Origin: Peribacillus muralis
Lineage (GTDB): Bacteria; Bacillota; Bacilli; Bacillales; DSM-1321
DNA: 64,000 nucleotides
Reading direction: 5' to 3'
Assembly (NCBI RefSeq): GCF_001645685.2
Contig: NZ_CP017080.1
Location: 796,001-860,000 of the forward strand
Below the pieces are notes generated by a model, which saw only the letters and a program-made list of their open reading frames with translations, did no database searches and had not been told where the DNA came from. A program made the position numbers and the translations under genes. Below are positions 1 to 64,000 of this stretch, piece by piece. The stretch's first letter is position 1; every line of letters starts with the position of its first letter.

Positions 1-395
1 CCATACAAAGAAAGAACTTTTTCTTTTGTATCTCCCAATTTAACTCCTTTTGCGGTGTGAAGAGGATTATCAAAGTCTTTTTTATCCGTACCAGTTATTA
101 TTACCCGCATTATAGAACCTTCATCTTTACCAGAATTAATAGAAGCCGTTTCTAATCCGCCTTTCCAATGGTAATAGTCATATTCATCATTATCTTCTTT
201 AGTCAATCGTTTGTCATACTGTGTTATAAAACGCCGATCATCTATGCTTTCGTGGATTTTCACTCCTCCAATGGACTCGTTGGATAGGTTTGTGGATTTC
301 GTCAATTTCGCTGAATATGCTGAAAAATAATTAAAAACAACTAACACTCCAATTAATAAAATGCTGGTACTTAAAGTCCTTCGTTTTTTACTCAT
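1..395 (-). CDS. Partial membrane-anchored or secreted protein of unknown function
   Basis: Only the N-terminal 131 codons are in the window; the gene runs off the left edge. It starts at an ATG (complement of 393-395) preceded by an AGGTGAAAT ribosome site. The first residues are basic (MSKKRR) and are followed by one hydrophobic stretch at about residues 9-28, which fits an uncleaved signal anchor or a signal peptide. The rest is hydrophilic. Near the cut edge is GVKLGDTKEKVLSLYG, a type of sequence common in small exported Firmicute proteins of unknown function. I cannot name the family. Membrane export is inferred from the N-terminus alone. Confidence 0.75.
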   Translation of the reverse strand, partial: MSKKRRTLSTSILLIGVLVVFNYFSAYSAKLTKSTNLSNESIGGVKIHESIDDRRFITQYDKRLTKEDNDEYDYYHWKGGLETASINSGKDEGSIMRVIITGTDKKDFDNPLHTAKGVKLGDTKEKVLSLY

Positions 396-717
396 ATTTC
401 ACCTGCTTTAATAATCATTAGGCACTGGTTCAATTCGTTTATATGGATAATCTTGGAATATCACAATTTGCATATCTGTAGAGCAAATTAGCAAGATTGA
501 CGTATAGACAGAGAGACGATTTTTTCCATTGTAAAATAGGAAATGCGTCTGTATCCATATGTATTTTAAAAGACATACGTCTGGGAATATACATATAAGG
601 GAAGGACTAGATGCGTAACAAGCACGCTTGGCTTGATTTCCTCAACACGTGTGCACTCCATAAATTCTGCATATTTAACTGATACGATTCGATGTAAATA
701 TTTAAGGAGGTTTTATC
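396..717. other. Intergenic gap with no gene recognised
   Basis: This spacer separates the leftward partial gene from the rightward DUF1541 gene, so it must hold two divergent promoters. It is AT-rich and contains short imperfect inverted repeats (for example around 555-590). I could not assign a regulator or a clear -35/-10 pair. The only firm element is the AAGGAGG ribosome site just before 718. Confidence 0.5.
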
Positions 718-1290
718 ATGCAAAATGCAAAAACAAAAATGCCAATCGTTTTAGCCTTATTAGCAGCCTTGATCTTAGTCCTTGGCGCATGTTCCAACAG
801 CGAAAATAAAGACAAGGAACATAAAGCAGAAAATGATCACAGTGAAATGGATATGGATCATTCTGGCTCAGGCGAGGTTCCTGAAGGATTAACAGCTGCA
901 GAAAATCCAACCTATGAAGTTGGAAGTCAAGTGATAATCAATTCAGGTCATATGGAAAGCATGAAGGGTGCAAAAGCAACAATAGTTGGCGCTTATGATA
1001 CGACGGCTTACTCTATTTCGTATACACCTACAACCGGAGGGGAAAAGATCGAAAACCATAAATGGATCATTCAAGAAGAGATAAAAGATGCAGGAGAGAA
1101 AACGTATGAACCAGGAGCGGAGGTCAAAATAAATTCTTCCCATATGAAAGGGATGAATGGCGCGGTCGCCAATATCGAGACGGCAGAAAAGACGACAGTG
1201 TACATGGTTGATTTCACGCCTACTTCTGGAGGAGAGAAAGTAAAGAATCATAAATGGGTAACGGAAGGTGAATTATCAGCTGCTGAGTGA
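718..1290 (+). CDS. YdhK-type DUF1541 lipoprotein
   Basis: This 190-residue protein has a lipoprotein signal peptide with the lipobox LGAC at residues 22-25, so Cys25 is the probable lipidated residue. A His/Met/Asp-rich linker follows (about residues 38-49, including MDMDHS). Two copies of one domain come next, at about 66-118 and 130-182, each with a GHM/SHM start, a TPT.GGEK core and an NHKW end. This tandem layout is the DUF1541 family, represented by Bacillus YdhK. The His/Met-rich linker hints at copper or other metal binding at the outer membrane face; that is inference. The start has a strong AAGGAGG site. A hairpin at 1311-1338 follows, so the gene is probably monocistronic. Confidence 0.88.
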   Translation: MQNAKTKMPIVLALLAALILVLGACSNSENKDKEHKAENDHSEMDMDHSGSGEVPEGLTAAENPTYEVGSQVIINSGHMESMKGAKATIVGAYDTTAYSISYTPTTGGEKIENHKWIIQEEIKDAGEKTYEPGAEVKINSSHMKGMNGAVANIETAEKTTVYMVDFTPTSGGEKVKNHKWVTEGELSAAE

Positions 1291-1310
1291 TTTGCAGCAG
1301 TTCATAAAGA

Positions 1311-1338
1311 AGAGGAGTGGCGATTAAGCCATTCCTCT
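1311..1338 (+). terminator. Hairpin terminator after the DUF1541 gene
   Basis: AGAGGAGTGGC and GCCATTCCTCT form an 11-bp stem with one G-U pair around a six-base loop. The downstream run is AT-rich (ATTAAATTG) but not a strong T-tract, so termination may be inefficient. Confidence 0.6.
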
Positions 1339-1482
1339 ATTAAATTGTAAGTAAACTCGCAGGAGTATTCCATAGACTTAGACCGTTCCTTTCCGATATA
1401 GGGATTTGATTCATATCTTTAAGGGAATAGGTAGTAGCTATTTAGAATTGTCATTAGTAAATACGGAAGTGGCGGTGAGGGC

Positions 1483-1962
1483 ATGGGTACTGAATTAGTG
1501 ATAAGGCCTTTCATGGATAAGGATTATGCAGCGCTGAACGATTATTGTTTACCTACGGAACAAGCAATTTATACTTCGTTGCCTCTGAAAATCATTGAAG
1601 ACTTCAGGAGGGATGAATATAATCTTCCCATGATGATAATAGTTAACGAGGATTTAGTAGGCTGTTTTGCTCTATATACCGATAAATCAGGAAATAAATA
1701 TACAAGCAATGAGAACGCCATCCTTTTTAAGTCATTCTCCGTGGATTCACGCCATCAGAAGAAGGGGCTTGCTTTTAAAGCTTTGAAAAAATTGCCTCAG
1801 TTAATCAAACGGAATTATCCGGATAAAGATGAAATCATTCTCACGGTGCATCATACGAATAATCAAGCGATCAATTTATATGAAAAAGCTGGCTTCGTTG
1901 ATAATGGCTATAGATTTATAGGAAAAGAAGAGGAGGAGTTGGTATTCCATTATATACTGTAA
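1483..1962 (+). CDS. GNAT family N-acetyltransferase
   Basis: This is a single GNAT domain of 159 residues. The N-terminus (LVIRPFMDKDYAALNDYC) is the usual first strand and helix. A short acetyl-CoA loop region reads RHQKKGLAFKALKKL, a diverged form of the Q/RxxGxG/A motif, at about residues 88-103. The end, NNQAINLYEKAGFVDNGY, is the typical GNAT C-terminal signature (about 126-143). The acceptor cannot be predicted from sequence. The start sits behind GGCGGTGAGGG. It stands alone between the DUF1541 gene and a leftward gene, so context gives no clue to the substrate. Confidence 0.85.
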   Translation: MGTELVIRPFMDKDYAALNDYCLPTEQAIYTSLPLKIIEDFRRDEYNLPMMIIVNEDLVGCFALYTDKSGNKYTSNENAILFKSFSVDSRHQKKGLAFKALKKLPQLIKRNYPDKDEIILTVHHTNNQAINLYEKAGFVDNGYRFIGKEEEELVFHYIL

Positions 1963-2180
1963 TAAGCCAGCATCAGTTAATTTTCGAAATGAATAGAGGT
2001 GTAGTTCCAGGCATGCCATCTTTAATGGATTGTCATGAAATAGGCTTGTTTTTGCTAAAGCTCATGAACCGCCTCTCGATAGGCGAGTGCACCATTCGAA
2101 TTATATAATCCCTCAAAAGAAATGTAGATAACTTCTATTTTCATTGAAAGCTTCTAATAAGCTAACGCAACTTATATTAT

Positions 2181-3035
2181 TCAGATAACTAATATTCCAT
2201 AAATTTCTTCAGACGGAATATGAATAAACGATGAAAGCTTCGTAGAGATGTCATGAACATAAATCCCGCAATCCAGCAATACGTTCGTATGTTTCTTTAA
2301 TAAAGTTTCTATATGTCTGCTCTCACTTTGGCCAATAAACATCGTTTGATTCTTGACTGCCAAACCGCGAGTATAACCAAGGCATTTAAAAATATCTTCT
2401 TCATTTCTTTTTACTAGGAACTCACCTGAAACGCAATAAAACAGATTATTATCGTGATGCAGTACACTGTGAGGTTGATATAATTTATCATGACAAATCT
2501 TAATGATGTTTCTTTCCTGTAAAGAGTATTCCAGGATAACACCTCGGGCGATTGGTTTATAAGGGAAATAGCTTGAGAAAGAGGACAAACTTTTCCTAAG
2601 TGGATTTGAGAACATGGATAAATATAACGTATCATTTACGATATATAAATCGTTGACGTGGGAAACATCGAAATTTTCTGGTGAAATTCTGATTTCATCC
2701 ATTCTCTTTAAATCGTTTTTTAAATGATAAATGCCAATTGAGTTAGTTTTGGTTTCAACAATATAAGCTTTATCGTTGTCTATTGCTAAACCATGCAAAT
2801 CTAACTCTGTTGATAAAGGTTTATTTTTTATAACCTTTAAGTTTTCATCCAAAATAAAGATTCCATGAGAATTTGAAATTACGACGAAAGAGCTGCCGTA
2901 TCTTGCCATACCTGTGCAGCCAACATTTAATATCTTTTTCATTTCATATTGTTGATGTTGTATCTGGACTGAATAAAGACCGCCTTTATGATTGCAGCAT
3001 GAAACTAATAACTTACAATCGTCAATGGGTATCAT
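2181..3035 (-). CDS. Beta-propeller-like DUF4915-type protein
   Basis: This 284-residue protein has no signal peptide or membrane segment. It consists of repeated beta-rich units such as GMARYGSSFVVISNSHGIFIL, HGLAIDNDKAYIVET and VNDLYIVNDTLYLSMF, which look like propeller blades. The overall pattern resembles the DUF4915/TIGR03032 group, often found near glycosyltransferase genes. That fits here, since the glycosyltransferase block starts 385 bases away on the other strand. The AAAGGAGG ribosome site is 11 bases before the ATG, and an in-frame TGA lies just upstream, fixing the start. The molecular function is unknown; a role in surface glycan assembly is only contextual. Confidence 0.65.
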   Translation of the reverse strand: MIPIDDCKLLVSCCNHKGGLYSVQIQHQQYEMKKILNVGCTGMARYGSSFVVISNSHGIFILDENLKVIKNKPLSTELDLHGLAIDNDKAYIVETKTNSIGIYHLKNDLKRMDEIRISPENFDVSHVNDLYIVNDTLYLSMFSNPLRKSLSSFSSYFPYKPIARGVILEYSLQERNIIKICHDKLYQPHSVLHHDNNLFYCVSGEFLVKRNEEDIFKCLGYTRGLAVKNQTMFIGQSESRHIETLLKKHTNVLLDCGIYVHDISTKLSSFIHIPSEEIYGILVI

Positions 3036-3189
3036 GTAAGGTCAAACCTCCTTTATGGACATTCCTCTTTAATATAATATGAAATTTTATTGTAAAGGTA
3101 TGGACTACCCATGTAGGAAATTGGTGGATTTTTTAGATCAGTTTATAAAGCCTGTTCAGGACACATAAAATACAATAGCTTATATGTAC

Positions 3190-3225
3190 AAGGACGGTTC
3201 CGCTAATATGGGCCGTCCTTTGTTT
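3190..3225 (+). terminator. Terminator-like hairpin upstream of the glycosyltransferase operon
   Basis: AAGGACGG (3190-3197) and CCGTCCTT (3213-3220) form a perfect 8-bp stem followed by TGTTTTAT. No rightward gene ends before it, because the upstream gene starts at 3035 and runs left. It either ends an unseen transcript or lies in a long leader of the 3420 gene. The rest of the 3036-3419 gap holds nothing recognisable. Confidence 0.5.
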
Positions 3226-3419
3226 TATATTAGTTTGTTTCATGAAAACTTTACTTTTATTTACATAATCCTTATATGGGTGTCAATATTCAGCAATGCA
3301 TGTTTGGTATAATCGGTTGACGGTTTTAATAGTGAGTGGAATAGGTTGTAAAAACCTTCATTTACAGATAAGTAGCAGGCTGATTGAAGTTTGACTGAAA
3401 ATAGTGGGAGTGATCAGGG

Positions 3420-4604
3420 ATGGAGCAATCCATAAACATGAATGAGCTAACATTTAGCGAAAAAGATAGATATGTAATCATTACGAATGCCTATCCACAT
3501 GAAAAGCAATTATATCGGAATGGATTTATCCACCGAAGAGTCAAAGCTTATCAGGCAGAGGGTTTAAGGATCGATGTCTTTGTTTTACATCCTGCTTATA
3601 AAAAAGCGGAAAAGTACATCTATGAGGATGTGCCCGTTTATCGAGGAACTGAACAGCATCTGCGCATGTTCTTAAATCATAATGTACATAAAAAAGTGCT
3701 CATTCATTTTGTCAATTCCACGATGGTGCAAGCAATAAAAGAAACTAACAAAGATTTACCGATTATTACATGGATACATGGATTTGAAACGGAGGCTTGG
3801 CATAGAAGGTGGTTTAATTTTCTTGAAAGCGCTGAAAGCTTACGGAAGATCCTTGAAATGGCGGACGACTATTATGTAGCACAGCTCTCTTTTATGAATT
3901 GGTTTTATCAAACCAATGAATTGGATACAACTTTCGTTCATATTTCCAAGTGGTTCAAAGAACATATAGCGGAATGTGATGCGAGAACGAAATCGGAAAA
4001 TTCAGTAATCATTCCCAATGTAATAGATGACATGCTGTTTACCTTTATGGAAAAGCCAGTGGAAATGAGGGCAAAAGTCCTTTCGATCAGACCTTACGCT
4101 TCTCGAAAATATGCCAATGACTTAGCGGTGAAAGCAGTACTGGAACTTTCAAAAAGACCATACTTCAATAAATTGGAATTTGCGTTTTATGGTGATGGAC
4201 AGCTATTCGATCGAACAGTAGAACCAATCTGTAATTTTGAGAATGTAACCATTCATAAAGGCTTCATATCTCAAGAACAAATCGCGGCATTACATAAGGA
4301 GTATGGGATATTCCTTTGCCCAACCCGTTTGGATTCTCAAGGAGTTTCAATGTGTGAGGCCATGTCCAGCGGACTAGTGCCGATCTCGACGGATATCACG
4401 GCAATCCCGGAATTTGTCGAACATGATGTTTCTGGCCTTCTTACCAAACCTGAATCTCCTATAGAAATTGCGGATGCAATAGAACGCTTATATTATAATC
4501 CGGACGTATTCTTAAGGGTATCAAAACAGGCATCGCAATCGATTCAAGACAAATGTGCCGTTGATGTTGTTATTAAAAGAGAATTGGAGATTATCGTAGG
4601 TTAA
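3420..4604 (+). CDS. Family 4-type glycosyltransferase
   Basis: This 394-residue, probably cytoplasmic enzyme has a GT-B fold layout. The N-terminal domain opens with VIITNAYPHEKQLYRNGFIHRR, and the C-terminal domain holds the nucleotide-sugar signature with CEAMSSGLVPISTDITAIPE at about residues 312-331 (an E-x7-type motif of GT4 enzymes). It probably transfers a sugar from an NDP donor to a surface glycan, teichoic or spore polymer; donor and acceptor cannot be read from sequence. The start has GGGAGTGATCAGGG upstream. It is followed by the coiled-coil protein gene with touching ends and then by a second glycosyltransferase, which suggests one operon. Confidence 0.85.
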   Translation: MEQSINMNELTFSEKDRYVIITNAYPHEKQLYRNGFIHRRVKAYQAEGLRIDVFVLHPAYKKAEKYIYEDVPVYRGTEQHLRMFLNHNVHKKVLIHFVNSTMVQAIKETNKDLPIITWIHGFETEAWHRRWFNFLESAESLRKILEMADDYYVAQLSFMNWFYQTNELDTTFVHISKWFKEHIAECDARTKSENSVIIPNVIDDMLFTFMEKPVEMRAKVLSIRPYASRKYANDLAVKAVLELSKRPYFNKLEFAFYGDGQLFDRTVEPICNFENVTIHKGFISQEQIAALHKEYGIFLCPTRLDSQGVSMCEAMSSGLVPISTDITAIPEFVEHDVSGLLTKPESPIEIADAIERLYYNPDVFLRVSKQASQSIQDKCAVDVVIKRELEIIVG

Positions 4605-4621
4605 TGGAGGAGGTGGGCAAT

Positions 4622-4945
4622 ATGGGCGAACGAAATGAATATTGGCAAACGATGTATGAGGAATTGGAATTACAAATGAAAGCCATGATGTCCATGACAT
4701 TGGAGCTCATAGAGAGCAATGACGCTGAAAAACAAAAAATAATCGAGAACATTACAAAAGAAAATAATATGCTGCGAGAAGCATATAAAAAAAGTAAGGT
4801 GGCCGAAAAAGAAAATATCAAGCTTAACAAAGAAATACGAAGACTTAAGTTATTAGAACATAAATTCAACGTTACATATGCAGGTAAATTCACGTTAAAA
4901 TATCTTGCGCTTAAATCGTCTATTAAAAAACAAATAAAAAGTTAA
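4622..4945 (+). CDS. Small coiled-coil protein in a glycosyltransferase operon
   Basis: The reading frame is open from an ATG at 4604 that overlaps the previous stop (TAATG), but GGAGGAGGTG at 4606-4615 fits the ATG at 4622, giving 107 residues. It is charged, rich in Glu and Lys, and has heptad-like spacing from about residue 25 to 85, suggesting a coiled coil. The C-terminus (YAGKFTLKYLALKSS) resembles the end of the next protein (KLGKVTFKYWDLRK). No catalytic domain is visible. It may scaffold or partner the neighbouring glycosyltransferases; that is inference from the shared tail and gene order. Confidence 0.7.
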   Translation: MGERNEYWQTMYEELELQMKAMMSMTLELIESNDAEKQKIIENITKENNMLREAYKKSKVAEKENIKLNKEIRRLKLLEHKFNVTYAGKFTLKYLALKSSIKKQIKS

Positions 4946-4984
4946 CATATTCATATCAGATTTCAGTCATTGGAGTGAATGCTT

Positions 4985-6778
4985 TTGAGTTGTCATGAAT
5001 TAGTGCAAAACAGGAAGATGAAGGTACTTCTATTTGGCTTTATCGACATGAATTCAATGGATGGTTCTGCAGTATTTTTATCTTCCTTAGCCTCGACTCT
5101 TTCGTTAGACCCCGATATCCAGATAGATTTACTTTTAGCTAGTCCAGTTAAGCGAGATATATTGATTCGACCTCTTGAGAAATGTGACAATATCAAAATT
5201 CTTAATCCTTTTGTCGACCCTTTTTTTTATGCCACCGATGAGGAATGGGTGAAAAAGGGAGTGATTGATTTTGATATTGCTGAAATGCTCATTTCACATT
5301 ATTGGGGTGAAAATGAATATGATTGGCTATTCGTAAGAAGTATTGAGACTGTTGAAAAGATAGTAAAGTATAAGCATATCATAAGAAAGTCATTAGTGTA
5401 TGCGACAGGATTGACTCATTTAGGACAGGCCGTTCATGATGAAAAGTTTAGGAGCATAAAAAATATATACAATCAATGTGCCTATTTCTTATGTCAAACA
5501 GAAGAGATGTGCGAATTTGTCATTGATATTCTTAATTTGGATAAAGAAAAAAACAAAGTTTCCCTGCTTACTCCGATGATACCGGACATTGAATCAGCGG
5601 GAGGGGACGCCAAGGTAAAACAGAAACTCGTATATACAGGGAAGTTTGATCCTGATTGGAAGACGATTCCTATCATTACGGCTTTTAAAGAATTAAAACG
5701 CGAGATTCCTAAGCTTTCACTCCATGTTGCCGGGGATAAGTTCAAGTGGGGTAACGGTGATTCTACGTTTAAGGAAGAAGCTAAATATCTCCTGGAAAAT
5801 ACAGAAGGGCTTGAATGGTACGGGGCAATGACCAGGGAGAATGCACAGCAACTAATCGTGAACAGTGATATTGGGATAACTTGGAGAAGTAGGGAAATGG
5901 ACAGCAGTCTGGAACTGTCCACGAAGCTATTGGAATACGGAATGTTAAGGAAGGCCGTAATAATGAATCCAACCAAAATGCATGTCAAGCTTTTTGGTGA
6001 AGATTACCCTTTATATGCAGCTACAGAGAAGGATTTCCGTGATTCAGTCAGGTTAGCTTTAAGCGATAAGGTTATATATGAGTTTGCAGCTAACCGAATG
6101 CATCAAGTTAGCAGGCAGTTTATGTTTTCGGAAGCAATAAAAAAACTGCAAGGATTATTATGGAGCAGACATATTTCTGATTATTTGGATGAACGTGGAG
6201 ACGTGTATTATATGGATGAAGATGATTTTGGTGTTCTGAAACAGCATGTACGAACACATCAGGTGAAAATAATGCCAACAGATAATATGAATGTCGAAGA
6301 CGTTTTTAGCTATATTTTTAATAACATACCTGAAGATGTAAAAAAAGTAGAAAAAGTAGTCAAACTATCTGGGGTTGGCCAGATCATTCAAGCAGAAAAA
6401 GCAGGATGCTTCACTTTCCTACAAATTCATAAAAGTGATCAAAGTTTTGAACAAAACGTTCAAAATAACTTGCCCTATCTAAATACTATAGGATTTAAGA
6501 CAAATAGCGGTCCGAAATTAAGACCAAAAGACATCGAAATTCCAGTGAAAGAAAGGATAATTGTCGATAATAACACGAATGAAATAAAAGTTAAAAATAA
6601 AGAATTGCTTAATGAAGTAAAGCAATTAAAAAAGCTGAACGCCGTGCAGCTTAAACAAATGACCAAGTTAGAAAAACAAAATTTGGCGCTTGGCCGTAAA
6701 TACGATTCACTTTCGAAGTCGAAATTGGGTAAGGTGACATTTAAATATTGGGATCTAAGAAAAAGGCTTAACTTTTAG
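4985..6778 (+). CDS. Glycosyltransferase with C-terminal coiled coil
   Basis: The protein has about 597 residues. An ATG at 4979 is only three bases after TGGAG, while a TTG at 4985 is at good distance from it, so 4985 is preferred. The N-terminal half begins MKVLLFGFIDMNSMDGSA and has a GT-B-like core. It includes KLVYTGKFDPDWKTIPIITA at about 215-234 and the donor-side region ELSTKLLEYGMLRKAVIMN at about 308-326. A middle segment of unknown role follows. Residues about 525-580 are a Lys/Glu/Leu-rich coiled coil ending in KLGKVTFKYWDLRKR, shared with the small protein just upstream. The gene probably acts with its neighbours in surface polysaccharide or glycoprotein synthesis. The sugar specificity is unknown. 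Confidence 0.75.
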   Translation: MSCHELVQNRKMKVLLFGFIDMNSMDGSAVFLSSLASTLSLDPDIQIDLLLASPVKRDILIRPLEKCDNIKILNPFVDPFFYATDEEWVKKGVIDFDIAEMLISHYWGENEYDWLFVRSIETVEKIVKYKHIIRKSLVYATGLTHLGQAVHDEKFRSIKNIYNQCAYFLCQTEEMCEFVIDILNLDKEKNKVSLLTPMIPDIESAGGDAKVKQKLVYTGKFDPDWKTIPIITAFKELKREIPKLSLHVAGDKFKWGNGDSTFKEEAKYLLENTEGLEWYGAMTRENAQQLIVNSDIGITWRSREMDSSLELSTKLLEYGMLRKAVIMNPTKMHVKLFGEDYPLYAATEKDFRDSVRLALSDKVIYEFAANRMHQVSRQFMFSEAIKKLQGLLWSRHISDYLDERGDVYYMDEDDFGVLKQHVRTHQVKIMPTDNMNVEDVFSYIFNNIPEDVKKVEKVVKLSGVGQIIQAEKAGCFTFLQIHKSDQSFEQNVQNNLPYLNTIGFKTNSGPKLRPKDIEIPVKERIIVDNNTNEIKVKNKELLNEVKQLKKLNAVQLKQMTKLEKQNLALGRKYDSLSKSKLGKVTFKYWDLRKRLNF

Positions 6779-7128
6779 CAAGAAGGGCGGGACGTTAAAA
6801 TCGATATCATCTCTTTTTCGATTGTCCAAGTCCAATTTGTTCAGCAGGATATATCACTCAAGAAATAGAATATAGTGGAGTTGGGTTACGAAAATCAAAA
6901 AAGCAAAGATTGAGGAAACCATAACGGAAACCTTGTATTCCTCAATCGCCGCTAAACGGAGACTTTTCAAGAATATGATCTATAAAGCAATAAAACGATT
7001 AGCGGCAGGGAATATGATTGAGTATTGGATATGAGACTGGTGCTTTTATGCTGATTCACTAAGAAGTTCAAGAAATATTGTCAACGGATTACTGAATTAC
7101 CGAATACTACAATAATGAAGGGGGAGAG
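6779..7128. other. Intergenic gap with nested inverted repeats
   Basis: No gene was recognised. GATTGAGGAA at 6908-6917 and TTCCTCAATC at 6938-6947 are a perfect 10-bp inverted repeat with a 20-base loop, and CCGCTAA (6949-6955) pairs with TTAGCGG (6999-7005). Neither has a T-tract. They could end the glycosyltransferase transcript or be remnants of decayed sequence. Confidence 0.45.
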
Positions 7129-7617
7129 ATGATGGAAGAGAATGTGCAAAAAGCGATCCAAGATGAATATCCTGATGAATTTGCCTGGTGCTATGGATGC
7201 GGTCGTTTAAATGAAGCTGGCCATCATTTTCGGACAGGCTGGCATGGAGACAAAACAAGGACGATATACAGACCGCTTCCGGAACATATGGCCATTCCCG
7301 GGTTTGTATACGGTGGCTTGATTGCTTCGCTAATTGACTGCCATGGAACTGGTTCAGCTGCTTTGGCCCTGCATCGGAAAAATGGACATGAAGTAGGGGA
7401 CGGGGCGGAGCCGCCAAGATTCGTGACCGCTTCATTAAATGTGGATTTCGTGAGGCCGACTCCGAATGATGTGGCATTAATCGCCGTTGGCACCATTCAT
7501 GAGGTACACCCGAAGAAGTGGAAAATCGAAACGGAAGTATTTGCAAACGATACTTTATGTGCACGTGGTGAGGTTGTCGCAGTCGTAATGCCAAGCACTT
7601 TTACGACTAAAGGGTAA
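7129..7617 (+). CDS. PaaI-type hotdog thioesterase
   Basis: This 162-residue protein has a single hotdog fold. The core VYGGLIASLIDCHGTGSAALAL (about residues 60-81) includes the GG..ASLxD region of PaaI-type acyl-CoA thioesterases, and the second half VTASLNVDFVRPTPND is the usual strand pair. The family hydrolyses acyl-CoA thioesters in the cytoplasm; the acyl group is not predictable. An unusual N-terminal CYGCG (about 23-27) is present, as in a subgroup of this family. The start follows GGGGGAGAG, and either of two adjacent ATGs could serve. A hairpin at 7672-7700 follows the gene. Confidence 0.8.
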   Translation: MMEENVQKAIQDEYPDEFAWCYGCGRLNEAGHHFRTGWHGDKTRTIYRPLPEHMAIPGFVYGGLIASLIDCHGTGSAALALHRKNGHEVGDGAEPPRFVTASLNVDFVRPTPNDVALIAVGTIHEVHPKKWKIETEVFANDTLCARGEVVAVVMPSTFTTKG

Positions 7618-7671
7618 CGTGAATTGAGAATTCCGGTTCATGCATATAGACTTTTATATGGAAGAATACGG

Positions 7672-7700
7672 GACCGTCCAGTTTTTTTGGACGGTCATTT
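7672..7700 (+). terminator. Terminator after the thioesterase gene
   Basis: GACCGTCC (7672-7679) and GGACGGTC (7689-7696) form a perfect 8-bp stem. The loop is AGTTTTTTT, and ATTTCG follows. The T-run lies in the loop rather than after the stem. Confidence 0.65.
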
Positions 7701-7823
7701 CGTGTATCTAAGTGTTCATTTCAAGCAGGTTAAGGCTTAAATATGACCTGTGACTGGAATTAATAAACTAACTTTTCAATTTCTTAATATACTTAAACTA
7801 TAAGTAAAAGGGAGGCAGCACAT

Positions 7824-8279
7824 ATGAAAATAAAGGTAGAGATAGATGAGGAGGTCAAGGCGATAGAAGTGCTAATCCGCAACAATGCTTGGAATGAGGA
7901 AGTGGAGCAACTGATGGAGCGCTTAAAAGAAAGGAAAAGACCATATTTTGTTGGAAGGAAGGAAGACATGCAGCATGTTTTCCGGGCAGAGGATATCATC
8001 TGCGTGTTTACCGAGCAAGATACGATAATGGTGCGGACGAATCAAGGGAATTTCGAAATGAGAGAAAGATTATATGAGCTTGAAAGAGACCTTCCAGGTA
8101 ACCAGTTTGTGAGATTGTCCAAGTCAGTCATTGCCAACCTGGATGAGTTAAGCAGATTTGAGGCGTATTTTAATGGAACCTTATGTGTGTACTTCCGGTC
8201 AGGGGAGAAGGAATATGTTTCACGGCACTATGTACAAGGAATCAAGAAGGCATTTCAATGGAAAAGGAAGGGATTATGA
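7824..8279 (+). CDS. LytTR-type DNA-binding regulator
   Basis: This 151-residue protein has a short N-terminal region and a LytTR DNA-binding domain from about residue 50 to 148. It shows the family pattern AEDIICVFTEQDTIMVRT, then RLYELERDLPGNQFVRLSKSVIANL, then a final YVSRHYV. Stand-alone LytTR regulators of this type are usually coded next to a DUF3021 membrane protein and control that operon. The same pairing is seen here with a 4-base stop/start overlap. The start has a GGGAGGCAG ribosome site. The signal and target are unknown; local autoregulation is inference from the family. Confidence 0.88.
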   Translation: MKIKVEIDEEVKAIEVLIRNNAWNEEVEQLMERLKERKRPYFVGRKEDMQHVFRAEDIICVFTEQDTIMVRTNQGNFEMRERLYELERDLPGNQFVRLSKSVIANLDELSRFEAYFNGTLCVYFRSGEKEYVSRHYVQGIKKAFQWKRKGL

Positions 8280-8695
8280 TGAAAAGACTTTTAGTCCGCA
8301 GCTTTGTTGGGATTTGCTTTGGAGCGCTCGTCATGGTGCTGACATGCTTTGGCGTCATCGGCATAGGCGGGGTTCAAGGATTGGACAGTGAAATCTTCGT
8401 GAAAAATGCAATGGGCTGTCTATTATGTGGCTGGTTTTTCAGCACGGCAACCATCTTATTTGAAATCGAAAAATGGAGCTTATTATTTCAGACCACCATG
8501 CACTTCCTCACTGTAACGATCCTTTACTTCCTGCTCTCGTTCTTTGTCGGCTGGATCCCTTTCACTATTAGAGGGTTAATGACTGGAATAGCGATTTTCC
8601 TGCCTTTTTATGCAATCATCTGGCTGAGTTTCTATATTTATTTTCGCTATCAAGTGAAAATTTTGAATGATGGATTAGATAATAGAGAGAAATGA
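8276..8695 (+). CDS. DUF3021 membrane protein
   Basis: The gene starts at 8276 (ATGATG), overlapping the LytTR stop codon, behind GGAAGGG, giving 139 residues. Four hydrophobic segments fit a four-helix membrane protein: VGICFGALVMVLTCFGVIGI, AMGCLLCGWFFSTATILF, FLTVTILYFLLSFFVGWIPF and MTGIAIFLPFYAIIWLSFYI. This is the DUF3021 family, commonly paired with LytTR regulators, where it may anchor or inhibit the partner. Translational coupling here supports a two-gene functional unit. No enzymatic motif is visible. Confidence 0.85.
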   Translation: MMKRLLVRSFVGICFGALVMVLTCFGVIGIGGVQGLDSEIFVKNAMGCLLCGWFFSTATILFEIEKWSLLFQTTMHFLTVTILYFLLSFFVGWIPFTIRGLMTGIAIFLPFYAIIWLSFYIYFRYQVKILNDGLDNREK

Positions 8696-8723
8696 AGGAA
8701 GAAAATGCTAGAACCACCAAGGT

Positions 8724-8750
8724 GAGCTGCTTTTACAGCGGCTCTTTTTT
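8724..8750 (+). terminator. Terminator after the LytTR-DUF3021 pair
   Basis: GAGCTGC (8724-8730) and GCGGCTC (8738-8744) pair with one G-U over a seven-base loop, followed directly by six T residues. Confidence 0.8.
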
Positions 8751-8856
8751 GGAGGATTTTATGATCCTTGATGTACGGGTCCTTGCTGTTGATTGGCGAA
8801 TTTTCACTTCGCTGCATAGTAGGTGATTTTAATAAAATTTATTATTCAATTTTTAT

Positions 8857-8870
8857 TGTTAACGCTTTCA
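8857..8870 (+). promoter_or_regulatory. CcpA cre site upstream of the glucuronide permease
   Basis: TGTTAACGCTTTCA matches the cre consensus TGWNANCGNTNWCA at every fixed position. It lies about 230 bases before the permease start, consistent with carbon catabolite control. Confidence 0.8.
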
Positions 8871-8924
8871 AAAGTTATTGACGAAAGAAAAGGCAGGTGA
8901 TATTCTAATTATAGAAATATTTGG

Positions 8925-8941
8925 TTAGTTTACTAAACTAA
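8925..8941 (+). promoter_or_regulatory. Probable ROK repressor operator
   Basis: TTAGTTTACTAAACTAA is a perfect palindrome of two 8-base arms around one base. A near copy lies at 11878-11894 between the ROK gene and uxaC, which makes the ROK protein coded at 10549-11730 the likely binder. It resembles XylR-type operators (TTAGTTT...AAACTAA). Confidence 0.8.
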
Positions 8942-8966
8942 TTAAAAAAACTAGTTCCGAGTTATT

Positions 8967-8980
8967 TGAAAGGGCTTTCA
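8967..8980 (+). promoter_or_regulatory. cre-like palindrome upstream of the permease
   Basis: TGAAAGGGCTTTCA differs from an ideal cre only in the central CG, which is GG here. The same variant (TGAAAGGGCTTACA) occurs at 11930-11943 before uxaC, so the two operons share it. Confidence 0.5.
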
Positions 8981-9087
8981 AAAGGAAAGTGGCAATGTGA
9001 TTTATCCGGTTACACCATACGACATTATTGCTTCTAAGATTAGGATCTGATAAATCAGTCGATTTCTAAAGGTATGGGGGGATGGAA

Positions 9088-10500
9088 ATGAGTCAGTTAG
9101 AAAAGTTGGAGTCAGTTGAAAAAGGTGCTGCGCCTGGTGGAGTCAGAAAATTCGGAATGGTCGATAAGGTAGGCTATTTATTCGGGGATTTTGGGAATGA
9201 CTTTTTCTTTATTTTAGTAAGCTCCTTCTTAATGGTTTATTATACTGATATCTTTCATATCAGTGCAGCGACGGTAGGAATCCTCTTTTTGATAGCCCGT
9301 TTATGGGATGCAGTTGCGGACGTTACTTGGGGGCGTTTCATTGATACAAGAAAGCCAGGCAAGCATGGGAAATTCAAACCTTGGATTTTTCGGATGTCCT
9401 TCCCTTTAGTCGTATCCGGCATACTGATGTTTGTTAAGATTCCAGGTATGTCCGATGGTTTTTATATGGCTTGGGCCTTTGTCACTTACATTGTTTGGGG
9501 AACTTTGTATAGTACGGTTAACATTCCATACGGTTCTATGGCTTCCGTCATAACAAGCGACCCTGTTGAACGTACATCATTATCCACTTTCAGGACAATG
9601 GGTGCGATGCTTGCCAGTTTAATCATTAACGTAGCGGGCCCATTGATTCTTTTCGTTGATAATAAGGCAGATCCTAACCGCTTTCTGCTGGGAGCCGTCA
9701 TTTTTGGCATTCTTTCCATCTCTTGTTATATCGCCTGCTATAAATTATCGACTGAGCGGGTCAGTGCCCCAATCAATCAAACGCAAAAAACTTCTTTGAA
9801 AAAGTCCGTAAAAGGGGTAGTCAAAAATAGGCCTTTATTGTCCATCCTTGGTGCATCCTTGATTTTCATGATCTGTACGATGCTGATAGGTGCCATTAAT
9901 GTTTATTTATTTAAAGATTATTTCAGCAATGCATCAGCCCTGAGCATTATAGGTTTCGTTCAAACGGCTGCAGTATTCGTCGCCATGCCGATAGCGAAAC
10001 CATGCGTGGCTAAGTTCGGTAAAAAAGAAACGGCTTCCATAGGAATGCTGCTTGCTGGAGGAGTGTATGGTCTTTTGTACTTCATGCCGAACCTATCTGC
10101 GATGCAGTTCATCATCATATCAGCGATAGGGATGTTTGGATTTGGATTCTTTAATATCGTTGTATGGGCATTTGTAACGGATGTAATCGATTATCATGAA
10201 TACTTGACGGGGCTTCGCGAAGATGGAACCGTATATTCAATCTATTCCTTCGCTCGTAAAGTAGGGCAGGCGATTGCAGGTGGAATCGGGGGTTTTGCGA
10301 TTGCGATGGTTGGTTACGATGCAACACGCGAAGCACAAACAACGCAAGCTCTTGAGGGAATTCATGCGTTGGCAACATTGGTTCCCGCAGTGATCTACAT
10401 CGTCGTTTTCTTGATATTGGCCTTCCTTTATCCATTGAACAAGAAAAGGACCCTCCAATTGGCTGAAGACTTGGCTGAGAGAAGAAGCCGTATGGAATAA
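9088..10500 (+). CDS. uidB: GPH-family glucuronide:cation symporter
   Basis: This polytopic permease of about 470 residues (12 predicted helices) belongs to the glycoside-pentoside-hexuronide family. The N-terminal signature reads GYLFGDFGNDFFFILVSSFL and then LWDAVADVTWGRFIDTRKPG, typical of UidB and YicJ. The frame opens with ATG at 9082, but GGGGGG directly abuts that codon and is better placed for the ATG at 9088. The partner genes for glucuronate isomerase and beta-glucuronidase lie downstream, and matching ROK and cre-like operators precede both units. Glucuronide uptake is therefore the best call; another hexuronide is possible. A strong bidirectional terminator follows. Confidence 0.85.
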   Translation: MSQLEKLESVEKGAAPGGVRKFGMVDKVGYLFGDFGNDFFFILVSSFLMVYYTDIFHISAATVGILFLIARLWDAVADVTWGRFIDTRKPGKHGKFKPWIFRMSFPLVVSGILMFVKIPGMSDGFYMAWAFVTYIVWGTLYSTVNIPYGSMASVITSDPVERTSLSTFRTMGAMLASLIINVAGPLILFVDNKADPNRFLLGAVIFGILSISCYIACYKLSTERVSAPINQTQKTSLKKSVKGVVKNRPLLSILGASLIFMICTMLIGAINVYLFKDYFSNASALSIIGFVQTAAVFVAMPIAKPCVAKFGKKETASIGMLLAGGVYGLLYFMPNLSAMQFIIISAIGMFGFGFFNIVVWAFVTDVIDYHEYLTGLREDGTVYSIYSFARKVGQAIAGGIGGFAIAMVGYDATREAQTTQALEGIHALATLVPAVIYIVVFLILAFLYPLNKKRTLQLAEDLAERRSRME

Positions 10501-10502
10501 TG

Positions 10503-10542
10503 AAAAACCCCCTTTCATGTAACTTGGAAAGGGGGTTTCTTT
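10503..10542. terminator. Bidirectional terminator between permease and ROK genes
   Basis: AAACCCCCTTTC and GAAAGGGGGTTT form a perfect 12-bp stem with an A-tract on one side and a T-tract on the other. It can serve both converging genes. Confidence 0.88.
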
Positions 10543-10548
10543 AATCAT

Positions 10549-11730
10549 TCAGTTCTTTTTCTGAAGGTTAATTTCATAAGAAAGATTCAGGATCGGAACA
10601 TCAAGGAAATTTTTAATTGCCAAGGCACATGCTCCCATGACACAGGATTTTTTGCCCATTGCCGATAAAGTGATTTCACGGTAATGGCTAATGGAGGAGG
10701 TAAGATTATTGCTGATTTTGCTTATTGAATCAGGATATATACGAAGCAGCTCACTGTCCAATACGAGTACATCTGGATTGAACATGTTGATGAGGTTATT
10801 TAATCCAATGGATAAATAGTAAATGAATCGATCCATGGCCGTATGTACCGTTTCATCTTCTTCATCGATCATTTGTCGAACTTGGTCATATGTTAATTGG
10901 GGGAGCTGTTTTTCTTTTGATAAATATTCAAAAAAACTTGATTCCGATGCATACTTCTCCCAGCAGCCTTTATTGCCGCACGTACACTTCTTTCCGTCCG
11001 GAACCACGATCATATGTCCAATTTCCCCTGCAAATCCATCATGTCCACAAAAAAAGTCATCCTTCATCATCATTCCAAGGCCAATTCCAGAATGAAATGT
11101 TGCGCTTAGCAGGTCATTCGCTTCGTGATGTACGAATATGCGCTCGGCATAGGCACTTAGATTGGCATTGTTCTCAAGATGAACATCAATTTGACATTCT
11201 TTTTCAATGGCACTTTTCAAATCGATATCATGCCATTTGAATCGCGGCACAAAGTGGATGATTTCATCTTTTCCTACAAGGCCGTGAATGGCAATGACAA
11301 CCCCCACGATGCCATATCGACTGTCAGCGTACTTGGCTTTGAGCTGTTTAATCGTCCTTATCACCAGCTGGAGTACCTCCGAGTAGTCCGTAGACGATAA
11401 TTCTAGGGTGGAGGAGGTGATGGATTCGCCTAGAAGATCGCTTAAAGTGAATGATACCCGTCCGTAGTCAATGTCAATCCCAAGAGCATAACCTGCTTGT
11501 CCGTTTAAGGAGAGCATGATGGGCTTACGGCCTACACTGCTATGTTCCAGTTGCGTTTCCACAATTAAATCTTCTGCCAATAAATCCGCAACCTGTGCTG
11601 AAATGGTAGCTCTGGTTAAATCGGTTACCTTGGACAGATCAGCCCTTGATATCATGCCTTCCTTTATTATTTCTTTAATAATCAATGCGCGGTTAATCTT
11701 TTTGATATATGCAGCATCACCGGTTATCAT
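10549..11730 (-). CDS. ROK-family (XylR-type) repressor of the glucuronide genes
   Basis: The frame is open further upstream, but GGGAGGATTTTA fits the ATG at 11730 (MITGDAAYIKKIN), giving 393 residues. The N-terminus has a MarR-like winged helix with SRADLSKVTDLTRATISAQV at about residues 26-45. A ROK domain follows with the zinc motif CTCGNKGCWE near residue 248. Proteins of this layout (XylR, NagC type) repress sugar genes and release DNA when a sugar ligand binds. The gene sits between the permease and uxaC, and the palindrome TTAGTTTA-N-TAAACTAA near both promoters is its likely site. The inducer is probably a glucuronide or a derived uronate; that is inference. Confidence 0.87.
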   Translation of the reverse strand: MITGDAAYIKKINRALIIKEIIKEGMISRADLSKVTDLTRATISAQVADLLAEDLIVETQLEHSSVGRKPIMLSLNGQAGYALGIDIDYGRVSFTLSDLLGESITSSTLELSSTDYSEVLQLVIRTIKQLKAKYADSRYGIVGVVIAIHGLVGKDEIIHFVPRFKWHDIDLKSAIEKECQIDVHLENNANLSAYAERIFVHHEANDLLSATFHSGIGLGMMMKDDFFCGHDGFAGEIGHMIVVPDGKKCTCGNKGCWEKYASESSFFEYLSKEKQLPQLTYDQVRQMIDEEDETVHTAMDRFIYYLSIGLNNLINMFNPDVLVLDSELLRIYPDSISKISNNLTSSISHYREITLSAMGKKSCVMGACALAIKNFLDVPILNLSYEINLQKKN

Positions 11731-11877
11731 TAAAATCCTCCCATTTTGGCAACAACTTTTTCGATATACAACCATTATAACAGTTTCACGAGGGTCATTA
11801 ATGATTAGATTATCGCCGATTCAGAAAGAGGCAATTGACGGAAAAGTAAAAAAATGATAAATTATTCATATATTTAA

Positions 11878-11894
11878 TTAGTTTAGTAAACGAA
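11878..11894. promoter_or_regulatory. Second ROK operator between the repressor gene and uxaC
   Basis: TTAGTTTAGTAAACGAA repeats the 8925-8941 palindrome with one arm mismatch. It is placed between divergent genes, so it could control both uxaC and the repressor itself. Confidence 0.78.
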
Positions 11895-11929
11895 TTAAAT
11901 AATCAAAAGCGACTTTTAAAATCCGGAAA

Positions 11930-11943
11930 TGAAAGGGCTTACA
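11930..11943 (+). promoter_or_regulatory. cre-like site upstream of uxaC
   Basis: TGAAAGGGCTTACA matches cre except for GG in place of the central CG, as at 8967-8980. It lies about 50 bases before uxaC. Confidence 0.5.
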
Positions 11944-11990
11944 GGTAGATGGATGCTTAAACACCTATAAACTGATCAGGAGGGAAATAC

Positions 11991-13394
11991 ATGAAATCCT
12001 TTTTGGATGAACATTTCTTGTTAAATACGGACACAGCCATTGAATTATACGAAAATGCTGGTGGAGATTTGCCTATATTTGATTTTCACTGTCACCTGTC
12101 CCCACAAGAGGTATGGGAAAATAAACCGTATGAAAGCATTACGCATTTGTGGCTTGGGGGAGACCATTATAAATGGCGGGCGATGCGCATGCATGGAATA
12201 GGCGAGCGATATATCACGGGTGATTGCTCGGATTGGGAAAAGTTTACTGCATGGGCTGAAACGATGCCTCACTTAATTGGGAATCCGCTTTATCATTGGG
12301 CCCATATGGAGTTGAAAATGTTTTTTGGCATTGAAAAGATCCTGAGTCCCAAAACTGCGCGTGAAATCTACGATGAGTGTAATGAAAAGCTTGCCAAACA
12401 AGAGTTCAGGCCTAGATCATTTATTGAAAAATCATACGTTACATTCATTGGGACGACAGATGATCCCGTTTCGGAACTTGAATTTCATCAGTTATTGAAA
12501 AAGGATGAATCCTTTCATGCAACCATTGCTCCAACTTTCCGTCCTGATGGGGCCCTATTCGTGGAACGACCTGATTTTATCAGCTGGTTACAGAAACTGG
12601 AAAAAGTAACGAGCATTGAAGTGAATTCAATAGAAAACCTCATAAATGCCCTTAAACATCGAGTCAACTATTTTCATGAAAACGGTGGAAGGGGTTCCGA
12701 TCATGATATTCAGAAAATGGTCTATATGAATACCACTAAAGAAGAAGCGGATATCATCCTCAACAAAAGGTTGAAGGGCCAACAGCTATCCGTTGAAGAG
12801 ATGGATGCATACCGATCGTTCTTAATGAAGGAGCTCGGGAAAATGTATGCGGAAAAGCAGTGGGTCATGCAGCTGCATATGGGTGCCATGCGGAATAACA
12901 ACACTAAGATGAAAGAACTTATTGGTACTGACTGTGGATTCGACTCTGTTGGCGAAACCAATGTAGCAGAAGGTTTATCCTATTTTCTGGATGCGCTTGA
13001 TCAAGAGGAAGCACTGCCAAGAACCGTATTATTCAACTTAAACCCAAAAGATAATCCGATTCTCGCAGGAATGGTCGGGAACTTCTGTGAAGAAGGAATT
13101 GCTGGAAAGGTTCAATTTGGGTCAGGCTGGTGGTTTAATGACCACATTGATGGAATGGAGAAACAAATGAAGGAACTGGCGAATGTCGGACTTTTAAGCC
13201 ACTTTATCGGAATGCTGACAGATTCCCGAAGCTTCCTTTCTTATGCCCGCCATGATTATTTCCGGAGGATTCTTTGCAACATCCTCGGAGATTGGACGGA
13301 GCAAGGACTAATGCCGGATGATATAGAGTTGCGTGAGCAAATGGTCAGGAATATCGGTTATTATAATGCCGAAAAATATTTTACGAAACGATAA
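11991..13394 (+). CDS. uxaC: Glucuronate isomerase
   Basis: This 467-residue protein is full length for the UxaC family. It interconverts D-glucuronate and D-fructuronate in the cytoplasm, the first step after free glucuronate enters the cell. The amidohydrolase-fold N-terminus reads PIFDFHCHLSPQEVWENKPY (His-x-His metal-binding pair, about residues 24-43). Further family blocks are HLWLGGDHYKWRAMR and, near the end, GMLTDSRSFLSYARHDYFRR. The start follows AGGAGGG. It is 55 bases upstream of the beta-glucuronidase gene with no terminator between, so they probably share a transcript under the ROK operator. Confidence 0.95.
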   Translation: MKSFLDEHFLLNTDTAIELYENAGGDLPIFDFHCHLSPQEVWENKPYESITHLWLGGDHYKWRAMRMHGIGERYITGDCSDWEKFTAWAETMPHLIGNPLYHWAHMELKMFFGIEKILSPKTAREIYDECNEKLAKQEFRPRSFIEKSYVTFIGTTDDPVSELEFHQLLKKDESFHATIAPTFRPDGALFVERPDFISWLQKLEKVTSIEVNSIENLINALKHRVNYFHENGGRGSDHDIQKMVYMNTTKEEADIILNKRLKGQQLSVEEMDAYRSFLMKELGKMYAEKQWVMQLHMGAMRNNNTKMKELIGTDCGFDSVGETNVAEGLSYFLDALDQEEALPRTVLFNLNPKDNPILAGMVGNFCEEGIAGKVQFGSGWWFNDHIDGMEKQMKELANVGLLSHFIGMLTDSRSFLSYARHDYFRRILCNILGDWTEQGLMPDDIELREQMVRNIGYYNAEKYFTKR

Positions 13395-13458
13395 AAAGGT
13401 AACGAAGTTTTTCCTCATGGCGTGAGTTCAAGAATACTATGATAAAGGAGTGTTGGAA

Positions 13459-15243
13459 ATGTTATACCCAATCGTAACTGAAACGAGAAACCTCATCGAC
13501 CTTAATGGAATTTGGAACTTTAAATTGGACCCTGGATTCCATGAAGATTGGAAAGACGAAAAATTATTGGGTACAATGACGATGGCCGTCCCTGCTTCCT
13601 TCAATGATGTAGGCGCTACAAGTGAAATCCGTAATCATGTTGGCTGGGTATGGTATGAACGTGAATTCACCTTACCGGTTTCCCTTGCGTCGGAGCGTAT
13701 TATATTAAGGTTCGGTTCGGCAACGCACGTTGCAAAGGTATATGTAAATGGAGAGCTGGCAGTTGAGCATAAAGGCGGATTCCTTCCGTTTGAAGCAGAA
13801 ATCAATTCCTTTTTAATCCGTGGGAAAAACAGGCTGACGGTCGCAGTAAACAATGTTGTCGACCATACCACACTGCCGGTCGGAACATATTCGGAAAAAG
13901 AAGTTGCCGGCATCGGAAAAGTAATCCGCAACTTGCCTAATTTCGACTTTTTCAACTATGCTGGCCTACAACGTCCGGTAAAGATCTATACAACACCTCG
14001 CACGTACATTAAAGATGTAACGATAGTGACAGAACTGAATGGAAAAGTAAGCTACACAATTAAGTCAGCAGGGAAATCAGAAATTAACGTCAGCGTGATG
14101 GATGAGTCAGGTGAAGTTGTTGCCAAGGCAACAGGTGCCTCAGGTGCAATCATGATCGAGGATGCGAAGCTTTGGGAGCCGCTGCATGCCTATTTATATA
14201 CGTTGAACATACAACTATCCGAAAATGGAGAAATGGTAGATCAATATGAACAGCCCTTTGGAATCAGGACAGTTGAGGTGCAAAATGGGAAATTCCTCAT
14301 TAACGATAAGCCCTTTTATTTTAAAGGCTTTGGTAAGCATGAAGATACACCGATCCATGGCAGGGGATTCAATGAAGCAGGAAATGTAATGGATTTCAAG
14401 CTGATGAAATGGATGGGCGCCAATTCTTTCCGGACCTCCCATTACCCTTATTCTGAAGAATTGATGCGTCTTGCAGACCGTGAAGGCATAGTTGTCATTG
14501 ATGAATCGACGGCCGTTGGTGTCCATTTGAACTTTATGGCAGTACTGAACGGACAAACAAATAAGGAAAGCACATGGCAAGGAATCAAAACGTTTGAGCA
14601 TCATCAAGATGTTATGAGAGAGCTGATAGAACGGGATAAGAATCATCCTTCAGTCGTGATGTGGAGTATCGCGAATGAACCTGCTTCAGAGGAAGAGGGG
14701 GCATATGAATATTTTAAACCGTTAGTGGAATTAACGAAGGAGCTGGATCCGCAAAAAAGGCCAGTTACCATCGTGACTCATCTAGGTGCAACGCCTAAAA
14801 CCGATAAAGTTGCTGAATTGATCGATGTCCTTGCATTAAATCGCTATTACGGCTGGTATATTGACGGTGGGGACCTTGATTCGGCAAAAGCGAAGCTGCG
14901 TGAGGAATTTAACGGCTGGAATGAAAGATGTCCCGAAAAGCCAATTATGATGACGGAGTATGGAGCGGATACAGTGGCAGGTCTCCATGATGTAGATCCG
15001 GTCATGTTTACCGAAGAATACCAGGTGGAATATTTAAAAGCCAATCATGAGGTTTTTGATGAATTCAATACCTTTATCGGCGAACAAGTTTGGAATTTCG
15101 CGGACTTCGCAACGAGCCAAGGAATCATGCGTGTCCAAGGCAATAAAAAAGGAGTCTTTACCCGTGAGCGGAAACCGAAGCACGCTGCTCATGAGTTACG
15201 CAGGCGCTGGACGGAAATTCCTGATTACTACTATAAGAAATAA
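13459..15243 (+). CDS. uidA: Beta-glucuronidase (GH2)
   Basis: The protein hydrolyses beta-glucuronides to glucuronate and an aglycone. AAAGGAG at 13444-13450 fits the ATG at 13459, giving 594 residues (E. coli 603). The N-terminal sugar-binding and immunoglobulin-like domains precede a TIM barrel. The acid/base Glu is in WSIANEP (Glu407) and the nucleophile in MTEYGADT (Glu500). GNKKG at 561-565 matches the Asn-Lys motif that binds the glucuronate carboxylate and separates true glucuronidases from galactosidases. No signal peptide is seen, so it acts inside the cell on substrates brought in by the permease at 9088. A strong terminator follows. Confidence 0.95.
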
Positions 15244-15301
15244 GGTGAGCCCACTTCCGAAGTTGTCTGGAAAATAAGGCAGTCTTCAAGAGTGAAACCG
15301 G

Positions 15302-15333
15302 AAGCACCAGGATATGCCCTGGTGCTTTTATGT
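15302..15333 (+). terminator. Terminator after uidA
   Basis: AAGCACCAGG (15302-15311) and CCTGGTGCTT (15318-15327) form a perfect 10-bp stem ending in TTTTAT. Confidence 0.88.
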
Positions 15334-15466
15334 AAGAATATAGCATTTACCTGATAATAGGTAGCAAAAAGCAATACCAGTCAAAAATAAAGAATTATTC
15401 AGCTTTTTAGGAGAATGCTTTTTAAATATGGGTCCGATAAAATAGACGTAGGGAAATGCAATGAAT

Positions 15467-15480
15467 TGATAGCGCTTACT
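15467..15480 (+). promoter_or_regulatory. cre-like site upstream of the AraC gene
   Basis: TGATAGCGCTTACT matches cre except for T as the last base, which relaxed consensus forms allow. It lies 19 bases before the AraC start, so CcpA binding would block the operon. Confidence 0.65.
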
Positions 15481-15498
15481 TTCGGAGGTGTTAGTGTA

Positions 15499-16413
15499 AT
15501 GAATGATCATATACCAACTTCTTATCCTGAGCAGCCTATGGGGGATTGGATCAATTCCTTTTACCGAGTGCATGGGGTGGAGGCGCGACCATTCAACTTT
15601 CACTCGCATCATGAGTATGAAATCTACTTTTTTCATTCAGGGGATTGCAGGTATTTAATCAACAATCGAATCTATGATCTTCAGCCGGGGGATATCATTC
15701 TCTTGGATGGCATGACTTTGCATAAACCTAATCCACAGCCAGGAAGTACTTACATAAGAAGCATGATTCACTTTTCACCAATATGGCTGAAAGAGTTGTT
15801 GGTTATCCTTGGTACCCCTAATTTGCTTGACCCCTTTCAAAAGCTTAACAATTGCTTGCTGCGGACAGGATATGATGAAGCGGGGATTTGTGTGGACGAA
15901 GGAATAAAAAGAATCAGCACCCTTATTGCTAATCAAGCGGCAGAGCTGCAGCAAAAAGGTGAAAAAAGTGACACGAGTGAAGCCGAAATAAAGCTGGAGC
16001 TAGTTCAATTATTGGTGAAAATCTATAAAATGAGCCATAAAGAATTAGCTCAACATTCCAATAAAAGGACCGAAAAGGAGCATCATGCCGAGGGAATTGC
16101 CTCTTGGATCAATGGTCACTATACCGAAAAAGTAAGTTTGGATCGACTTGCCCATGAAATGAATCTTAGTAAGTATTACGCCTCCCATGTTTTCAAGGAG
16201 GTAACTGGATTTACCGTCATGGAATATGTGATGGGCTGCCGGTTTAATCAGGTGAAGTATCTGCTTGAAATGGAACCTGAACAAACACTTGGGGATGTAT
16301 CCCGGGCATCGGGTTTTGAAAGTATCGCGCACTTCAGCAGGTTTTTCAAGGAGAAAGCTGGTATAACGCCATCTCAGTATCGGAAGAAAAGACTGAAGAT
16401 TGGGATATCTTGA
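15499..16413 (+). CDS. AraC-family regulator with cupin domain
   Basis: The frame is open from 15415, but CGGAGGTG at 15483-15490 fits the ATG at 15499 (MNDHIPTSYPEQ), giving 304 residues. The N-terminal cupin part includes FHSHHEYEIYFFHSGDCRYL and QPGDIILLDGMTLH, typical of sugar-sensing AraC proteins. The C-terminal two-helix-turn-helix domain contains VSLDRLAHEMNLSKYYASH and ends in GITPSQYRKKR. It is the first gene of a six-gene run, so it probably activates or represses the oxidoreductase/isomerase genes that follow in response to a sugar. The ligand is not known. Confidence 0.88.
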   Translation: MNDHIPTSYPEQPMGDWINSFYRVHGVEARPFNFHSHHEYEIYFFHSGDCRYLINNRIYDLQPGDIILLDGMTLHKPNPQPGSTYIRSMIHFSPIWLKELLVILGTPNLLDPFQKLNNCLLRTGYDEAGICVDEGIKRISTLIANQAAELQQKGEKSDTSEAEIKLELVQLLVKIYKMSHKELAQHSNKRTEKEHHAEGIASWINGHYTEKVSLDRLAHEMNLSKYYASHVFKEVTGFTVMEYVMGCRFNQVKYLLEMEPEQTLGDVSRASGFESIAHFSRFFKEKAGITPSQYRKKRLKIGIS

Positions 16414-16429
16414 TGGAAGGGGAATTTAA

Positions 16430-17329
16430 ATGAACTCAAATCTACTTATATCAGGTTTTTCCGATGAAATTTCATCGGATTTTGATATCCAGCTTGATAC
16501 TGTTGCAAAGCTTGGAATGAATTATATTTCTTTGCGCGGCATTGATGGGAGAAATATAGGTGATTTTACAGTCGAAGACATAAGAAGGACGGTACTCCCC
16601 AAACTCCAAAAAGCAGGAATTGGCATTTCTTCAATCGGATCACCTATCGGGAAGATCTTTATAAATGATGAAGCCGGGTTTTTGGAACAAAAGCGAATGC
16701 TGGAGGTTATCTGTAAGATTAGTATTCTGCTTGACTGTAAATATATCCGCATATTCAGCTTTTATATTCCGAAAGGGGAAGATCCTGACCCATTTGGAGA
16801 TGCTGTGATTAAGAAATTGAAAGAATTTACTGCAATAGCGGAAAAATACGATGTTGTTTTATTGCACGAAAACGAAAAGGATATATACGGGGATATTGGC
16901 CGAAGATGCTTGGAAATATTGAAGAAGGTCGATTCCGGGAATTTCAAGGCAATCTTTGATTTTGCCAACTTTGTCCAGTGTGGTGAAAACACCCAGCATT
17001 GCTACAACTTGCTGAAGGATGAGGTGATGTACATCCATATTAAGGATGCCATAACTGAAAGGAATCAAAATGTTTTGTGCGGAACGGGGGACGGCAGAAT
17101 ACAGGAAATCCTCTCTCAACTGATAAATGAAGGCTACAAAGGTTTCTTGACACTTGAGCCCCATCTTGCTGAGTTTGATTCATTAAAGGATCTGGAACTG
17201 GAAGATGCTATGTGGTTTATCGAGAATAAGGGGCTTGATGGAAAAAGCGGCTATAAGCTTCAATACGAGGCACTCTTAAAGATTCTGGAGAAAATTGATA
17301 ATGAGGAGAGATTAGCATGGAAAAAGTGA
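16430..17329 (+). CDS. TIM-barrel sugar isomerase/epimerase-like protein
   Basis: This 299-residue protein has the xylose-isomerase-like TIM-barrel pattern (AP endonuclease 2 superfamily). Probable metal ligands lie in VVLLHENEKDIYGD, AIFDFANFVQ, MYIHIKDAI and FLTLEPHL, giving the usual Glu-Asp-His-Glu set. Members isomerise, epimerise or dehydrate sugars, or cleave 3-keto glycosides. The neighbouring pair of Gfo/Idh/MocA oxidoreductases and a second TIM-barrel protein make the last role plausible. GGAAGGGG precedes the ATG. The 3' end overlaps the next gene by 13 bases, which indicates a tight operon. Confidence 0.8.
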   Translation: MNSNLLISGFSDEISSDFDIQLDTVAKLGMNYISLRGIDGRNIGDFTVEDIRRTVLPKLQKAGIGISSIGSPIGKIFINDEAGFLEQKRMLEVICKISILLDCKYIRIFSFYIPKGEDPDPFGDAVIKKLKEFTAIAEKYDVVLLHENEKDIYGDIGRRCLEILKKVDSGNFKAIFDFANFVQCGENTQHCYNLLKDEVMYIHIKDAITERNQNVLCGTGDGRIQEILSQLINEGYKGFLTLEPHLAEFDSLKDLELEDAMWFIENKGLDGKSGYKLQYEALLKILEKIDNEERLAWKK

Positions 17330-18477
17330 GATTGGGGATAGTTGGGCTAGGTGCACAAGGCGGTCTATATGCTGGATTTCTGGCTGATGGAAAAGTGGAA
17401 AACATGGTGATCGGGGCCATTTGTGATATTGACCCCGCAAAGAAGGAATGGGCCGCGGAAAAATATCCAGATGTCCCTTTTTATGAGGATTATAGGGATA
17501 TGCTCGATAGTGGAGATGTGGATGCTGTCGTTACTTGCGTACCACATTATCTGCATCCGGAAATAGGTGTGGAAGCATTAAAGAGGGAGATTCATGCTTT
17601 GGTCGAAAAGCCAGCTGGCGTATATACAAAGCAGGTAAGAGAGCTGAATGATTATGCAGCCAAAAAACCACATTTGACATTCGGCATCGTGTTCAATCAA
17701 CGGACGAATCCGCTGTATCAAAAGGTGAAGGAAATCATTGATAATGGGGAGGTTGGCCAAATCCGCAGAACAAACTGGATGATCACAACCTGGTGGAGAC
17801 CACAGGGTTACTACGATTCAAGTGCATGGAGAGCAACATGGGGGGAAGAAGGCGGCGGAGTTCTCGTGAATCAGGCTCCACATCAGCTTGACCTGCTTCA
17901 ATGGATATGCGGAATGCCAGAAAAGGTATACTCCAATGTGAAATATGGATATCAGCGGAATATTGCAGTCGAGGATGAAGTGACGGCTCTCCTTGATTAC
18001 GGAAATGGAGCAACGGGCGTGTTCATTACCTGTACCCATGATGTCATTGGCACAGATCGGTTTGAAATCTTGGGCGATAAAGGGAAAATCGTTGTCGATG
18101 ACAGCAAGAAAGTGACAATCAAAAGACTTTTGAAGCCAGAATCGGAATTGAGTGACAGCATGAGTATGCAGGATGTCATGAAAATATTCATGGGTGGTAA
18201 TCAATCTGATATTTACACGGAGGAAGTGCTGGAATTCGAAAGTGAATGGGGAGCACAGCATATAGCCGTATTGGAGAACTTCACTGCAGCGATTGTGGAA
18301 GGGACCCCATTATTAGCTCCAGGCAGCGATGGGATACATGGAGTTACTTTAGCGAATGCGATCCATCTATCAAGCTGGTTGGATAAAGAAATCGAAATCG
18401 CATTTGATGAAGAACTTTACTTAGCAGAATTGAATAAGCGAATTGATGAAGAAAAGACTGCGCCTGTCACTTTTTAA
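17317..18477 (+). CDS. Gfo/Idh/MocA family oxidoreductase (first of two)
   Basis: This 386-residue protein has an N-terminal Rossmann fold with GIVGLGAQGGLYAGFL (about residues 7-22) and the family EKP motif in VEKPAGV (about 94-100). The C-terminal substrate domain contains GGGVLVNQAPHQLDLLQW at about 185-202, whose His is the usual catalytic or binding residue. The family carries out NAD(P)-dependent oxidation or reduction of sugars and cyclitols, often at C3 of a glycoside. GAGGAGAG precedes the start, which lies inside the previous gene. The substrate is unknown; a glucoside or uronide is suggested by the operon. Confidence 0.87.
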   Translation: MEKVRLGIVGLGAQGGLYAGFLADGKVENMVIGAICDIDPAKKEWAAEKYPDVPFYEDYRDMLDSGDVDAVVTCVPHYLHPEIGVEALKREIHALVEKPAGVYTKQVRELNDYAAKKPHLTFGIVFNQRTNPLYQKVKEIIDNGEVGQIRRTNWMITTWWRPQGYYDSSAWRATWGEEGGGVLVNQAPHQLDLLQWICGMPEKVYSNVKYGYQRNIAVEDEVTALLDYGNGATGVFITCTHDVIGTDRFEILGDKGKIVVDDSKKVTIKRLLKPESELSDSMSMQDVMKIFMGGNQSDIYTEEVLEFESEWGAQHIAVLENFTAAIVEGTPLLAPGSDGIHGVTLANAIHLSSWLDKEIEIAFDEELYLAELNKRIDEEKTAPVTF

Positions 18478-18550
18478 TGCGGACTCATGATAGATACAGG
18501 GGAATTGGGATCTTACTGGTAAGAAATCCGTTGGAGAAGGAGCATGGCTT

Positions 18551-19573
18551 ATGTTGAAAACAGCAGTTATCGGGCTAGGGGATATATCATCCATACACAT
18601 TCTTGCCATACAAGCCAACCCGTTTGTTGAACTGTGTGCTGTTTGTGATGTCGAAGAAGGTTTAAAGGATTCTGTACCTGGCGCCAAATTCTATAAGTAT
18701 TACCAAGAGATGATCGAAGCGGAGGCAGTCGATTGTGTCCACATTTGCCTGCCTCACCATCTTCACTATCCAGTGGCAAAATATTGTATCGAACAAGGGG
18801 TACATGTATTTCAGGAAAAACCTTTGGGCTTGAATACTGAAGAAGGACTGGCACTGGTGAAACTAGAGGAAGACAACAAGCATATACGGTTATGTGTGTG
18901 TTTACAGAATCGTTTCAATGAATCGTTTGAAAAACTTCAAAAGCTTATAGACAGCGGCGAATATGGCAAGGTAATTGGTGTTAAGGGATTAGTGACCTGG
19001 AGCAGACCGTCATCTTATTATGAGATGAAGCAATGGCGCGGTAAAATGGCCCATGCCGGGGGCGGGGTCATGATCAATCAAGCTCTTCATACACTGGATT
19101 TAATGCAGCTGATCGGTGGGGAAATGGTTTCGTTAAAAGGAGAGGTTTCCCGGCTGTTGGACTATGAGATTGAAGTGGAAGATACAGCCATAGCAAATAT
19201 TACGTTTGAAAGCGGGGCACGTGGGCTGTTTTTCGCTACGATTGCCAATGCTGATAATGACAGTGTGGAGTTACAGGTGCTTTTGGAGAATGGGAAGCTT
19301 ACGATTAAAGATAGTATTCTCTTTTGCATAGATGAAGCGGGAAAAATGGAAAGATTAGCGGAAGACGCCAAGCTTCCCGGCTCGAAGTTCTATTATGGTG
19401 CCAGCCATGCCAAATTAATCAATGCCTTTTATGAAAGTATTGCCTCTGACACGCAAGCTTACGTTCATGCCAGAGATGCCGTTCCATCGCTCAAAATGAT
19501 TGAAGCCATTCAAAAATCATCACAAAGAAACAAAGCGATATTCATGGAGGGACAATATAATGGGAAAAGCTAA
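18551..19573 (+). CDS. Gfo/Idh/MocA family oxidoreductase (second of two)
   Basis: This 340-residue protein shares the layout of the previous one: GLGDISSIHILAI near the N-terminus, QEKPLGL at about residue 94, and AHAGGGVMINQALHTLDLMQ in the second domain. It is clearly diverged from its neighbour, so the two probably oxidise and reduce different intermediates or form a heteromer. GAGAAGGAG lies shortly before the ATG. Its 3' end overlaps the following TIM-barrel gene by 14 bases. Substrate and cofactor direction are not readable from sequence. Confidence 0.86.
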   Translation: MLKTAVIGLGDISSIHILAIQANPFVELCAVCDVEEGLKDSVPGAKFYKYYQEMIEAEAVDCVHICLPHHLHYPVAKYCIEQGVHVFQEKPLGLNTEEGLALVKLEEDNKHIRLCVCLQNRFNESFEKLQKLIDSGEYGKVIGVKGLVTWSRPSSYYEMKQWRGKMAHAGGGVMINQALHTLDLMQLIGGEMVSLKGEVSRLLDYEIEVEDTAIANITFESGARGLFFATIANADNDSVELQVLLENGKLTIKDSILFCIDEAGKMERLAEDAKLPGSKFYYGASHAKLINAFYESIASDTQAYVHARDAVPSLKMIEAIQKSSQRNKAIFMEGQYNGKS

Positions 19574-20423
19574 GATTGGTGTACAAATGATGATGCTTAA
19601 AGGGAAGGTCGAGGAATTGGGCGTCTATGAAACAATGAGAAAGATCAATGAGCTCGGTTTTCATGCTGTGGAAGTTTCACAAATCCCGATGACAGCTGAA
19701 AATGTTGCCGAGTTAAAAAGAGCCAGCCAAGATTTCGATATAGAAATCGCGGCTCTATCAGCTGCGTTAGAGCCGATGCTGCCAGGAATGGCAGGAGAGA
19801 CATTGACGAATGATTTCGAAAAAATCATAAACGATTGCAAAGCATTGGAATGCCATTTTTTACGAATCGGGATGCTTCCCTTCACGACTATAGGAGATAA
19901 AGATAAAATCCTTGATTTCGTAAAAAAAGCGGAGGAAGCAGCAGGAAGATTGGCAGAGGATGGTATAGAATTGTATTACCATAATCACCATATAGAATTC
20001 CAAAAATACGATGGTGAATATTTATTGGATATCATCAAGAATAACACGCGGAAGATAGGCTTTGAATTGGACGTTCACTGGATTCAGCGAGGTGGATTGG
20101 ATCCTGTTGAGGTAATCAATAAATTCGAAGGAAGAATCGCTTTAATTCATTTAAAGGACTATCGCATCGGCCAAATGGATATGAGCTGTTTTGAAAACGA
20201 TTTCGACCAAGCGAAGTTTTTCCAAGCATTCAACAATGTGATCCAATTCGCAGAGCTTGGAGAAGGAAGCCTTGATCTCGAGGCGATCATCGAAGCTGGC
20301 TTGAAAAGCGGTTCACAGTACTTCCTCATTGAGCAAGATGATGTATACGGCCGCGATCCATTCGATTGCCTCGAAACATCTGCGGAGCATTTAAGGAGCC
20401 TAGGATATTCTGATTGGTTCTAA
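19560..20423 (+). CDS. TIM-barrel sugar isomerase/epimerase-like protein (second)
   Basis: GGAGGG at 19546-19551 fits the ATG at 19560, although the frame is open 60 bases further up. The product is 287 residues with the AP-endonuclease-2-type barrel. Likely active-site stretches are LYYHNHHIEF, GFELDVHWIQRGG, ALIHLKDYRIG and FLIEQDDVYGRDP. The first, with its NHH, resembles IolE/3-keto-sugar lyase-like relatives more than xylose isomerase. Together with the two oxidoreductases it could isomerise or cleave a keto-sugar. The terminal DVYGRDPFDCLETSAEHLRS is typical of Firmicute members annotated only as sugar phosphate isomerases. Confidence 0.82.
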   Translation: MGKAKIGVQMMMLKGKVEELGVYETMRKINELGFHAVEVSQIPMTAENVAELKRASQDFDIEIAALSAALEPMLPGMAGETLTNDFEKIINDCKALECHFLRIGMLPFTTIGDKDKILDFVKKAEEAAGRLAEDGIELYYHNHHIEFQKYDGEYLLDIIKNNTRKIGFELDVHWIQRGGLDPVEVINKFEGRIALIHLKDYRIGQMDMSCFENDFDQAKFFQAFNNVIQFAELGEGSLDLEAIIEAGLKSGSQYFLIEQDDVYGRDPFDCLETSAEHLRSLGYSDWF

Positions 20424-20520
20424 TCGGTTCATCTAAATTTGATATCATCAATGGAATCAAGAATGGCGGATATGCCAGCATGCCCTCCAATTGATTTCCT
20501 TGCAGGATAGGAGAAGTGAA

Positions 20521-21291
20521 ATGACAAACTTGTTCGATTTAACTGGAAAAACCGCCGTTGCCATTGGCGGAAATAGTGTATTAGGTTCTGCCATCTCAAA
20601 AGGGTTTGCCGCACAGGGTGCTAAGGTGGCGATAGTCGGACGAAACCTGGAGAAAGCAAAAGAAGTTGTTAAGGAAATTGAAGACGGCGGTGGAAGTGCA
20701 GAAGCTTTTCAGGCTGATGTATGCTCCCGTGATTCTTTATTGGAAGCGGCAGATCAAATTCAACAGTGGTCCGGCGGTTGGGATATCCTTCTGAATGCGC
20801 CTGGGAAAAATAGTTCAACACCGTTTTTTGAACTGGAAATGGATGAATGGGATGACATTATGGATGTCAATTTGAAGGGCATCGTGTTAACCTGCCAGAT
20901 TTTTGCGCAGAAAATGATCGATCAGGAAAGAAGAGGCAGTATCATTAATATTTCTTCCGTTTCGTCAACGACCCCCTTATCGAAGGTATTTACATATTCT
21001 GTTTCAAAGGCAGGACTTAACAGCGTGACCCAGTTTTTGGCGCGTGAATTCGCCCCGAGCGGTATCCGTGTCAATGCGATCATCCCAGGTTTCTTTCCTG
21101 CTGAACAAAATAAAAAAATCTTGAGCGCTGATCGGATCGAGTCGATCATGGAGCATACACCCATGAACCGGTTTGGCACTCCAGATGAATTGCAAGGTGC
21201 AGCAGTGTGGCTCGCCTCTGAAAAAGCCTCAAGCTTTGTCACTGGGACACTCATTCGAGTGGATGGTGGATTTGGCAGCATGACAATTTGA
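20521..21291 (+). CDS. SDR oxidoreductase, probable fructuronate reductase type
   Basis: GGAGAAGTG precedes the ATG at 20521, giving 256 residues. It has the SDR cofactor motif in AVAIGGNSVLGSAI (about residues 12-25), the NAPGK equivalent of NNAG at about 90, and the catalytic Ser and YxxxK in YSVSKAG (about 159-165). The opening TNLFDLTGKTA and the ELEMDEWDDIMDVNLKG region resemble the SDR D-mannonate oxidoreductase of Bacillus (YjmF/UxuB). That reaction, fructuronate to mannonate, would directly follow UxaC upstream. No mannonate dehydratase gene is in the window. The alternative is a keto-sugar reductase serving the Gfo/Idh/MocA pathway. A terminator follows. Confidence 0.75.
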   Translation: MTNLFDLTGKTAVAIGGNSVLGSAISKGFAAQGAKVAIVGRNLEKAKEVVKEIEDGGGSAEAFQADVCSRDSLLEAADQIQQWSGGWDILLNAPGKNSSTPFFELEMDEWDDIMDVNLKGIVLTCQIFAQKMIDQERRGSIINISSVSSTTPLSKVFTYSVSKAGLNSVTQFLAREFAPSGIRVNAIIPGFFPAEQNKKILSADRIESIMEHTPMNRFGTPDELQGAAVWLASEKASSFVTGTLIRVDGGFGSMTI

Positions 21292-21322
21292 GAGATAAAA
21301 GCTAACCAAAATAAAAATGACT

Positions 21323-21358
21323 AGAGGTAAAGCAGCCAACATGGGGCTTTATCTCTTT
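21323..21358 (+). terminator. Terminator of the AraC-SDR operon
   Basis: AGAGGTAAAGC (21323-21333) pairs with GCTTTATCTCT (21346-21356) with one G-U, followed by TT and a T-rich run. Confidence 0.75.
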
Positions 21359-21483
21359 ACTTTGTGTGTTTATCACCATTTTCAGTTTTCTTACTTCCCG
21401 TTTGACCTCCCCTATTATCGTCCCATAATTCTCATTCATGAAATGGTATTAGATCAAACCGTGTTTGTGATTTCCAGGATATT

Positions 21484-23136
21484 TTGCATAAAATCCCCTT
21501 AATGAAGAAACATAAAAAAAAGAGTTTGAGCGACCTGCAAAAAATGGGGGTAACCGGCTTGATTCGTAATGTAGGCAAATTATTGGATAAAAGAAAACAA
21601 AAAAAACCGGATACACGGCAACATGACCAGGATTCGAAGCCTGAGGATCGTCTAAATGTGAGTTTCAGCCGAAATGTGGAGACATTTCGCTCCATTTATG
21701 ATAATTGTTCGGATGTCATGTTCCGCCCGTTCTTACTTTTCGGTAAGACACAGGCCATGATTATCTATATCGATGGACTTTCGGATATCGGGGGAATGGA
21801 AGAAAATGTACTATCTCCACTCATGCAGGAAATGACCGTTGCTACACAACCATTGCATGAGTTCCTGGAGCATAAGCTTCCCGTTTCCAAAATGAAAAGA
21901 GTGAAAACGATAGCGGATTGCATTGAGTCGATTTCCACTGGAAATCCGCTCCTTTTGTATGATGGCGAAGGTGACGGATTTTCTCTGGGATTGTCCAAAT
22001 GGGAAAAGCGGGCAATTGAGGAACCCGCCGCGGAGGGAGGAATCAGGGGTTCGCGAGAGGGGTTCAATGAATCTATCGGCATTAATACGTCTCAGCTAAG
22101 AAGGATCATAAAAAGCCCTGCACTTAAAATACAGTCCATGAAATTAGGTGATTATACCAAAACGACAGTCGCGATTGCCTATATCGATGGACTGGTGGAT
22201 ATATCCTTGATCACTGAAATTACAGCTCGTTTGGAACGAATCAAGATGGATGGCATTTTAGAAAGCGGGTACATCGAGGAAATGATCGAGGACAATCCTT
22301 ATTCACCTTTTCCGCAAATCATGTCGACTGAACGTCCGGATGTCGCTAGTTCTTCCCTGTTGGAGGGCCGTGCCCTCATTCTTGTCGATGGAACTCCGTT
22401 CACATTGATTGCCCCGATTTCCTTTTTTTCATTGATTCAATCCCAAGAGGATTATTATCAACGATTCATGGTAGGAACGGTCATTAGATGGCTGCGTTAT
22501 GTGTTCATGGTTTTATCTCTTTTATTGCCTTCGCTGTACGTCGCTATACTGACGTTCCATGCCGAAGCGGTACCGACAGAATTATTGCTAAGCATGGCAG
22601 CGTCAAGGGAAGCGGTTCCATTTCCTGCCATCGTGGAAGCGCTCATTATGGAAATAACATTTGAGGCTCTAAGGGAGGCAGGTGTCCGTTTGCCAAAGCA
22701 AATAGGGTCTGCAGTAAGTATCGTGGGAGCACTTGTCATCGGGCAGGCCTCCGTTCAAGCGGGATTGGTATCAGCACCGATGGTCATCGTCGTGGCCATC
22801 ACGGGGATCTCTTCTTTCATGATGCCGCGCTATATTGCCGGAATCGCCATCAGGATGCTGCGGTTCCCAATGATGCTGCTTGCCGGAACGTTAGGACTGC
22901 TTGGCATCATGATGGGCGTCATTGCCATTGCCATTCATCTATGCAATCTCCGTTCTTTCGGGGTTCCTTACTTATCCCCGCTAGCCCCTATGAAAAGCCA
23001 GGAGCTGAAAGATGTGCTGTGGAGGGCTCCTTGGTGGATGATGGATTCACGACCGCGGCTAACAGGCGAAGCAAATTCTTACCGCCAGTCACCTGAACAG
23101 GGACCAGAACCAAACAGGGGGAGTGAAGAAAAGTGA
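21484..23136 (+). CDS. Spore germination receptor A subunit
   Basis: This 550-residue protein belongs to the GerA family, the A subunit of nutrient germinant receptors in the spore inner membrane. A long hydrophilic N-terminal domain carries repeated AIAYIDGL/IIYIDGLSDI blocks (about residues 97-104 and 225-232). Several membrane helices follow from about 340 on, including RWLRYVFMVLSLLLPSLYVA and VVAITGISSFMMPRYIAGIA. The C-terminus is short and charged. The start is uncertain: TTG at 21484 has a weak AGG nearby, and ATG at 21502 has no clear ribosome site. The downstream C, D and B genes complete the receptor. The closest named type looks like GerK, but the germinant is unknown. Confidence 0.9.
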   Translation: MHKIPLMKKHKKKSLSDLQKMGVTGLIRNVGKLLDKRKQKKPDTRQHDQDSKPEDRLNVSFSRNVETFRSIYDNCSDVMFRPFLLFGKTQAMIIYIDGLSDIGGMEENVLSPLMQEMTVATQPLHEFLEHKLPVSKMKRVKTIADCIESISTGNPLLLYDGEGDGFSLGLSKWEKRAIEEPAAEGGIRGSREGFNESIGINTSQLRRIIKSPALKIQSMKLGDYTKTTVAIAYIDGLVDISLITEITARLERIKMDGILESGYIEEMIEDNPYSPFPQIMSTERPDVASSSLLEGRALILVDGTPFTLIAPISFFSLIQSQEDYYQRFMVGTVIRWLRYVFMVLSLLLPSLYVAILTFHAEAVPTELLLSMAASREAVPFPAIVEALIMEITFEALREAGVRLPKQIGSAVSIVGALVIGQASVQAGLVSAPMVIVVAITGISSFMMPRYIAGIAIRMLRFPMMLLAGTLGLLGIMMGVIAIAIHLCNLRSFGVPYLSPLAPMKSQELKDVLWRAPWWMMDSRPRLTGEANSYRQSPEQGPEPNRGSEEK

Positions 23137-24368
23137 AAAAGGATAGGGGTCAAGTTAAGGTACAAGAGAAATTGAATAGACGAAAATCGATAAGTATCAT
23201 TCTCCTCCTCTTGATGGCAATACCTTCCATTACCGGCTGCTGGGATCGAGTCGAAATCAATGATCTGGCGATTGTCACTGCTGCCTCGATCGATAAGAAG
23301 GATAACGGTTCCATTGAACTGTCGATCCAAGTCTTCATCCCTAAATCGATCAGTAGCGGAGGGGGGGGAGGGGGACCGGGTCAAGGAGCGGGAGGGGCAA
23401 CTACCTTGGTGAAATCCGATGTAGGTTCCAATCTGTCGGAAGCCTTGTCCAAGCTTCAAGGCAAGGTCCCCCGCAAGGTATTCTGGGGCCATTGTAAAGT
23501 TTTTGTATTCGGCGAAAGGTTAGCGAAGGAAGGGATTCAAGAGCAACTGGATTTTTTATTGCGCCATCCCCAGCCGCGTGAACGAGCGAACGTGTATGTC
23601 AGCAAAGGGAAAGGGAAGGCCATCTTGGAATCTCTGCCGCCGCTGGAAGTCTATTCTGGAGAAGTGATCAAGGAATTATCGGATTTACATATGGGTTTGC
23701 ATGTCACACTACATAATTTGGCTGAGATGTTAACAAGCAAATCTCAAGCGGTGGCCCTCCCGCTCATAAAAATTTTACCACCAGCGAAAGGGGAAGCGAA
23801 ATTACAAGGCATTCCCTATATCTTTGGTACAGCTTTGTTCAAAAAAGATAAAATGACTGGGACGATGACCGAGAATGAAGCAAGGGGCTTATTGTGGTTA
23901 AAGGCTGAACTGGAATCGTATACCGTGACTTTAAAGCCTGAAGGCATGGAAGGGCTGATATCCATAAAGCCCATATCGTCCCATGTGCACATCATACCAC
24001 AAATTGTGAATGGGAATTGGAAAGCGTTAGTGAAGATCGATACGGATGGAACGGTTATTCAAAATGGAACAAAACTAAACCTTTCCGTTCCGGAGTCACT
24101 GAAAATCGTGGAACACACTTACCAAAAAGATGTTGAAAAGCGAATCAGGCTAACCTTATTGCACCTGCAAGGTAATGGGGCTGACGTCATCGGGCTGGCG
24201 AAGGAATTTTATCGGAAATATCCAAACGAATTCAGTGAAGCAGAAAATGATTGGAAACGAATTTTCAAAGATATGGAAGTGGAAATGGATGTTACGGCCC
24301 ATATCCGCAGGCAGGGCTATATTAACAAAACGGGTGGATTGCAAGAGGAAGAGGTGAAGGAAAGGTGA
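23133..24368 (+). CDS. Spore germination receptor C subunit (lipoprotein)
   Basis: The GTG start at 23133 overlaps the previous stop. The 411-residue product has a basic N-terminus, a hydrophobic stretch and a lipobox ending ITGC, with Cys36 as the lipidation site, then WDRVEINDLAIV, the family signature of Ger(x)C proteins. A glycine-rich run (SSGGGGGGPGQGAGG) at about residues 72-86 is coded by an eight-G and a five-G tract, a slippage-prone sequence. The C-terminal domain (about 210-400) matches the GerAC fold, including LKIVEHTYQKDVEKRI. The protein is held at the outer face of the spore inner membrane with the A and B subunits. Confidence 0.9.
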   Translation: MKKDRGQVKVQEKLNRRKSISIILLLLMAIPSITGCWDRVEINDLAIVTAASIDKKDNGSIELSIQVFIPKSISSGGGGGGPGQGAGGATTLVKSDVGSNLSEALSKLQGKVPRKVFWGHCKVFVFGERLAKEGIQEQLDFLLRHPQPRERANVYVSKGKGKAILESLPPLEVYSGEVIKELSDLHMGLHVTLHNLAEMLTSKSQAVALPLIKILPPAKGEAKLQGIPYIFGTALFKKDKMTGTMTENEARGLLWLKAELESYTVTLKPEGMEGLISIKPISSHVHIIPQIVNGNWKALVKIDTDGTVIQNGTKLNLSVPESLKIVEHTYQKDVEKRIRLTLLHLQGNGADVIGLAKEFYRKYPNEFSEAENDWKRIFKDMEVEMDVTAHIRRQGYINKTGGLQEEEVKER

Positions 24369-24586
24369 GATGGGCGGCTTTTTTTAGTACAGCTTTCATT
24401 GTTACAGTGATCATCTTATATGAATGGCCTAAAATAAAACGAAAACCTGCTAAAGATAAGATTGCCTTAATCTCACTGCTGCTTATCGGCTTGCTCCTAT
24501 CCATGTTCAACCTTCAGGAGATGGCTGGGCCGACTTCTTGGATCGAAGCTTTGTTCAGGCCACTTGGAGAGTTTATGGAAAGATAA
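24365..24586 (+). CDS. Small germination receptor D-type subunit
   Basis: This 73-residue protein starts at GTG 24365, overlapping the C-subunit stop by four bases. It has two hydrophobic helices, AAFFSTAFIVTVIILYEW and IALISLLLIGLLLSMFNL, separated by a basic loop. Small two-helix D proteins coded within Bacillus ger operons modulate receptor function. Position between the C and B genes, size and topology all fit that group. No ribosome site other than the coupling overlap is obvious. Confidence 0.75.
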   Translation: MRWAAFFSTAFIVTVIILYEWPKIKRKPAKDKIALISLLLIGLLLSMFNLQEMAGPTSWIEALFRPLGEFMER

Positions 24587-24631
24587 AGCACGGAAGATGG
24601 ATTTGATTTCTTGAACGGAAAGGAGCAACCC

Positions 24632-25738
24632 ATGGAAAAAGGTAAAATATCTTCTCTTCAAATGGCTTTCATGTTGTATCCTACCATAGTTGCAACGGCC
24701 ATTCTAGGTATCCCCAGCGTAACGGCAAAATATGCGCAAACTGATTTTTGGATTTCCCCGATAATCGCCTCCTTCATTGGATATTTGACTGTATATCTTG
24801 CTGTAAAGCTTCACAAGCTTTATCCCGGTCAAACGATCATCCAATATAGCGAGCAAATCATTGGGCGGTGGATAGGAAAAATCGTCGGCTTTTTATTTCT
24901 GTCATTCTATATTCAAGTTACGGGACTTATTGTCAGGGAGTACGCAGAATTTGTCGTTGATTCCTTCCTGATCGATACACCGATCATCGTGGTCATGGCC
25001 TCGATGGTCCTGCTTTGTGGCTTTGTCGTACATGGTGGTTTAGAAGGTTTGGGGAGGGCCGCTCTATTATTCATACCTGTTTTTTTAATACCGCAAATAA
25101 TCTTGTTCATTTTGGTGTTTCCAGATCTTGAATTCAAGAATATCTTCCCTGTGCTGGCCAAAGGGGTGATGCCTCCTCTTAAAGGTTCGATTGTTCCGGG
25201 CGGCTGGTACACTGAGTTTTTCCTCATCTCCTTTCTCCTGCCTTTTTTAGTGGATAAGAAAAAAGGGATGAGATATGGTATGATGACCGTTTTTGCAGTA
25301 ATGGCGACATTAGTGATCGTAAACCTTGTTGTCCTCTTCGTTCTTGGACCGACCACATCGTCCAAGGTATATCCACTGATGAACGTGGCAAGATACATTA
25401 GCTTCGCTGATTTTTTCGAACATATGGAGTCGTTCATCATGGCCATTTGGGTAGTCGGTGCATTCGTGAAAATCTCCGTGTTTTTTTATGCTACTTCCCT
25501 AGGTACCGCTCAGTGGCTGAAACTTTCCGATTATCGCCCCATGGTCTGGCCATTGGGGATACTCATTGTGATTACGGGCTTCTGGTCCATATCCAACTCG
25601 ATGGACTTGGAGCGTTATAATGTCAATGCATTCCCATTTTATGGAGCTATGATTCAAACGCTCATCCCGCTGCTATTATTTCTGATAGCCATGATTAGCA
25701 ACAAAAATAAAAAGAGTAAGCAAAGCAACTCAAGATAA
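24632..25738 (+). CDS. Spore germination receptor B subunit
   Basis: GGAAAGGAG at 24617-24625 fits the ATG at 24632, giving 368 residues. It has about ten membrane helices and the GerAB/APC-like pattern: SLQMAFMLYPTIVATAILGI at the start, then KLYPGQTIIQYSEQIIG. B subunits resemble amino acid transporters and bind the nutrient germinant. The gene closes the A-C-D-B operon and is followed by a terminator. The order A-C-D-B differs from the common A-B-C order but is seen in other Bacillus receptors. Confidence 0.9.
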   Translation: MEKGKISSLQMAFMLYPTIVATAILGIPSVTAKYAQTDFWISPIIASFIGYLTVYLAVKLHKLYPGQTIIQYSEQIIGRWIGKIVGFLFLSFYIQVTGLIVREYAEFVVDSFLIDTPIIVVMASMVLLCGFVVHGGLEGLGRAALLFIPVFLIPQIILFILVFPDLEFKNIFPVLAKGVMPPLKGSIVPGGWYTEFFLISFLLPFLVDKKKGMRYGMMTVFAVMATLVIVNLVVLFVLGPTTSSKVYPLMNVARYISFADFFEHMESFIMAIWVVGAFVKISVFFYATSLGTAQWLKLSDYRPMVWPLGILIVITGFWSISNSMDLERYNVNAFPFYGAMIQTLIPLLLFLIAMISNKNKKSKQSNSR

Positions 25739-25822
25739 CTTTCTGAATGCTTCCATGAAGGATATTATTTACCAGTGTCCTGCTGATTCCCACCGACTAC
25801 TTCCACGAGTGTGAATAAAAAA

Positions 25823-25850
25823 GCTTGCGATCATTACGCAAGTTTTTTTA
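25823..25850 (+). terminator. Terminator of the germination operon
   Basis: CTTGCG and CGCAAG pair across an eight-base loop, followed by seven T residues; an A-run on the left arm extends the stem. Confidence 0.8.
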
Positions 25851-25854
25851 TGTA

Positions 25855-26500
25855 AACAGACCATCGTTTTCACATCAGCGAATGCAATGCTTCTGCCCCA
25901 TTCGGTTCATGCCGGTCATTTTGGTAACGGTCAAAGTGGCTGTAGAAATCTTCATGCCCGTTGTTGACTTCATAGGCATTCCAGCTATAGCATGTATGAT
26001 TTCCGTCATTATTGCCATTTTTACCTTTAGGCTTAATCGGGGCAATAAAAGAATGAAATCATGAAATCCTTTTCCGACTAGGTCAGCGTAATGGCTATGA
26101 TTCTATTAATCATAGCAAGGGGCGGGGCAGTCAAACAAGTTTTGATAGACAGTCACATTGATCAATATATTGCTGGCATCATGGCGGAATCAACGCTTTC
26201 ACCATTGATCCCTACTTGTCTGATAGCAGCAATCCTAAGGGTGGCCATAAGGTCAGCTACAGTGGCGGGAATCACTGCGGCACCACTTGTTGCGGCCACT
26301 GGAGTAGGTCCGGAGCTTATGGTCTTGGCTGCGGGAGCATAACATTCTCCCATGTATATGATGCAGGTTTTTGGAATTCCAAGGAATACTTTAACCTATG
26401 CCGTGATGATCACGATCATTTCCTTGATGGGACTTGCCAGTGTACTCATCATCAATTTTTTTCATTTAATGAAAAAAAACCCGAACAACATGGGCGGGCT
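25855..26500 (+). pseudogene. Decayed GntP-family gluconate permease
   Basis: Pieces of a GntP-type permease C-terminal half occur in order but in different frames. PVILVTVKVAVEIFMP and DFIGIPAIACMISVIIAIFT are read from 25905 on. QVLIDSHIDQYIAGIMAEST through ATVAGITAAPLVAATGVGPE are read in a second frame from 26091. FSHVYDAGFWNSKEYFNL is in a third frame near 26340-26395, and the last helix region (IISLMGLASVLIINFFHLM) is in the second frame again, at 26415-26472. The N-terminal half is absent. It lies right after the germination operon terminator without a promoter I can see. The fragments resemble gluconate/H+ symporters of other Bacillus; the frameshifts make the gene non-functional. Confidence 0.82.
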
Positions 26501-26906
26501 GGGGTTTCAATGCTGGCATGAAGGACATCACAAAAAAATTCAACGATATATGACAGCATATTCATGAACAAAATCGTCAGCGAGTGAATATAAGTAAAAA
26601 AATGGATGATTCAAATGTTTTAGTGAGCCACCCATCCTCATTGAAATAACTTAACTCCATTTATCTGCGTATGGATATAACTGAAGCAATGGGTAAGAAA
26701 AACGAATCAAAGGGCACTTGGACAATGGCCTGTCACAAAGTAAGGGGAATGAAATCTTTTAGTATTTTTAATGTATAGAAGAGTGGCAATGTGGGAATCA
26801 TGTGGATAAGGAAATAAAAAAAGACGAAAGGGAAATATTTAAATAAATTATAATAATCTTCAAGTTATTTAGTATAATAGAAAAAAGGTTAAGGAGTTGG
26901 TTTCAA
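26501..26906. other. Intergenic gap
   Basis: AT-rich sequence with no gene recognised. A weak inverted repeat (GGATG...CATCC, about 26603-26638) lies near the pseudogene end. The right end must hold the promoter of the IDEAL-domain gene at 26907. Confidence 0.45.
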
Positions 26907-27086
26907 ATGGAGAAGCAATTGCCTGGAACATCACTGGAGCCTGAAGAGATGGCAGAAATGGTATTAAAAAAGGCCTTAAGCGATTATAGGAAAGCACAAA
27001 TCGTAAAAGCGATCGATAACTCATTGAAGGATCGGAATAAGGGTGAGTTCATCCGTTTAACTGAGCTTCTGAAGAGCATTTCATGA
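26907..27086 (+). CDS. Small IDEAL-domain protein
   Basis: This 59-residue frame starts with ATG behind AAGGAG. The C-terminal half, IVKAIDNSLKDRNKGEFIRL (residues 32-51) followed by TELLKS, matches the IDEAL domain pattern (IDxALxxxDxxxFxxLxxxL), a short helical motif in Firmicute proteins such as YpiB and ComK-related factors. It is thought to mediate protein-protein contacts. The N-terminal half (PEEMAEMVLKKALSDYRK) is also helical and charged. It was too short for usual ORF cut-offs. The neighbours give no functional clue. Confidence 0.78.
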   Translation: MEKQLPGTSLEPEEMAEMVLKKALSDYRKAQIVKAIDNSLKDRNKGEFIRLTELLKSIS

Positions 27087-27246
27087 AATTTCGCACACTG
27101 GGAAAAAGACAAGTCATTCTTTTATGAGTGAAGCTTCCGTGCAAGGAAATCAATGGAGCTTGTTAATATAAGCAGGATGAAAGTGAAGCTTTATTTAGTC
27201 AAAACGCTAAGGAAATAGCAATCTATAGAAATATCAGACTTTTCAT

Positions 27247-27260
27247 TGTAAGCGCTTTCT
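27247..27260 (+). promoter_or_regulatory. cre-like site
   Basis: TGTAAGCGCTTTCT fits the cre consensus apart from a final T, which relaxed forms allow. It is 146 bases before the 42-residue gene at 27406. Confidence 0.6.
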
Positions 27261-27405
27261 TATATATTCGTCATAATCATTCATGAAAACGGAAAAATCC
27301 TGATTGCCAGCCATGGATCATATAACGCTGATACTACCTGAGTTTACAGGTAGTAGAGGGTAAAGCGTTCATGGAAAAGGTCAAAAGCTATAAGGGGGAG
27401 AAGAA

Positions 27406-27534
27406 ATGAAAAAGAATGGAGTGTCATTGGCTGAATTTGTTCAGGAGGATCGATTTGAACTCAACTCCTACATTACTTCTTTATTTAACAAACTGAATGA
27501 CTATGTCCCAAAAAGCCTTAAGGATAAAAAATGA
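27406..27534 (+). CDS. Small protein of unknown function (42 residues)
   Basis: An ATG behind GGGGGAG at 27394-27400 opens a 42-codon frame: MKKNGVSLAEFVQEDRFELN is the start and KLNDYVPKSLKDKK the end. It is hydrophilic to amphipathic with no membrane segment or known motif that I recognise. The strong ribosome site, a hairpin just upstream (27324-27369), a cre-like site further up and a clean terminator right after the stop suggest a real expressed gene. No function is proposed. Confidence 0.6.
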   Translation: MKKNGVSLAEFVQEDRFELNSYITSLFNKLNDYVPKSLKDKK

Positions 27535-27545
27535 GTCAATGTATG

Positions 27546-27588
27546 AATGAATCAGAAAGTGCTTTCCGGCTTCCTGATTCATTTTTGT
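27546..27588 (+). terminator. Terminator after the 42-residue gene
   Basis: AATGAATCAG (27546-27555) pairs perfectly with CTGATTCATT (27574-27583) and is followed by TTTGTT. Confidence 0.8.
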
Positions 27589-27610
27589 TATGTTTTGATT
27601 CACAATAATT

Positions 27611-27629
27611 GACAATGAGAATCGTTATC
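27611..27629 (+). promoter_or_regulatory. Fur box upstream of the haem monooxygenase gene
   Basis: GACAATGAGAATCGTTATC matches 16 of 19 positions of the Fur consensus GATAATGATAATCATTATC. It is 46 bases before the start of the monooxygenase gene, so iron-repressed expression is likely. Confidence 0.82.
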
Positions 27630-27674
27630 GACTAAAATGATTTAATATATGTTTATCGATTGGAGTTGTTCAGA

Positions 27675-27995
27675 TTGTTCGTTCAAATGAGAAAAACAGT
27701 GGTTACAGAAGGTAATTCCGACCAAGTGGTGAAACGTTTCAGTGCGGAAGGGATCATAGAAAAGCAGGATGGATTCATTGATTTAAGCGTAATGGTGAAA
27801 AAGGTAAGACGCGGCGATGAAGAGGTAATCATCATGATCAATTGGGAATCGGAAGAGCATTGGAAGCAGTGGGAAAAAAGTGAAGTCCATATCGCGGGCC
27901 ATAAGGCCAATCTCGGAAAGCCTAAGCCTGAATACATCGTCAGTTCAGAAGGGGCATTATATGAGGTGAAAGCAGTTAAAAAGGCAGTGAAATGA
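27675..27995 (+). CDS. hmoA: HmoA-type haem-degrading monooxygenase
   Basis: GGAG at 27662-27665 is nine bases before a TTG at 27675, which gives the family-like start MFVQMRKTVVTEGNSD and 106 residues. The protein is a single ABM (antibiotic-biosynthesis monooxygenase) fold of the IsdG/HmoA group, with GFIDLSVMVKKVRRGDEE and IMINWESEEHWKQWEKSE. This cytoplasmic group opens haem to release iron. It closely resembles Bacillus HmoA. The Fur box upstream supports an iron-limitation role. A GC-rich terminator follows, so the gene is monocistronic. Confidence 0.85.
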   Translation: MFVQMRKTVVTEGNSDQVVKRFSAEGIIEKQDGFIDLSVMVKKVRRGDEEVIIMINWESEEHWKQWEKSEVHIAGHKANLGKPKPEYIVSSEGALYEVKAVKKAVK

Positions 27996-28113
27996 TTTCT
28001 TGCCCTGCCCTTTTTATGTGCACGGCAGCAGCCAAAGTGCGTAATGTAATTTGTTTTATGGGAAGCGGAATGGCCGTCGTTTACATACAATAGCTTTACC
28101 TTCACTAAAATTC

Positions 28114-28142
28114 GGGCTCCCATTTATGGGCGCCCTTTTTTT
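28114..28142 (+). terminator. Terminator after hmoA
   Basis: GGGCTCCCAT and ATGGGCGCCC form a stem with one central mismatch and a two-base loop, followed by seven T residues. It lies about 120 bases after the hmoA stop and may also shield the converging sigma-54 activator gene. Confidence 0.72.
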
Positions 28143-28166
28143 CGTTCGGTCGGCAGTTTTTTTGCA

Positions 28167-29570
28167 TTAAAAATATTTTTTGTATTTCTTTAATTTATAG
28201 ATGACGGTTGGTTGACTGATGCCCAAGTGATCTGCCAGTTCATAAGTGGTTTTACATTGCTTAGATGCTTTAGTAAGCAGTTGGATTTCAACCTTTTCCA
28301 ATGTCCGCTTTAAATCGAATTTCTCTTCCCATTTCTGCTCCATTTCCAGCAGTGAAGAATCTTCAGGCTGGTGAATCTGACCTGTGATGGATTGAGGCAA
28401 GTGTTCCGGGGATATATTGGTTTCCTCAATGGTCAGTATTAGTCGTTCGATTAGATTTTCCAATTCACGTATATTTCCGGGCCAATCATAATGCGTCAAC
28501 ACTTCATATGTCGATGGTTGGATTTTTTTCGATTTGTGGTATTTAGCATTGGTTTTCCGTAAGTAATGTTCTATTAAGAGAGGGATATCCTCTTTACGTT
28601 CATGTAAGGCCGGAATCTGGATGGGAATCACATTCAATCGATAAAATAAATCGAGCCTGAATCTCCCCTCACTCACCATCTTCTTTAAATCTTGATTCGT
28701 TGCGGCAACAAGGCGGAAATTAATATGGATTTCTTTTTTCCCTCCGAGACGCTTTAGCTTTTTTTCCTGTAACACTTTCAATAATTTAGCTTGCATGGCA
28801 AGTGGGAGTTCTCCGATTTCATCCAAGAAAAGAGTTCCGCTGTCGGCCTGTTCAATCAAGCCCTGGCTCCCCTGCTTGCTCGCCCCTGTAAAAGCTCCCG
28901 ATTCATAGCCGAATATCTCTGATTCAAACAGACTATCAGGTATCGTGCTGCAATTCACTTCAATGAAGGGCTCTTTCTTCCGGTTGCTTTGATCATGGAT
29001 TGCACGAGCGAATGTGCTTTTCCCTACCCCTGAAGGTCCCAATAAGAGGATCGTGGCATCGGTTTTCGCAACATTATGTAGCGTTTTTAAAATGTGCTTC
29101 GTTTCGTTACTCCTCGCAATCATATCCTGGTGATCCAGTTCCTTTTCCCTTAAATCCTCAACTTCCGTTTGATAGCCTTTAACTTTTCGTTGCAGGTGCT
29201 CAAATTGGTCCTGCAATTGGAGAATATCGGTTTGATCCTGACCATAACTGATTACCCTTGCGAGGATGCCTTCCTTATTGAATATAGGATAGCCTGTCGA
29301 CATGACCACATGACCGGTTTTTGTTTGTTGCATGATCCGTTTCGCTTTCTTTTCTTTTAATACAAGCGCATTAATGGAAGGGGTGAGCAAGCCATCTTTT
29401 TCTAATTGATAAACGGACGTTCCAATATAAGAGTCACTTTTCATGCCGTATATCTCCCACAGCTTTGGGTTGGAATATAAAATGATTCCATCTTGATCCG
29501 TTATGAGGATATTATTATTCGAGGTTTCAATGATCTTTTGTAATTCTGCCTCCAGCATTTCGTCATTCAT
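28167..29570 (-). CDS. Sigma-54-dependent transcriptional activator (PAS-AAA-HTH)
   Basis: AAAAGGAGTCGATATC fits the ATG at 29570, giving 467 residues. The layout is an N-terminal PAS domain (about residues 10-110, with ILITDQDGIILYSNPKLWEI), a coiled linker (about 117-146), and an AAA+ domain. The AAA+ domain has Walker A GPSGVGKST (178-186), the sigma-54 contact loop GAFTGA (225-230) and Walker B TLFLDEIGE. A C-terminal helix-turn-helix ends LADHLGISQPTVIYKLKKYK. It is divergent from the ureohydrolase gene, whose promoter is a -24/-12 type, and a 10-bp inverted repeat lies between them, so it probably activates that operon. It is organised like RocR-type activators; the sensed ligand is unknown. 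Confidence 0.92.
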   Translation of the reverse strand: MNDEMLEAELQKIIETSNNNILITDQDGIILYSNPKLWEIYGMKSDSYIGTSVYQLEKDGLLTPSINALVLKEKKAKRIMQQTKTGHVVMSTGYPIFNKEGILARVISYGQDQTDILQLQDQFEHLQRKVKGYQTEVEDLREKELDHQDMIARSNETKHILKTLHNVAKTDATILLLGPSGVGKSTFARAIHDQSNRKKEPFIEVNCSTIPDSLFESEIFGYESGAFTGASKQGSQGLIEQADSGTLFLDEIGELPLAMQAKLLKVLQEKKLKRLGGKKEIHINFRLVAATNQDLKKMVSEGRFRLDLFYRLNVIPIQIPALHERKEDIPLLIEHYLRKTNAKYHKSKKIQPSTYEVLTHYDWPGNIRELENLIERLILTIEETNISPEHLPQSITGQIHQPEDSSLLEMEQKWEEKFDLKRTLEKVEIQLLTKASKQCKTTYELADHLGISQPTVIYKLKKYKKYF

Positions 29571-29657
29571 GATATCGACTCCTTTTAGTATCTGAATCCA
29601 GTTAATTAAAATATAAATCATAAAGTCTGAATAATCAAAAATTAAATCAAAAAATGG

Positions 29658-29689
29658 CGTGTTGATTAAACTATTAATCAATCAACACG
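29658..29689. promoter_or_regulatory. Inverted repeat, probable activator-binding site
   Basis: CGTGTTGATT (29658-29667) and AATCAACACG (29680-29689) are perfect inverted 10-base arms 12 bases apart. It lies 31 bases upstream of the -24 element. This is a likely upstream activating sequence for the divergent sigma-54 activator, although it is closer than usual. Confidence 0.7.
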
Positions 29690-29719
29690 AAAGAAAACGC
29701 TATGTATGCTACTGAAAAG

Positions 29720-29737
29720 TTGGCGTGAATCTTGCTT
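29720..29737 (+). promoter_or_regulatory. Sigma-54 (-24/-12) promoter
   Basis: TTGGCGTGAATCTTGCTT has the GG (29722-29723) and GC (29734-29735) doublets at correct spacing and matches TGGCAC-N5-TTGC apart from two bases. It lies 50 bases upstream of the ureohydrolase start. Confidence 0.85.
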
Positions 29738-29786
29738 TAATAAAGGTGAGATGAAAAATGATAGTAAAAACTTAGGAGGATGTTAC

Positions 29787-30785
29787 ATGATGAAATATCA
29801 ACCGAAGGATTCATTCCAATCACCCCGCTTTTGTGGAGTACGGACGTTCATGCGGCTCCCATTCGTTGAACGGATTGATGAACATATGGATTTTGTCATT
29901 ACCGGAATTCCTTTTGATTCCGGGCAATCATTTAGGACGGGCGCGAGATTCGGACCAGGAGCGATTCGTGATTTTTCCATTTTATTGCGACCATATAATC
30001 CAGAACAAGATATTAATATTTTTGATTATATATCTGGAATTGATTATGGGGATATTACGGTTGTCCCTGGCTATATTTCTGAAACGTATACTAAAATCGA
30101 AGCCGAGCTTACGCCTGTCATCGAAAAAGGGATCATTCCGATTTCTTTGGGAGGCGACCATTCCATTACGCTAGGGGAGCTGCGTGCAATCGTAAAAAAA
30201 CATGGACCTGTCGCCTTGCTGCAATTCGATGCCCACTCCGATACGTGGGATAGTTATTTCGATCAAAAGTATAATCACGGAACCGTTTTCCGCCGCGCGA
30301 TAGAAGAGGGTCTGATCGATGTATCGCGATCTCTTCAAATTGGTATGAGGGGTGGTCTGTACGGACCTGAGGACTTGCAGGATGCCCGGGACTTGGGCTT
30401 GGGCGTTTATACAACGAATGAATATAAAAGGAACGGCGTTGAAAAGATGCTGGAGATCATTCATGAGCGGATAGCGGATGGACCGGTGTTTTTGTCATTT
30501 GATATTGATTTCTTAGATCCGGTATATGCACCTGGAACGGGGACGCCTGAGGTTTCAGGGGCAAGCATTGATGATGCATTAGCGTTAGTCAGGGGGTTGA
30601 CGGGTATTGATTTCGTTGGCTTCGATCTTGTCGAAGTATTACCTGCGTATGATCATGGACAAGTCACCGCAGCTGCAGCGGCCAACATTGTCTATGAATT
30701 CATCACACTTATCGCACTTGCTAAAAAAAGGAAGCTGGATGAGATGAACATGGTGCAAGATTTAGAAAATCAGTATAACATCTAA
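29787..30785 (+). CDS. Agmatinase-family ureohydrolase
   Basis: AGGAGG at 29775-29780 fits the ATG at 29787, giving 332 residues; the frame is open upstream to 29706 but that part covers the promoter. The arginase-fold manganese ligands are in GGDHS (His125), FDAHSD (Asp148, His150, Asp152) and SFDIDFLDP (Asp239, Asp241). The protein hydrolyses a guanidino compound to urea and an amine. Agmatinase, guanidinobutyrase and guanidinopropionase are not separable by these motifs. Coupling to an SSS transporter and a sigma-54 promoter points to catabolism of an imported guanidino compound, not polyamine synthesis. Confidence 0.87.
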   Translation: MMKYQPKDSFQSPRFCGVRTFMRLPFVERIDEHMDFVITGIPFDSGQSFRTGARFGPGAIRDFSILLRPYNPEQDINIFDYISGIDYGDITVVPGYISETYTKIEAELTPVIEKGIIPISLGGDHSITLGELRAIVKKHGPVALLQFDAHSDTWDSYFDQKYNHGTVFRRAIEEGLIDVSRSLQIGMRGGLYGPEDLQDARDLGLGVYTTNEYKRNGVEKMLEIIHERIADGPVFLSFDIDFLDPVYAPGTGTPEVSGASIDDALALVRGLTGIDFVGFDLVEVLPAYDHGQVTAAAAANIVYEFITLIALAKKRKLDEMNMVQDLENQYNI

Positions 30786-30875
30786 TGTCGAATGCGAGAA
30801 ATCGGAGAAAAACGCTTTCCTTACTTTTGAAGGAAAGTGATATAAAACAAACCAACCCCTAAAGGAGATGTGTAC

Positions 30876-32309
30876 ATGCGAATTTTGGATATATCAATCA
30901 TGATCCTATATTTTTCTGTTTTGATGATTGTAGGGGTAATCGGTTCGAAACGGGCAAAAACGTCGGATGAATTCATTGTAGCGGGGCGTAATCTAGGGCA
31001 TTTCATGTATTTATCCTGTTTAGCGGCAGTGATATTAGGAGGAGCTTCTACTTTAGGAACGGCAAAGTTAGGTTATCAGTTTGGGATATCCGGCATTTGG
31101 CTGGTCGTGATGATCGGGCTTGGCATTATTGCCATTGGCATGTTTTTAACAAATAAGATTTTTGATTTAAAAGTGCTTACGATCAGTGAAATGCTTGAGA
31201 AGCGGTACAATTCCGAAACGCGCTTGATCAGTGCCTTGGTTTCAGTCATTTATACCTTCATGCTGACTGTAACGCAAGTGATCGGAATGGGGACAATATT
31301 GCATGTTTTGGCTGGCTGGAACTTAACGGTTTCCATGATAGTCGGGGGTGGAATCGTTTTATTTTATACAATATTAGGCGGAATGTGGTCAGTCACCATG
31401 ACGGATGTCATCCAATTCGTCATCATGACAATCGGTATCTTCCTTATCATGCTCCCAATGAGCATCTTCAAGGCTGGAGGGTGGAGTACTCTTCAAGAGA
31501 ATCTCCCTGCATCACATTTCGAATTAGGAAACATCGGCGGAGGCACGATCTTTCAATATTTTTTATTATTTACTTTAGGGGTAGTCGTGGGACAAGATAT
31601 TTGGCAGCGCCTTTTTACGGCACGAACCAAAGCCATCTCTCGCAATGGAACGATTGGAGCGGGAATTTACAGCGTTTTTTATGCAATTGCAATCAGTATC
31701 ATTGGAATGTGCGCTTTCATTATCCTTCCTGATTTAGACGATCCGCAAACTGCGTTTACAAGTATCGCGATGGAAACATTGCCTGCCGGGCTATTGGGAG
31801 TTGTCATTGCGAGTGTGGTCTCCGCCCTGATGTCGACTGCATCAGGAACATTGCTCGCTTCATCCACTTTAGTGGTCAATGACCTCATAAAAAAATATAT
31901 CGGACCAGGAATGAGCGAACGGCAATTTGTAAAAACATCACGAATCACGACTTTAACGATCGGCGTTATGACCATCATCGTTTCAATTTGGATTCAGGAT
32001 ATTTTAGTAGCATTGGATGTGGCCTACGCCATCTTATCGGGCGCCGTGTTCTTTCCGATCATACTTGGCTTCTTTTGGAAGAGGGTCACGGCTAATGCTG
32101 CATTCTACTCCATTCTCGCCAGCATGATCGTTATTATTTTCGGATTGTTCATAAACGGTCCTTCCTCGACTGGACCGATTTTATATGGACTTGCCACAAG
32201 CTTTGTCGTCATCACTGCCCTTACTTTGCTAAGTCCCAAGAACGAAACCTTAACTGAAGGTGATGCGGCTAAAGATATAAAGGGGAAAGACGTGGATATG
32301 GCCAATTGA
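30876..32309 (+). CDS. Sodium:solute symporter (SSS family)
   Basis: AAAGGAG at 30861-30867 is eight bases before the ATG at 30876, giving 477 residues and about 13 helices. Family features include RAKTSDEFIVAGRNLGHFM near the N-terminus and a conserved middle block ISRNGTIGAGIYSVFYAIAI. SSS members take up sugars, amino acids, urea or related solutes with sodium. It follows the ureohydrolase by 90 bases with no terminator between, so it probably imports the same guanidino substrate or exports its product. The C-terminus is charged and cytoplasmic. Confidence 0.87.
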   Translation: MRILDISIMILYFSVLMIVGVIGSKRAKTSDEFIVAGRNLGHFMYLSCLAAVILGGASTLGTAKLGYQFGISGIWLVVMIGLGIIAIGMFLTNKIFDLKVLTISEMLEKRYNSETRLISALVSVIYTFMLTVTQVIGMGTILHVLAGWNLTVSMIVGGGIVLFYTILGGMWSVTMTDVIQFVIMTIGIFLIMLPMSIFKAGGWSTLQENLPASHFELGNIGGGTIFQYFLLFTLGVVVGQDIWQRLFTARTKAISRNGTIGAGIYSVFYAIAISIIGMCAFIILPDLDDPQTAFTSIAMETLPAGLLGVVIASVVSALMSTASGTLLASSTLVVNDLIKKYIGPGMSERQFVKTSRITTLTIGVMTIIVSIWIQDILVALDVAYAILSGAVFFPIILGFFWKRVTANAAFYSILASMIVIIFGLFINGPSSTGPILYGLATSFVVITALTLLSPKNETLTEGDAAKDIKGKDVDMAN

Positions 32310-32345
32310 TGGACTGCTTCAAAAAATATTGGGGAGAAAAAGTAA

Positions 32346-32465
32346 ATGACCCTGCTGGCTGCTTCATTCCGCCTTTTTTCAAAGTTTGGTTTCGATGAAG
32401 GGATAGCAGGACACATTACGGTACGCGATCCGAAAAATACAGACCATTTTTGGGTTGCTCTTTAG
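32346..32465 (+). pseudogene. N-terminal fragment of a class II aldolase-family protein
   Basis: The 39-codon frame beginning MTLLAASFRLFSKFGFDEGI and continuing AGHITVRDPKNTDHFWVAL matches the start of the class II aldolase/adducin family, whose members run to about 220-260 residues. A TAG stop follows at once, and the downstream bases do not continue the family in any frame that I can see. It is therefore a remnant left by deletion. It follows the SSS transporter and may once have been part of that operon. Confidence 0.75.
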
Positions 32466-32513
32466 CCAAGTTCGTTTCAGATCTTATATTGATGAATCAT
32501 GATAGTGAAAATT

Positions 32514-32560
32514 AAACACAATACCTAGCTCATGTAAAACTTGGCTAGGTGTTGTGTTTT
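32514..32560 (+). terminator. Terminator after the SSS transporter region
   Basis: AAACACAATACCTAGC and GCTAGGTGTTGTGTTT form a long stem with one mismatch around a short loop, followed by TT. It ends the ureohydrolase-transporter transcript. Confidence 0.8.
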
Positions 32561-32664
32561 AGGCAGGTCATTTTACATTTTTTTCATGGCCATCGTTTCA
32601 GAGTTTTCTTGTATAGGACAATCTCCGTTCAGGAAAAGCTTGTTGTAAGGAGGCGATGTATGAA

Positions 32665-32756
32665 TGGGTACTTTCGAAGTTATTTCCCTGATGCTAAGCT
32701 TTGGCATGTTTGTAATTGCTATTCTTGATTTTAAAAATCATGACAAGAATCCTTGA
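32665..32756 (+). pseudogene. Frameshifted holin-like type I toxin gene
   Basis: MGTFEVISLMLS is read from the ATG at 32665 behind AAGGAGG (32648-32654), then a one-base deletion near 32700 breaks the frame. Reading the next frame continues GMFVIAILDFKNHDKNP and ends in TGA at 32754. Joined, the 30-residue product has the look of the small putative holin-like toxins of Bacillus (a SLMLSFG..VIAIL pattern with one membrane helix). The one-base loss would truncate the helix after about 16 residues. A terminator hairpin lies about 90 bases downstream, as in such type I loci. Confidence 0.65.
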
Positions 32757-32846
32757 CGATATTGTGAGATGTTCCTGTATGGCAGACGACTGTGCCAATA
32801 TTTCGCAAGAAGACGGCAATTTCCTCCAATCATTTAAACCAGAAGA

Positions 32847-32872
32847 GGACACCAATGTGAGGTGTTCTTTTT
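32847..32872 (+). terminator. Terminator of the holin-like toxin locus
   Basis: GGACACC (32847-32853) and GGTGTTC (32861-32867) pair with one G-U across a seven-base loop, followed by five T residues. Confidence 0.7.
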
Positions 32873-32909
32873 GTTGTTGCCATACCAAACGCTTCCCGGG
32901 CCATCAGCT

Positions 32910-32956
32910 TTGACAAAAAGGTGATATATCCGTATATTCATATAGACCGGTTGATA
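32910..32956 (+). promoter_or_regulatory. lmrAB promoter with overlapping LmrA-type operator
   Basis: TTGACA (32910-32915) and TATATT (32933-32938) are 17 bases apart. Directly after, TATAGACCGGTTGATA (32941-32956) resembles the LmrA/QdoR box ATAGACC...GT. A repressor bound there would cover the transcription start, as expected for autoregulation. Confidence 0.75.
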
Positions 32957-32980
32957 TAATTTTTTAGGAGTGATCCAGCT

Positions 32981-33553
32981 ATGGCAGGCAAAAGAAACTC
33001 AAAAGACATTCTGATTGAGGTTGCTTCACGACTTTTTCGAATACGCGGATATTATGGTGTTGGGCTTAAGGACATCATAGAGGAAAGTGGGATTCCTAAA
33101 GGCTCTCTATATCATTATTTTCCGAAAGGTAAGGAACAATTGGCGATCGAAGCGGTCATTCATACGAAAGAAATCGTCATCAAGGAAATTGAACGGGGAT
33201 TTGGGGAGTTTGAAGATCCGATTAAAGCGATTCAGGCTCATATCGTTCATTTATCCGAACTTTTTGGCGAAAGGGAAAGTCTATTGGGATTGCCGATCGG
33301 AACGATAGCGGCCGAAACATTTACGACAAGCGAGCCGATAAGAATAGCCTGTCAAGAGGCGATGGCGGATTGGCAAGCCATTTATGTGCAGAAATTACTC
33401 GAGGCGAATTACAGTGAGAAACGATCAAAGGAATTGAGTATCGTCATTAATGCCTTAATTGAAGGCGGCATCCTGCTATCTTTAACGGCCAAAAACGGGG
33501 AGCCGTTAAAAGCGATAGCCGAGCAAATCCCTTTATTGTTGGTAACTAATTAG
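32981..33553 (+). CDS. lmrA: LmrA-type TetR-family repressor
   Basis: This 190-residue protein has an N-terminal TetR helix-turn-helix (GLKDIIEESGIPKGSLYHYF, about residues 29-48). The C-terminal domain carries VINALIEGGILLSLTAKNGE, closely like Bacillus subtilis LmrA. In that system LmrA represses lmrAB and loses DNA binding with certain ligands such as flavonoids. GGAGTGATCC precedes the ATG. The next gene, 57 bases on, codes the matching efflux pump, and an LmrA-like box overlaps the promoter. The ligand here is inferred from the family only. Confidence 0.85.
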   Translation: MAGKRNSKDILIEVASRLFRIRGYYGVGLKDIIEESGIPKGSLYHYFPKGKEQLAIEAVIHTKEIVIKEIERGFGEFEDPIKAIQAHIVHLSELFGERESLLGLPIGTIAAETFTTSEPIRIACQEAMADWQAIYVQKLLEANYSEKRSKELSIVINALIEGGILLSLTAKNGEPLKAIAEQIPLLLVTN

Positions 33554-33610
33554 ATCAGGCGAAAAATATTCAGATTGGTAATACAGTAAGAAATTGGAGG
33601 AATTCATTTT

Positions 33611-35041
33611 ATGTCTACAGATGCAACACAGCAGCAAAGTCCGTCCATAAGAACGACACCCATTTTGATTTCTTTTTTGATTGCAGGATTCATCGGGTTA
33701 TTCAGTGAGACAGCTTTAAATATGGCTCTCGGGGACTTAATACAGGAGTTCACCATCAGCCCTTCCACCGTGCAATGGCTGACAACGGGTTACTTATTGA
33801 CCTTGGGGATATTGGTTCCCGTTTCAGGGCTCTTGATTCAATGGTTCAGTACACGGCAGCTATTCATTGCATCCATGGTGTTTTCCATCATCGGGACGCT
33901 TATAGCAGCGATAGCGCCTGGCTTCGGCATCTTGATGCTTGCACGTGTCATTCAGGCAATCGGAACAGGGCTTTTATTGCCGCTCATGTTCAATACGATT
34001 TTGGTGATTTTCCCGATTCATAAACGGGGAGCAACGATGGGCTTGATGGGGCTAGTGATCATGTTTGCACCTGCAATCGGCCCCACGGTTTCAGGCTTGA
34101 TCATCGAACATTTGAAATGGAACTATATATTCTGGGTATCTTTACCGTTTTTTGTGATTGCATTACTTTTTGGCCTCAAATATATGCAAAACGTTTCGTC
34201 CATCACCAAGCCGAAAATCGATGTTCCTTCCATTATCTTATCCACAATAGGTTTTGGGGGAATCGTTTATGGTTTTAGTATTGTAGGTGACCAAGGCTGG
34301 AGGGATGTTATCGTTCTTTCCTCGCTCATTGTAGGTCTTATAGCCTTATTCCTGTTTGCCGTAAGACAATTCAATATGGATAAACCGATGATCGACTTGC
34401 GCGTGTTTAAATATCCCATGTTCACATTAGGGTTATTGACCGTCTTCATTACGTTCATGATCATCATGTCTTCGATGATCCTTTTACCGCTTTACCTGCA
34501 AACGGGGCTGACATTAGCTGCATTTTCCGCCGGGCTTGTACTTTTACCAGGCGGTGTGCTTAATGGTATCATGTCACCGATTACAGGTCGCATTTTCGAT
34601 AAGTTTGGCCCAAGGGGCTTAGTGATTCCAGGCTTCATTATCATGATAGCCATGCTATGGTTCTTGACGAACGTAACGACTGAAACGTCCATCATCATGG
34701 TGATCGCCATGCATACCTTCCTCATGATTGGTGTTTCGATGGTCATGATGCCTGCCCAGACTAACGGGCTGAATCAACTGCCGAAAAATCTTTATCCCGA
34801 TGGCACAGCGCTCATGAATACATTGCAGCAAGTATCGGGTGCGATCGGTACGACGGTTGCCATTACCATCATGTCAGCCTCCCAAAAAAACTATATCGCC
34901 AATGCTAAAGATCCTTTCGACCCTTCAGCCATTAGCGGTTCTTTGACTGCGGGAGTCCAGGATGCCTTCATTTTTGGATTTGTCCTTGCCATCGCCGGTT
35001 TGATCATTTCCTTCTTTATAAAAACGGCACGCGAAAAATAA
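33611..35041 (+). CDS. lmrB: LmrB-type DHA2 MFS drug efflux pump
   Basis: This 476-residue protein with about 14 helices belongs to the DHA2 drug:proton antiporter family. Motifs include ALGDLIQEFTISPSTVQWLT near the N-terminus, motif C-like VIMFAPAIGPTVSGLIIEH (about 150-168) and LLPGGVLNGIMSPITGRIFD in the second half. Bacillus LmrB confers resistance to lincomycin and puromycin, and the lmrA-lmrB gene order matches. TTGGAGGAATTC precedes the ATG. Substrate range in this organism is not known. A terminator shared with the converging hydrolase follows. Confidence 0.85.
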   Translation: MSTDATQQQSPSIRTTPILISFLIAGFIGLFSETALNMALGDLIQEFTISPSTVQWLTTGYLLTLGILVPVSGLLIQWFSTRQLFIASMVFSIIGTLIAAIAPGFGILMLARVIQAIGTGLLLPLMFNTILVIFPIHKRGATMGLMGLVIMFAPAIGPTVSGLIIEHLKWNYIFWVSLPFFVIALLFGLKYMQNVSSITKPKIDVPSIILSTIGFGGIVYGFSIVGDQGWRDVIVLSSLIVGLIALFLFAVRQFNMDKPMIDLRVFKYPMFTLGLLTVFITFMIIMSSMILLPLYLQTGLTLAAFSAGLVLLPGGVLNGIMSPITGRIFDKFGPRGLVIPGFIIMIAMLWFLTNVTTETSIIMVIAMHTFLMIGVSMVMMPAQTNGLNQLPKNLYPDGTALMNTLQQVSGAIGTTVAITIMSASQKNYIANAKDPFDPSAISGSLTAGVQDAFIFGFVLAIAGLIISFFIKTAREK

Positions 35042-35117
35042 CAACAAGCATGAAAAAATAAAGTCTATGACTGATGAATGATGTTTTATTAAAAAACTAG
35101 GCAAATTGAAGAAAAAG

Positions 35118-35156
35118 AAGATGCTGTCTGTATTTTGCAGGCGGCATCTTTTTTTT
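35118..35156. terminator. Terminator between lmrB and the hydrolase gene
   Basis: AAGATGCTGTCTG and CAGGCGGCATCTT pair with G-U contacts and are followed by eight T residues. The A-rich left flank suits termination of the leftward gene too. Confidence 0.8.
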
Positions 35157-35165
35157 GGACTTAAT

Positions 35166-36008
35166 TCAATTCCTTTTCATGAAGTCAGATACCATAGTCA
35201 TAAAACCTTCTTTTTCTTCAAGATAAGGAAAGTGGTTACTTTCTTCAAAAATATAAAGTTTCGAATTCTTCAATCGGGCGTCAATGTCTTCAGAGAAAAT
35301 GAAAGGGCATTGCGCATCATGACGTCCACAATAAACGATAGCAGGAATACTAACCCTAGCTAGTTCGTCTTGTATATCAAAACTAGGTAGATCATAAAAC
35401 GAAAAGTAATTTAACCTTCTTTGAACGACTCTGCCGCTAGAAGGTTTTTGAAAATATCCGTCACGTTTTCGTTTATTGTATAGGGACATATCCGTCCACT
35501 CTCTATTGGCAGCTCTTTTTTTCTCAATTGTATGTTGTGAAGATTCCATGATATAAAATATCTCTTTCCACTTTTTATTGAGAGGGCTGCTTGGGCTGTA
35601 CATACTTCCTTCATGTTCCATATATTTGTTTGTAGCGGTTGCCCCTCCGACCATTATCTTTGAGAGGGAATCAGGAAAGCATGTTGCATAGACCAAACCG
35701 AGCATGCCCCCAGTTGAATGCCCAGCAAAACCCCATTGCTCCAAACCCAATTCTTCCCTGATGGCTTCTAAGTCCCCAACTGATTCTTTCATGCTCATTT
35801 CCGCGCCTACGACTGGTTTTGAAGAGCGTCCTGCACCCTTTAAATTCACAAGGTACACTTTGAAAGCATGTACAAATGCATCGGCAAAATAGTAGCCAAG
35901 TTCATTGAATTCGCTATATAAATGAGTAATGCAAACTGCTTCACCTTCACCTTGAACAAAAACCTCGAATATACCACGTTTCGTTTCAATCATTTTACGC
36001 TTCCACAT
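35166..36008 (-). CDS. Alpha/beta hydrolase
   Basis: This 280-residue protein has the alpha/beta hydrolase order: oxyanion region near CITHLYSEFNELGYYF, nucleophile elbow GHSTGG (Ser98), acid in YCGRHDAQCPF and His in EESNHFPYLEE. The pattern is like proline iminopeptidase or epoxide-hydrolase relatives, but the substrate is not predictable. AAGGAGGATTAAT precedes the ATG. It is not in an operon with its neighbours; the lmrB terminator lies on one side and an unrelated oxidoreductase on the other. Confidence 0.83.
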   Translation of the reverse strand: MWKRKMIETKRGIFEVFVQGEGEAVCITHLYSEFNELGYYFADAFVHAFKVYLVNLKGAGRSSKPVVGAEMSMKESVGDLEAIREELGLEQWGFAGHSTGGMLGLVYATCFPDSLSKIMVGGATATNKYMEHEGSMYSPSSPLNKKWKEIFYIMESSQHTIEKKRAANREWTDMSLYNKRKRDGYFQKPSSGRVVQRRLNYFSFYDLPSFDIQDELARVSIPAIVYCGRHDAQCPFIFSEDIDARLKNSKLYIFEESNHFPYLEEKEGFMTMVSDFMKRN

Positions 36009-36241
36009 ATTAATCCTCCTTATGTAGGTGATCGGTCAATAAAAAAATTGACGAATGTCCTCTTAGATATGCCGGAAAAGATAAAATCCCATTGGTCTTT
36101 TCTCCCATATTTTATCAAATGGTACTGAAAATGGAGTTAAATATTTGAATAATAACCATTTTTCGGATAATCTTACACAATGATAGGTACTTACCGTTAG
36201 TTTTTTTCCAAAAAATTAAGCGCTTAACAGGAGGAATTCAA

Positions 36242-37300
36242 ATGAATCAATTGCTGACAAAAATTTTTGAGCCTGTAACGATTGGTGCTTGGAATTTAAG
36301 AACAAGAACAGCGATGGCCCCCATGACACGGTCGTTTGCCGACAATGAAACGGGTGTTGTGAACGACTCGATCGTCGAATATTACAGAAAGCGGGCCCAA
36401 GACGGTATCGGGCTCATCATTACAGAAGGTATAGTGATATCACCAAGAGCGAAGGGGAATCCTGGAGTTCCCGGTCTATATAGGCAAGAGCAAATCAATG
36501 GATGGAAAAAGGTGACGGAAGCCGTACACGCTGAAGGCGGAACGATCATTGCGCAAATCTGGCATGTCGGACGTGCAAGCCACCACGAAATTGCTGGGGG
36601 GCTTCCTCCGCAGGCACCATCGCCCATCGCTGCGGAAGGAAAGGTTTCACGATTCGGAAAGCCGTTCGATGTGCCTGAGGAAATGGCAGAAAAAGATATA
36701 GCACAAGTAGTGGATCAATATAAACAGGCGGCAAGAAATGCAATCGAAGCAGGCTTTGACGGCGTGGAGATTCATGGCGCACACGGATACTTGATTGACC
36801 AGTTTAATTCAGAAACGTCGAATAAAAGAACGGACCGGTATGGCGGTGATTTAAAGCAGCGCCTGACTTTCATGAAGGAAGTACTTAATGCGGTCATCGA
36901 TGCAGTTGGAGCGGACCGGACCCTTATCCGTTTTTCCGCTTTTAAAATAGATCAGCCAACTTATATGTGGGAAGATCCAGAAAAAGCGATCGTAACATTC
37001 ATTGAAGCATTTAAAGAAACGGGCGTCAAAATGATTCATCCGTCCACGATGGAATTCAGCAAACCGATTGCCGAAGGACAGACTTTGCATGAATTGGTTC
37101 GTAGACACTGGGATGGTGTGATAGTGGGTGTCGGCGGATTCGACCCTGAAACAGCAGAAGCAGCTTTGGAACAAGGCATCATTGATGTTGCGGCAATTGG
37201 ACGTCCGCTCATCGCCAACCCTGATTACCTGACAAAAATCAAGCAAGCTGAAAAACTTGTTGAGTACGAAGCAAAGCAGCATTTAGGTCAATTGATTTAG
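36242..37300 (+). CDS. Old Yellow Enzyme-type NADH:flavin oxidoreductase
   Basis: This 352-residue FMN TIM barrel opens with LTKIFEPVTIGAWNLRTRTA and has the substrate-binding block IIAQIWHVGRASH and the conserved GFDGVEIHGAHGYLIDQFNS (about residues 179-198). It reduces activated C=C bonds such as alpha,beta-unsaturated carbonyls using NAD(P)H. It is like the alkene reductases of the NemA/XenB side of the family rather than YqjM, judged by length and the N-terminal block. AGGAGG precedes the start. A palindrome (TTAAGCGCTTAA, about 36218-36229) lies just upstream and may be regulatory. A terminator follows at 37342. Confidence 0.87.
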   Translation: MNQLLTKIFEPVTIGAWNLRTRTAMAPMTRSFADNETGVVNDSIVEYYRKRAQDGIGLIITEGIVISPRAKGNPGVPGLYRQEQINGWKKVTEAVHAEGGTIIAQIWHVGRASHHEIAGGLPPQAPSPIAAEGKVSRFGKPFDVPEEMAEKDIAQVVDQYKQAARNAIEAGFDGVEIHGAHGYLIDQFNSETSNKRTDRYGGDLKQRLTFMKEVLNAVIDAVGADRTLIRFSAFKIDQPTYMWEDPEKAIVTFIEAFKETGVKMIHPSTMEFSKPIAEGQTLHELVRRHWDGVIVGVGGFDPETAEAALEQGIIDVAAIGRPLIANPDYLTKIKQAEKLVEYEAKQHLGQLI

Positions 37301-37341
37301 TAGATGCGGAACATGGGCTCCACAAGTGCCAATCAGCAGTT

Positions 37342-37372
37342 GCGATTCTCGGCTCAAGAGAATCGCCTTTTT
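37342..37372 (+). terminator. Terminator after the Old Yellow Enzyme gene
   Basis: GCGATTCTC (37342-37350) and GAGAATCGC (37358-37366) form a perfect 9-bp stem followed by C and five T residues. Confidence 0.85.
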
Positions 37373-37443
37373 AAAGTGGCTGATGGGTAAGTGAGGTTAC
37401 CTGCTTACCCGGATAATGATTGCTACATGCAAGGGGATAGGAT

Positions 37444-37965
37444 ATGAACCGGATCATGGTAATAGGTGTGTCCTCCGGTGTCGGAAAATCCACATTTGCC
37501 AGATTGCTTGGGGAGAGATTGGATATTGATGTCCATCACTTGGATACATTCTACTGGAGACCGGACTGGGTGGAGGCTCCTTTAGAGGATTTTTTAGCAG
37601 ACCAGGAGGAAGTATTGGCCCTTGATCAGTGGATATTGGAAGGCAATTATAGTAATTCCATCGATTTACGTTTGAAGCAAGCCACCACGATTTTTTATTT
37701 AGAACTTCCCCTTCACGTATGCTTGTATCGTGTTGTAAAGCGTCGCCTTGTCTATAGGGGGAAAACAAGACCGGATATCGGTGAAGGGTGCGAAGAAAAA
37801 TTGGACTGGCCATTTCTTAAATTCATCATTACAACGTACTATTCTCGTAAGGAAAACATGAAAAAAAGACTTGCAGAAATTCGAAGGAATGAGCCTGAAA
37901 AAGTCATCATCATTTTGGACAGCAGGAAAAAAATTTCAGCATATTTTCCAAATAGAAAGGGATGA
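37444..37965 (+). CDS. Topology-modulation-type P-loop kinase-like protein
   Basis: This 173-residue protein has a Walker A motif in GVSSGVGKSTFARLL (about residues 7-21), then LDIDVHHLDTFYWRPDW and VVKRRLVYRGKTRPDIGEGC. These match the DNA topology modulation protein FlaR-like family, which are adenylate-kinase-like P-loop proteins. The historical name is from an old phenotype; the true substrate is unknown. The start has only a weak ribosome site (AAGGGGATAGG). It is followed closely by the NIPSNAP gene, but with a possible break between. Confidence 0.8.
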   Translation: MNRIMVIGVSSGVGKSTFARLLGERLDIDVHHLDTFYWRPDWVEAPLEDFLADQEEVLALDQWILEGNYSNSIDLRLKQATTIFYLELPLHVCLYRVVKRRLVYRGKTRPDIGEGCEEKLDWPFLKFIITTYYSRKENMKKRLAEIRRNEPEKVIIILDSRKKISAYFPNRKG

Positions 37966-38008
37966 GCGGACATGATGGGGAAGTAGATATCCAAAGGAGG
38001 AATGGATA

Positions 38009-38314
38009 TTGGTTACATGCTATCTGAAATATGTTATTGACCCATATAAAGTAACTGAGTTCGAGGAATACGGTAAGATGTGGATTCGCTTGGTGAACAA
38101 ATTAGGCGGTTCACATCAAGGGTATTTCCTTCCGCATGAGGGAGCCAATAATATTGCTTATGCATTATTCACCTTCCCGAGTCTAGCGGCATACGAAGAG
38201 TACCGGGTAAAAATGGGCTTGGATGAAGAATGTCAAGCGGCATATAAATATGCAGAGGAAACTAAGTGCATCATTAGCTATGAGAGAAGCTTCATGCGCC
38301 CTGTATTCGAATGA
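38009..38314 (+). CDS. NIPSNAP family protein
   Basis: AAGGAGG at 37994-38000 is eight bases before a TTG at 38009, giving 101 residues with the start MVTCYLKYVIDPYKVTEFEE. The protein is a single dimeric alpha/beta barrel domain of the NIPSNAP/ABM type, with GGSHQGYFLPHEGANNIAYA in the middle. Function in bacteria is mostly unknown. Its position 43 bases after the kinase-like gene suggests co-transcription. A weak hairpin (about 38347-38369) lies downstream. Confidence 0.82.
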   Translation: MVTCYLKYVIDPYKVTEFEEYGKMWIRLVNKLGGSHQGYFLPHEGANNIAYALFTFPSLAAYEEYRVKMGLDEECQAAYKYAEETKCIISYERSFMRPVFE

Positions 38315-38416
38315 ACCTAAACCTCTTTACTATTTTCGCCACATAGCTCTTCCGCTCAAAGCGGGGGAGTTATAATGATAAGGGGAAATATCGCACAGCA
38401 CTCTTGCCAGTAATAA

Positions 38417-39091
38417 ATGGGTACCATGACGCCATTGCAAAGGTGGATTAATACATTGAAATGGTTAAAACAATATGAAGAAAATGATCAATTTGAAGAC
38501 ATTCTTGGCGGTTCAGTGAATTTTAGGATAAAGAAATTCATTCCTGAATCAAATGTTACAAAGAAATATTCAATCCTAACCGAATTCTTTTTATTACTGG
38601 GCGGACAGCATGATGGTGGGGTTACATCGTTATATGTACATAATAAAGTGGATAAACCATTAATTGAAGAAATAATGATGCATTTTGATGATACGAAGGT
38701 AGTGTTTGAAAATGAATCACCAACAGAAATAATGTTAAGGAAGCCTAATCAAGAATCACTTTCTTTAATTAGGTCAACAAATATAAATCCAATAACAAAA
38801 GATCTATTTGGAACAAGTAACAAGGAATATGTCTGGAGACCTGTAAAATGGTATAAAGTATTACCTGAATTTATGGAAAAATACGAAGATACGGAGTTCG
38901 ATAAGGTGCTGGATTGCTTAAAAAATACATCGCCTTCACCAACAACGGCACTCAGCTTATCGAGTTGGACTTTAAAAGAATCCTTAAAAGAAAATTTTGC
39001 GATTAGATATCTTGCCCATAAATGCAAAAACCTATGTTTATATATCGATGATGAAAATAATATTTCTACAATAAAATTAGAGTTTCATTAA
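38417..39091 (+). CDS. Hypothetical protein, 224 residues
   Basis: This is an open frame with no family I recognise. The protein is hydrophilic with mixed alpha/beta character, no signal peptide and no membrane helix; MTPLQRWINTLKWLKQYEEN is the start. The start site is uncertain because neither the ATG at 38417 nor the one three codons later has a good ribosome site. The codons are richer in A and T than the neighbouring genes, which may point to transfer. Nothing in the context suggests a role. Confidence 0.6.
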   Translation: MGTMTPLQRWINTLKWLKQYEENDQFEDILGGSVNFRIKKFIPESNVTKKYSILTEFFLLLGGQHDGGVTSLYVHNKVDKPLIEEIMMHFDDTKVVFENESPTEIMLRKPNQESLSLIRSTNINPITKDLFGTSNKEYVWRPVKWYKVLPEFMEKYEDTEFDKVLDCLKNTSPSPTTALSLSSWTLKESLKENFAIRYLAHKCKNLCLYIDDENNISTIKLEFH

Positions 39092-39128
39092 AAAGTAAGG
39101 TTGTCTTTCCAGACTTCATTACAATAAT

Positions 39129-39240
39129 GAGGCGTGGAGGATTCCTCCTGCAATTTTCACTTTTCGCGGCGAGAATGCCCGTGGTTTCTCAACCTGTCCC
39201 ACTGCTCCCGCAAGAGTCTCGCAATCTGCTCCATTCAACC
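39129..39240 (-). repeat. Degenerate Bacillus-type intergenic repeat
   Basis: Read on the minus strand, the stretch contains GACTCTTGCGGGAGCAGTGG and GACAGGTTGAGAAACCACGG, and then a second arm that ends in AGGAGGAATCCTCCACGC. This closely resembles the abundant intergenic repeat of Peribacillus and related Bacillus (core ACTCCTGCGGGAGCAGCGGG), but with several substitutions. It has no coding capacity. Identity to a named repeat family is from memory and has not been checked. Confidence 0.5.
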
Positions 39241-39402
39241 TTATATTTTTTGTTGTTAAGGCTTTTTACATCAGCTGCCGCCTGCAGGAATTTATATATA
39301 TCCTGGATCTGTATATTTTTTTCTGGGAGAGTTGTTTTGACTGCTCTTTTTTCTATTGAAACTAGCGGAACAGTATACACAGGCCGTTGCTTTACGCGAA
39401 TT

Positions 39403-39441
39403 TATATCGTAAAATAAGATACATTCGTTGATTACGATATA
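39403..39441. promoter_or_regulatory. Inverted repeat upstream of the MarR gene
   Basis: TATATCGTAA (39403-39412) and TTACGATATA (39432-39441) are perfect inverted 10-base arms 19 bases apart, ending 12 bases before the MarR start. MarR proteins usually repress their own gene from such sites. Confidence 0.7.
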
Positions 39442-39453
39442 TAGGGGGTCAGT

Positions 39454-39879
39454 ATGAAAAAGGAAATCGTAAAGATCAATCAATTATGGACGGATATTTA
39501 CTATCAGTTACGGTATACACACCAAGAAAAAATTACTCACCAAAGCATCAGGATCTTGCAGGTAATCGAAAAAGAAAATGAAGTGGGAATCAAGGAAATC
39601 GCAACAGCGATTCAAGTGTCCCACAATACAGCTTCTGAACATATTAAGCGCTTATTGGAAAAAAAATATGTATTCAAATCGCGCAGCGGCAAGGATGAGC
39701 GGAAGGTGATTTTAAGGCTCACAGAATTGGGCGGGCAGGTTTTACACCGTCATTCAAGCCTCGATGAAGAAAAGCTTGACCATCTTCTTTATGAAAACAT
39801 GAGCAGTGAGGAGAGGCAACTCATCTTGAATGCCTTTGCATTAATGGGGGAGAGGGTGAATGATGTTTACACTCGTTAA
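39454..39879 (+). CDS. MarR-family regulator
   Basis: This 141-residue winged-helix protein carries the recognition region KEIATAIQVSHNTASEHIKR (about residues 48-67) and a wing RSGKDERKVILRLTELG. MarR proteins act as dimers and respond to small aromatics or oxidants. The gene overlaps the following DUF3147 gene, so the two probably form one transcript. The inverted repeat at 39403-39441 is the likely operator. AGGGGGTCAGT precedes the ATG. Confidence 0.87.
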   Translation: MKKEIVKINQLWTDIYYQLRYTHQEKITHQSIRILQVIEKENEVGIKEIATAIQVSHNTASEHIKRLLEKKYVFKSRSGKDERKVILRLTELGGQVLHRHSSLDEEKLDHLLYENMSSEERQLILNAFALMGERVNDVYTR

Positions 39880-40204
39880 AATTATCGCATCGGCGATCAT
39901 CATTGGGGTCATTACCGAAATATCAAGAAGATATCCCCATTATGGAGGAATGCTTGCCGCTTTACCCATAATCAGTGTAATAAGTATCTTATGGCTTTAT
40001 ATACAAGGGGAGCAGCTGGAAACTCTAAGTAAATTTGCTTTAAGTGTGGTGTGGGGCATACCTGCCACAGTTGTGATGCTGGTGATCATTTGGTTGGCGC
40101 TTCAGCACTCTCTTCACTTGTTCTTTTCATTGGGGTTAGGACTGGCAGGGTGGCTGTTGTTTTTATTTGCCCAAAATTTGTTGATTAAACATGTAATCGG
40201 CTAA
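39860..40204 (+). CDS. DUF3147 small membrane protein
   Basis: This 114-residue protein has about four hydrophobic helices (IIASAIIIGVITEISRRYPH, MLAALPIISVISILWLYI, FALSVVWGIPATVVMLVIIW and LFFSLGLGLAGWLLFLFA) and belongs to DUF3147. Its start overlaps the MarR stop by 20 bases, with GGGGGAGAGGG upstream. It is probably the target of that regulator. Transport of small molecules has been guessed for this family, but nothing is established. An AT-rich hairpin at 40271-40293 follows. Confidence 0.8.
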   Translation: MMFTLVKIIASAIIIGVITEISRRYPHYGGMLAALPIISVISILWLYIQGEQLETLSKFALSVVWGIPATVVMLVIIWLALQHSLHLFFSLGLGLAGWLLFLFAQNLLIKHVIG

Positions 40205-40270
40205 GAGAATATCTATCCCTGTTTCATGGATTGTGAAAGTCGATTCCGCAAATTTGAAAAAAAGCTTCTG

Positions 40271-40293
40271 AAATTTGATTTCATCAAATTTTT
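40271..40293 (+). terminator. AT-rich hairpin after the DUF3147 gene
   Basis: AAATTTGAT and ATCAAATTT pair over a three-base loop, followed by TT. It is thermodynamically weak, but its position before the next operator makes a terminator role plausible. Confidence 0.5.
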
Positions 40294-40312
40294 CCACTAC
40301 TATTTGTAGTGG
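40294..40312. promoter_or_regulatory. BlaI-type operator upstream of the blaI-like gene
   Basis: CCACTAC and GTAGTGG are inverted arms around TATTT. The same pattern (ACACTAC-N5-GTAGTGT) recurs at 41619-41637. It matches the TACTACA-type core of BlaI/MecI operators. Confidence 0.85.
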
Positions 40313-40324
40313 AGGAGGTGGAAG

Positions 40325-40741
40325 ATGGATATTAAAAATTTTAAATACGATGAAGTTGGCCTGAATCGTTTTTTCGGGCCATTGGAAGCGAGTATCATGG
40401 AATGTTTGTGGGAGAAGGGTGAGCTTAGTATCAAAGCGGTTCAGCAGTACTTGGAAAAAGACAAGCCACTCAATTTTAATACGGTGATGACAGTCATGAC
40501 CCGGCTGGTTGAAAAAGGTATCTTAAAAAAGAGGTCTGAAGGAAGGCTATCATTATTTATACCTGTGCAATCGAAGGAAGAGTTTTTAGAAGAACAGTCA
40601 AAGAAGCTGACTGAAAATTTACTTGATGAATTTGGGGGAGCGGTCATTAGCCATATGCTTGATGCCATGGAAGACGCTGATCCAAGTCTAATTGAAAAAT
40701 TGGAACGGAAGATTCAATCTTTAAAAAAGGGTAAATTATGA
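40325..40741 (+). CDS. BlaI/MecI/CopY-family repressor
   Basis: This 138-residue protein starts 12 bases after the palindrome. The N-terminal winged helix includes LEASIMECLWEKGELSIKAV and the recognition helix NFNTVMTVMTRLVEKGIL, typical of BlaI. A C-terminal dimer domain follows. It probably represses its own gene, the overlapping M56 gene, and the DoxX gene, since each operator copy has the TACTAC/GTAGTA-like core. AGGAGGTGG precedes the ATG. The M56 partner suggests induction by proteolysis. Confidence 0.88.
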   Translation: MDIKNFKYDEVGLNRFFGPLEASIMECLWEKGELSIKAVQQYLEKDKPLNFNTVMTVMTRLVEKGILKKRSEGRLSLFIPVQSKEEFLEEQSKKLTENLLDEFGGAVISHMLDAMEDADPSLIEKLERKIQSLKKGKL

Positions 40742-41589
40742 TGTGGAAGAAAAAGTCTTATTTCGTGGTAAGCCTGAGCCTATTAATCGCATGTGCAGTA
40801 TGGAGCCAAATGGGTGCGTTTTTGGTGCATATCCTTTTTGGGGTGAATATTAAAGCAAATTTCTTTAAATTTTGCTTTAGTTTATTCAAGGAAGGTACAG
40901 TATACTATTTTGCAGTCACCACTTTGCTGAGTATCTTAATTGCCTACAGTGTTCTGAACACGATATTTAAAATTGCTGAGCAGTTTTTCCTATCGAGGAA
41001 GCTGAAACATAAGTTATTCATCGCCAAAAACGATCGTGGGACAAAAGTGTTGAATGAGAATTTCAACCACGTCAACAACATCTTGGTGGTGAACGCTGAT
41101 GAACCACTTGCCTTTACGATTGGGTTCAGGAACCCTTTCATTGTTATCAGTACGGGATTGGTGGAATTATTGGACGTTGACGAGCTGGAAGCGGTGGTGG
41201 AACACGAATCCTTTCACCAGAAAAATTTTCACCCATTAGTAATCTTCACCATGCAGTTAATTTCTCAAGCATTATGGTTTATCCCACTCACAAAATGGTG
41301 TTATAAAAATTATAAAATAATGAGTGAATTATTAGCTGATGAATTTGCGATAAAGAAAACGGGGACTGAATTAGGCATTAGTGCTGCATTGTTGAAATTA
41401 ATTAAATATTGCTGCGCTGATAATACTGCTCCTGTACTTGCTCACTTTTCAAATGAAGCGGTCGATTACAGGCTTCGGCAACTGGTCGATCCGCATGAAA
41501 CCATTCCATTGAGAGCTGATTTCACCACGATTTTTGTATCTATATATGTTTTGCTTATACTGTTGGGAATGACGATAGTGATTGTCTGA
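40738..41589 (+). CDS. M56 (BlaR1-type) membrane metalloprotease without sensor domain
   Basis: The gene overlaps the repressor stop by four bases and codes about 283 residues. Two N-terminal hydrophobic helices are seen (about residues 8-36 and 57-76), then the zinc site HESFH (156-160) with Glu in SELLADE (Glu197) as the likely third ligand. A last helix lies near the C-terminus (ADFTTIFVSIYVLLILLGMT). This is a BlaR1-type protease but lacks the large extracellular penicillin-binding domain, so the signal is unknown. It probably cleaves or controls the repressor coded just before it. Confidence 0.85.
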   Translation: MMWKKKSYFVVSLSLLIACAVWSQMGAFLVHILFGVNIKANFFKFCFSLFKEGTVYYFAVTTLLSILIAYSVLNTIFKIAEQFFLSRKLKHKLFIAKNDRGTKVLNENFNHVNNILVVNADEPLAFTIGFRNPFIVISTGLVELLDVDELEAVVEHESFHQKNFHPLVIFTMQLISQALWFIPLTKWCYKNYKIMSELLADEFAIKKTGTELGISAALLKLIKYCCADNTAPVLAHFSNEAVDYRLRQLVDPHETIPLRADFTTIFVSIYVLLILLGMTIVIV

Positions 41590-41618
41590 TGACTTTCACT
41601 TGATTTTTTTGGAATTTA

Positions 41619-41637
41619 ACACTACACTTTGTAGTGT
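41619..41637. promoter_or_regulatory. Second BlaI-type operator, upstream of the DoxX gene
   Basis: ACACTAC and GTAGTGT flank ACTTT, as in the 40294-40312 site with only the outer base changed. It lies 26 bases before the DoxX start, which puts DoxX in the same regulon. Confidence 0.85.
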
Positions 41638-41662
41638 GAATGAAATAAAGGAGGAATGTCTC

Positions 41663-42091
41663 ATGAATAAACAAGAAATCGGTACGTTTTTATTAAGGGT
41701 GATGCTAGGTGTTACGTTTTTTATGCATGGTTTGTCCAAATTCCAAGGCGGATTGGATAACATCTCCGGGTGGTTTCAAAGTATAGGCATTCCAGGATTT
41801 ATGGCTTATGCAGTTGCAACAATCGAAGTGGCTGGTGGTATAGCTTTAATTGTGGGGCTTGGTACAAGAATTATCTCTGTTCTTTTTGCATGCATCCTGG
41901 CTGGTGCCATTATTTATGTGAAGCTTCCGGCAGGTTTCATGGGCAATGAGGAAGGGGCAGGATACGAAATGGACCTCATGCTGATGGTGCTTGCCCTGCA
42001 CCTAGTTTTAAATGGAAGCCGATTCCTGTCATTAGACTCTAAATTACTCACCTATAAAAAAGGACAAGAATCTAAATCCATTGCTAGTTAA
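41663..42091 (+). CDS. DoxX-family membrane protein
   Basis: AAAGGAGGAATGTC fits the ATG at 41663, giving 142 residues. Four hydrophobic helices and the family blocks GTFLLRVMLGVTFFMHGLSK and FMAYAVATIEVAGGIALIVG identify DoxX. Members take part in quinone or thiol redox processes and stress tolerance, though no single activity is settled. It has its own operator copy, so it is a probable effector of the BlaI-like regulator. A hairpin with a long loop follows. Confidence 0.87.
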   Translation: MNKQEIGTFLLRVMLGVTFFMHGLSKFQGGLDNISGWFQSIGIPGFMAYAVATIEVAGGIALIVGLGTRIISVLFACILAGAIIYVKLPAGFMGNEEGAGYEMDLMLMVLALHLVLNGSRFLSLDSKLLTYKKGQESKSIAS

Positions 42092-42178
42092 ACATAGCAA
42101 CACTATGACCTTTGTTTGAAGCCAGTCTTGCTGATCGAGCATTTAGGGAAGAGAGAGTGTATATGGAGAAGCGCGAGT

Positions 42179-42237
42179 TGTGTGCATACGATCTTAATCC
42201 AGAGAGGATGATGATCATATGCACACCTTTTTTTATG
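42179..42237 (+). terminator. Terminator after the DoxX gene
   Basis: GTGTGCATA (42180-42188) pairs with TATGCACAC (42218-42226) across a long loop with an internal GATC/GATC contact, followed by seven T residues. Confidence 0.6.
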
Positions 42238-42280
42238 GGGTAAAGAAAATCTGAAAATGGATGCCTGCATATCATTGGTA

Positions 42281-42505
42281 TCAATTCCATTGCATTTTTT
42301 TAAGATATTTCGGCGCTTTCTTGATTCCTTCCGTTCCGATGAAACTGCCAATGCTCGCGATCAATACGCTGGATGAAATGAACTTGACTGTGAAGTAAAT
42401 TCCGGTCCCAACAATAAGGTCCAGTAGGAAAAACCTTTTTATTGTTGAGCCTGTTATTACATAAAAAACGATTCGATTATCCTTCCCCATATCCAGCAAT
42501 GTCAC
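42281..42505 (-). CDS. Small membrane protein of unknown function
   Basis: This 74-residue frame reads leftward. It has two hydrophobic stretches (about residues 11-26 and 27-55, with VITGSTIKRFFLLDLIVGTG and VKFISSSVLIASIGSFIG) and a basic end KKAPKYLKKMQWN. The start is unsure: GTG at 42505 is too close to AGGAT, while a TTG a few codons on is better spaced. No family is recognised, and no neighbour suggests a role. It may be a spurious frame. Confidence 0.45.
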   Translation of the reverse strand: MTLLDMGKDNRIVFYVITGSTIKRFFLLDLIVGTGIYFTVKFISSSVLIASIGSFIGTEGIKKAPKYLKKMQWN

Positions 42506-42666
42506 ATCCTACTCTTTTTCTAAAAGGTATGACAAAGGAAGGTTGTCATATTCCCCTGCATTTCTGATGTTTTAGTGAATTACAATTTTATTTTTTTGCA
42601 GGTTTTATTGATGGTAAATCGAATGATAAAAAGGGATGGATTAAAAAAATAAATGAGGTGGTCAGC

Positions 42667-43185
42667 TTGCAGCTATTATTAATTCGACATGGTGAGTCAG
42701 AGGATGATTTTCTTGAAGACAATTATCAAGGAACGACCGATTTACCCTTAACCTCCAATGGAATGGAACAAGTGAAAAAAATGTGCCGACGCGTTTCAGC
42801 TGAGTTCCCTCCCGAATTCATATGGTCAAGTACCTTGCTACGTGCCAGTGGGACTGCTGAAATGTTATCCGATACCATCCAATGTCCAATGTCCATTCTG
42901 GATGATTTAAAAGAAAGACAAGAGGATGAGAGTGAAGTGGATTTCATGTTGCGAGCTGAACATGTTCTTTCCTATATTAAGGCGAATAGTGCAAACTATA
43001 AAAGAATTGCTATCATTTCCCATGGAGGGTTGATTACAAAATTGATGGAAAGCTTCCTGCAAATACCGCACGAAGTGAATGATGTGTGGTTCGTTTCGAA
43101 TAATACGGGTATCCACCTTCTTGAATATACGGAACATCGATATAAACTTATAAAATTCATAAACAGCACCAGTCATTTGGATTAA
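42667..43185 (+). CDS. Histidine phosphatase family protein
   Basis: GAGGTGG at 42655-42661 fits a TTG at 42667, giving 172 residues that begin MQLLLIRHGESEDDF. The RHG motif (residues 7-9) holds the catalytic phospho-His, and ISHGG near residue 118 holds the second His. Other blocks, DLPLTSNGMEQVKKM and FIWSSTLLRASGTAEML, are typical of this phosphatase/mutase superfamily. The substrate is unknown; small phosphosugars or phospholipids are possible. It is monocistronic, with a terminator at 43312. Confidence 0.87.
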   Translation: MQLLLIRHGESEDDFLEDNYQGTTDLPLTSNGMEQVKKMCRRVSAEFPPEFIWSSTLLRASGTAEMLSDTIQCPMSILDDLKERQEDESEVDFMLRAEHVLSYIKANSANYKRIAIISHGGLITKLMESFLQIPHEVNDVWFVSNNTGIHLLEYTEHRYKLIKFINSTSHLD

Positions 43186-43311
43186 AGGATATGCTCTTTG
43201 ATTTCATCCAATTTTTCTGAAGCTATAGCCAGTATGGAGGCTGATAACGTTGGTGATTGTTAATCAGGCTATCTCTGCAGTTCATAAGGTTATAAATTGT
43301 TAATAGCAAAG

Positions 43312-43335
43312 GGCCGCCAAGTGGCGGCTTTTTGA
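43312..43335 (+). terminator. Terminator after the phosphatase gene
   Basis: GCCGCC (43314-43319) and GGCGGC (43324-43329) form a 6-bp GC-rich stem followed by five T residues. Confidence 0.8.
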
Positions 43336-43434
43336 ATGTACAAATCAATCTCGGTTCCGTTCATAAAAATGTTATAATAAAAAATGAATAAAAAGAAGCG
43401 AGATGTGTTTGTCTCATTTTTATACAGAAGGGCA

Positions 43435-43448
43435 TGATAGCGCTTACA
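43435..43448 (+). promoter_or_regulatory. cre site in the long mqo upstream region
   Basis: TGATAGCGCTTACA matches the cre consensus at every fixed position. It is about 360 bases upstream of the probable mqo promoter, so it may act on an unrecognised transcript in the 43448-43710 stretch rather than on mqo. Confidence 0.7.
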
Positions 43449-43599
43449 ATTCAAACTTCAATTCCACAAGGAAGTTTTGCCGTAATATGGGATTAAATGT
43501 AAATATATTGGAAATAACTGAAATGTGCTTCGTAGGTTACATCATGAAAGTTTAAAATTGGTTCTTAATGGTAATATATAAATAGTGAATGAAATCTTC

Positions 43600-43708
43600 G
43601 TGAGGAGAATTCATTTGATTGATATCATTCACCAACTAGCGGTGCATTAGCTTTAAAGAGGGAAGCTATGTGTAAGGCCATTTTTTTCTTGCTTCAAAAA
43701 TGGCTTAC
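43600..43708 (+). other. Possible short transcript: mini-ORF and inverted repeat
   Basis: GAGGAGA just before a TTG could start the 11-residue frame MIDIIHQLAVH, which ends in TAG at about 43650. Downstream, GTAAGGCCATTTTT (43672-43685) pairs with AAAAATGGCTTAC (43696-43708). There is no clear T-tract after the stem. This could be a small RNA or leader; no promoter was identified. Otherwise the 43449-43770 stretch holds nothing recognisable. Confidence 0.35.
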
Positions 43709-43774
43709 ATTCATTACTTCATCCGAACTGAATTTGAACAATATATAATTGTAGATGTTTTATTCTATTAACAA

Positions 43775-43802
43775 TTGTATTACACTATTATAGGGGTATA
43801 AT
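43775..43802 (+). promoter_or_regulatory. Promoter of mqo
   Basis: TTGTAT (43775-43780) and TATAAT (43797-43802) are 16 bases apart. Transcription would start near 43808, exactly where the structured leader begins. Confidence 0.75.
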
Positions 43803-43807
43803 GGAGA

Positions 43808-43880
43808 CAGAAAAGGTGTGTGACTAAGTCACGCCTTGACTTGGTGCGACTCCTAAGCAGGAGCGCATGCATCCTTTCTG
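43808..43880 (+). ncRNA. Candidate structured mqo leader (three-way junction)
   Basis: Stem P1 pairs CAGAAAAGG (43808-43816) with CCTTTCTG (43873-43880) with one bulge. It encloses P2, GTGTGAC/GTCACGC (43818-43824 and 43828-43834, three-base loop), and P3, TGCGACTCCT/AGGAGCGCA (43845-43854 and 43859-43867, four-base loop, one bulged A). The fold begins at the predicted transcription start and ends 27 bases before the mqo ATG. It does not match a riboswitch consensus that I can recall. The base pairs were read by eye; function is inference. Confidence 0.5.
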
Positions 43881-43907
43881 CAAATATAGGGAGTGAGGAA
43901 GGTTAAA

Positions 43908-45413
43908 ATGAGCAACAGAGAAACTAAAACAGACGTCATCTTAATTGGCGCCGGAATCATGAGTGCCACTTTAGGGACACTTCTGAAAGAATTAGTACCG
44001 GCATGGGACATCAAAGTGTTTGAGAAGCTTGAAAGCGCAGGAGAAGAAAGCTCTAACGAGTGGAACAATGCGGGAACGGGGCATGCAGCCCTGTGTGAGC
44101 TGAACTACACAACTGAAAGACCGGACGGATCTATAGATATTAGCAAAGCCATTAAAATCAATGAACAGTTTCAGCTTTCAACCCAGTTTTGGTCTTATCT
44201 TGTCAACCGTAAGCTGATAAAAAATCCAGAAGACTTTATCATGCCATTGCCACATATGAGTATGGTGCAAGGAGATAAAGATATAACGTTCCTAAAGAAA
44301 CGTTTTGAAGCTTTATCAAACAATCCATTGTTCAAAGGAATGGAATTTTCCGATGACCCAGCAAAGCTGATGGAATGGATTCCGCTTATCATGCAGGACC
44401 GTCAATCGAAAGAAGCCATAGCGGCAACAAAGATCGACACTGGAACGGATGTCAACTTTGGGGCTTTAACGAACATGTTGTTCAATCACTTAAAGGCGAA
44501 AAACGTCGATATTAAGTATAAACATAGTGTTGATAATATGAAGCGGACTGAAGATGGCTCATGGGAATTAAAAGTACGTAATGTCGATAACGGCAGCGTC
44601 GAACGCCATACGGCCAAGTTCGTCTTTATCGGAGGCGGGGGCGGCAGCCTGCATTTGCTGCAAAAATCCGGAATTCCTGAAGGGAAACACATCGGCGGAT
44701 TCCCGGTAAGCGGTATTTTCATGGTGTGCAATAATCCAGAAGTTGTTGCACAGCATAATGCAAAAGTATACGGAAAAGCTAAGGTCGGTGCTCCGCCAAT
44801 GTCTGTTCCGCATCTTGATACACGCTTTATCGACAATAAAAAATCATTGCTATTCGGACCATTTGCGGGCTTCTCACCGAAGTTCTTAAAAACCGGTTCA
44901 ATGCTCGATTTAGTAACATCCGTCAAACCGAATAATCTCATGACCATGCTGGCGGCAGGCGCGAAAGAGATGTCGTTGACAAAATACCTGATCCAACAGG
45001 TTATGTTGTCGAAAGAACAACGCATGGAGGAGTTAAAAGAATTCATCCCGAATGCCAAAAGCGAGGATTGGGATTTAGTGGTGGCTGGCCAGCGTGTGCA
45101 GGTTATCAAAGACACTGCTGATGGCGGAAAAGGGACGCTCCAATTTGGTACGGAAGTCGTTAGTGCCGCTGATGGTTCGATCGCAGCATTATTAGGAGCT
45201 TCTCCAGGTGCTTCAACGGCTGTTCACGTCATGCTTGAAGTATTCAAAAAATGCTTCCCGCAACATATGGAAGAATGGGAACCAAAATTAAAAGAAATGA
45301 TTCCTTCTTATGGAATGTCACTTATGGAAAATCCAGAGCTTCTGAATGAAGTTCATTCTTCAACAGCTGAGGCGCTTGGACTAAGCAAAAAAAAAGAGTT
45401 AGCCTATAGTTAA
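43908..45413 (+). CDS. mqo: Malate:quinone oxidoreductase
   Basis: GAGGAAGG before the ATG at 43908 sets the start, giving 501 residues. The enzyme is a peripheral membrane FAD protein that oxidises malate to oxaloacetate and passes electrons to quinone in the TCA cycle. The N-terminal FAD fold has [20 protein letters not shown], and conserved family blocks include [20 protein letters not shown] (about residues 43-62) and [20 protein letters not shown] (about 244-263). Length and motifs match the Mqo family closely. The leader has its own promoter and a predicted structured RNA. A strong terminator follows. Confidence 0.95.
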
Positions 45414-45468
45414 TTATTGGAAAATAATAAAACCCATGAGATAGATGATGCGTTTCATGGTTAGATAA

Positions 45469-45509
45469 AAGAACCTTTAATCGATATTGGATTAAAGGTT
45501 CTTTTTTTT
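45469..45509 (+). terminator. Terminator after mqo
   Basis: AAGAACCTTTAATC and GATTAAAGGTTCTT form a perfect 14-bp stem over a seven-base loop, continued by T residues. Confidence 0.92.
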
Positions 45510-45667
45510 GCATTAACAGGCCGTCTTCAGGGCATATATACTGCAGATTGAGGTAACTAATCTTACCATGAGATAAGTCGGAAAGCCTCATCCGCTGAGT
45601 GTAGTGGTATATAAGTGAACTCGTTGAAATTTTTTAATTTTACGGTTGATTATTTCTTTAAATGAAC

Positions 45668-45697
45668 ATATCATATTGATATATCAAGGTGATATAT
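45668..45697. promoter_or_regulatory. Tandem palindromes, probable PadR operator
   Basis: Two overlapping copies of ATATCA-N3-TGATAT lie at 45668-45682 and 45681-45695, centred 13 bases apart; the second extends to ATATATCA-AGG-TGATATAT (45679-45697). They lie just before the PadR start and so fit autoregulation. Confidence 0.7.
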
Positions 45698-45714
45698 GGA
45701 AAGGGTTGAATTAT

Positions 45715-46317
45715 TTGTCAAATGAAAGATCAATACTTGCTGTATTAAGCTTTTGGCCGAGCACAGGATACGGAATTAAAGCAGAGTTCGAGCATAAAGC
45801 TGCCGGCTTATACTGGGGTATGAGTTATGGGAGTATTTATCCGAAGTTGAAGAAGCTGGAAGAAGAAGGGCTTGTTCAGCCCATTGAAAAAGAAGAAGGG
45901 GGACGAAAAAAGAAACTTTATGAACTTACCCCAAAAGGTTGGCAGGAATTTGAGAACTGGCTTCGGCTCCCACCTGCCTATCCCATTATAAAAGATGAAT
46001 TATTAATGAAGATGTCCACTTGGCACGAGGATATGGAAAGCTCAGTATTAATCAGTCATCTCCTAAAAAGAAAAGAGACAACCGAAGATATGCTTGGATT
46101 TGTAAAAGATTGGCCCACTAATGGTATTTCTTATATCAGTGATGTTGGCATGCTGTCCATCCGCTATGCTGAATTACGGCTTGAGGCTGAGTTAAAGTGG
46201 ATAGACGAATCCATACATGCATTGGAAAAGAATCAACTTCCAAAAGGCCAGGATTTAAATGGAAACACTGAAAAACTGCTAGCAAGACGAAGAGGCCAAA
46301 GGGAAAAGGAGAAATAA
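45715..46317 (+). CDS. PadR-family regulator
   Basis: GGAAAGGG at 45698-45705 is nine bases before a TTG at 45715, giving 200 residues that begin MSNERSILAVLSFWPSTGYG. The N-terminal PadR winged helix contains WGMSYGSIYPKLKKLEEEGL and a wing at KEEGGRKKKLYELTPKGW. The C-terminal Vir-type domain is helical. PadR proteins often repress a neighbouring transporter. Here the MFS gene begins four bases after the stop, which indicates one operon controlled by the tandem palindromes upstream. Confidence 0.87.
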   Translation: MSNERSILAVLSFWPSTGYGIKAEFEHKAAGLYWGMSYGSIYPKLKKLEEEGLVQPIEKEEGGRKKKLYELTPKGWQEFENWLRLPPAYPIIKDELLMKMSTWHEDMESSVLISHLLKRKETTEDMLGFVKDWPTNGISYISDVGMLSIRYAELRLEAELKWIDESIHALEKNQLPKGQDLNGNTEKLLARRRGQREKEK

Positions 46318-46320
46318 CCT

Positions 46321-47586
46321 ATGAAAGCTGGGGCATTTGAGCCTTTAAAATTCCGGCCATTTCGATCATTATTTGGAGCTCAGCTATTTTCAGATCTTGG
46401 TAATTGGCTTGATTTCATTGCTCTACAAGTTATTGTTGCTTATCATTGGAGGCTGGATGAAACAGCCATCGCCGCAGTGATCATTACACTGGGGCTTCCT
46501 TGGGTCATCATAGGTCCCTTTGCAAGTGTATTCGTCGATCGCCTTCCCAAAAAGCAGATGATGATCACTTGTTTGTTTTTAAGAATCGTGTTTGTCGTAG
46601 GGATGTTTCTTGCTCCTAACCTTTATATCCTTTTAATATTTGTATTTTTGAAAGGAACGGTCTCAGCCATTTACGATCCTGCAAGACAAAGTGCCATTAG
46701 GTTTACGGTCCCTGACGACTACCTTCCTGAGGCGGTCACACTTAGCCAGCTTTCCGTTAATTCGATGAAAATCATTGGTCCTGCATTAGGGGGAGCCCTC
46801 ATATATTTGTTTGGAACAAGAAGTCCATTTTTATTTGAAGCTGCAGGTTTTTTCATCGCCATTTTGTTTTTATTAACTCTTCCCAACATAGGTGAAAAAG
46901 AATATATTGCTGAAAATAAAAAAACGGATGACGGACATTATTGGAAAGAACTATCGGAGGGCATTAAGCATATTTCACATACCCCATTATTAAAAAGCTC
47001 AGTCATCCTCTCCTCTGTAGCATTTTTTATCATTTTCCTGTACGACGGACTATTTGTATTCATTGCACAAAATCTTGGTTTCACGAAAGGGAATTTTGGA
47101 TTGCTGATCAGTGCTGTAGGTATGGGAAGCGTGGCAGGCTCCCTGTTAATGGGGAGTTGGACTCGTTGGAAAAGAAAACCGATTCATTTGATGTCCGTTG
47201 CATTTCTTTTTAGCGGATCATTAATCATCATAATGGGCCTTGGCAGTATGGAAATTGTACAGCTTCCCGTTTTAGCCTGGGTTATGGGCGCATTTTTTCT
47301 TGGTTTCATGAGCTCAGGTGAGTCTGTTCCTTATGGGTTTATTTTGCAATCCGAGACACCTAAGCAGATTATGGGAAGAGTCTCAGCTGCGTCCGCCTCC
47401 ATACAAACCTTCTCCATGCTTATTGCACCTGCTTTGGGTTCACTTCTCGCCAAGTGGCTCGGAGCTTCTTTTGTCTTGATAGGAGCAGGAGGGGCAACCT
47501 GCTTATTGGGAGCTTTTGTCCTCAGCTTTATTGTGAGAAGGATCAACGATCAAAAAGAAATTCACGAAAAACGATTCCAGGCTTAA
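46321..47586 (+). CDS. MFS transporter, probable drug efflux
   Basis: This 421-residue protein has about 12 helices. The start FEPLKFRPFRSLFGAQLFSD and the motif A-like VDRLPKKQMMITCLFLRIVF (about residues 71-90) place it in the MFS_3 group (MacA/YfmO/TetV-like), mostly antibiotic exporters. It is directly downstream of the PadR regulator with a four-base gap. A ligand-inducible efflux role is likely; the substrate is unknown. No terminator is obvious before the vmlR leader. Confidence 0.85.
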   Translation: MKAGAFEPLKFRPFRSLFGAQLFSDLGNWLDFIALQVIVAYHWRLDETAIAAVIITLGLPWVIIGPFASVFVDRLPKKQMMITCLFLRIVFVVGMFLAPNLYILLIFVFLKGTVSAIYDPARQSAIRFTVPDDYLPEAVTLSQLSVNSMKIIGPALGGALIYLFGTRSPFLFEAAGFFIAILFLLTLPNIGEKEYIAENKKTDDGHYWKELSEGIKHISHTPLLKSSVILSSVAFFIIFLYDGLFVFIAQNLGFTKGNFGLLISAVGMGSVAGSLLMGSWTRWKRKPIHLMSVAFLFSGSLIIIMGLGSMEIVQLPVLAWVMGAFFLGFMSSGESVPYGFILQSETPKQIMGRVSAASASIQTFSMLIAPALGSLLAKWLGASFVLIGAGGATCLLGAFVLSFIVRRINDQKEIHEKRFQA

Positions 47587-47654
47587 AACGTTCCCTGATA
47601 CTATGATCCGTTTTAGAGTTATATAAAAAAGGCTATGTCACGGTCAATGGTTCA

Positions 47655-47683
47655 TTGCGGTATTTGTTCATAAGTGTTAGAAT
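47655..47683 (+). promoter_or_regulatory. Promoter of the vmlR leader
   Basis: TTGCGG (47655-47660) and TAGAAT (47678-47683) are 17 bases apart. Transcription would begin near 47690, about 240 bases before the vmlR start. Confidence 0.65.
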
Positions 47684-47710
47684 TTAATTAACTATTAATG
47701 GAAAGGGATG

Positions 47711-47746
47711 ATGGGTGGACGATGGATAACTAATCTTATTTTTTAG
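47711..47746 (+). CDS. Candidate vmlR leader peptide
   Basis: The ATG at 47711 (or one codon earlier) opens MGGRWITNLIF, followed by TAG. GGAAAGG at 47700-47706 lies four bases before it, which is closer than usual. Leader peptides of this size are common upstream of ABC-F resistance genes, where ribosome stalling by the drug shifts the RNA between terminator and antiterminator. Its role is inferred from position. Confidence 0.5.
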   Translation: MGGRWITNLIF

Positions 47747-47782
47747 ATTTTGAAATTTTAAATTTCGAATGATAATAATATA

Positions 47783-47902
47783 GGATTAGTCTGCCCATTT
47801 TTCTATCATCTCTTGAGCTATTTAGAGCTGTAAAGCGAGATAGCTTATTTCAGTACGGTAAAATGAGACTAATCCTGCCAAAATATTGGGAGGATTTTTT
47901 TT
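47783..47902 (+). promoter_or_regulatory. Transcription attenuator of vmlR
   Basis: GGATTAGTCT (47783-47792) can pair with AGACTAATCC (47866-47875). The terminator stem uses AATCCTGCC (47871-47879) and GGGAGGATT (47888-47896) followed by eight T residues (47895-47902). The two share AATCC, so they are mutually exclusive. This is the expected antiterminator/terminator switch of an antibiotic-induced ABC-F gene. Confidence 0.8.
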
Positions 47903-47930
47903 ATTCTCCCTATAAAAAGGGTGGATTTCA

Positions 47931-49562
47931 ATGAAAGAATTACTGCGATTACAAAATATATCTTTTGAAATAAAGGAGCACAGGATTTTTGAAAAGGTGA
48001 ATATTACAGTGCAGCAAGGTGATATCATCGGCATCATCGGAAAAAACGGTGCTGGAAAAACGACATTGCTGCGGTTGCTGAACAATGACTATTCACCGAC
48101 TGATGGCCAAATGAAACAAATCGTGAAAGATCTTAAAGTCACCATGGTTGAACAAGAGACCGAGTCGCATTCCTTTGAAGCCGTCACTCCCAAAGAGGGG
48201 GAATTATTAGAAAAATGGCATGTTCCAAATGTTGACTTCTCAAAGTTAAGTGGCGGAGAAAAATTGAAAGCGAGACTTGCAAGAGGATTTGCACAAGATG
48301 CAGACCTATTATTATTGGATGAGCCGACAAACCATCTTGATGAGCAAAGCTTAGATCTCCTTACAAAACAGCTAAAAGCCCTAAAAGGTACGGTTATTCT
48401 TGTATCACATGACCGATATTTTCTGGATGCTGTTGCAACAAAAATCTGGTCCATCGAAAATAAAACGCTGATTGGTCACAAAGGCAATTATTCCAGTTAT
48501 ATGAAATTCCGTGAACAGAAAAGGCAAACACAGCAACGGGAATATGACAAACAGCAAAAAATGGTTGAACGCATTGAAGGGCAAATGAATGAGCTCACAA
48601 ATTGGTCTAAAAAAGCGCACGCACAATCGACAAAAAAAGAATTCCCTAAAGAATTCTATCGTGTAAAGGCCAAGCGGATGGATGCACAAGTAAAGTCGAA
48701 ACAAAAACGGCTTGAAAGAGAACTCGAAAAGATTAAAGTTGAACAGGTTGAATCAGAATATACCGTTCGCTTCTCAATGACGGCTAATAAAAAAGTAGGA
48801 AAACGCTTTTTGGAAGTGAAAAATTTAACGAAATCTTTTGACGGGCGAACTCTTTTTAAAGCCTCCAACTTTACTATTCAGCATGGAGATAAAGTTTCGA
48901 TTTCAGGCGTGAATGGCAGTGGGAAAACGACTTTCTTGAAATTGATCGTTGGGGAGGAAATGGCACAAGGGGACATATGGATTTCACCAACAGCAAACAT
49001 TGGTTATTTAACACAAGAGGTTTTCGACTTGCCGCTTGCTGAAACACCTGAACAATTATTTCATAAAGAAACATTTGAAGAGAGGGGGCATGTACAAAAT
49101 TTAATGAAGCATTTAGGATTCATGGCATCCCAATGGACAGAGCCCATTATGAATATGAGCATGGGGGAACGTGTGAAGTGTAAGCTAATGAAATATATTC
49201 TAGAAGACAAGGATGTGCTTATTTTAGATGAACCAACGAATCATCTGGATCTAGCTTCACGTGAACAGCTTGAAGAGACTTTAGCGCAATACAATGGTAC
49301 TTTACTGGTCGTATCGCATGACCGCTATTTTCTGGAAAAAATAACAACCTCAAAACTCATCATAGCGGATAATAAAATACGCAAACAATTGAATGAAGGG
49401 CAGGCACAAAAAGATAATAAGGAAGAAATATGCTTACGGCTTGAAACGGAAAGGCAGGAAGTTCTAGGGAAGCTAAGTTTCATGACCCCGAAAAATAAAG
49501 ACTATGCAGAACTTGATCTCCGCTTCAAAGAGCTTACGAAACAAATAAAAGAGCTTTCGTAA
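47931..49562 (+). CDS. vmlR: VmlR-type ABC-F ribosome protection protein
   Basis: This 543-residue cytoplasmic protein has two ABC domains and no membrane part. Walker A motifs are GIIGKNGAGKTTLLRLL (about residues 34-50) and SGVNGSGKTTFLKLIVG (about 325-341). Signature LSGGEK is in the first domain, NMSMGERVKCKL in the second. The linker between them (HRYF to KRLEREL) is the drug-protection region, with AHAQSTKKEFPKEFYRVKAK. It closely matches Bacillus VmlR, which dislodges lincosamides, streptogramin A and pleuromutilins from the ribosome. GGGTGGATTTCA precedes the start. The attenuator upstream supports drug-induced expression. Confidence 0.93.
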   Translation: MKELLRLQNISFEIKEHRIFEKVNITVQQGDIIGIIGKNGAGKTTLLRLLNNDYSPTDGQMKQIVKDLKVTMVEQETESHSFEAVTPKEGELLEKWHVPNVDFSKLSGGEKLKARLARGFAQDADLLLLDEPTNHLDEQSLDLLTKQLKALKGTVILVSHDRYFLDAVATKIWSIENKTLIGHKGNYSSYMKFREQKRQTQQREYDKQQKMVERIEGQMNELTNWSKKAHAQSTKKEFPKEFYRVKAKRMDAQVKSKQKRLERELEKIKVEQVESEYTVRFSMTANKKVGKRFLEVKNLTKSFDGRTLFKASNFTIQHGDKVSISGVNGSGKTTFLKLIVGEEMAQGDIWISPTANIGYLTQEVFDLPLAETPEQLFHKETFEERGHVQNLMKHLGFMASQWTEPIMNMSMGERVKCKLMKYILEDKDVLILDEPTNHLDLASREQLEETLAQYNGTLLVVSHDRYFLEKITTSKLIIADNKIRKQLNEGQAQKDNKEEICLRLETERQEVLGKLSFMTPKNKDYAELDLRFKELTKQIKELS

Positions 49563-49575
49563 CGAAAATAACAAT

Positions 49576-49610
49576 AAAGAAGGAATTCTTTTAATAAGAA
49601 TTCCTTCTTT
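49576..49610. terminator. Bidirectional terminator after vmlR
   Basis: AAAGAAGGAATTCTT and AAGAATTCCTTCTTT form a perfect 15-bp stem over a five-base loop. It can serve the converging binding-protein gene as well. Confidence 0.9.
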
Positions 49611-49615
49611 GCATA

Positions 49616-50530
49616 TTAGCTGTTAAGAAAAGATTTTTCGAAAAACTCAAGCAGGTGGTCTAAAGTGATTGGATCACTGTAGGTGGACGCTTTACTATTG
49701 ATTTCGAAGATATGACCGTTTTTAACTGCAGGTATGTTTTTCCATGTTTCTGTGCCCACAAATGAATTTTCAACATCAGGGTTTTTACTGAAGATAATAT
49801 AATCACCGGTATACTCAGGAAGCACCTCGGATGAAAGGGTATAAACACCTGGTTTCAATGCTTTTTCTTTTACTTTTTCAGGCATTTTCAAATTCATGGC
49901 TTGATATATTATTTCCGTTCCACGTGCAAAATTATTTCCGAACACATAGAATTCCTTAGCATCGTTTTCAATGACAGAAACGGTTGCATCTTCACCGATT
50001 TTTGCACGTATCTTTTCTCCGGCAGAATTTGCACGTTCTTTGAAATCACTAACCCAGTCTTTGGCTTCCTTTTCTTTGTTTAAGAGTTTTCCAATCTCGA
50101 CTTGCTGTGATAAATAATCCAATTTTCCCCACGTGAATACGACAGTAGGGGCAATTTCATTAAGTTTTTTAATATTTTTCATCTCGGATCCAGCAATGAT
50201 CAGGTCCGGTTCAAGTTCAATGATTTTCTCCAGGTTATCCTCAGATACGACTTCCACTCCCTTTAACTTATCTTTAAAAAGGGGGTTCATATTAGTCCAT
50301 TGATCAATCCCGACGATATTACCATCTAAAGCCAGAACATTAGGTCCATTGGAAAGAGCGATTATTCTTTTTGGATTTTCAGGAATCTTGACGGGACCTG
50401 TCTCTGATTGATATGTAACTGTTTTTGCCTTAGTCTTGTCTTCTTTATTTTCGTTACCTTTTTCGTTGTTCCCACAAGCACTAAGAATAAGTACGAACAA
50501 GAGTAAGAATGGTATGAAAAGCTTTTTCAT
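49616..50530 (-). CDS. Siderophore/iron ABC transporter substrate-binding lipoprotein
   Basis: This 304-residue protein has a lipoprotein signal with LSAC (Cys19), then a charged linker and a class III binding fold. Features are NPKRIIALSNGPNVLALDGN near residue 52 and EKIIELEPDLIIAGSEMKNI near 106, both typical of FeuA/YclQ-type ferri-siderophore receptors. AAGGAGAAAATC precedes the ATG. Two Fur boxes lie upstream, so expression should be iron-repressed. The matching permease and ATPase genes are not adjacent, so it may share a transporter coded elsewhere. Confidence 0.87.
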   Translation of the reverse strand: MKKLFIPFLLLFVLILSACGNNEKGNENKEDKTKAKTVTYQSETGPVKIPENPKRIIALSNGPNVLALDGNIVGIDQWTNMNPLFKDKLKGVEVVSEDNLEKIIELEPDLIIAGSEMKNIKKLNEIAPTVVFTWGKLDYLSQQVEIGKLLNKEKEAKDWVSDFKERANSAGEKIRAKIGEDATVSVIENDAKEFYVFGNNFARGTEIIYQAMNLKMPEKVKEKALKPGVYTLSSEVLPEYTGDYIIFSKNPDVENSFVGTETWKNIPAVKNGHIFEINSKASTYSDPITLDHLLEFFEKSFLNS

Positions 50531-50589
50531 ATTGATTTTCTCCTTGCTGATTTTAGTATAGGTAAAAAAACATACAAATAATTGTGAAT

Positions 50590-50608
50590 AATAATGATAG
50601 TCATTTTC
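50590..50608. promoter_or_regulatory. Fur box (proximal) of the siderophore-binding gene
   Basis: AATAATGATAGTCATTTTC matches 16 of 19 positions of the Fur consensus. Confidence 0.8.
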
Positions 50609-50630
50609 AAAGACTACTTCAAATATTAAT

Positions 50631-50649
50631 AGTAATGATAATCATTGTC
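50631..50649. promoter_or_regulatory. Fur box (distal) of the siderophore-binding gene
   Basis: AGTAATGATAATCATTGTC matches 16 of 19 positions of the Fur consensus. It lies 41 bases from the first box, about four DNA turns. Confidence 0.82.
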
Positions 50650-51181
50650 AATAACTTTTGTTAGTCTGCTAAACTATTTAAAGTAAGGGCTCTCAAGCCG
50701 GTTCATCCGTACCTTCAATAAGGGGAGGTGGTCCAGGAGGGAAGCATTTTTCTCTATTATAGCGAAAGAATGTATTTTCTGTGAAAGGTGCTTTCTCTCA
50801 TCTTTTACAGGGAGGGGGTGTTGGTTCAATAAAGCCAAATTGAACTAGCAAATCTAGTATTGGAAAACAGGGTGAGTAAAAAAGAGGTGGGCTGTCACCC
50901 TTCTTATCAATGAGGTTATTAGATCACCCTTTGGAAGAGGATATCCTTATATTAGGAAAATGTTAGGTGGGTTTTTGGCAAATAGTCCGTCAAGGGTAAT
51001 GTGAATTTGCTCCTGGAGCATGCATTAGCAAAAAGGAAAAGTGGACAATGTGTAAAATATAGGTTCGATCATTATAGTAAACCTTTGGCTTTTAAACTCT
51101 TAGTGAAATGCCAAGATAGGAATATTAATAATAGGGTTGCGAGTGCAGTTCTTTTTAATGAAGAGAAAGTCTTTCCCAAAC
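50650..51181. other. Intergenic region without a recognisable gene
   Basis: A 69-codon frame at 51001-51210 opens with GTG but has no ribosome site or known motif, so it is not called. Several G-rich and T-rich stretches occur (about 50720-50830). I see no IS end, tRNA or riboswitch. It may be decayed sequence. Confidence 0.4.
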
Positions 51182-51232
51182 AAGAAATAACCTCAGAAGG
51201 GTGTGAATGATTTTATCCTGAGGCCATTTCTT
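51182..51232. terminator. Large inverted repeat, likely terminator of the leftward NCS1 gene
   Basis: AAGAAATAACCTCAG and CTGAGGCCATTTCTT pair with two mismatches over a 21-base loop. On the minus strand it is followed by GTTTGGG, on the plus strand by a T-rich stretch, so it could work in either direction. Confidence 0.55.
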
Positions 51233-51311
51233 CATGTTATTGATTTTTTGTTAAGAAGGGACGCGTTATCCGTTTGTTCAACCTCTGGTTGTGTTTAACA
51301 TCCTGTATTTA

Positions 51312-52709
51312 TTACTTAACATCTTTTTCTAAATGGTTTGTTGTGGAGGAATTCCTTACGATAATTGAGGAGGAATTCAATTTTTTTCTCATTGGAAAAT
51401 AATATAAAGCAGCCGGAACAATTAAACCAATAACCCAAGCGATGTCTGCCCCATCAAAGAACTTGGCTACCGGCCCTACATAGAATGTTGTATTAATGAA
51501 AGGGATTTCGGCCAAGATTGATACAATGAAAGCTACACAAGCAATCCAATTTATCTTGCCATATTGCCCGTTTACATCAAAAATATCTTTTACATTATAT
51601 TGGCCATGTCGGAGTAAATAATAGTCAACAAGATTGATAGATGTCCAAGGGATCAAAAAATAGCTGATGAAAAAGATGAAATTCAAGAAAAAGGCCAGGA
51701 AATTACTTTGCCCCAGTAAGCACAGAACGGTTCCGGCAACCGTTACACAAAATATCATCGCGATTCTTACTTTTGGTGTAACTTTTAATTTGATGAACGG
51801 TTCAATCGTGGTTATGGTTGCCATGAATGCTCCATATAGGTTAAAGACATTGATGGCAAGCTGTCCAAAGATGATGATGAGGAACATGATTATGGCGAAG
51901 TTCCCAAATAGACCTGCCAGATTTCCGCCAGAGTGATCAAGGAAGTTAGGGATCGCCACGGTTAAGGTTGCACCCAGTGTCATCATCCATATGGTTCCGA
52001 TGACTGTGCCGGCATAGCTATACCAAAATGTATGTGACGTTGGTGTAGTGACGGGTAAGTAGCGGGAATAATCGGCAACATATGGTGCGTATGCCAGCTG
52101 CCATGTTGCTACCATGCTGACGGCCAGCAAAAAAACAGGTAAGTCCAACTGTCCCATTCCCCAACTGCCTGAAGGAACGTGCAATTGAAAAACGATGTAC
52201 GTGGCTGCGATATAGATAAAGAGCGAAGCCCAGGATAATACTTTCTGCATTTTATGAATTAGGTTATAGCCATAAATGGTGGCAACAAAACAAAGAACAT
52301 TTAATGCAAGTATGCTCCACGTCTGATCAATCTTTGTTAAGCTGCTTAAGGTTTGTGCTGCAAGTAAACCGCTGCTTGCGAAAAAACCTAAATAAACGAA
52401 CATAACAAGGAACAACGGGAAAATCGCCCCGATTACACCAAATTGTGCTCGGCTTTGTATCATTTGCGGAATGCCGAGTTGGGGTCCTTGAGCTGAATGG
52501 GATGCCATGAAAATGGCGCCTAATAGGGTACCGATGACTATGGCTCCCAAACTCCAAAATAAGTTAAGGCCTAACGCAATCGGAAGTGCCCCGGTCACAA
52601 GAGTGGTAATATGCATGTTCGCCCCAAACCAAATGGGAAATAAATCACGGGCCTTACCGTGGCGTTCATCTGCCGGAATGTACTCAATACTGCGGGTTTC
52701 AACTTTCAT
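51312..52709 (-). CDS. NCS1-family permease (first of two paralogues)
   Basis: GGGGGAACATTG fits the ATG at 52709, giving 465 residues (MKVETRSIEYIP). About 12 helices and the NCS1 blocks LFPIWFGANMHITTLVTGAL, IPQMIQSRAQFGVIGAIF and YVADYSRYLPVTTP (about residues 224-237) identify a nucleobase:cation symporter-1, whose members carry cytosine, purines, hydantoins, allantoin or pyridoxine. The protein at 61582 is a close paralogue throughout. It carries the same 18-base operator as the GntR gene, so it should be co-regulated with the catabolic block to its right. The substrate is unknown. Confidence 0.88.
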   Translation of the reverse strand: MKVETRSIEYIPADERHGKARDLFPIWFGANMHITTLVTGALPIALGLNLFWSLGAIVIGTLLGAIFMASHSAQGPQLGIPQMIQSRAQFGVIGAIFPLFLVMFVYLGFFASSGLLAAQTLSSLTKIDQTWSILALNVLCFVATIYGYNLIHKMQKVLSWASLFIYIAATYIVFQLHVPSGSWGMGQLDLPVFLLAVSMVATWQLAYAPYVADYSRYLPVTTPTSHTFWYSYAGTVIGTIWMMTLGATLTVAIPNFLDHSGGNLAGLFGNFAIIMFLIIIFGQLAINVFNLYGAFMATITTIEPFIKLKVTPKVRIAMIFCVTVAGTVLCLLGQSNFLAFFLNFIFFISYFLIPWTSINLVDYYLLRHGQYNVKDIFDVNGQYGKINWIACVAFIVSILAEIPFINTTFYVGPVAKFFDGADIAWVIGLIVPAALYYFPMRKKLNSSSIIVRNSSTTNHLEKDVK

Positions 52710-52739
52710 CAATGTTCCCCCAATCAATTTTCGTTATTC

Positions 52740-52757
52740 TACCATGTACCATGCAAG
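52740..52757. promoter_or_regulatory. 18-base GntR operator, copy 1
   Basis: Reverse complement of CTTGCATGGTACATGGTA, identical to the copies at 53071-53088 and 60606-60623. It lies just upstream of the leftward permease start. Confidence 0.82.
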
Positions 52758-52781
52758 CTAATTTATAAAATTCACTATAAT

Positions 52782-52795
52782 TGTAAGCGTATACA
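52782..52795. promoter_or_regulatory. cre-like site in the permease/GntR intergenic region
   Basis: TGTAAGCGTATACA matches cre except for A in place of T at position 10. It may add carbon control to the divergent genes. Confidence 0.45.
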
Positions 52796-53026
52796 GATGT
52801 CAATATTTTCTGAAAAAATATTTAATTCGGTCTTGCTGCATCTGCTTACTGAAGGAGAATGAAATTTTGTCGGATTTTCAAAAACATTCCCCGTCGTTCC
52901 GCGTGTTCATATTATCAGTTATTAAAAAGGCATTATTAGCTTTTTAACCATTTTGCCGGGCTATCTTTCTATATAGAGAAGTACGGCAATCGCAAAAAGA
53001 AAATGGAAATTTTTTATTTTTTTGAA

Positions 53027-53055
53027 TTGACAGTCTATTTAACATGACCTATAAT
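53027..53055 (+). promoter_or_regulatory. Promoter of the GntR operon
   Basis: TTGACA (53027-53032) and TATAAT (53050-53055) are 17 bases apart, a perfect housekeeping promoter. The operator starts 15 bases after the -10, so the bound regulator would block initiation. Confidence 0.88.
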
Positions 53056-53070
53056 TGCACTTATCAAGAG

Positions 53071-53088
53071 CTTGCATGGTACATGGTA
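53071..53088. promoter_or_regulatory. 18-base GntR operator, copy 2
   Basis: CTTGCATGGTACATGGTA, identical to copies 1 and 3. It contains the direct repeat CATGGTA twice and CATG on both sides of GTA. Confidence 0.82.
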
Positions 53089-53128
53089 CATACTTTTTCA
53101 AAAGGAGGGGCTTTTCATTACAGCCATT

Positions 53129-53791
53129 TTGACTTTAGGAATTACAGCTCAGGTTACGAATGCCATACGTGAATCCATTGTGAATGGAGAATATGAGCCA
53201 GGGCAAAAATTATCGGAAACCGTTTTATCAGAACATTACAAAGTTAGCAGGACTCCCATTAGGGAAGCATTCAAGCAGTTGGAAAGAGAAGGTTTAGTGG
53301 AGATCATCCCAAGAGTCGGCACATGTGTGACGAAACCGACCGAAGAGGAACTAAACGAATTATTTACTTTAAAGGAAGTCATGGAAGGGCTCGCAGCGGG
53401 CTTGCTGGCGGAAAGAGGAAATGTCGAAGCCGTTCAAGCACTGAAACAAGCGGTGTCCGACATGGAGAATGCTATACGAACGTCGGATAAAAAGCTTTAT
53501 GTAGAGGCCAATGAAGTATTCCATTCCATCATTCAAGAGGGCGCCAATAACTCTAAATTGAGTTACATGCTAAACTTGCTGCTCAATCAAATCCCTTATC
53601 GGCAATACGTCTTTCTGACCATCGAAGATCCGAATAGACGTGAAAGATCATTGAAAGAGCATCAGGCAGTCTTGGCTGCTATAGAAAAAGGTGACCGGGA
53701 GGAAGCTGAGAAAGCGATGCGGGAGCACGTCAAAGCAAGTGGAATGCAACTTAAAATCGACATAGCAAAAAAACTTGGTCAGAAAAATTGA
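53129..53791 (+). CDS. GntR (FadR-type) regulator of the catabolic cluster
   Basis: The start is unclear. AAAGGAGGGG at 53101-53110 is ideally placed for an ATT at 53117, while the TTG at 53129 (MTLGITAQVTNAIRESI) gives a normal family length but is 18 bases away; a TTG at 53072 would lie inside the operator. The product has about 220 residues. It has a winged helix with KLSETVLSEHYKVSRTPIRE (about residues 24-43) and a FadR/FCD helical ligand domain. Proteins of this type repress catabolic genes until the substrate binds. The 18-base motif at its own promoter and two others is its likely site. Confidence 0.85.
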   Translation: MTLGITAQVTNAIRESIVNGEYEPGQKLSETVLSEHYKVSRTPIREAFKQLEREGLVEIIPRVGTCVTKPTEEELNELFTLKEVMEGLAAGLLAERGNVEAVQALKQAVSDMENAIRTSDKKLYVEANEVFHSIIQEGANNSKLSYMLNLLLNQIPYRQYVFLTIEDPNRRERSLKEHQAVLAAIEKGDREEAEKAMREHVKASGMQLKIDIAKKLGQKN

Positions 53792-53809
53792 ATGGAGGGG
53801 GAATGAGTT

Positions 53810-54955
53810 ATGAAATTTGGGATTTTTGCAAACTTAGCCGGACAAGGCAGGCATGATGAATATTATAAAGTGTTGGATGAGGCCCGCGAGCAAGCGGTTT
53901 ATTGTGATGAAAATGGATATGATTCGATTTGGTATACAGAGCACCACTTTGGACATGAAGGCAATGAATTAATTTCCAACCCGATCCTAATGGGTGCTGA
54001 TATTGCTGCCCGGACAAAGAATATACGGATTGGACAGGCTGCGAATGTCGCTACATTCTGGCATCCATTACGTTTGGCCGAAGACATAGCGATGCTTGAC
54101 CAATTAAGTAAGGGTCGTGTGGAGGTTGGCCTCGCAAGGGGATTATACGGAAGGGAAGCAGCAAATTTAAACACATTGGCAGATCCGGCAAACCAGGAAC
54201 AAAACCGGGCATTGTTTGAAGAAACATTAGAGGTATTAAAGAAAGCTTGGTCAAACCGTTTCTTTTCACATCAAGGTGACATCTATCAATTTCCTCCAAA
54301 AGGACTAAAGTGGAGCCATCCAATGAGCCCGGCCACTTCGGAATTCATGGATATGGAACAAGGTGAAATCAATAAAATTTCCCTAATGCCTAGACCTTAC
54401 CAGGATTCTCTTCCTTTATGGCAAGTAATTGATTCGCCACGTTCGATCGAATTGGCTGCAGAAAACGATATTAAAGGAATGTTCTGGATGCCTACGGTTA
54501 AAGAATTGAAAGGACGCTTTGAACTGTATCGTGAAAGGGCTTCCAAAGCGAAAGGCTATGAGGTGCCGCTAGGTCATGGAATTGCATTAGTACGAGATGT
54601 ATATGTAGCTGAAACAATGGAACAGGCTCGTCAAGATGCGGCAGAAGCGGTATTGAACAATTATCGGTGGATTTGTCATTGGAGAGGGCTGGGCAATCTC
54701 ATGGATCCGGGCGAAACAGTAAAAGAAGGGCAAGAGTTGAATTACGAATTCCTGCATCCGCGGAATTTATTGTTTGGTACACCTGATTATGTAGCGGGGA
54801 AGATTCAAGAATTGAAGGCCGAACTGAATTTGGAAACACTATTACTTTGGGTCAATCACAACGGACTGCCACATGACAAAATGATGAAAAGCTTAAGATT
54901 GTTTACGGAAGAAGTTATGCCAAGATTCACAGAAACTAAACTGGGGGTAATGTAA
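53810..54955 (+). CDS. LLM-class flavin-dependent monooxygenase
   Basis: This 381-residue protein has the bacterial luciferase-like TIM barrel: KFGIFANLAGQGRHDEYYKV at the start, then SIWYTEHHFGHEGNELISNP (about residues 41-60), TKNIRIGQAANVATFWHPLR (about 68-87) and GRVEVGLARGLYGREA (about 102-117). Such enzymes use reduced FMN and oxygen to hydroxylate or open rings. RutA and the pyridine monooxygenase PyrA are examples of ring-opening members. The FMN reductase at 57893 is the probable electron source. GGAGGGGG precedes the ATG. It is the probable first enzyme of the pathway; the substrate is unknown. Confidence 0.87.
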   Translation: MKFGIFANLAGQGRHDEYYKVLDEAREQAVYCDENGYDSIWYTEHHFGHEGNELISNPILMGADIAARTKNIRIGQAANVATFWHPLRLAEDIAMLDQLSKGRVEVGLARGLYGREAANLNTLADPANQEQNRALFEETLEVLKKAWSNRFFSHQGDIYQFPPKGLKWSHPMSPATSEFMDMEQGEINKISLMPRPYQDSLPLWQVIDSPRSIELAAENDIKGMFWMPTVKELKGRFELYRERASKAKGYEVPLGHGIALVRDVYVAETMEQARQDAAEAVLNNYRWICHWRGLGNLMDPGETVKEGQELNYEFLHPRNLLFGTPDYVAGKIQELKAELNLETLLLWVNHNGLPHDKMMKSLRLFTEEVMPRFTETKLGVM

Positions 54956-55534
54956 ATGTTGAATATTCGCAAAGTGTATACAGCAGTTGAAGAAACACGT
55001 ATTGAAGGCGGTAAAAAGGTAGAAAATCCAATCAAGATGATAACAACGATGGCGGTGATTAAAAACCCGTGGGCTGGGAGAGGGTATGTTGAAAATTTAA
55101 AACCGGAGATTGATGAATATGCACCGCAAATAGGCGAACTATTAGTCGCTGAACTATTTAAGCATATCGGCTCTGCAGATGAGGTAGAAGCATTCGGCAA
55201 AGCTGCGGTAGTGGGGGTCGATGGGGAAGTTGAACATGCATCTGCATTTATCCATACGTTAAAATTCGGTAACAAATTCCGCGATGCCGTAAAAGGCACG
55301 AGCATCTTAAGCTTCACTAACAAACGCGGCGGCGCAGGATCTCCAGTTCTCATCCCGATGGTGCATAAGACAGATGAGTCTGAGCGTTCTCATTTCATCA
55401 CATTCGAAGCCTCCATTCCCGATGCACCGAGGGCCGATGAAATCGTTGTCGCCATTGGTGCCTCTACAGGAGGCCGACCGCACCCAAGAACAGGAAACAG
55501 GCATCAGGATATGGTTGAAATGGGGCTAGTTTAA
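54956..55534 (+). CDS. DUF1185 (amino acid synthesis family) protein
   Basis: This 192-residue protein starts directly after the monooxygenase stop. Its pattern, TTMAVIKNPWAGRGYVENLK, VGVDGEVEHASAFIHTLKFG and GAGSPVLIPMVHK, is that of DUF1185, named an amino acid synthesis protein without a proven reaction. Members are regularly coded beside LLM monooxygenases and hydrolases. The direct coupling suggests that it acts on the first product, for example as an isomerase or hydrolase; that is inference. No membrane segment or signal peptide is present. Confidence 0.8.
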   Translation: MLNIRKVYTAVEETRIEGGKKVENPIKMITTMAVIKNPWAGRGYVENLKPEIDEYAPQIGELLVAELFKHIGSADEVEAFGKAAVVGVDGEVEHASAFIHTLKFGNKFRDAVKGTSILSFTNKRGGAGSPVLIPMVHKTDESERSHFITFEASIPDAPRADEIVVAIGASTGGRPHPRTGNRHQDMVEMGLV

Positions 55535-56346
55535 TGCCGACTGCGTGGAATGGGCAAGATTCGATCCATTATGAAGAGGAGGGAATCGGTGAAGCTCTTA
55601 TCCTTATTCATGGAGTTGGTCTTGATCATACGATGTGGACAAGGCAAGTAGAGGATTTGTCCAAGCATTTCCGTGTCATCGTGTATGACATGGTAGGGCA
55701 CGGAGGGTCATCGCACCCTCCAGGTCCCTATACGCTTCCCCAGTTTGTTGAACAATTAGCTGAGTTAATTAATTCTTTGAAAATTGACCGATGTCATATT
55801 GTCGGCTTTTCCATGGGTGGTATGGTCGCTTCGGCGTTTGCATTAAAATATTCAGAAAAAATTAAAACGCTTACAATCATGAATGCAGTGGCCACGCGGA
55901 CGGAGGAGCAGCGAAAGGCCATTTTGAAAAGAGTTGAAGAAGTGAAAAGAACAGGGCCCATGGCAACGATCGAACCAGCCATTCAACGTTGGTTCAGTCC
56001 AAGTTTCCTGAATGGACAAAAACAATTGGTAGATCAAATCCGGAAAAGGCTCGAGACAAATGATCATGCTTCATATTCAGCTTCCTATACACTCTTTGCA
56101 ACGGCGGACGAAGAACTATGGCCCCGGATTCAACAAATCAAGGTGCCCACCCAAATCATAACCGGTGAGCTTGATATAGGATCTAATCCCGAAATGGCTG
56201 AACAATTGCATGAAAAAATCGTCAATTCAGAAATGATGATTGTACCAAATATGAAGCATATGCTCCCGATTGAGGGTTCCCATATCGTGAATGAAGCCAT
56301 TCGTTCCTTCATTGAAAAACAAACATTAATGAACGTAGAGGGGTGA
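55534..56346 (+). CDS. Alpha/beta hydrolase of the catabolic cluster
   Basis: The start overlaps the DUF1185 stop (TAATG). The 270-residue protein has the oxyanion stretch LILIHGVGLDHTMW (about residues 22-35), the nucleophile GFSMGG (Ser93), the acid region ITGELDIGSNPEM and His in PNMKHMLPIE. The pattern matches RutD and 3-oxoadipate enol-lactonase-like hydrolases, which cleave ring-opened acids, amides or lactones. Position after the monooxygenase fits hydrolysis of a ring-opening product. Confidence 0.86.
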   Translation: MPTAWNGQDSIHYEEEGIGEALILIHGVGLDHTMWTRQVEDLSKHFRVIVYDMVGHGGSSHPPGPYTLPQFVEQLAELINSLKIDRCHIVGFSMGGMVASAFALKYSEKIKTLTIMNAVATRTEEQRKAILKRVEEVKRTGPMATIEPAIQRWFSPSFLNGQKQLVDQIRKRLETNDHASYSASYTLFATADEELWPRIQQIKVPTQIITGELDIGSNPEMAEQLHEKIVNSEMMIVPNMKHMLPIEGSHIVNEAIRSFIEKQTLMNVEG

Positions 56347-56352
56347 CAGGAA

Positions 56353-57837
56353 GTGAACGAGCTGAAGAAGTATCAGATGTATATAAACGGGGAATGGTCG
56401 GATTCATCAAGTGGTGAATATTTTGATAGCTACAACCCTGCAACTGAAGAAGCATGGTGCCAAGTTGCCAAAGGAAACGCTGAAGATGTGGATCGGGCCG
56501 TTCAAGCTGCACATAATGCGTTCTTGGGTTCAGGATGGTCTAATATGACCTTCACTGAAAGAGGACGTCTCGTTAGGCGGCTTGGTGAACTAATTGCGGA
56601 ACACTCCGAAGAACTTGCCAAAGTGGAATCAATGGATAACGGGAAATTAATCCGGGAAATGCGCGGACAAGTAAGTTATTTGCCTGAATTTTTCTATTAC
56701 TATGCTGGACTAGCGGATAAGATTCATGGCCGAACCTTACCAATTGACAAAAAAGATATGTTCGCTTTCACATCTAAAGAGCCATTAGGGGTAATAGCGG
56801 CCATCACCCCTTGGAACTCCCCTCTATATTTAACAACATTGAAGCTTGCTCCGGCTCTTATAGCTGGAAATACAATTGTCATAAAACCCTCGGAAATGTC
56901 TTCGGCATCTCTATTGGAACTAGTGAAACTGGTTGAAGAGGCCGGGTTTCCTCGGGGCATCGTCAATGTCGTTACCGGTTTTGGGATGCCTGTTGGAGAT
57001 ACATTGACTTCCCACCCTCTTGTAAGGCGTGTTGCATTTACGGGTGGTACGGAGTCAGCTCGGCATATCGTTCGAAATTCAGCACAAAACTTTGCCCAAG
57101 TAACGCTTGAACTCGGCGGAAAATCGCCTAATATCGTGTTTGAGGATGCCAATCCGGATAATGCTGCGATGGGAATCATTGCTGGAATCTTTGGTGCTTC
57201 CGGACAAAGCTGTGTCGCTGGTTCACGGGCATTTTTACATGTTGATATTTATGATGAGGTGATGCAGAGGCTTGTTGACCGTGTATCAAAAATTAAGATT
57301 GGCGATCCTTTTCTTGATGATACGGAAATGGGGCCGCTGGCTACGAGCTCTCAATTGGAGCGTGTCGAGAAATTCGTGGCCATCGGGTTAGATGAAGGTG
57401 GAAAACTCGTGTTTGGCGGGAAAAGGCCAAAGCATTTGGATAAGGGCTGGTATTTTGAACCTACGATCTTCGAACACTCAGATAATCGTTCGCAGATCAC
57501 GAAAGAAGAAATATTTGGTCCCGTGTTAAGTGTCATCCCATTTAAAGATGAGCAAGAGGTCATTCAACTAGCAAATAGTACGGATTACGGACTAGCGGCA
57601 GGGATTTGGGTGAGTGATATTGGAAAAGCCCATCGAGTCGCGAAAGCTATCCGTGCTGGAATCGTATGGGTAAATACTTATCGAAGCATATCACCGATTG
57701 CTGCAATTGGAGGATCCGGCTTAAGCGGATACGGAAGAGAAGGCGGTTATGAGGCAATTCATGAGTATATGCAGGACAAGGTTGTTTGGGTCAATACATC
57801 ATCCGAACCCATCCCTGATCCGTTCATTATGAGGTAA
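56353..57837 (+). CDS. Aldehyde dehydrogenase (first of two)
   Basis: The GTG start is preceded by AGGAAG. The 494-residue enzyme has the NAD-binding GVIAAITPWNSPLYLTTLKL (about residues 146-165), the catalytic Glu253 in LELGGKSPN and Cys287 in GQSCVAGSR. It oxidises an aldehyde to an acid in the cytoplasm. The class is like gamma-aminobutyraldehyde/betaine-type ALDHs, but the true substrate is probably a ring-derived semialdehyde. The 3' end is 55 bases from the FMN reductase. Confidence 0.9.
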   Translation: MNELKKYQMYINGEWSDSSSGEYFDSYNPATEEAWCQVAKGNAEDVDRAVQAAHNAFLGSGWSNMTFTERGRLVRRLGELIAEHSEELAKVESMDNGKLIREMRGQVSYLPEFFYYYAGLADKIHGRTLPIDKKDMFAFTSKEPLGVIAAITPWNSPLYLTTLKLAPALIAGNTIVIKPSEMSSASLLELVKLVEEAGFPRGIVNVVTGFGMPVGDTLTSHPLVRRVAFTGGTESARHIVRNSAQNFAQVTLELGGKSPNIVFEDANPDNAAMGIIAGIFGASGQSCVAGSRAFLHVDIYDEVMQRLVDRVSKIKIGDPFLDDTEMGPLATSSQLERVEKFVAIGLDEGGKLVFGGKRPKHLDKGWYFEPTIFEHSDNRSQITKEEIFGPVLSVIPFKDEQEVIQLANSTDYGLAAGIWVSDIGKAHRVAKAIRAGIVWVNTYRSISPIAAIGGSGLSGYGREGGYEAIHEYMQDKVVWVNTSSEPIPDPFIMR

Positions 57838-57892
57838 GTGAAGCCATGGTGGAAGTGAATTTCAAATCAAATCAAATGAGGAGGGAAATGAC

Positions 57893-58453
57893 ATGAAATT
57901 ACTAGGTATTTCAGGGACGATTATAGGATCGAAAACAAAAGTCGTCGTGGAAAAGGTTTTAGAAGAGGTAAGGGCTAACCACCCTGATATAGAAGTTGAA
58001 CTGCTTGATTTGAAAAAGTATGATGTTCAATTTTGTGATGGCCGTAATCCATCAACATATGAAGGAGATACAAAAAAAGTAATCGATATCGTGACCTCGG
58101 CGGACTTTTACATTATTGGGACCCCCATATTTCAAGGATCGATAACAGGGGCTCTGAAAAACTTGTTTGATTTAGTGCCGCCAAATGACTTCCGCAATAA
58201 AGTGATGGGTCTTGTAGCTACTGGTGGAACGTATCAGCATTATTTAGTGATGGAAAATCAGCTAAAGCCCATCGCCAGCTATTTCCGCGCATTTGTTGCA
58301 CCTGGGTCTGTTTATGCTCATAACGATCATTTCAATCCGCAAAACGAGTTGATTGATGAGGAAGTATTGCAACGTATTTCCATGCTGAGTGAAGAAGTCG
58401 TTTTTATGCAAAAAGCATTGAAAAGCACTGAACAAGAGCCCCAATTAAATTAA
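57893..58453 (+). CDS. NAD(P)H-dependent FMN reductase
   Basis: This 186-residue protein has a flavodoxin-like fold: MKLLGISGTIIGSKTKVVVE at the start and the conserved GTPIFQGSITGALKNLFDLV at about residues 76-95. It resembles SsuE/MsuE-type reductases that supply reduced FMN to LLM monooxygenases. It is five genes into the same operon, so it is the natural partner of the enzyme at 53810. GAGGAGGG precedes the ATG. Confidence 0.88.
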   Translation: MKLLGISGTIIGSKTKVVVEKVLEEVRANHPDIEVELLDLKKYDVQFCDGRNPSTYEGDTKKVIDIVTSADFYIIGTPIFQGSITGALKNLFDLVPPNDFRNKVMGLVATGGTYQHYLVMENQLKPIASYFRAFVAPGSVYAHNDHFNPQNELIDEEVLQRISMLSEEVVFMQKALKSTEQEPQLN

Positions 58454-58515
58454 CGGGAAAGATTAGCTTTACAAAATGTAATATTTCAACATCAAGGTAG
58501 CAAGGAGGGAACAAA

Positions 58516-58821
58516 TTGCTATTGGGTGCAGAAGAGACCGTTCATTTAACTGATCTATCCTTTATATCCGTTTGTAATGAAAAATACGGAATCAATAGAG
58601 GGGTTTATAATACCATCGATGCTTGGTTTTACAAGCAAGGATTGAATAACATTCTGGAAAGACGGAATAGTATCCTGGAATTCCTCGAATTCATTAAGGG
58701 AACTGCTGATATGAAACATAGCCAATGTAAATTCGGTCATGGCGGATTAACGGTAAAATTAGAAGAATTTTATTTTCCAGGTATGACATCGACTGTTTCA
58801 AAGATTGCCTCTAATCGTTAG
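58516..58821 (+). CDS. Unrecognised 101-residue protein in the catabolic cluster
   Basis: AAGGAGGG at 58502-58509 fits a TTG at 58516. The protein begins MLLGAEETVHLTDLSFISVC and has a central helical region (NTIDAWFYKQGLNNILERRN). A later stretch, KHSQCKFGHGGLTVKL, contains Cys and His that could bind metal. I do not recognise the family, and it has no signal peptide or membrane helix. It sits between the FMN reductase and the second aldehyde dehydrogenase, so a role in the same pathway is likely but unproven. Confidence 0.7.
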   Translation: MLLGAEETVHLTDLSFISVCNEKYGINRGVYNTIDAWFYKQGLNNILERRNSILEFLEFIKGTADMKHSQCKFGHGGLTVKLEEFYFPGMTSTVSKIASNR

Positions 58822-58858
58822 ATGAACCGCATACAAAGAGTGAAGGGTAGCTGTTGAT

Positions 58859-60301
58859 ATGACAATTATAGATAACGTTATAACAAAAAAATTACTCATC
58901 AATGGAAAATGGGTGAAAGCAAAAGAGCATCGTCCACTTCGCTCTCCCTATTCAGGGGAAGTAATCGCTGAAATCCCTATGGCTACAGATGAAGAAACCG
59001 GCTTGGCGATTGAAGCGGCGCAAAAGGCAACGAAGGTGATGGCAAAAATGCCGGCACATCGACGTGCGAAAATCCTGGAAACATTGGCCAGGCTTATTGA
59101 AGAGCGTGCGGATGAAGCGGCACAAATCATATCCAAAGAATCTTCCAAGCCGATAACATCCGCCAAGGGAGAGGTGGCCCGGACAATTGAAACCTATAAG
59201 TTTGCTGCAGAAGAAGCGAAACGAATTCATGGAGAAACGCTCTCATTGGATGCCGCACAGGGCGGTGAGAACCGTCTGGGCTACACCGTCCGTGAACCGA
59301 TTGGCGTGGTTGGGGCTATAACGCCTTTCAATTTCCCTATGAATCTAGTCGCTCACAAAGTTGGTCCGGCGATTGCTGCAGGAAACACAATCGTCCTGAA
59401 GCCAGCAAGTCAAACGCCACTATCTTCATTGTTTCTAGCAGAATTATTGTTGGAAGCAGGGTTGCCTGAAGGAGCATTAAATGTGGTCACGGGTGGAGGA
59501 AGAGTGGTTGGAGATAAGCTGGTCACTGATTCCAGAGTGAATATGATCACGTTTACCGGAAGTCCCGGGGTTGGGATCGGCATTCGCAATAAAGCAGGAT
59601 TGAAGCGCGTGACTCTTGAGCTCGGGTCCAATGCAGCCGTCATTATCGATCGTGATGTAGACATTGATAAGATTATTTCCCGTTGTGTGACAGGGGCCTT
59701 TTCAAACCAAGGGCAGGTTTGCATTTCGTTGCAAAGGATTTATGCCCATGAAGAAGTCTATGATTGCTTTGTCGATAAATTCATAGAAGCAACGAAACAA
59801 TTGATCCTGGGTGATCCGCTTGATCCAGAGACTGACGTTTCCGCTTTGATTTCAGCACATGATGTGGAAAGGACCCTCAATTGGATCGAGGAGGCAAAAT
59901 CATGCGGAGCCAAGATTGCAACTGGTGGAATAGCGGAGGGCAATATTCTTCATCCGACCGTCATATTAAATGCCGATACTCACTTAAAGGTTTCCTGTCA
60001 GGAAGTGTTTGCACCAATCGTTCTGATAAACAAGATCGCATCTATTGATGAAGCGATTGATTTGGTCAATGATTCCAACTACGGCCTTCAAGCAGGAATT
60101 TATACCGACAATGTGCATACAGCACTGGATGCAGCAGAAAATTTACATGTTGGTGGTGTATTGATAAACGATATTCCGACCTTCCGTGTCGATAATATGC
60201 CCTACGGTGGTGTGAAGGAAAGTGGCACAGGGCGTGAGGGATTAAAGTATGCAGTCGAAGAAATGACTGAAATGAAGCTGGTTATCTGGAATCGAAATTA
60301 G
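58859..60301 (+). CDS. Aldehyde dehydrogenase (second of two)
   Basis: This 480-residue enzyme has catalytic Glu254 in VTLELGSNAA and Cys288 in NQGQVCISLQRIY. The N-terminal half includes PIGVVGAITPFNFPMNLVAH (about residues 147-166). The sequence is of the lactaldehyde/succinate-semialdehyde side of the family and is clearly distinct from the first ALDH. Two ALDHs of different types suggest two successive aldehyde oxidations. The spacing to the upstream gene is 37 bases. GGGTAGC is a weak ribosome site. Confidence 0.9.
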   Translation: MTIIDNVITKKLLINGKWVKAKEHRPLRSPYSGEVIAEIPMATDEETGLAIEAAQKATKVMAKMPAHRRAKILETLARLIEERADEAAQIISKESSKPITSAKGEVARTIETYKFAAEEAKRIHGETLSLDAAQGGENRLGYTVREPIGVVGAITPFNFPMNLVAHKVGPAIAAGNTIVLKPASQTPLSSLFLAELLLEAGLPEGALNVVTGGGRVVGDKLVTDSRVNMITFTGSPGVGIGIRNKAGLKRVTLELGSNAAVIIDRDVDIDKIISRCVTGAFSNQGQVCISLQRIYAHEEVYDCFVDKFIEATKQLILGDPLDPETDVSALISAHDVERTLNWIEEAKSCGAKIATGGIAEGNILHPTVILNADTHLKVSCQEVFAPIVLINKIASIDEAIDLVNDSNYGLQAGIYTDNVHTALDAAENLHVGGVLINDIPTFRVDNMPYGGVKESGTGREGLKYAVEEMTEMKLVIWNRN

Positions 60302-60314
60302 GGAGTGGGGAAGC

Positions 60315-60572
60315 ATGGTTTATTATGCAGCGCTTTTGCATATGATTGATGCGGAGAAAAATATGGAAGTGCGCCCTCGACATATCAAATATTTAGACGA
60401 ATTGGATGCTAAAGGGAAGATTTTTGCAAGAGGCCCGTTTGCGGATGGTACAGGTGGGTTAGTCGTATATATCGCAGATTCAATGGAAGAAGCCCTTACA
60501 TTGGCGGAAAAGGATCCACATGTCGTTGAGAAGTCTCGTCGGTTGGAGCTTAAGGAATGGTCGTTACTATAA
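60315..60572 (+). CDS. YciI-like protein
   Basis: This 85-residue protein has the YCII pattern: MVYYAALLHMIDAEKNMEVR, then RPRHIKYLDELDAKGKIFAR and GPFADGTGGLVVY. The family folds like ABM domains and carries a His (in RPRH) and an Asp often needed for activity; some members are dehalogenases or isomerases. It follows the second ALDH by 13 bases behind GGGAGTGGGG. Its role in the pathway is unknown. Confidence 0.82.
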   Translation: MVYYAALLHMIDAEKNMEVRPRHIKYLDELDAKGKIFARGPFADGTGGLVVYIADSMEEALTLAEKDPHVVEKSRRLELKEWSLL

Positions 60573-60605
60573 AAAGTCGAACAATAAATTTCTTTATACT
60601 TCATT

Positions 60606-60623
60606 CTTGCATGGTACATGGTA
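60606..60623 (+). promoter_or_regulatory. 18-base GntR operator, copy 3
   Basis: CTTGCATGGTACATGGTA, identical over 18 bases to the copies at 52740 and 53071. It lies 94 bases before the amidohydrolase-like gene, which suggests a separate regulated promoter there. Confidence 0.85.
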
Positions 60624-60716
60624 GATAAAATGATCGTGAATCATGCATGTAAGTATATATCAATGTTACTGAAACGATAGCAATTGAAAAGATAAGATAC
60701 TTAGGAGTGGGCTATA

Positions 60717-61385
60717 GTGGAAAAGAAAAAAACGGCACTACTATTGATCGATCTCCAAAAGGAAGGCGGTACATCAAGTGTTGTTGGGATGAATGACATT
60801 ATCGAAAATGCCAAACACCTTATTAGTGCTTGCCGTCATCAGGAGATACCCATCATTTACACTCGGCATATAAGCAGGGGTGATGGTATTGGACTCGCGA
60901 ATAAAGAACCGGTCAATGAAGAAGGAGAACCTATCTATTATCATTCTGCTAAGGAGGCTATAGAAATTAGAGACGAGATAAAGCCTCAAAAAAATGACAT
61001 CATCATTGATAAATACCGATACAGCGGCTTTCATGAATCCAGCCTCGATTTGATACTCAAAAGTCTGGACATTAAGCATTTGATAATTGGAGGGGTCCTT
61101 ACGGATTGCTGTGTGTTCGCTACTATATTAGATGCCTATCATCGTAATTACCAAGTTAATCTCGCTAAAGATATGTGTGGAACGACAACTTTAGGCGCAC
61201 ATATGTCAGCAATATTGATGATGGCCAACTGGATATATGATCTGAAAATTTATGATTCTGATCAAATAGGAAAAATGTTGAGTGATCAAAAGCATCATGT
61301 CTGGGAGGCACAATCTCCAGATCAACTACAATTTTCCCCCGATAATCTTATCGAGATTTACGCAAAATTAAATGATTTTGTGTAA
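60717..61385 (+). CDS. Isochorismatase-like amidohydrolase
   Basis: The GTG start has TAGGAGTGGG upstream. The 222-residue protein belongs to the cysteine-hydrolase superfamily: catalytic Asp12 in LLLIDLQKEGG, Lys99 in IIIDKYRYSGF and Cys132 in GGVLTDCCVFAT. Relatives include RutB (ureidoacrylate amidohydrolase), nicotinamidase and N-carbamoylsarcosine amidase. Here it probably releases ammonia or formate from an open-chain amide made by the monooxygenase. It has its own operator copy and is followed by the second NCS1 permease. Confidence 0.86.
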   Translation: MEKKKTALLLIDLQKEGGTSSVVGMNDIIENAKHLISACRHQEIPIIYTRHISRGDGIGLANKEPVNEEGEPIYYHSAKEAIEIRDEIKPQKNDIIIDKYRYSGFHESSLDLILKSLDIKHLIIGGVLTDCCVFATILDAYHRNYQVNLAKDMCGTTTLGAHMSAILMMANWIYDLKIYDSDQIGKMLSDQKHHVWEAQSPDQLQFSPDNLIEIYAKLNDFV

Positions 61386-61581
61386 AGTGCTAAATATGAT
61401 TATCTTCCCCAAAAAGGCTTCTGAAATAACGGATGGTTGAAAACCAAGCACCTTTTCATCTTTAATCGTGCTTGCCCATTTGGGGGCGGGAATCATTTCG
61501 GAGGATTAATCTAAAATAAATAAATCCGGCAACTGCTGCTTGAATGTGGATAGTTAATGTTCTAATCGAGGGGGAATCGAT

Positions 61582-62979
61582 ATGAAAGTTGAAGAGCGAA
61601 GTATTGAATATATTCCAGCGAATGAGCGACATGGGAAGGCGAAGGATTTATTTCCGATTTGGTTTGGTGCGAATATGAACATTACTACGCTTGTGTCAGG
61701 ATCACTTCCTATTGTGCTGGGTCTGAACTTATTCTGGAGTGTGACTGCCATTATACTCGGTTCCCTAATAGGTGCCATATTCATGGCATCCCATTCAGTA
61801 CAGGGGCCGAAGCTTGGAATCCCGCAGATGATCCAAAGCAGAGCCCAATTTGGAGTCATTGGCGCCATTATCCCTTTGTTCCTTGTCATGTTCATTTACT
61901 TGGGATTTTTCGCAAGCAATACACTTCTGGCGGCCCAAACGATAGCAAACATTTTTCCCATTAACCAATCGTGGAATATAATGATAATCGGTGCAATCTG
62001 TTTTGTCGTCGCCCTTTATGGTTATGACCTCATTCACAAGGTCCAAAAATGGTTTTCGGCTGCATCGTTGTTTCTTTTTTTAATCATGACCTTTATCGTC
62101 TTTCAATTACCGGTGCCTGCTGGACAATGGGTACCCGATGATTTTGCCTTGTCGGGTTTTTTCCTGTCTGTTAGTATTGCGGTTACTTGGCAATTATCCT
62201 ATGCACCATACGTTGCCGATTATTCCCGCTATCTGCCCGTTCATACGCCACCTGCAAAAACCTTTTGGTACAGCTACACAGGTACAGTAATAGGTGCTGT
62301 GTGGATGATGGTTTTAGGTGCGGTTTTAACGGTTGCCATACCCGGTTTTCTCGACAACACCGGAGGCAATTTAGCACACTTATTCGGAAACTTTGCAATC
62401 CTCATGTTTGTATTGATCGTCTTTGGGCAACTTGCCATCAATGTCTTTAATCTATACGGTGCCTTCATGTCCTCGGTTACGACCATCGAGCCGTTTTTCA
62501 AATTCAGGGTTACACCGAAAGTTCGGATGGGGTTCCTGCTTTGCATTACGATCATAGCTACCACTTTATGCATTGTGGGACAAGGCAATTTCCTTGAGTT
62601 TTTCATGAATTTCATCTTTTTTATGAGTTATTTTTTGATCCCCTGGACGTCTATCAACCTTGTTGATTATTATATATTGCGCCAAGGAGAATATAGCGTT
62701 AAAGATATCTTTGATGTGAATGGTAAGTATGGGAAAATCAATTGGATTGCAACCATTGCATTTGTCGCATCAATTGTCGCGGAAATCCCTTTTATCAATA
62801 CATCTTTTTATGTTGGACCAGCCGCAAGAGCGCTTCATGGGGCAGATTTAGCTTGGGCAATGGGGCTATTCTTACCGGCTGTTTTGTATTATTTTCCAAT
62901 GAAACGAAGGATACGTAAGGACATGTTCCCTTCTGGGGTTGATTCCGTGCCAGTTGAACATGATGAATTCCTTTCTTAA
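61582..62979 (+). CDS. NCS1-family permease (second of two paralogues)
   Basis: CGAGGGGGAATCGAT precedes the ATG. The 465-residue protein with about 12 helices is very close to the one at 51312-52709 throughout: MKVEERSIEYIPANERHGKA here and MKVETRSIEYIPADERHGKA there. NCS1 blocks include YVADYSRYLPVHTPPAKTFW. The two copies may move substrate and a related compound, or one may be a recent duplicate. It is about 200 bases after the amidohydrolase gene, and a terminator follows. Confidence 0.88.
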   Translation: MKVEERSIEYIPANERHGKAKDLFPIWFGANMNITTLVSGSLPIVLGLNLFWSVTAIILGSLIGAIFMASHSVQGPKLGIPQMIQSRAQFGVIGAIIPLFLVMFIYLGFFASNTLLAAQTIANIFPINQSWNIMIIGAICFVVALYGYDLIHKVQKWFSAASLFLFLIMTFIVFQLPVPAGQWVPDDFALSGFFLSVSIAVTWQLSYAPYVADYSRYLPVHTPPAKTFWYSYTGTVIGAVWMMVLGAVLTVAIPGFLDNTGGNLAHLFGNFAILMFVLIVFGQLAINVFNLYGAFMSSVTTIEPFFKFRVTPKVRMGFLLCITIIATTLCIVGQGNFLEFFMNFIFFMSYFLIPWTSINLVDYYILRQGEYSVKDIFDVNGKYGKINWIATIAFVASIVAEIPFINTSFYVGPAARALHGADLAWAMGLFLPAVLYYFPMKRRIRKDMFPSGVDSVPVEHDEFLS

Positions 62980-63002
62980 TCGGAAATAACAAAAGAACGC
63001 AT

Positions 63003-63042
63003 AAGCTGATTTTCCTATGATAAGGAATGATCAGCTTTATTG
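63003..63042 (+). terminator. Terminator after the second NCS1 gene
   Basis: AAGCTGATTTTCCT and AAGGAATGATCAGCTT form an outer 8-bp stem with an inner TTTCCT/AAGGAA stem, followed by a T-rich stretch. Confidence 0.75.
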
Positions 63043-63147
63043 TTGAGTGGAGGGGGAATGGGTATTTTTTTATATAGGCAAATAAATAGACAAGTAGCTG
63101 ATCAACATTGAATATAGGCTTTATTTTGTGAACGTAACCGTATGAAT

Positions 63148-64000
63148 TTATGAAATGCTTTGCAAGTCGATTCCATCTACGAATTCAACAAAAGCTTTTA
63201 CAATATTCAACTCCAAAGATTGTTTGTGGTAAAACATCCACGTTTTACGGATGATTTTTTCCCCTTTTTTTGTTTTTATCTCAATTCTATGGATATTATC
63301 CAGGTCATTCAGAATCATGGTAGGCATGATTGCGTAACCTAACCCATTTGCAACCATCTTTTTGCATGTATCAGCTTTATCCACGTTAATGCTGACTAGT
63401 GGGGGCTGGGAGTAGTTTTCAGCCCACCAATTATCGACATCGTTCTTTAGCAAGGAATCAGTCTGATAATCTATTCTAGGCAAGGTGGGAAGGCGGCGGA
63501 TATCGATCGCTTCTTTAGAAGCGATGCAAATACTTTCTTCAAAAAGCAATTTTTTTTGATCATTCCATCTGTGGTCTCCCTTTACAAAGGAGATATGAAC
63601 TTCTTGATTATGCATTAAGTGGGTAATTTGGCTGCTTAATCCTGTTGTTACCTTGAATTCAATTTCTGGGTATTGGGCTTTAAAAAGCTTTAATAGCCCA
63701 GGGAGTTTATAATCCGTAAAGAAAGTTGAAACGCCTAACCTTAATATACCAGAATGCTTATCCTCCATATTCAAAACCGTTTCTTTTATCTTTTGGATAT
63801 GCCATAACATCTCCTGAGCGCTTTTTACCAAATATTCTCCCTGTGGAGTAAATTGAATCCCGCGGCGGCCCCTGTTTACGATCCGAACTCCAAATTGCTT
63901 TTCCATCGCTTTCAATCGATTCGTTAAAGCAGGCTGTGAAATATATAATGCGTGAGCAGCGTTTGTTATATTTTTTTCCTTATAAAGAGTTTGGAGAACA
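63148..64000 (-). CDS. Partial LysR-family regulator
   Basis: The gene runs off the right edge, so the N-terminal start of the DNA-binding helix-turn-helix is cut. Reading leftward from the edge gives LYKEKNITNAAHALYISQPA and LTNRLKAMEKQFGVRIVNRG, the core of the LysR helix-turn-helix. The rest is the substrate-binding domain, ending FVEFVDGIDLQSIS. It converges on the NCS1 gene. Its target could be that permease or a gene beyond the window. Confidence 0.88.
   Translation of the reverse strand, partial: VLQTLYKEKNITNAAHALYISQPALTNRLKAMEKQFGVRIVNRGRRGIQFTPQGEYLVKSAQEMLWHIQKIKETVLNMEDKHSGILRLGVSTFFTDYKLPGLLKLFKAQYPEIEFKVTTGLSSQITHLMHNQEVHISFVKGDHRWNDQKKLLFEESICIASKEAIDIRRLPTLPRIDYQTDSLLKNDVDNWWAENYSQPPLVSINVDKADTCKKMVANGLGYAIMPTMILNDLDNIHRIEIKTKKGEKIIRKTWMFYHKQSLELNIVKAFVEFVDGIDLQSIS

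Follow-up and report, generated by a model that had tools for sequence, protein, structure and literature searches.

Based on gene content, phylogenies, and related loci, a gene cluster within a 64,000-nucleotide stretch of the Peribacillus muralis genome (hereafter the window) is fairly likely to import a pyridinium betaine, which would then undergo flavin-dependent ring opening and be degraded further through TgnC-, TgnD-, and TgnF-like steps. Trigonelline would be the likeliest substrate, with homarine and N-methylnicotinamide as the other candidates. Among described pathways, the proteobacterial trigonelline (tgn) pathway is the best match. The first-pass annotation had proposed an N-heterocycle catabolic cluster in which an LLM flavin monooxygenase opens a possibly pyridine-like ring, and this proposal is probably correct. 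It had placed the cluster at 52709–62979; the end was retained, but 52709 is the 5′ end of the minus-strand NCS1a gene, and the cluster is therefore longer and begins at 51312.

The genes named in that annotation are all present as open reading frames and belong to the stated families according to Pfam (ALDH2 according to NCBIfam and NCS1b from its identity to NCS1a). NCS1a (51312–52709, minus strand; PF02133, 303 bits) is an NCS1-family permease predicted to take up the substrate. The plus strand carries a GntR/FCD regulator predicted to repress the cluster (53072–53791 from the listed TTG start; PF00392 and PF07729), the LLM-class flavin monooxygenase predicted to open the ring (53810–54955; PF00296), a TgnF-like DUF1185/AA_synth protein (54956–55534; PF06684, 229 bits), a TgnD-like alpha/beta hydrolase predicted to act on the ring-opened acid (55534–56346), the TgnC-like aldehyde dehydrogenase ALDH1 (56353–57837), an NADPH-dependent FMN reductase of the MsuE/SsuE type predicted to supply FMNH2 (57893–58453; PF03358), a conserved 101-residue protein predicted to be all-helical (58516–58821), the predicted semialdehyde dehydrogenase ALDH2 (58859–60301; NCBIfam), a small YciI-family protein (60315–60572; PF03795), an isochorismatase-family hydrolase predicted to be an amidase (60717–61385; PF00857), and NCS1b (61582–62979), a second NCS1-family permease with 70% identity to NCS1a. 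By motif, the isochorismatase-family protein possesses Asp12, Lys99, and a Cys pair at 131–132, which we take to be consistent with the Asp-Lys-Cys triad of the family.

Three putative transcription units, headed by NCS1a, the GntR gene, and the isochorismatase gene, are each preceded by the operator CTTGCATGGTACATGGTA, which has no other exact copy in the genome; allowing up to three mismatches, three copies were found against 0.07 expected. The first copy (52740–52757, minus strand) is located downstream of a minus-strand promoter-like site (52803–52774, 11 of 12 consensus bases), the second (53071–53088, plus strand) lies just 3′ of the promoter-like site TTGACA-17-TATAAT of the main operon (53027–53055, plus strand, 12 of 12 consensus bases) and overlaps the listed GntR start, and the third (60606–60623, plus strand) lies 5′ of the isochorismatase gene. 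The promoter scan as a whole returned 25 sites versus 28.9 in shuffled sequences and thus no excess, so that the assignment of the main-operon promoter relies on its perfect match and position, not on scan statistics. Since the listed start at TTG 53072 falls inside the operator, translation of the GntR protein probably begins at TTG 53129. The operator site also accompanies GntR in 27 of 29 Bacillales frames and lies near nine of the 10 isochorismatase genes of Bacillales loci. The cluster (51312–62979) is likely to be repressed by its own GntR protein.

Of 80 related loci, which come from Bacillales, Actinobacteria, and SAR11, 72 share the core order LLM–DUF1185–hydrolase–ALDH1, and six of the eight exceptions stop within 1.4 kb 3′ of the monooxygenase gene. 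Together with the three operator copies, this recurrence places the grouping of the genes into one block, as first annotated, beyond chance. The monooxygenase was found in the own genome only among 398 sampled Bacillota, in 10 of 43 genomes of the own family (own genome included), and in 44 of 197 genomes searched of the SAR11 family to which the L073 genome belongs, three of them as fragments only. In the counts that follow, ORF labels overlook some short genes, and tblastn values are preferred where the two differ. By tblastn, 25 of the 31 Bacillales loci contain a YciI match. The FMN reductase is present in 22 of 31, and ORF labels place a Flavin_Reduct-type protein in 11 of 31, one of which was tested with Pfam. 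In all 10 loci that possess the isochorismatase gene, an NCS1 gene follows immediately 3′.

Trigonelline is reportedly degraded by the TgnABCDEF pathway of Acinetobacter baylyi ADP1. The work on this pathway (Perchat 2018) is cited in PMC7913881 and PMC8269262, and in the former TgnF is described as a DUF1185 homolog that stimulates TgnE. The Tgn-type references used here were plasmid loci such as L086 on pSymA of Sinorhizobium medicae, not the ADP1 proteins themselves. L086, located near nodL and noeA, encodes GntR, DUF1185, hydrolase, flavin reductase, LLM, ALDH, and NIPSNAP proteins, an ABC carrier, and a succinate-semialdehyde dehydrogenase (SSADH); among the 120 relatives listed for its LLM protein, eight bear the source-given name "flavin-dependent trigonelline monooxygenase, oxygenase component" and the rest are generic or unnamed. 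ALDH1 is the best match of the L086 TgnC-like protein in the Peribacillus muralis genome (542 bits versus 382 for the next) and forms one clade with five TgnC types that excludes seven own-genome ALDHs (SH-aLRT 100); in the same tree, the SAR11 ALDH1 groups with proteobacterial TgnC types. The hydrolase is likewise the best own-genome match of the Sinorhizobium TgnD-like protein (124 versus 49 bits). Its identity to TgnD types is modest (29–35%, versus 22% to RutD), and in the tree it groups first with four TgnD types, ahead of RutD and the own-genome hydrolases, with a support of 87, a weak grouping given the long branches of RutD and the own paralogs; by motif, Ser93, Asp214, and His242 occupy the usual triad positions. 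The DUF1185 protein shares 50–57% identity with its counterparts at five tgn-type loci and is TgnF-like. The FMN reductase gave no BLAST match to five tgn-type reductases at E<1e-4 and is not a TgnA ortholog by this measure. Assignment of ALDH2 as an ortholog of TgnE or of the tgn-linked SSADH was rejected, as an SSADH encoded elsewhere in the genome shows 52% identity to the latter, versus 36% for ALDH2.

The monooxygenase, whose relatives are found in Bacillales, Actinobacteria, and SAR11, is not an ortholog of TgnB by BLAST or tree: it is 25–28% identical to TgnB types and falls into a separate clade. The LLM tree is a quick one that includes TgnB-like rows and leaves out RutA, own_L108, SAR_L068, and SAR_L076; an AU test on this tree, in which long branches are in play, gave p 0.023 against the window clade and the TgnB types as a single clade. 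The window clade joins a RibB-associated clade with a support of 91, the window clade alone being separated from the RibB rows with only 70. This nearest clade, whose genes neighbor RibB or riboflavin kinase (L087 from Sulfitobacter and L088 from a Peribacillus plasmid), is 32–37% identical to the window monooxygenase. L088 also carries a relative of the 101-residue protein, whereas DUF1185 is absent from the 19-kb stretches of both L087 and L088. The genome of Sciscionella marina contains a cluster of the window type alongside a TgnB-like locus, the latter without a DUF1185 match within 17 kb, and this coexistence suggests that the substrates of the two kinds of locus differ.

The first-pass annotation regarded the 101-residue protein as an orphan, a description that is no longer tenable: 66 matching proteins were found (itself included), and by tblastn 30 of the 31 Bacillales loci that carry this monooxygenase contain a homolog (26 of 31 by ORF label). 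In these 26 loci, the gene 5′ of it encodes FMN reductase in 12, ALDH1 in seven, and a RibB-like protein in six. The protein was modeled as all-helical, and the model matched no PDB fold at E≤0.001. Some JGI names label it a riboflavin kinase; this was rejected because Pfam finds no flavokinase domain, the model is all-helical, and no PDB fold matches. The sole PF01687 hit among its relatives (P0302, residues 2–58) covers mostly an extra N-terminal stretch.

The carriers point to the kind of substrate. Among 57 Gram-positive loci, 27 possess BCCT only, 28 NCS1 only, one both, and one neither, and the quick LLM tree implies at least nine switches between NCS1 and BCCT. Five Sporosarcina loci combine BCCT with a distant NCS1 protein (22–25% identity) beside isochorismatase, and counting these raises the both-carrier loci from one to six of 57. 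The window NCS1 is only 28–32% identical to the actinobacterial NCS1 carriers, and NCS1a is 34–37% identical to the NCS1 permeases of four tgn-type clusters. Thirteen tgn-type plasmid loci comprise four with NCS1, one with BCCT, three with polyamine-type (Pot-type) ABC, one with ProXWV (ProU-type), and four with Ugp-type ABC, TRAP, or no carrier. BCCT carriers transport betaines, NCS1 carriers transport N-heterocycles, and a pyridinium betaine is both; the exchange of the two carriers therefore points to a pyridinium betaine as the substrate.

In the proposed route, the betaine would be taken up by the NCS1 permeases, and the FMN reductase would supply FMNH2 to the monooxygenase, which may open the ring to form an N-formyl(methyl)amino aldehyde. 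ALDH1 could then convert this aldehyde to the acid, from which the alpha/beta hydrolase may release formate, methylamine, CO2, and a C4 semialdehyde. The last step could fall to ALDH2 or to a housekeeping succinate-semialdehyde dehydrogenase, and the isochorismatase–NCS1b pair may provide an entry for the amide of the same compound. The intermediates and products are presumably those of the tgn pathway.

A pathway of the same kind may instead act on another pyridinium or pyridine, such as homarine, N-methylnicotinamide, nicotinate, or a relative of pyridoxine, rather than on trigonelline; this is rather unlikely. In its favor, the monooxygenase is non-orthologous to TgnB types, both kinds of locus occur in Sciscionella marina, the isochorismatase–NCS1 pair suggests an amide substrate, and the monooxygenase is carried by 44 of 197 SAR11-family genomes. 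Homarine exceeds trigonelline in seawater and had no characterized breakdown pathway according to PMC8269262 (2021), which adds to the case for such a substrate even though a published correction states that the homarine values were overstated. Against it, ALDH1, the hydrolase, and the DUF1185 protein group with the tgn-type enzymes that act after ring opening, and the SAR11 ALDH1 sits with proteobacterial TgnC types. Degradation of unsubstituted or alkyl-pyridines, PyrA-like as in Arthrobacter sp. 68b, appears very improbable. The Pyr pathway reportedly follows the same chemical logic, with direct flavin-dependent ring opening (LLM and reductase) followed by ALDH, hydrolase, and SSADH, as in the route proposed for the window, but neither DUF1185 nor a betaine carrier is known to have a role in it.

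The Rut-like logic of the first-pass annotation, namely, opening of a pyrimidine or nucleobase ring, was rejected and is slighter still in probability. The broad classes do match (LLM, isochorismatase fold, alpha/beta hydrolase, flavin reductase, and nucleobase-type permease), and only these are shared with E. coli rutRABCDEFG, the similarity to RutB and RutD being 22–26% identity. However, RutA gave no BLAST match to the monooxygenase at E<1e-4, and the RutA model is not among the 19 NCBIfam matches of the monooxygenase. The isochorismatase-family protein (63 bits versus a cutoff of 378) and the hydrolase (91.8 versus 238.5) fall far below the NCBIfam equivalog cutoffs for RutB and RutD, and RutC, RutE, RutF, and RutG gave no BLAST match among the cluster proteins at E<1e-4. 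In addition, BCCT betaine carriers stand in for the NCS1 permease in related loci.

Returning to the import and ring opening of a pyridinium betaine, most likely trigonelline, we tentatively suggest, as a possibility short of an even chance, that the LLM clade of the window was recruited independently, as a second pyridinium-betaine ring opener, to the TgnC/TgnD/TgnF module present in Firmicutes, Actinobacteria, and SAR11; it could then represent a missing homarine/trigonelline route in the ocean, and the Bacillales isochorismatase–NCS1 pair could be an entry for N-methylnicotinamide. Trigonelline and homarine are isomeric betaines found in plants and phytoplankton, and the range of organisms able to use them would be broader if soil Bacillales, Actinobacteria, and SAR11 possess the predicted route. 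This prediction offers testable candidate roles for the monooxygenase clade, the DUF1185 family, and the small helical protein, and genome searches by TgnB alone would overlook the window-type version. No account of this cluster was found in the open-licence literature searched, as far as its accessible text goes, and absence from print is not claimed.

With regard to a gene-for-gene match to a characterized pathway, which the first-pass annotation named as a refutation of its proposal, the trigonelline pathway, not mentioned in that annotation, is matched in ALDH1, the hydrolase, and DUF1185 and is not matched in the monooxygenase and the reductase. The Tgn-type clusters and the window share TgnC-, TgnD-, and TgnF-like enzymes, an LLM protein with a flavin reductase, GntR, carriers of the NCS1, BCCT, or ABC types, and one small protein (NIPSNAP, DUF1330, or YciI), these small proteins presumably having a common dimeric-barrel fold. 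In contrast, the window cluster possesses an LLM protein of another clade, a reductase of another family, an ALDH2 that is not an SSADH ortholog, and a different gene order, and it additionally contains the isochorismatase–NCS1 pair and the 101-residue helical protein.

The twelve genes named by the first-pass annotation are genuine open frames of the families stated, and its cluster end at 62979 stands, but its start at 52709 does not: the first NCS1 permease (NCS1a) occupies 51312–52709 on the minus strand, and the cluster therefore spans 51312–62979. With the LLM-class flavin monooxygenase (LLM; 53810–54955, plus strand) as the query, the best 80 of 335 relatives in GTDB genomes were fetched as loci, comprising 31 from Bacillales in the broad sense (including one Staphylococcus), 26 from Actinobacteria, 22 from SAR11 (Pelagibacteraceae, Pelagibacter or Pelagibacterales), and 1 from Rhodospirillales. 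The closest named LLM relatives among the matches listed are from Peribacillus. The core order of LLM, DUF1185, alpha/beta hydrolase, and the first aldehyde dehydrogenase (ALDH1; 56353–57837, plus strand) is kept in 72 of these best 80 loci (Bacillales 30/31, Actinobacteria 24/26, SAR11 18/22, Rhodospirillales 0/1); six of the misses are contig ends, the hydrolase of L030 lies elsewhere, and no DUF1185 was found at the L067 locus. The block outside the core is variable among the 31 Bacillales loci: tblastn detected GntR in 28, the 101-residue protein (58516–58821, plus strand) in 30, YciI in 25, the FMN reductase in 22, and the isochorismatase in 10, and ORF labels gave ALDH2 (58859–60301, plus strand) in 22, a Flavin_Reduct protein in 11, and a RibB-like protein in 10, the only one examined (L020) being a RibB-flavokinase fusion. 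In the actinobacterial loci inspected, L037 and L055 carry a tandem pair of DUF1185 genes after LLM, and L037 has a SnoaL domain fused to flavin reductase. Under strict E-values, LLM occurs in 10 of 43 genomes of its own family (own included), in 44 of 197 genomes of the family of a SAR11 genome (L073; three as fragments only), and, in a Bacillota sample of 398, in its own genome only.

Judged by sequence, the cluster corresponds to tgn-type clusters, named after the trigonelline pathway of Acinetobacter baylyi ADP1, rather than to Rut. On the Sinorhizobium medicae plasmid pSymA, a locus in the vicinity of nodL and noeA contains GntR, DUF1185, hydrolase, flavin reductase, LLM, ALDH, NIPSNAP, ABC carrier, and SSADH genes, and 8 of 120 relatives of its LLM, among the matches listed, are named "trigonelline monooxygenase". 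These names and the gene content suggest that this is a tgn locus. Within the window's genome, the ALDH of this locus matches ALDH1 best (542 bits, against 382 for the runner-up), and its hydrolase matches the window hydrolase best (124 bits, against 49). A quick tree places the window-type ALDH1 proteins, intermixed with five TgnC types, in a single clade (SH-aLRT 100), and the seven own-genome ALDHs included fall outside it. The window DUF1185 shares 50–57% identity with its counterparts in five tgn-type loci; PMC7913881 describes A. baylyi TgnF as a DUF1185 homologue that stimulates TgnE.

The monooxygenase has a separate placement. In a rebuilt quick LLM tree, ten TgnB-like entries form one clade (support 98), and the window LLM clade joins RibB-associated LLMs (support 91); the first tree agrees on the LLM/TgnB separation, and an AU test speaks against a single clade of window and TgnB types (p 0.023, on a quick tree that contains long branches). 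The window LLM is thereby placed outside the TgnB clade. When seven genomes were searched with a TgnB-type query, both SAR11 genomes returned a window-type LLM as the best match. Because Sciscionella marina has a TgnB-like locus in addition to a window-type cluster, the two kinds of monooxygenase may serve different compounds; the TgnB-like locus has reductase, hydrolase, and CMD matches and no DUF1185 match in the 17 kb searched. The nearest sister LLM clade (L087, Sulfitobacter; L088, a Peribacillus plasmid) has an MBL-fold or lactonase-type hydrolase gene as a neighbour, together with RibB or riboflavin kinase genes, and L088 also carries a relative of the 101-residue protein. DUF1185 loci that also carry RidA, CoA-transferase or CMD genes contain further LLM subtypes (L118 and L116/L089); with the Sinorhizobium TgnB type included, identity between subtypes is 42–48%. 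Apparently, the DUF1185 module has several monooxygenase partners. A carboxymuconolactone decarboxylase gene lies near the cluster in 4 of the 31 Bacillales loci (L015, L018, L026, L029); the L026 protein is a PcaC equivalog and is 52% identical to that of the Agrobacterium tgn-type cluster (L116).

Among the 31 Bacillales loci, a BCCT betaine-type carrier is present in 19 (label Pfam-confirmed for the four proteins tested) and an NCS1 of >50% identity in 12, L012 having both and L031 neither; the 26 actinobacterial loci have BCCT in 9, NCS1 in 17 (28–32% identity), and both in none. With L012 and L031 left out, the carrier type switches at least nine times on the quick LLM tree. By Fisher's exact test, with loci treated as independent despite their relatedness, BCCT and NCS1 exclude each other with p 6e-14, or 2e-9 when five Sporosarcina loci, in which a distant NCS1 adjoins the isochorismatase, are counted as both. 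Thirteen plasmid loci that are tgn-type or close to it show NCS1 in four (Pantoea twice, Caballeronia, Klebsiella), BCCT in one (Thioclava), ProXWV nearby in one (Agrobacterium), Ugp-type ABC in Leisingera, TRAP in Parasedimentitalea, and a polyamine-type ABC carrier in three (Sinorhizobium, Shinella, Aquabacterium), so named only in Aquabacterium, the binding proteins of all three being 62–79% identical. No carrier was found in the shorter stretches seen for Thalassospira and Acidiphilium, and LLM is absent from the listed genes of the latter. SAR11 loci have mostly a divergent Pot-type ABC carrier related to the Sinorhizobium ABC (binding protein 31%, ATPase 43%). Because both betaine and heterocycle carriers serve these loci, the carrier exchange would be best explained by a pyridinium betaine as the compound. 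Homarine stays a candidate substrate of the SAR11 version because PMC8269262 describes it as more abundant than trigonelline at sea, as an unlikely substrate of TgnA/TgnB, and as a compound whose breakdown was uncharacterised as of 2021, although a later published correction gives the homarine values of that paper as overstated. In L073 (3393–9860) and other SAR11 loci, the genes divergent from the core include, besides the Pot-type carrier, a EutA-like Amdase-family gene (17/22) and a DoeA/EutD-like M24 hydrolase gene (15/22; some contigs are cut), both enzymes scoring under ectoine equivalog cutoffs. In all ten loci having the isochorismatase gene, an NCS1 gene follows it (in the window, 61582–62979, plus strand), belonging to two unlike lineages 82–90% and 22–25% identical to the window's; at a guess, this import and amidase pair could feed in an amide such as N-methylnicotinamide.

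The window has three exact copies of the operator CTTGCATGGTACATGGTA, where 0.07 would be expected if up to three mismatches were allowed; they precede NCS1a, GntR, and the isochorismatase gene. Its 16-base core has three exact copies in the entire genome (two contigs), and three further sites at two mismatches equal the number for a reversed-pattern control. A promoter-like site immediately precedes each of the copies before NCS1a and GntR (11/12 and 12/12, the two sites being divergent), and such a placement would suit a repressor. The GntR start codon as listed (53072) overlaps the operator, and the true start is probably a downstream TTG (53129). A scan of the 31 Bacillales loci with a 15-base form, allowing up to two mismatches, gave 78 sites versus 10 for the reversed motif; the frames with a site nearby are GntR (27/29), BCCT (14/20), isochorismatase (9/10), high-identity NCS1 (7/15), ADH (2/3), CMD (1/4), LLM (1/31), and distant NCS1 (0/5), compared with 6/212 for unlabelled frames.

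The Rut-like logic proposed by the first-pass annotation is set aside, as RutA of the E. coli pyrimidine pathway has no BLAST similarity to LLM and the RutB and RutD matches in the cluster are far under NCBIfam cutoffs; tgn-type clusters match instead. Although their flavin reductase is of a different family from the window reductase and the TgnB clade excludes the window LLM, tgn-type clusters share ALDH1-like, hydrolase-like, and DUF1185 proteins with the window cluster.
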